Source: an uncultured Holophagales bacterium (GTDB lineage Bacteria; Acidobacteriota; Thermoanaerobaculia; UBA5066). Taken from it: a stretch of DNA of 12,517 nucleotides. The stretch covers positions 1-12,517 of the forward strand of contig CALMDF010000010.1 in assembly GCA_937864895.1 (NCBI GenBank), read 5' to 3'. Positions 1 to 12,517 of this stretch are shown here, piece by piece. The position numbers and the translations under genes were made by a program. The notes below the pieces were generated by a model. That model was not told the DNA's origin. It did not search any database and worked only from the letters and a program-made list of their open reading frames with translations. How positions within the stretch are numbered: the stretch's first letter is position 1; the number at the start of each line of letters is the position of its first letter.

Positions 1-1
1 C

Positions 2-874
2 AGGAAGGCGCGGCAGGACGCCGAGAAGGAGAAGGCGAAGAAGGGGGAGGACGTCCTCTACCCGACGTGGGAGGAGCTGCGGGCCGAGGACCGCGAGGAT
101 GAGCCGAGGCTCCTCCTCACGGTGACCGACGAGACCGGGAACGTCGTGCGGCGGCTGACGGCCGCCGCGAAGGCGGGCTTCGCGCGGATCGCCTGGGACC
201 TGCGCTACCCCGCCTCGAACCCCACGCAGCTGAAGGAGCGGGAGGAGAGCCCGTGGAGCCCCGGGCCGCGCGGGCCGATGGTCGTCCCCGGGACGTACCG
301 CGTCTCTCTCGCGAAGAAGGTCGACGGTTCCGTCACGCCGCTCGGTGAGCCGCAGGCGTTCCAGGTCGTCCCGCTCGGGGCCGCCACGCTCGGGCCGGTC
401 GACCGGGCCGCCGTCCTCGCCTTCTCGAAGAGGACGGCCCGCGTCCAGCGCGCCGCCCTCGGCGCCGTCGAGGCGGCGAAGGAGGCAAGGGGCCGCGTCG
501 ACCACCTCGGCAAGGCGATCCTCGACACCCCGGCCGCGGGGCCGGAGATGCTCGCCGAGGCGCGGCGGCTGAACCTCGCACTGGCCGACCTCGACGTCGT
601 CCTGAACGGCGATTCGACGCTCGGAAAGCGCAACGAACCGGCGCACCCGGGCCTCGTCGACCGGGTGCAGTCCGTCGTCTACGGGCACTGGTCGACGACG
701 ACGGCGCCGACGGCGACGCAGGAGCGCGAGGTGGCGGCCGCTGCCACGGACCTGGAAACGGCCCTCTCGACGCTCCGCGCGATCGTGAAGGACCTCTCGT
801 CTCTCGAGGCGAAGGCCGAGGCGCTCGGGGCGCCCTGGACGCCGGGACGGATCCCGGTGCTTCCGAAGGACTAG
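2..874 (+). CDS. C-terminal part of a large BNR/VPS10 (sortilin-like) repeat protein, truncated by the window edge
   Basis: The open frame enters from the left edge and ends at TAG 872-874, leaving 290 residues of a protein whose start is outside the window. It begins with a Lys/Glu-rich stretch, followed by a short beta-rich FlgD/Ig-like module (LLLTVTDETGNVVRRL, then GFARIAWDLRYP at about residues 59-70). It ends in a charged helical tail. This arrangement resembles the C-terminus of roughly 1000-residue secreted proteins annotated as 'glycosyl hydrolase / WD40-YVTN-BNR-like repeat' or sortilin-like, which carry beta-propellers upstream. The propeller itself is not visible here, so the assignment rests on tail resemblance alone and no enzymatic activity is implied. 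The gene is convergent with trmJ, with 37 bp between stop codons and no clear terminator. Confidence 0.6.
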   Translation, partial: RKARQDAEKEKAKKGEDVLYPTWEELRAEDREDEPRLLLTVTDETGNVVRRLTAAAKAGFARIAWDLRYPASNPTQLKEREESPWSPGPRGPMVVPGTYRVSLAKKVDGSVTPLGEPQAFQVVPLGAATLGPVDRAAVLAFSKRTARVQRAALGAVEAAKEARGRVDHLGKAILDTPAAGPEMLAEARRLNLALADLDVVLNGDSTLGKRNEPAHPGLVDRVQSVVYGHWSTTTAPTATQEREVAAAATDLETALSTLRAIVKDLSSLEAKAEALGAPWTPGRIPVLPKD

Positions 875-911
875 GCCGCAGGAGGCGCTCCGGGGCGCGT
901 GGAGTGGACCC

Positions 912-1616
912 TCACGCGCCCCGGATGCGTCGCGCGATCTTCCTGAGCGCCCCCGTCCAGAGCTCCGCCTCGCGCGGCGTGAGCCTGGCGCGCAGGAGCG
1001 GCGAGAGGAGCTCGAGGAGGACGGCGTCGTCGTCGCGCCCGAGGAAACCTGAAGCCGAAAGGGCCGCGGTGAGCTCTTCCCGCAGACGCCGCAGGTCCCC
1101 GGCCCCCGCCGGTCTCTCCACCGGTTCCGCGCCTCGTGCGCGGGCTGGACCGGTCGCGAGGAGGGCGAGCGAGGCCGCCACCGCCTGCGCGAGGTTCAGG
1201 ACGGGGAACTCCAGGCGCGTCGGGAACGTCAGGCGCCCCGCGGCGAGGCGGACCTCGTCCGTCGTGAGGCCGGAGCGCTCCGGGCCGAAGGCGAGGACGA
1301 GGCGGCCCTCCCGCGCGACGCGCCGGGCGGCCGCCCAGCTCCAGGCGGGCGGGAGGCCCCGGGCGTTCCGGCCACGGAGCGAGGTGAGGGCCAGGAGGGC
1401 CGAGGCCTCTCCCGCGGCCTCCTCCAGCGACGAGAGGCGCGGCGCGGAGGCGAGGAGGTCCCCGGCGCCCGACGAGAAGGCCTCCGCGTCCTCGTGGGCG
1501 GCGTCGGCTCGCGGGTGGAGGAGGAGGAGCCTCGCGCCGAAGGCCTTGCAGGCCCGCGCGGCCGACCCGAGGTTGCCCGGACTGTGGGTCCTGACGAGGA
1601 GAACGTCCACGCTCAT
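912..1616 (-). CDS. trmJ: TrmJ-like tRNA/rRNA 2'-O-methyltransferase (SPOUT/TrmH family)
   Basis: This 234-residue protein transfers a methyl group from SAM to a ribose 2'-OH; TrmJ acts on position 32 of tRNA anticodon loops in the cytoplasm. All three SPOUT knot motifs are visible: HSPGNLGSAARACKAFG (11-27), FGPERSGLT (110-118) and PTRLEFPVLNLAQAV (132-146). Asn15 and Arg21 sit in the expected motif-1 positions. A C-terminal helical extension (about 173-232) matches the small dimerisation tail typical of TrmJ rather than of TrmH or RlmB. The start chosen is ATG 1616-1614, because the knot begins at once (MSVDVLLVRT) and GGAAGA (complement of 1624-1629) lies 7 nt upstream. An in-frame extension to 1727 exists but would run across the divergent neighbour. 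TrmJ versus another TrmH-family RNA methylase cannot be fully settled by eye. Confidence 0.85.
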   Translation of the reverse strand: MSVDVLLVRTHSPGNLGSAARACKAFGARLLLLHPRADAAHEDAEAFSSGAGDLLASAPRLSSLEEAAGEASALLALTSLRGRNARGLPPAWSWAAARRVAREGRLVLAFGPERSGLTTDEVRLAAGRLTFPTRLEFPVLNLAQAVAASLALLATGPARARGAEPVERPAGAGDLRRLREELTAALSASGFLGRDDDAVLLELLSPLLRARLTPREAELWTGALRKIARRIRGA

Positions 1617-1661
1617 GCAGTCATCTTCCAAAGGAGAGGGCCTCTCGTCCAGAATGACCTC
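1617..1661. promoter_or_regulatory. Divergent intergenic region between trmJ and the small plus-strand ORF
   Basis: This 45-bp gap separates two start codons pointing outward, so promoters for both directions should lie here or inside the neighbouring genes. It contains the trmJ Shine-Dalgarno (GGAAGA on the minus strand, complement of 1624-1629). It also contains a perfect dyad GAGAGG-G-CCTCTC at 1634-1646. No convincing -35/-10 pair was seen in either direction. Calling the dyad an operator would be speculation. Confidence 0.3.
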
Positions 1662-1862
1662 ATGGCACGCCAGCGGAGCGAAGAAGAGCAGAAGGCCGTG
1701 GAGACGATCCTGTGGGCCCTCGGCCACAAGATCCAGCGCCTGCGCGAAGAGGCGGAGATGGGGGCCCTGCGCGGCGAGGTCGACCCCGGCGTCGAGAAGG
1801 GGCTGGAGATGGCCCTGCGCGAGGTGAACGACCTCCTTCCCCGGCGGAAACGGGTGAAGTGA
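1662..1862 (+). CDS. Small charged hypothetical protein (66 aa)
   Basis: The 66-residue product has no recognised family. It is highly charged (MARQRSEEEQKAVETILWAL at the start, ending LLPRRKRVK), has no membrane segment or cysteine, and looks like two or three amphipathic helices with a basic tail. It is probably cytoplasmic. The start is ATG 1662, just after the divergent gap; only weak purine-rich sequence lies within 15 nt upstream. Its TGA (1860-1862) overlaps the GTG start of the following glycosyltransferase (GTGA), and this coupling supports it being a real gene. The longer in-frame reading back to 1494 is antisense to trmJ and was not adopted. Confidence 0.55.
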   Translation: MARQRSEEEQKAVETILWALGHKIQRLREEAEMGALRGEVDPGVEKGLEMALREVNDLLPRRKRVK

Positions 1863-3412
1863 AGGCGCCGGAGCGGGACCGCGCCGCGGCGGTCCTCTTC
1901 GTCCTCCTCCTGGTCTTTCCCTTCGTCGGACGGGCCGTCCTCTCCTCGGACGGCGCGGAAGTCCTCGCCGAGACCCTCGGCCTGTTCGTCACGGGGCGCC
2001 TCGAGGCTCCGACGCCGCCGCCGGCGTACATCGACCCGAACTTCCCGCCGGCGCCGCCCCTCCACTCCCGTTACGGCTTCTTCCCGTCTCTTCTCCTGAC
2101 CCCGTTCGTCGCCCTCGTCTGGCCCGTACGCGGCCTCGTGGGCGCCCCGCTCGTCGACGCGGGAATCGCGCTCGCCTGGCCGGTCGGGACGGCGCTCGCC
2201 TGCTGGGCGTTCCTCCGGCTCGCGCGGGCGCTCCGGCCGGGGACGTCGCCCTTCTGGGCCGCAGGGTTCCTCGCCGGGACGCCGCTCTGGCCATACGCCT
2301 CCGACTCCTTCTTCGAGCCGTACGCGGGTGCGGGGCTCGCGCTCGCTGCGGCCGTCGTCCTCGCGCCGCGGGACGGGGAGGGACCCGGCCGCGCCCTCGC
2401 CGCGGCCCTGGCGTTCGGCGCCGCGTGCTGGCTGAAGCCGGTCGTGTGGGTGACCGCTCCCGTCTTCGTCCTCTCGGCGGCCCTCTCGCGCCGGGACGGG
2501 CGCCGCGCGACGCCCTTCCTCGCCACCCTGCTCGCGGGGCTGGCCGCGGCCTTCGCCCTCGCGCTCGCCGTGAACCTCGTCCGGAACGGCCGGCTCGGCG
2601 ACTTCGGGTACGGGTACGCGAGCCTGCCGTTCGTCACGTCGCTCGCCACCGGGCCGCTGGGCCTTCTCGCGCACCCGTCCCGGGGCCTTCTCCTCTACGC
2701 CCCCGTCGTCGCGCTCTCGGTCCTCGTCGGCCTCCGGTCAGCGTCCCTTCCGGCCAGGGTGCTCTGTTTCGGCGCGCCGCTCGTCCTCGCCCTCGTCTCC
2801 GGGCGCTGGTACGGCTGGCACGGAGGGTCGGCGTGGGGGCCGCGCTACCTCGTACCGGTCCTCGCGCTCGCCGTGGCGCCGGCCGTCCTCGCGCACCGGA
2901 AGGCGGCGATCGCCGTCCTCGGTCTCGGGGCGGCGCTGAACCTCCCGGGCGTCCTCGTCGCGCCGGGCGCGTGGCTGTCGTACGTCGAGAGGCTCGAGGC
3001 GCCGCCGGGGGTCGCGTGGCCGACAGGAGGCGGCGACCGGATGTCCGGGGAGGCCCGACTCTCCCCGCTCTACGGCCACGCCTGGCTGCTGGCCCGCTCG
3101 GCCGGTCTCCACCTGCCGGCGTTCTGGCTCCGGGCGGGGGCGGCGGAAGGGGCGCCCCCGCCGACCGCCCCCGAGTACCTCTCGCCTCGCGTCCTCAGGG
3201 CCGGGCTGGGCCTGCCGGCGGTGAGCCCGGTCGTACCGAACATCCTCTACCGGACCGCGGTCGCCGCTCTGCAGAGGGGCTACGGCGGGCTGTCGCTCCC
3301 CTACGCGCGCGAAGCCCTCCGGATCGACCCGCGCCACCGGCCCGCGGCGGACCTCCTCGGGCAGCTCTCCCGCGCGGGACCCGGACGGACCGGAAAGCCG
3401 GATGCGGAGTAG
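1859..3412 (+). CDS. Polytopic membrane protein, GT-C-like glycosyltransferase with C-terminal TPR-like tail
   Basis: The 517-residue integral membrane protein has about nine or ten hydrophobic segments between residues 10 and 370. The first loop carries an acidic DGAE (31-34), where GT-C enzymes usually keep a catalytic or metal-binding acid. A loop HSRYGFFPSLLLTPF (69-83) and a later WYGWHGGSAWGPRYLVPVL (317-335) match motifs common in uncharacterised lipid-linked-sugar mannosyltransferase-like (PMT/ArnT-type) proteins. Such enzymes take sugar from a polyprenyl-phosphate donor on the outer face of the membrane. The tail from about 463 reads as one TPR-like helix pair (ALQRGYGGLSLPYAREALRI). 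GTG 1859 is chosen because the upstream frame has no hydrophobic content and overlaps the preceding ORF; no strong Shine-Dalgarno is seen, so translational coupling is likely. Donor and acceptor are unknown. Confidence 0.6.
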   Translation: MKAPERDRAAAVLFVLLLVFPFVGRAVLSSDGAEVLAETLGLFVTGRLEAPTPPPAYIDPNFPPAPPLHSRYGFFPSLLLTPFVALVWPVRGLVGAPLVDAGIALAWPVGTALACWAFLRLARALRPGTSPFWAAGFLAGTPLWPYASDSFFEPYAGAGLALAAAVVLAPRDGEGPGRALAAALAFGAACWLKPVVWVTAPVFVLSAALSRRDGRRATPFLATLLAGLAAAFALALAVNLVRNGRLGDFGYGYASLPFVTSLATGPLGLLAHPSRGLLLYAPVVALSVLVGLRSASLPARVLCFGAPLVLALVSGRWYGWHGGSAWGPRYLVPVLALAVAPAVLAHRKAAIAVLGLGAALNLPGVLVAPGAWLSYVERLEAPPGVAWPTGGGDRMSGEARLSPLYGHAWLLARSAGLHLPAFWLRAGAAEGAPPPTAPEYLSPRVLRAGLGLPAVSPVVPNILYRTAVAALQRGYGGLSLPYAREALRIDPRHRPAADLLGQLSRAGPGRTGKPDAE

Positions 3413-3426
3413 CATCCACGGTTTTC

Positions 3427-3431
3427 AGGAG
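3427..3431 (+). promoter_or_regulatory. Shine-Dalgarno AGGAG deciding the phhA start
   Basis: AGGAG touches an ATG at 3432 with no spacer but sits 6 nt before an in-frame GTG at 3438. The spacing favours GTG. The site lies in a 25-nt gap after the glycosyltransferase stop. Confidence 0.45.
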
Positions 3432-3437
3432 ATGTTC

Positions 3438-4316
3438 GTGAAAGTCGGCGGGAACACGGCAACAGGGAAGATCGAAGCCTCGGCCTCCGGCGGCAGGCTG
3501 CCGCACGCGGGCGGCGAGCACGAGCTCGTCCCGCTCGACCCGGACCACCCGGGCTTCAAGGACCAGGTCTACCGGACGCGTCGCAACGCCATCGCGAAGA
3601 TGGCCCTCGAGTACCGCGACGGCGATCCGCTGCCGCACGCCGAGTACACCGAGGACGAGCACGCCGTCTGGCGGACGGTGTGGGAGCACCTCGCGCCCCT
3701 CCACGAGCGGCTGGCCTGCCGGGAGTGGAAGGAGAGCTCGGCGGCGCTCGCCCTCGACCGGGTGCGCGTTCCCCAGCTCGCCGACGTGAACGAGGCCCTG
3801 AAGAGGGGCGCGGGCTTCCGCATGCTCCCCGTCGCCGGCCTCGTCTCGGGCCGGATGTTCCTCGGGATGATGGGGAAGGGGGTCTTCCTCTCCACCCAGT
3901 ACATGCGGCACCACTCCGTGCCGCTCTACACGCCCGAGCCGGACGTCGTCCACGAGCTCGTCGGGCACGCGGCGAGCCTCTTCCACCCCGGCATCGTGAA
4001 GCTCTCCCGGCACTTCGGCGAGGCGGCCTGGCGGGTGGACGACGCCACGCTGAAACGCCTCGAGCTCGTCTACTGGTACACGCTCGAGTTCGGCCTCGTC
4101 GAGGAGGACGGCGTCCTGAAGGCGGTCGGGGCCGGCCTCCTGTCGTCGTTCGGCGAGCTCGGGGGGTTTGGGGCGCACGCCGAGATCCGCCCGCTCGAAT
4201 GCGACGAGGCGGCGTCGATTCCCTACGACCCGACGCGGTACCAGAAGGTCCTCTACGCCTCGCCCTCGTTCGAGAGGATGGTCGAGGACGTCTCCTCCTG
4301 GCTCGACAGGCAGTGA
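3438..4316 (+). CDS. phhA: Phenylalanine-4-hydroxylase (aromatic amino acid hydroxylase)
   Basis: It converts phenylalanine to tyrosine using O2, a tetrahydropterin and non-haem iron in the cytoplasm. Counting from GTG 3438 (292 aa), the iron site is intact: PEPDVVHELVGH supplies His172 and His177, and YWYTLEFGL supplies Glu217. GAGLLSSFGEL (231-241) is also nearly identical to the family consensus. The Trp in YWYT is the residue found in Phe/Tyr hydroxylases; Trp hydroxylases have Phe there, which argues against a Trp hydroxylase. There is no N-terminal ACT domain and no C-terminal tetramerisation helix, as in the monomeric bacterial form. Alternative starts are ATG 3432 and ATG 3402, the latter overlapping the upstream gene by 11 nt. 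The kynurenine formamidase gene follows 10 nt after the stop. Confidence 0.92.
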   Translation: MKVGGNTATGKIEASASGGRLPHAGGEHELVPLDPDHPGFKDQVYRTRRNAIAKMALEYRDGDPLPHAEYTEDEHAVWRTVWEHLAPLHERLACREWKESSAALALDRVRVPQLADVNEALKRGAGFRMLPVAGLVSGRMFLGMMGKGVFLSTQYMRHHSVPLYTPEPDVVHELVGHAASLFHPGIVKLSRHFGEAAWRVDDATLKRLELVYWYTLEFGLVEEDGVLKAVGAGLLSSFGELGGFGAHAEIRPLECDEAASIPYDPTRYQKVLYASPSFERMVEDVSSWLDRQ

Positions 4317-4326
4317 CGCCGAGGCG

Positions 4327-4941
4327 ATGCCGCGGTTCATCGACCTCTCGCCGCCGCTCTCGGGGCGCCTCGCCGTCTGGCCGGGGGACGTGCCGTTCAC
4401 TCGACGGGTCTCGTCGCTCGAGGGCGGGATGACGCTCTCGTCGGTCACGACGACGCTCCACGCGGGCTCGCACGCCGACGCCCCGCTCCACGTGACGCCG
4501 GGCGCGCCGTCGATCGACGAAGTCCCGCTCGGGACGTGGGTCGGCCCCTGCCAGGTCGTCGAGGCGCGGGTCGGGGCCCGCGGGAGGGTCCGCCTCGAGG
4601 ACCTTTCCGCGGAGCCGGCCGCGCCGAGGATCCTCGTGAAGACGGGGACCTTCGAGGACCGCGAGCGCTTCACGGAGGAGTTCGCGGGGCTCTCCGCGTC
4701 GCTGGCGGGCGCGCTGGCCGAACGGGGGGTCGTCCTCGTCGGCATCGACACCCCTTCCGTCGATCCGTGGAACGACGCGGCCCTGGAAGCTCATCACGCC
4801 CTCTCGGCGGCCGGCATCGCCTGGCTGGAGGGTCTCGTCCTGTCGCACGTGACGCCCGGCCTCTACGAGCTCCTGGCCCTGCCCCTCCGGATCGAGGGGG
4901 GCGACGCCTCTCCCGTCCGGGCCGTTCTCGTCGAGCGCTGA
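4327..4941 (+). CDS. kynB: Kynurenine formamidase (arylformamidase)
   Basis: The 204-residue cyclase-family metal hydrolase is expected to split N-formylkynurenine into kynurenine and formate, the second step of tryptophan breakdown. Metal-binding motif HAGSHADAPLH (45-55) gives His45, His49 and Asp51. GIDTPSVDP (139-147), AHHALSAAGIAWLEGL (155-170) and ELLALPLRIEGGDASPVRAVL (181-201, interrupted only by normal variation) follow the bacterial KynB pattern closely. The start ATG 4327 lies 10 nt after phhA, preceded by a weak GAGG; the longer reading back to 4168 is antisense-type composition inside phhA. The two genes are almost certainly co-transcribed. No kynA (tryptophan dioxygenase) or kynU is in the window, so the source of its substrate is not shown. 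Confidence 0.88.
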   Translation: MPRFIDLSPPLSGRLAVWPGDVPFTRRVSSLEGGMTLSSVTTTLHAGSHADAPLHVTPGAPSIDEVPLGTWVGPCQVVEARVGARGRVRLEDLSAEPAAPRILVKTGTFEDRERFTEEFAGLSASLAGALAERGVVLVGIDTPSVDPWNDAALEAHHALSAAGIAWLEGLVLSHVTPGLYELLALPLRIEGGDASPVRAVLVER

Positions 4942-5000
4942 GGGCCGGGGCCTGCCGGCCTGCCACGGGCCGCAAAAGCTGACAAAATAGCAGGTTAGGC
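4942..5000 (+). promoter_or_regulatory. Intergenic gap with an AT-rich patch, candidate promoter/leader of the amidase-actin-SPOR operon
   Basis: The first 30 bases are GC-rich with overlapping GGCC repeats. Bases 4974-4990 (CAAAAGCTGACAAAATAG) form the only AT-rich patch in this part of the window and could hold a -10-like element, but no convincing -35 partner at the usual spacing was found. A weak AGG (4992-4994) sits 6 nt before the amidase ATG. Since all three downstream genes overlap, this is the most likely place for their promoter. Confidence 0.3.
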
Positions 5001-6014
5001 ATGCCGAACGTCGACCGGCTGAAGAGACAGATGCTGCGCGAGGCCGTCCGGGAGAACCTGGACGTGATCGAGGGCCGCCCCCCCGCCCCCCGCAGGGACG
5101 ATCGCTGGGCGAGGCTCGCCGTGCGGGCGCTGGCCGTCCTCGGCGTCCCGCTCGTCTTCCTCGCCTCGATCAACGCCTTCTCGGGAAACGACGCCTCCTC
5201 GCCCGAGGTCGTCGTCGTGCCGCAGCGGACGGTCCCCGCGGCGCCGGGCGAGCCTGCCCTCGAGAACGTCGCCTGGCCCGCGCCGCGGTCGATCGACCCG
5301 ACCCTCTTCCACCTCGACGTGAAGACGGTCGTCCTCGACGCCGGCCACGGGGGGGCGGACCCGGGCGCCCTGACCGCGGACGGGCTGCTCGAGAAGGAGA
5401 TCACGCTCGACCTGGCCGAGCGCGTCGCCACGAAGCTCCGGGGAGGGCTCTTCCAGGTCGTGATGACGAGGAGCGGCGACGAGACGCTCTCCCTCAGGGA
5501 GCGTTCGCGCCGGGCGCGGGAGGCCGGCGGGGACGTCCTCGTCTCGATCCACCTGAACTCGATCCCGCGGCCCGACCGGCGTGGCGTCGAGACCTACTAC
5601 CTCGGGCCCACGGACGACCCCGCGATCCGCGCGCTGGCGGGGGCCGAGAACCGCTCCTCGGGCTATTCTCTGGCCGATTTCAGGGGACTTCTCGAGGGGG
5701 TCTACGTGGACGTGCGCCAGGCGGAGTCGCGGAGGCTCGCGGAGTCGGTCCAGGGCGAGCTCGTCTCGTCCCTCAGGAAGGTGTCGCCCCAGGTCGGGGA
5801 CCGGGGCGTGAAGAGCGCTCCTTTCGTCGTCCTCATCGCCTCGGAGATGCCGGGGATCCTCGCCGAGGTCTCCTGTCTCTCGCATGCCGAGGAGGCTCGC
5901 CTCCTTCGCGACACGGCCTTTCGGGAAGCCATTGCGGATGCGCTCGCGCGGGGAGTGCGAGCCTACGCGGACTCGCGGAACCTCGCGGGAGCGGGAAGGA
6001 GCGGGAACGGATGA
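5001..6014 (+). CDS. Membrane-anchored N-acetylmuramoyl-L-alanine amidase (Amidase_3)
   Basis: It is predicted to cut the amide bond between N-acetylmuramic acid and L-alanine, removing stem peptides from peptidoglycan and leaving naked glycan strands. The 337-residue protein has a 40-residue charged cytoplasmic start, one hydrophobic anchor (about 39-60, ALAVLGVPLVFLASINAF) and a Pro-rich linker. The periplasmic catalytic domain spans about 107-322. Zinc ligands are His116 (DAGHGG), Glu131 (LEKEITL) and His184 (SIHLNS); the catalytic Glu289 lies in LAEVSCLS. DRGVKSAPFVVL (267-278) is also a family signature. All key residues are present, so the enzyme should be active. No AMIN, LysM or SPOR targeting domain is fused to it; a SPOR domain is supplied by the third gene of the operon. 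Its TGA overlaps the next ATG (ATGA at 6011-6014), pointing to translational coupling. Confidence 0.88.
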   Translation: MPNVDRLKRQMLREAVRENLDVIEGRPPAPRRDDRWARLAVRALAVLGVPLVFLASINAFSGNDASSPEVVVVPQRTVPAAPGEPALENVAWPAPRSIDPTLFHLDVKTVVLDAGHGGADPGALTADGLLEKEITLDLAERVATKLRGGLFQVVMTRSGDETLSLRERSRRAREAGGDVLVSIHLNSIPRPDRRGVETYYLGPTDDPAIRALAGAENRSSGYSLADFRGLLEGVYVDVRQAESRRLAESVQGELVSSLRKVSPQVGDRGVKSAPFVVLIASEMPGILAEVSCLSHAEEARLLRDTAFREAIADALARGVRAYADSRNLAGAGRSGNG

Positions 6015-7027
6015 GCGGGAAAAAGGACGTCTTCCACGTCGGGATCGACCTCGGCACCTCGAGGAGCGCGATCGCCGCGTCGAACGGGCAGCGTCACGTC
6101 GTGGAGAGCTACGTCGGCTGGCCCGTCGACATGGTCGCCCGCAAGGTCGTCAAGAAGGCGGTCCTCTTCGGGCACGAGGCCCTCGAGAACCGGCCGATGC
6201 TCGACCTGCACCGCCCGCTGGAGAGGGGCCTCATCAAGGAGGGCTCGACGAAGGCGGAGGCGGCCGTGCGCGAGCTCCTCGGGCACCTCATCGAGAAGGC
6301 GGGCGGGGCCGGGAAGACCGTCCAGGCCGTCGTCGGGGTCCCGGCGGAGGCGATGCGCGTCTCGCGCCAGCACCTCAGGAATGCCGTGAAGGGGGTGGCC
6401 GACAGCCTCCTCCTCGTCTCGGAGCCCTTCGCCGTGGCCTACGGGATGGACGCGCTCCTCCACACGATGATCATCGACATCGGGGCCGGGACGAGCGACT
6501 TCTGCGTCATGAACGGCCGTTACCCGACCGACGACGACCAGCGGACGCTCACCCACGCGGGCGATTCCGTCGACGAGCAGCTCATCCTCCAGATCCGCGC
6601 GCGCCACCCCGAGGCGAACTTCTCGATCCACATGGTGCGCGACTGGAAGGAGAAGCACAGCTTCGTCGGCGAGCCGAAGGGCCCCGTCGTCGTGGAGGCC
6701 CCGGTCCGGGGCAAGCCGACGGGCCTCGAGATCACCGCCGAGATGAGGAAGGCGTGCGAGAGCCTCGTCGGGCCGCTCTCGGAGACGATGCTCGACCTCC
6801 TCTCCCGCGTCGACCCGGAGTACCAGCAGCGCGTCCGCAACAACATCGTCCTGGCCGGGGGCGGGTCGCTGATTCCCGGCCTCGCCGCGGCGCTGGAGAA
6901 GACCCTCGAGGACGTCGGCGGAGGAAAGGTCCGCGCCGTGGAAGACCCCGTCTTCGCCGGCGCGAACGGTTCCCTCGCCATCGCCGCGGATGCCCCCGAG
7001 GGCGACTGGGAGCGCCTCGCAGGATGA
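6011..7027 (+). CDS. MamK-like bacterial actin
   Basis: The 338-residue actin-fold ATPase is predicted to form cytoplasmic filaments. Phosphate-1 loop GIDLGTSRS (11-19), phosphate-2 IIDIGAGTSD (154-163) and the adenosine motif VLAGGGS (280-286) are intact. Glu138 (VSEPFAVAYG) and Asp156 match residues reported as needed for ATP hydrolysis in Magnetospirillum MamK. Blocks resembling MamK more than MreB, ParM or FtsA, recalled from memory rather than aligned, are DQRTLTHAGDSVDEQL (176-191), RHPE (198-201), SFVG (217-220) with a preceding KEK, DPEYQQRV (268-275) and EDPVFAG (311-317). The length is close to the 347 residues of MamK. AAGGAG (5996-6001) lies 9 nt before ATG 6011. Overlaps join it to the amidase and SPOR genes, and no mam/mms/mad gene is nearby. 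Generic pipelines may call it 'rod shape-determining protein'. Confidence 0.85.
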   Translation: MSGKKDVFHVGIDLGTSRSAIAASNGQRHVVESYVGWPVDMVARKVVKKAVLFGHEALENRPMLDLHRPLERGLIKEGSTKAEAAVRELLGHLIEKAGGAGKTVQAVVGVPAEAMRVSRQHLRNAVKGVADSLLLVSEPFAVAYGMDALLHTMIIDIGAGTSDFCVMNGRYPTDDDQRTLTHAGDSVDEQLILQIRARHPEANFSIHMVRDWKEKHSFVGEPKGPVVVEAPVRGKPTGLEITAEMRKACESLVGPLSETMLDLLSRVDPEYQQRVRNNIVLAGGGSLIPGLAAALEKTLEDVGGGKVRAVEDPVFAGANGSLAIAADAPEGDWERLAG

Positions 7028-8403
7028 GCGGGGAAGATCCCGCCGCCCCGCGCGTCAGGCGCATGCTTCCCTCGGTCTCCGAGGTCCTGAAGGAGCTGAC
7101 GGCGCGGGCGCCGATCGAGCCCGACGTCGCCTTCCGCGTCGCGCGGGAAGTCTGCGCCGAAGAGCTGAAACGGATCCGCGACGCCGGCGGCGACAGCGTC
7201 CCGCTGGAGGAGCTCGTCCAGCGCGCCCTGAAGCGAGCCACGGGGGGCGTTCCGGCCCCGCCGCCCGTCGTCGAGCCCGTCCCCGAGCCCGCGCCGCCGG
7301 AACCCCGGGAGGACGGTGCCGTGGAGGACCCCTTCGCCGAGACGACGGGAGCGATGGACCTGCGCTGGGACCGCGACGTGCGCGAGCCCTTCTCCGAGCC
7401 CCAGCCCCCCGTCCCGTCCGTGGGGGGCGAGCTCCCCGCGGGCGCCGCGACGGCCGTCGAGGCGCCGGTCCTCCCCCCTCTTTCGTTCGACGCCGCGCCC
7501 GCTCCCGAGCCGCAGCCCGTTTTCCTCGACGTGCCGGAGGCGCCGGAGGGAATCGGCGACGAGACCCTCAACCGGCTGTCCCGGGAAGCCGAGTCGATCG
7601 ACCTGCAGTCGGTCTTCACGAAGGAGAGCGGGCCGGCCTCCGCCCCCCTCGCCGCAACCGGCGGGGACGCCGCCGAGCCCGCGGTCCCGGAGCCCTTCGA
7701 GGATGACGAAGACACCGTCCTGACGGTTCCGCGAGGCCGTGGCGGGAAGGAGGGCGGCCCCCGCGTCGGGGTCATCCTGGCCGTCGTCGGCGCCCTTGCG
7801 GCGCTCGGAGGCCTCGGCTATCTCCTCGCCGGCCTGTGGATGGAGAGGGACGACGTCCCTCCGCCCGTCGCGGTGGCCCGCCCGAGGCCGGAGGCCCGGC
7901 CGGCCCCGGACGCGGTGAGGGCCGCGCCCGTCGAGAGCTCTCCCGAGGCGGCTCCGGCGCCCGCCCCCGACCCCGCCGTCTCGCCGGCCGCCGCCCTCGA
8001 GGCGCCGAAACCGACGGCAGCCCCCGCCGTTCCGACCGCCGCCCCCGCTTCGGAGGCGGTGGCTCCGGCCCCCGCCCCCGCCCGGGTGACCCTACCGGTC
8101 CGCCAGAGCCGCGACGGGTACATGGTGACGAGGGACCGCGCCGGCCAGCCGGAGGTCTACTCGATCCACTTCACCTCGTACCAGGACAGGGCCACGGCCG
8201 AGCGCGACCTCGAGCGCGTCTCGGCGCTCGTCGGGCGCAAGGGCTACGTTGCCGAGATCGACCTCGGCGCGAAGGGCGTCTGGCAGAGGGTCATGATCGG
8301 CGCCTTCCCGACGGCGGAAGAGGCAAAGGCCGTGCGGGCAGAGCTGGCCGCGAAAGGGACCCGCGACCTGGGGTGGGTCTACCGGGTCGTCGCTCCGGAC
8401 TAG
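7024..8403 (+). CDS. Single-pass membrane protein with C-terminal SPOR domain
   Basis: The 459-residue protein has four regions. Residues 14-72 are a predicted helical module starting LPSVSEVLKEL. Residues 75-245 form a long Pro/Glu/Ala-rich, probably disordered cytoplasmic segment containing a conserved-looking island (about 178-200, ETLNRLSREAESIDLQSVF). Residues 247-272 are a single membrane span. A Pro/Ala-rich periplasmic linker (275-355) leads to a SPOR domain at about 376-455 (VYSIHFTSYQD ... WQRVMIGAFPTAEEAKAV). SPOR domains bind peptidoglycan lacking stem peptides, the product of amidases such as the one two genes upstream. ATG 7024 overlaps the actin stop (ATGA), with GGGAG at 7008-7012. 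The topology puts roughly 245 residues next to the actin filament and the SPOR domain at the wall. FtsN and DamX share the general layout, but no specific orthology is claimed. Confidence 0.82.
   Translation: MSGEDPAAPRVRRMLPSVSEVLKELTARAPIEPDVAFRVAREVCAEELKRIRDAGGDSVPLEELVQRALKRATGGVPAPPPVVEPVPEPAPPEPREDGAVEDPFAETTGAMDLRWDRDVREPFSEPQPPVPSVGGELPAGAATAVEAPVLPPLSFDAAPAPEPQPVFLDVPEAPEGIGDETLNRLSREAESIDLQSVFTKESGPASAPLAATGGDAAEPAVPEPFEDDEDTVLTVPRGRGGKEGGPRVGVILAVVGALAALGGLGYLLAGLWMERDDVPPPVAVARPRPEARPAPDAVRAAPVESSPEAAPAPAPDPAVSPAAALEAPKPTAAPAVPTAAPASEAVAPAPAPARVTLPVRQSRDGYMVTRDRAGQPEVYSIHFTSYQDRATAERDLERVSALVGRKGYVAEIDLGAKGVWQRVMIGAFPTAEEAKAVRAELAAKGTRDLGWVYRVVAPD
8400..8403. other. Shared CTAG: overlapping convergent stop codons
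   Basis: TAG at 8401-8403 ends the SPOR gene, and the complement of 8400-8402 (also TAG) ends the SDR gene. The two convergent genes therefore overlap by 3 bp with no room for a terminator between them. Confidence 0.9.
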
Positions 8404-9110
8404 GGGTTCGTCTGCCAGAGCTCGAGGGTCGTCGCCAGGACGCGGGCGTCGAGCCTCAGGACGGCGACGACGGCCTGGGCCACGTCGTCCGGCCTCATCG
8501 CCTTCTCGGGGTTCTTCAGGAAGTCCCCCCGGCGGGACATGTCGGTCGCCACGGTCGACGGGAGGATGCAGGTGACCCGCACGTCGTGCCCGCGCACGTC
8601 GTGGAGCATCGCCTCCGAGAGCCCGGCGAGACCGAACTTCGAGGCGCAGTAGGCCGCTCCCCCGGCGAAGCCGCGCCGCCCCGCCGTCGAGGCGATGTTC
8701 ACGATGTGCCCGCGGCGGCGGTTCTTCATCCCGGGGAGGACCGCGCGCGCCATCAGGAACGGGCCCCTCAGGTTCACGGCGATCGTGTGGTCGAAGACGA
8801 GGGCGTCGAGCTTGTCGACGGGTCCGTGGGCGTAGACGCCCGCGTTGTTGACGAGGATGTCGATCGGTCCGAGCTTCTGCTCCGCGAAGGCGACACAGCG
8901 CGACACGCTCCCCTCGTCGGAGACGTCCCCGGGCAGGACGACGCACCTCGTTCCGAGGGGACCGATCTCCTTCTCGACCGCCTGAAGGTGGCCGGCGGAC
9001 AGGCCCATGAGACCGACGTGGGCTCCTTCCCGGGCGAGGGCGACGGCGATGGCGTGCCCGATGCCGCGGCCGGCTCCGGTCACGAGGGCGATGGAATCCC
9101 TGAGCTCCAT
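8400..9110 (-). CDS. SDR-family NAD(P)-dependent oxidoreductase
   Basis: The 236-residue classical short-chain dehydrogenase/reductase has a Rossmann nucleotide-binding motif TGAGRGIG (11-18), Asp62 (GDVSD) contacting adenine, and NNAG (88-91). The active-site set is Asn113, Ser141, Tyr154 and Lys158 (YCASK), all present. It should reduce a carbonyl or oxidise an alcohol with NAD(P)H or NAD(P). No basic or acidic residue at the end of beta-2 clearly fixes the cofactor, and the substrate is unknown; a 3-oxoacyl-ACP reductase-like role is one option. The start is ATG 9110-9108, supported by an ideal GGAGGA (complement of 9116-9121) 5 nt upstream; a GTG at 9125 was not preferred. It is divergent from the diguanylate cyclase gene and convergent with the SPOR gene. 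Confidence 0.88.
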   Translation of the reverse strand: MELRDSIALVTGAGRGIGHAIAVALAREGAHVGLMGLSAGHLQAVEKEIGPLGTRCVVLPGDVSDEGSVSRCVAFAEQKLGPIDILVNNAGVYAHGPVDKLDALVFDHTIAVNLRGPFLMARAVLPGMKNRRRGHIVNIASTAGRRGFAGGAAYCASKFGLAGLSEAMLHDVRGHDVRVTCILPSTVATDMSRRGDFLKNPEKAMRPDDVAQAVVAVLRLDARVLATTLELWQTNP

Positions 9111-9115
9111 GGCAG

Positions 9116-9121
9116 TCCTCC
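9116..9121 (-). promoter_or_regulatory. Strong Shine-Dalgarno GGAGGA of the SDR gene
   Basis: On the minus strand GGAGGA lies 5 nt before ATG 9110, which fixes the SDR start and excludes the upstream GTG at 9125. About 7 nt farther upstream is TAAGAT (complement of 9129-9134), a possible -10 element, giving a very short leader if real. Confidence 0.6.
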
Positions 9122-9157
9122 GCACGCAATCTTATCCGGGTGTCGCCGCACCGGCGG

Positions 9158-9178
9158 CGCCGGGCGTTGATCCCGGCG
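9158..9178. repeat. Inverted repeat in the SDR / diguanylate cyclase divergent region
   Basis: CGCCGGG (9158-9164) and CCCGGCG (9172-9178) are perfect 7-bp arms around a 7-nt loop CGTTGAT. It lies between the two divergent start codons and inside the 5' region of the diguanylate cyclase message. It could be a protein-binding dyad or a leader hairpin, but short GC arms arise often by chance at this base composition. Confidence 0.3.
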
Positions 9179-9202
9179 GCGTCCTGCGAGATGCTGACCG
9201 GA

Positions 9203-10966
9203 ATGGTGCGGCGATCGAGCGCCCTGTCCGTCGTGGTCGTCGCGGCCCTTCTCGCCGGTTTCGGGGCGAGCGGGCAGACGCCCGAGGTCCTTCGGGTCGA
9301 ACGGCTCCCGGCGAGCCTCGCCGGGACCTGGGAGTTTGCGCTCGCCGATCCCCCGGGAGGCGTCGCGGAGCTCGACGCTCTCACCTTCCGGCCGCTGAAC
9401 GTTCCCGGAACGTGGCAGAAGTCCGGCGTTCCGGGGCACGGTACGGGCTGGTACCGCGTCACGTTCGACCTCGACCCCTCGCTGGTGAATGCGCCCCTCG
9501 CCTTCGTCTGCCCGCAGATCAGGGACGTTGACGAGGTCTTCCTGGACGGACTGCCGGTCGGGAGGACGGGGGAATTCCCCCCGGAGTACGACAAGGGAAC
9601 GGTCGTCGAGCGGATCTACGAGCTCCCCCCGTCGAGGACCGCGGTCCCCGGGCGGCACACGCTCGCCGTGAAGGTCTACAACGCCGGACCGAGGGCGGGA
9701 GGTATCACGGCGGCTCCGCGGATCGACTCCGTCTCGTCCGCGTTCCAGGGCCGGGCGATGCGCGAGGCGCCGCGGGCCCTCCTCGCCGCCGCCTTCGGCG
9801 CGCTGGGGCTCTTCTCCCTCTTCTTCTACCTGCGCGACCGCGGCCAGACCGACTTCCTCTACTTCTTCCTCTCGACGACCGGAACGGCGGTCTTCATCGT
9901 CTCGTGGCTCTCGATCTGGGTCGTCTCGGGGCTGCCGCTGTCGTTTCTCTTCCGCGTGGGGCACGCCGGGATGTTCGCGGTCCCGGCCTCGACGCTCCTC
10001 CTCTTCCTGAGGTTCTTCGAGAGGCCGCTGACGAAGGCCCACCGGCTTCTCCTCGTCGCGCAGGGAGCGGGAGGCGCCGCGTGTCTCCTCTGGCCCCGCG
10101 CCGACGACCTCTACTACCTGCTCCCCGCGGGCTTCGTCCTCGGGGCCGCGGCCGCCGCCGACGTCACCTTCAACCTGGCCGTCGCGGCGCGCAGGCGTGT
10201 CCCCCAGGCGCGCCTGCTCCTCGGCGGCACCCTCCTGACGGTGGCCGCGGCGGCGTTCGACGGGGCGGGCGTCCTCGGCCTGGGCATCGGCGCGTCCGTC
10301 GATTTCGCGCTCGCCGGGCCGGCGTTCTTCGTCCTGATGAGCTGCTTCCTCGCGGCGATCGCCGAACGGCTCGCGCGGCTCCGCCTGGCCGCGTCGACCG
10401 ACCCCCTGACGGGCCTGGCGAACAGGGCGGTCCTCTTCGACCGCCTCACCCTGGAGATCGCGCGGGCGCGGCGCCACTCGCATCCCGTTGCCCTCGGGAT
10501 CCTGGACCTCGACGGGTTCAAGGATTTCAACGACTGCCACGGGCACGTCGCCGGCGACAGGCTCCTCGTGTCCGTGGCGAGGTCCCTGACGGACTCGATC
10601 CGCGACACCGACCTGGCGGCCCGTTTCGGGGGGGACGAGTTCGTCGTCCTCCTCCCCGAGGCCGACGCGACGAAGGCCGTCGCCTGCCTCGAGCGGATCC
10701 GGACCTCCATCTCGAGGGCGCGCGTCGCGGGTACGGGCGACGGCGCCACGGCCTCCGCGGGCGTCGCCGTCTTCGACCCTGCCGTGAGAGCCTCCGTGTC
10801 CGTCTCCGCGTGGCTCAGGCAGGCCGACGCCGCCCTCTACGCCGCGAAGGCGGCCGGGCGGGACCGCGTCCTCGTCGCGCACGGCGCTCCTCCCGGTGGT
10901 TCCACGACCGGAAACTCCGGAAGCCACGAGCAGGGCGTCCGGCGCGTACCGGGGTCCCCTCTCTGA
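9203..10966 (+). CDS. Membrane diguanylate cyclase: jelly-roll sensor, 7TM region, GGDEF domain
   Basis: The product (587 aa from ATG 9203) should make cyclic di-GMP from two GTP. A signal peptide (VRR then SALSVVVVAALLAGFGASG, about 1-25) leads to a beta-rich extracytoplasmic domain (about 39-179). Its elements LAGTWEFALAD, NVPGTWQKSG, GTGWYRVTFDL and DEVFLDGLPVG resemble the galactose-binding jelly-roll at the front of GH2 glycosidases. Roughly seven membrane spans follow (190-390, 7TMR-DISM-like). The cytoplasmic GGDEF domain (about 397-559) has DPLTGLANR, metal-site DLDGF, an intact GGDEF (476-480), and an RxxD inhibitory site (RDTD) 5 residues before it. The enzyme therefore looks active and product-inhibited. 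ATG 9191 is an equally possible start; neither has a strong Shine-Dalgarno. The rluA-family gene follows after 14 nt. Confidence 0.85.
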   Translation: MVRRSSALSVVVVAALLAGFGASGQTPEVLRVERLPASLAGTWEFALADPPGGVAELDALTFRPLNVPGTWQKSGVPGHGTGWYRVTFDLDPSLVNAPLAFVCPQIRDVDEVFLDGLPVGRTGEFPPEYDKGTVVERIYELPPSRTAVPGRHTLAVKVYNAGPRAGGITAAPRIDSVSSAFQGRAMREAPRALLAAAFGALGLFSLFFYLRDRGQTDFLYFFLSTTGTAVFIVSWLSIWVVSGLPLSFLFRVGHAGMFAVPASTLLLFLRFFERPLTKAHRLLLVAQGAGGAACLLWPRADDLYYLLPAGFVLGAAAAADVTFNLAVAARRRVPQARLLLGGTLLTVAAAAFDGAGVLGLGIGASVDFALAGPAFFVLMSCFLAAIAERLARLRLAASTDPLTGLANRAVLFDRLTLEIARARRHSHPVALGILDLDGFKDFNDCHGHVAGDRLLVSVARSLTDSIRDTDLAARFGGDEFVVLLPEADATKAVACLERIRTSISRARVAGTGDGATASAGVAVFDPAVRASVSVSAWLRQADAALYAAKAAGRDRVLVAHGAPPGGSTTGNSGSHEQGVRRVPGSPL

Positions 10967-10980
10967 GGACCGGGCGGGCA

Positions 10981-11727
10981 ATGCCGCGCGAGGAAGAGCC
11001 GCGACCGGCGACGGGAGAGGGGGGAGGCGGGCGCTCGCGCCTCCTCTTCCATGACGACGCGGTCCTCGCGCTCGACAAGCCGGCCGGCGTCTCGATGGCG
11101 ACCTCCGGCAGGCCGGGGAAGTCGGAGGCCGAGGTCCTCGCCCGACTCCTCCACGCCTGCGGCCTCGCCCGCCCCCCGTCGCTCCCGCTCCTCGTCCACC
11201 GCCTCGACGAGGGGACCTCCGGCGTCGTCCTCCTCGCGCGCGACGCCGCGGCCCACCGGCTCCTCTCGAGGGCGTTCCAGGAGCGCGAGGCCCGAAAAAC
11301 GTACCGGGCCCTCGTCTGGGGGCACCCGGTCCCCGCACGGGGCTTCTCCGACGCCCCTCTCGCGCGCGACCCGAAGGACGGGCGGAAGATGGCGGTCCGC
11401 GAAGGGGGGAAGCCCGCGGTCACCCGCTGGGTGACGCTTCGGCGCTACCCGTCTGTCGCCGACCTCGAGCTGGCGCCCGAGACGGGGCGGACGCACCAGA
11501 TCCGGGTCCACCTCGCGGCGAAGGGGCATCCCATCGTCGGCGACGACTTCTACGGGGGCGGCACGCGCTGGCGCGGCGTCAGGGACCCCACGCTGCGCTC
11601 GGCGCTCGCGGCGGCCGCGCACCCGATGCTCCACGCGGCCCGGGTCGTCGTCCCGGCCCTCGGCGTCGACGTGGCGGCGCCTCTTCCGGGAGACTACGCG
11701 GCGCTCCTGGCCGCGCTCGGGGCCTGA
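10981..11727 (+). CDS. RluA-family RNA pseudouridine synthase
   Basis: The 248-residue enzyme isomerises uridine to pseudouridine in rRNA or tRNA. Signature LVHRLDEGTSGVVLLAR (71-87) contains the catalytic Asp76; KTYRALVWG (106-114) and ETGRTHQIRVHLAAKGHPIVGD (167-188) are the other family blocks. The N-terminal ALDKPAGVSM (30-39) is also typical. There is no S4 RNA-binding domain, so it is of the short RluA/TruC-like type, and the target nucleotide cannot be told from the sequence. ATG 10981 follows the diguanylate cyclase stop by 14 nt, with GAGGA (10965-10969) 11 nt upstream, suggesting co-transcription. The frame extends upstream to 9904, but that part is a shadow of the GGDEF gene. Confidence 0.88.
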   Translation: MPREEEPRPATGEGGGGRSRLLFHDDAVLALDKPAGVSMATSGRPGKSEAEVLARLLHACGLARPPSLPLLVHRLDEGTSGVVLLARDAAAHRLLSRAFQEREARKTYRALVWGHPVPARGFSDAPLARDPKDGRKMAVREGGKPAVTRWVTLRRYPSVADLELAPETGRTHQIRVHLAAKGHPIVGDDFYGGGTRWRGVRDPTLRSALAAAAHPMLHAARVVVPALGVDVAAPLPGDYAALLAALGA

Positions 11728-11900
11728 AGCCGGCCGGGCTCGTCGGCGGACGCCTCCCGCGAGGCCCGGAAAAACGCTCGCGGCGGCCAGCAGGAGAACC
11801 GCCGCGAGCGCGAGCCGGGAGGAGTCGTCCCGTTTCTTGCCCCGCCAGTTCTACGGGAGAGGAGCCCGAATCGTTGCGCCCGTCCGGTAGGATCGTGGGG
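11728..11900. other. 173-bp gap between the pseudouridine synthase and malQ
   Basis: No protein-coding gene is supported here. The gap holds the perfect hairpin at 11775-11810 and, near its right end, AGGA (11889-11892) 8 nt before the malQ ATG. The segment 11831-11880 is less GC-rich than the surroundings and is the likeliest place for a malQ promoter, although no clear -35/-10 pair was found. Confidence 0.5.
11770..11810 (-). terminator. Perfect 12-bp hairpin with a T5 tract on the minus strand
   Basis: CGCTCGCGGCGG (11775-11786) and CCGCCGCGAGCG (11799-11810) pair perfectly around a 12-nt loop. Five A residues (11770-11774) precede the left arm, so read on the minus strand the stem is followed by TTTTT, the form of an intrinsic terminator. 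On the plus strand no T-run follows. No minus-strand gene ends here, so it may block antisense transcription coming back from malQ, or act as a simple RNA 3' stem for the upstream plus-strand operon. Confidence 0.5.
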
Positions 11901-12517
11901 ATGAGAACCCGCGCCGCAGGAATCCTCCTCCACCCGACGTCCTTCCCGGGCCGCTACGGGGCCGGCGATCTCGGACCGGAGTGCGACGCCTTCCTCGACT
12001 GGGCGGCCTCGGCCGGTCAGACGGTCTGGCAGGTCCTCCCGCTCGGGCCGACGGGTTTCGGGAACTCGCCCTACGGCACGCTCTCGGCTTTCGCCGGCAA
12101 CCCGATGCTCCTCTCGCCGGACCTCCTCGTGGCGGAGGGCCTGCTGCCGGGGCGGTCCCTGACGAACGTTCCCGGCTTTCCGGATCACCACGTCGACTTC
12201 GAGCGGGTCATCGCCTTCAAGGAGGGGCTCCTTCACGAGGCGTGGCGGCACTTCCGGACCGACGGTCCGGCTCACCTGCGGGCCGAGATCCAGGGGTTCG
12301 GCGAGGCGCCGGCGCAGAGGTACTGGCTCGCCGACTGGGCCCTCTTCATGGCGCTGAAGGGGCGGTACGGGGGCGCCGCGTTCCGGGAGTGGCCCGCGGC
12401 CGTCCGGCACCGCAACCCGGCCGCGCTCGCGCGCGCCGAGCGCGAGCTGGCCGACGAGATCGCCTGGCACGTCTTCCTCCAGTTCCTCTTCTTCCGCCAG
12501 TGGGACCGGGTGAAGGA
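11901..12517 (+). CDS. malQ: 4-alpha-glucanotransferase (amylomaltase, GH77), 5' part, truncated by the window edge
   Basis: The first 205 residues are present. The enzyme disproportionates alpha-1,4-glucans in maltodextrin and glycogen metabolism in the cytoplasm. The N-terminus is diagnostic: GILLHPTSFPGRYGAGDLGP (7-26), WQVLPLGPTGFGNSPYGTLS (43-62), AFAGNPMLLSP (63-73), WLADWALFMALKG (about 141-153) and FLQFLFFRQW (about 192-201). These follow the bacterial/plastid (DPE1-type) amylomaltase pattern. The catalytic Asp/Glu residues lie farther downstream and cannot be checked. The start is ATG 11901 with AGGA 8 nt upstream; GTG 11895 is an in-frame alternative. The preceding hairpin and 173-bp gap suggest that it starts its own transcription unit. 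Confidence 0.93.
   Translation, partial: MRTRAAGILLHPTSFPGRYGAGDLGPECDAFLDWAASAGQTVWQVLPLGPTGFGNSPYGTLSAFAGNPMLLSPDLLVAEGLLPGRSLTNVPGFPDHHVDFERVIAFKEGLLHEAWRHFRTDGPAHLRAEIQGFGEAPAQRYWLADWALFMALKGRYGGAAFREWPAAVRHRNPAALARAERELADEIAWHVFLQFLFFRQWDRVK

Follow-up and report, generated by a model that had tools for sequence, protein, structure and literature searches.

The core of the locus described here is a pair of genes, encoding an Amidase_3 enzyme and a MamK-like actin, and we consider it fairly probable that the pair determines, from within the cytoplasm, where peptidoglycan is cut. In the window (the whole stretch of DNA analysed, 12,517 nucleotides) the amidase gene occupies positions 5001..6014 (337 aa) and the actin gene 6011..7027 (338 aa), followed at 7024..8403 by a gene for a transmembrane SPOR protein (459 aa); these and all features below lie on the forward (+) strand. 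The three open reading frames, their frames and the two ATGA overlaps in the sequence (amidase/actin at 6011..6014, actin/SPOR gene at 7024..7027) are as an initial annotation gave them, and its recognition of an anchored Amidase_3 with a complete zinc site and of an actin-fold gene is borne out below. That annotation also proposed an actin-guided wall-cutting device with the SPOR protein as its bridge; the device is still the best reading, given how regularly an amidase gene precedes the actin gene, but the bridging role of the SPOR protein is not supported.

A set of 106 distinct related actins was collected by similarity to the window's actin and is hence biased to its clade; 104 of them have an amidase gene directly upstream, and the two without one have less than 300 bp of upstream sequence. 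This adjacency is far beyond chance; it extends beyond one genome, so the confinement to a single genome that the initial annotation had named as telling against its proposal is not what was found. The adjacency of all three genes fared less well, since the pair is widespread but, of 105 distinct loci, only 17 have the SPOR gene next after the actin gene. The carriers of the pair, in a comparison made mostly of MAGs, are a group of mostly uncultured bacteria, and the pair's surroundings vary, with 43 gene clusters upstream and 28 downstream. The 48 paired actins sampled for a tree fall on one side of one branch, for which the bootstrap is only 61. Residues typical of the paired actins are R68, R116, R123, W212, P255 and D262. 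No publication title or abstract opening describing this pair was found among the matches listed for MamK or actin with amidase, Acidobacteriota and Thermoanaerobaculia, a search with subscription journals mostly outside its scope.

The type of amidase found with the actin, recognisable by a cytoplasmic tail described below, occurs in none of the 13 actin-less genomes of the class; in 12 of these the only amidase has an open frame of 476-591 residues and its match begins no earlier than query residue 68, and in G009 (actin-less, 83% complete) no amidase was found at E 1e-12. In another phylum, that of G409, no amidase was found within 1.5 kb of the MamK-type actin in 9 of 11 genomes, and such an actin alone therefore needs no amidase. 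A diverged pair is present in another phylum (L236, with the same gene in L250), and there the amidase tail is retained, scoring 12.7 bits versus a maximum of 11.2 among 902 other proteins.

The actin matches Pfam MreB_Mbl (E 2e-22), and the nearest solved structures by sequence are 5ljw, 5jyg and 5ljv (E ~4e-74), which we take to be MamK (the table entry reads 'Actin-like ATPase'), followed by 8r2n (BeeR, 1.5e-46) and MreB 1jce (3.8e-13). MamK, whose role is to position magnetosomes, is thus the closest characterised actin by sequence, and the window actin aligns with it over its entire length, including the nucleotide-site motifs, whose roles we presume. It differs from MamK in being paired with an amidase and in scoring 364.6 bits on the MamK family model NF040964, under the curated cut-off of 400; related actins in eight further genomes score 363.5-380.4. 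It falls further below the cut-offs for BeeR (NF053558, 221.4 bits versus 530, the match starting at residue 9 of P0002) and MreB (TIGR00904, 62.4 bits versus 365.75), and BeeR's N-terminal extension of 30-50 aa is missing from it. Elsewhere in the genome there is a second actin-type match, 28% identical to the window actin, which is taken to be MreB.

The amidase comprises a cytoplasmic helix, a transmembrane segment, a low-confidence periplasmic linker and a zinc amidase with a putative autoinhibitory region. Its catalytic domain (residues 110-320, 5328..5960, placed by Pfam and alignments) matches Amidase_3 with E 2.7e-45 and 154.9 bits against a cut-off of 27. All four zinc ligands, H116, E131, H184 and E289, are present, the first three being kept in 98/98 relatives and E289 in 96/98. 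By alignment, E216 (codon 5646-5648), which lies within an AF2 helix at 207-218, corresponds to the autoinhibitory E167 of AmiA; 97 of 98 relatives have Glu at this position and the remaining one has a gap. In autoinhibited division amidases of the AmiA/B/C type, a zinc-binding Glu sits on a blocking helix. Hydropathy places the membrane segment at residues 39-57 (5115..5171), and AF2 (five models, their mean pLDDT ranging from 69 for the worst to 82 for the best) predicts helices at 2-24 and, across the membrane, at 34-59, with pLDDT below 50 at 60-70.

It is the cytoplasmic tail that leads us to a candidate link between enzyme and filament. Pattern counts and alignment define a motif at residues 6-25 (RLKRQMLREAVRENLDVIEG; 5016..5075), and the pattern KRxLLRxAVxEN, composed after inspection of the tails, fits 93/98 partner amidases versus 32/4900 shuffles and none of 18 readable non-partner amidases. 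Asn19 is invariant in 36/36 tails. The collected tails amount to about 43 effective sequences. The tail has 1.92 bits of conservation, compared with 1.10 for the transmembrane segment, 1.00 for the linker and 2.14-2.31 for parts of the enzyme, which places it close to the enzyme core and above the membrane segment and linker. A model of the tail has the partner amidase as its sole match at E <0.01 in six of seven pair-bearing genomes (in the seventh, G200, the partner's tail reaches only E 0.19), and it found nothing at that threshold in the pair-less G015 and G020. We considered whether the tail is a portable motif, for the coiled-coil protein immediately preceding the actin in L240/L241 ends in a look-alike, RRRGVLRAIMESN; its PSSM score of -0.8 versus a background maximum of 11.2 led us to reject this.

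We propose, by analogy with the docking of LmdC on bactofilin, that the amidase attaches to the actin filament through its tail helix. The conservation of the tail could instead come from dimerisation or another partner: the helix might dimerise the amidase or bind a divisome protein, with the actin serving some other partner and the pair kept for co-expression only. An amphipathic helix with a conserved Asn amid hydrophobic positions would also suit a coiled coil, but the tail-type amidase was found only with the actin in the genomes examined, and the genes flanking the pair change freely, so we regard this alternative as unlikely, if the strongest of those considered.

The SPOR protein offers a somewhat less probable alternative still. 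It has a conserved N-terminal cytoplasmic domain (7024..7233, from an alignment of 11 relatives), Pro/Ala-rich stretches, a transmembrane segment at residues 250-268 (7771..7827) and a SPOR domain at residues 378-445 (8155..8358; PF05036, 30 bits at E 6.7e-7, the cut-off being 21 bits). Since the hydrophobic stretch is preceded by basic residues, about 249 residues are assigned to the cytoplasm, close to the 245 or so first annotated. The N-domain was tried as a known Pfam family and gave no match (best E 0.061); it may resemble the N-terminus of SelA. Were this domain to bind the actin while the SPOR domain finds denuded glycan made by the amidase, the protein would bridge filament and cut wall, as was first suggested. 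Its gene is joined by ATGA to the operon in the window and tracks the pair among near relatives, being missing in the pair-less G009, G015 and G017, and recruitment of a SPOR protein via amidase products is established for RgsS/AmiC (available text of PMC7822825). However, the trio with SPOR was found only in the window's own taxonomic order and in near-related loci of unstated rank (e.g., L103, L104 and L155), and a model of the N-domain found it in four pair-bearing f1/f2 genomes of 28 tested, with none in the other 24, pair-bearing genomes of the class included, save a weak 62-aa frame in G018 (E 0.005). A SPOR bridge would also leave the conserved amidase tail unexplained. We therefore do not favour that suggestion: the SPOR protein is at most a lineage accessory, and the amidase, which crosses the membrane and has a conserved cytoplasmic peptide of its own, can connect filament and wall unaided.

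In 16 of the 105 loci, other than the SPOR loci, the pair is flanked by a gene for a PilZ-TM-AMIN protein, an adjacency that is suggestive only. The AMIN fold was found in this third protein of other lineages; by Pfam, one of ten scanned reached 19.0 bits versus a cut-off of 20.5 and nine had no match. We rejected it as an actin-specific partner because the gene is also present in five actin-less genomes (G020, G023, G026, G032 and G399). Reading this gene in G026 takes two frames, one for the PilZ part and one for the AMIN part.

A role for the actin in organising a magnetosome-like or other organelle, with the amidase making openings in the wall for envelope structures, is very improbable, for although MamK is the closest characterised actin, the MamK model score is under the cut-off, and the neighbours (Pfam-scanned or read by eye) look housekeeping or signalling and vary. 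Among ten window ORFs scanned with Pfam, no magnetosome genes were found.

Placement of wall cutting by the amidase and its actin might proceed as follows. The actin, which aligns with MamK from end to end and is co-inherited with the amidase, would polymerise as MamK does; the amidase helix, with its invariant Asn19, would bind the filament, so that membrane-held enzyme becomes concentrated in the wall above it. As E216 suggests, the amidase would be autoinhibited until an activator in the periplasm, probably one of the LytM factors, frees it, and we therefore propose that place comes from the filament and time from the activator. In the window's lineage the SPOR protein may bind glycan denuded by the amidase and signal to the cytoplasm, giving positive feedback, a position that the PilZ-TM-AMIN protein may fill in other lineages. 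The outcome is likely local wall remodelling, in daughter separation or at a pole or curvature. More tentatively, and with less confidence than we place in the pair itself, we speculate that a distinct family of bacterial actins, sister to MamK, acts as a morphogenetic cytoskeleton to which a transmembrane amidase of its own is attached by a dedicated docking peptide. Wall sensors that can replace one another, either TM-SPOR or PilZ-TM-AMIN (which might be gated by c-di-GMP), would then complete a feedback loop linking the filament to the cut wall.

MamK-related actins of magnetosome-free bacteria have no known job, as the available text of PMC11929497 states for BeeR, a MamK-related actin of non-magnetotactic bacteria whose function is given as unknown. 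The window actin shares that kinship with BeeR and differs in its low score on the BeeR model and its lack of the extension; because its partner is almost constant and the candidate docking peptide is short, with a single invariant Asn, its job becomes directly testable. Control of wall hydrolases by actins is described for Bacillus subtilis MreBH-LytE and Mbl-FtsEX/CwlO (PMC3817527, in part), a likeness to the window pair. The B. subtilis actins differ in being of the MreB family, and their enzymes are secreted. To our knowledge, no transmembrane hydrolase gene is paired with the actin gene in the MreBH and Mbl systems. Sinorhizobium meliloti has a SPOR protein, RgsS, positioned by the product of an amidase, AmiC, and differs from the window in that the available text reports no actin partner (PMC7822825). 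A parallel in layout is BacA-LmdC, where, according to the available text of PMC10945521, the cytoplasmic tail of LmdC binds the bactofilin BacA, the filament and hydrolase genes overlap, and a short cytoplasmic N-terminus and one transmembrane segment precede a periplasmic enzyme. There an M23 endopeptidase is coupled to a bactofilin; here an Amidase_3 enzyme and an actin fold take their places, with docking only proposed. If our proposal is true, an actin/amidase version would stand beside the bactofilin/endopeptidase way of shaping cells.

The three genes, all on the plus strand and read from the sequence as joined by ATGA overlaps at 6011-6014 and 7024-7027, are borne out as the initial annotation had drawn them: coordinates, overlaps and domain calls all agree, with the domain search placing an Amidase_3 domain in the first (5001-6014; E 2.7e-45), an MreB_Mbl/actin domain in the second (6011-7027; E 2e-22) and a SPOR domain in the third (7024-8403; E 6.7e-7, exceeding its cut-off). 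The N-terminal domain of the SPOR protein (7024-7233) had no Pfam match; it may resemble the SelA N-terminus. The source MAG is 75% complete, and proteins of 91-96% identity bear the title Thermoanaerobaculia wherever a source is named. Domain search also identified a SpoU-family rRNA methylase (912-1727, minus strand) and a biopterin-dependent aromatic amino acid hydroxylase and, after it, a PF04199 cyclase (3402-4941, plus strand), the latter two kept upstream of the amidase-actin pair in several relatives. Two genes beyond the SPOR gene, a 7TMR-DISM and GGDEF diguanylate cyclase is encoded (9140-10966, plus strand; domain search), and its cluster recurs in 9 loci; together with the PilZ part of PilZ-TM-AMIN, the alternative third protein beside the pair in other lineages, this cyclase points tentatively to a connection with c-di-GMP.

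Among solved structures, the actin comes closest to three MamK entries (about 4e-74), followed by BeeR (1.5e-46) and MreB (3.8e-13). Since these MamK entries are nearest and its score on the NCBIfam MamK model (364.6 bits) lies below the cut-off of 400, it is by sequence most MamK-like, yet not filed as MamK; on the BeeR model it reaches 221.4 bits against a cut-off of 530. A second actin-type match elsewhere in the genome, 28% identical, is taken to be a putative MreB.

A strong actin match (E < 1e-100) occurred in 29 of 40 genomes (the window's and relatives), with the amidase just upstream in all 29, and across the phylum the actin was found in 43 of 396 sampled genomes, namely 40 among the 50 displayed genomes of the class plus 3 from outside it. 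The initial annotation had proposed searching for conserved adjacency, and the search upheld it: once the gathered loci, including the best 80 of at least 559 confirmed stretches from a scan covering 84,980 species with one genome apiece, were merged by actin sequence, 104 of 106 distinct actins had an amidase gene immediately before them in the same orientation, in a set biased to its own clade because it was gathered by similarity to the window's actin. Upstream of the other two the sequence runs for only 274 and 4 bases, and in a copy of the former locus (L174) that region holds an amidase fragment (E 4.3e-8). The flanking genes, singletons included, group into 43 upstream clusters from 93 loci and 28 downstream clusters from 98 loci, and thus the adjacency is not general synteny. 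Among the literature matches listed, we found no paper on the pair.

Searching 13 actin-less class genomes with the window's amidase gave, in 12, only an amidase of 476-591 residues (open frame) that is 37-43% identical and matches from query residue 68 or later; G009, a genome 83% complete, gave no match at E 1e-12. In the phylum of genome G414 the actin occurs in 2 of 95 genomes, both with the amidase, and in that of G409 MamK-type actins occur in 11 of 198, with the amidase in G409 and G701 and none within about 1.5 kb of the actin in the other nine. Two of those nine carry tandem actins. At loci L253 and L254 a TM coiled-coil gene lies between tandem MamK-type actins, which are possibly magnetosome-type. 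A 61-row tree puts all 48 of the sampled paired actins to the same side of one branch (61/100 support; 82% of bootstrap trees), and a single origin of the pairing is possible on this basis. Position 68 is Arg in 99/99 paired and 0/10 unpaired actins, making such positions candidate binding-site residues.

Partner amidases, those directly upstream of a related actin, begin with about 25 residues, then a basic stretch and a TM segment. Their cytoplasmic tail has the consensus R-[LV]-K-R-x-[LIM]-[LVI]-x-x-A-V-x-[ED]-N-[LV], found in 93 of the 98 with catalytic start in one reading frame; the pattern was fitted after inspection of the tails, and 32 of 4900 shuffled sequences match it. As for the misses, L003 keeps AVREN with its frame opening just ahead of it, L065 and L128 have Gln for Glu/Asp before the Asn, and L060 and L159 have no tail within frame. 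Asn19 is the sole invariant residue outside the catalytic domain (36-sequence alignment), and residues 7-25 average 1.92 bits of conservation, compared with 1.17 (juxtamembrane), 1.10 (TM), 1.00 (linker) and 2.14-2.31 (three enzyme segments). AF2 predicts a helix at 2-24 (block means 77-85) and a TM helix at 34-59, with confidence low for the linker and mostly high for the catalytic domain (mean pLDDT of the five models 82 to 69). The motif was found in 0/18 readable non-partner amidases (20 loci, from actin-less class and other genomes). With a tail profile, six of the seven pair-bearing genomes gave the partner amidase as their sole match below E 0.01; in the seventh, G200, the tail itself scores E 0.19. 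Of two pair-less genomes, G015 gave a best E of 0.88 and G020 no match up to E 1. At L240 and L241 the gene immediately before an unpaired MamK-type actin encodes a coiled-coil protein whose C-terminal end resembles the tail; the PSSM score of this end was not significant, and a tail motif there is not supported.

In the enzyme domain H116, E131 and H184 are invariant in 98/98 partner amidases and E289 is present in 96/98. E216 aligns with AmiA Glu167, which sits on a helix that keeps the active site blocked until activator binding (PMC10268282); because of this alignment we infer that the amidase is autoinhibited and would require an activator.

The explanation we favour is a transmembrane amidase docked on the filament. 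The initial annotation had the SPOR protein bridging an actin filament to sites of amidase action; the actin and amidase core of that wall-cutting scheme is kept, and the bridging role moves to the amidase. In the proposed steps the actin would polymerise and the amidase would be docked, localised and activated, such that the actin sets the place of wall cutting and a periplasmic activator its time, and in some lineages the TM-SPOR (or PilZ-TM-AMIN) protein may sense the amidase product. Actin control of hydrolases is already known for Bacillus MreB homologues (PMC3817527). Mechanistically, the nearest precedent is bactofilin-LmdC, in which a hydrolase's short cytoplasmic tail binds the filament (PMC10945521); the shared idea, here proposed from sequence, is a hydrolase tail docked on a filament.
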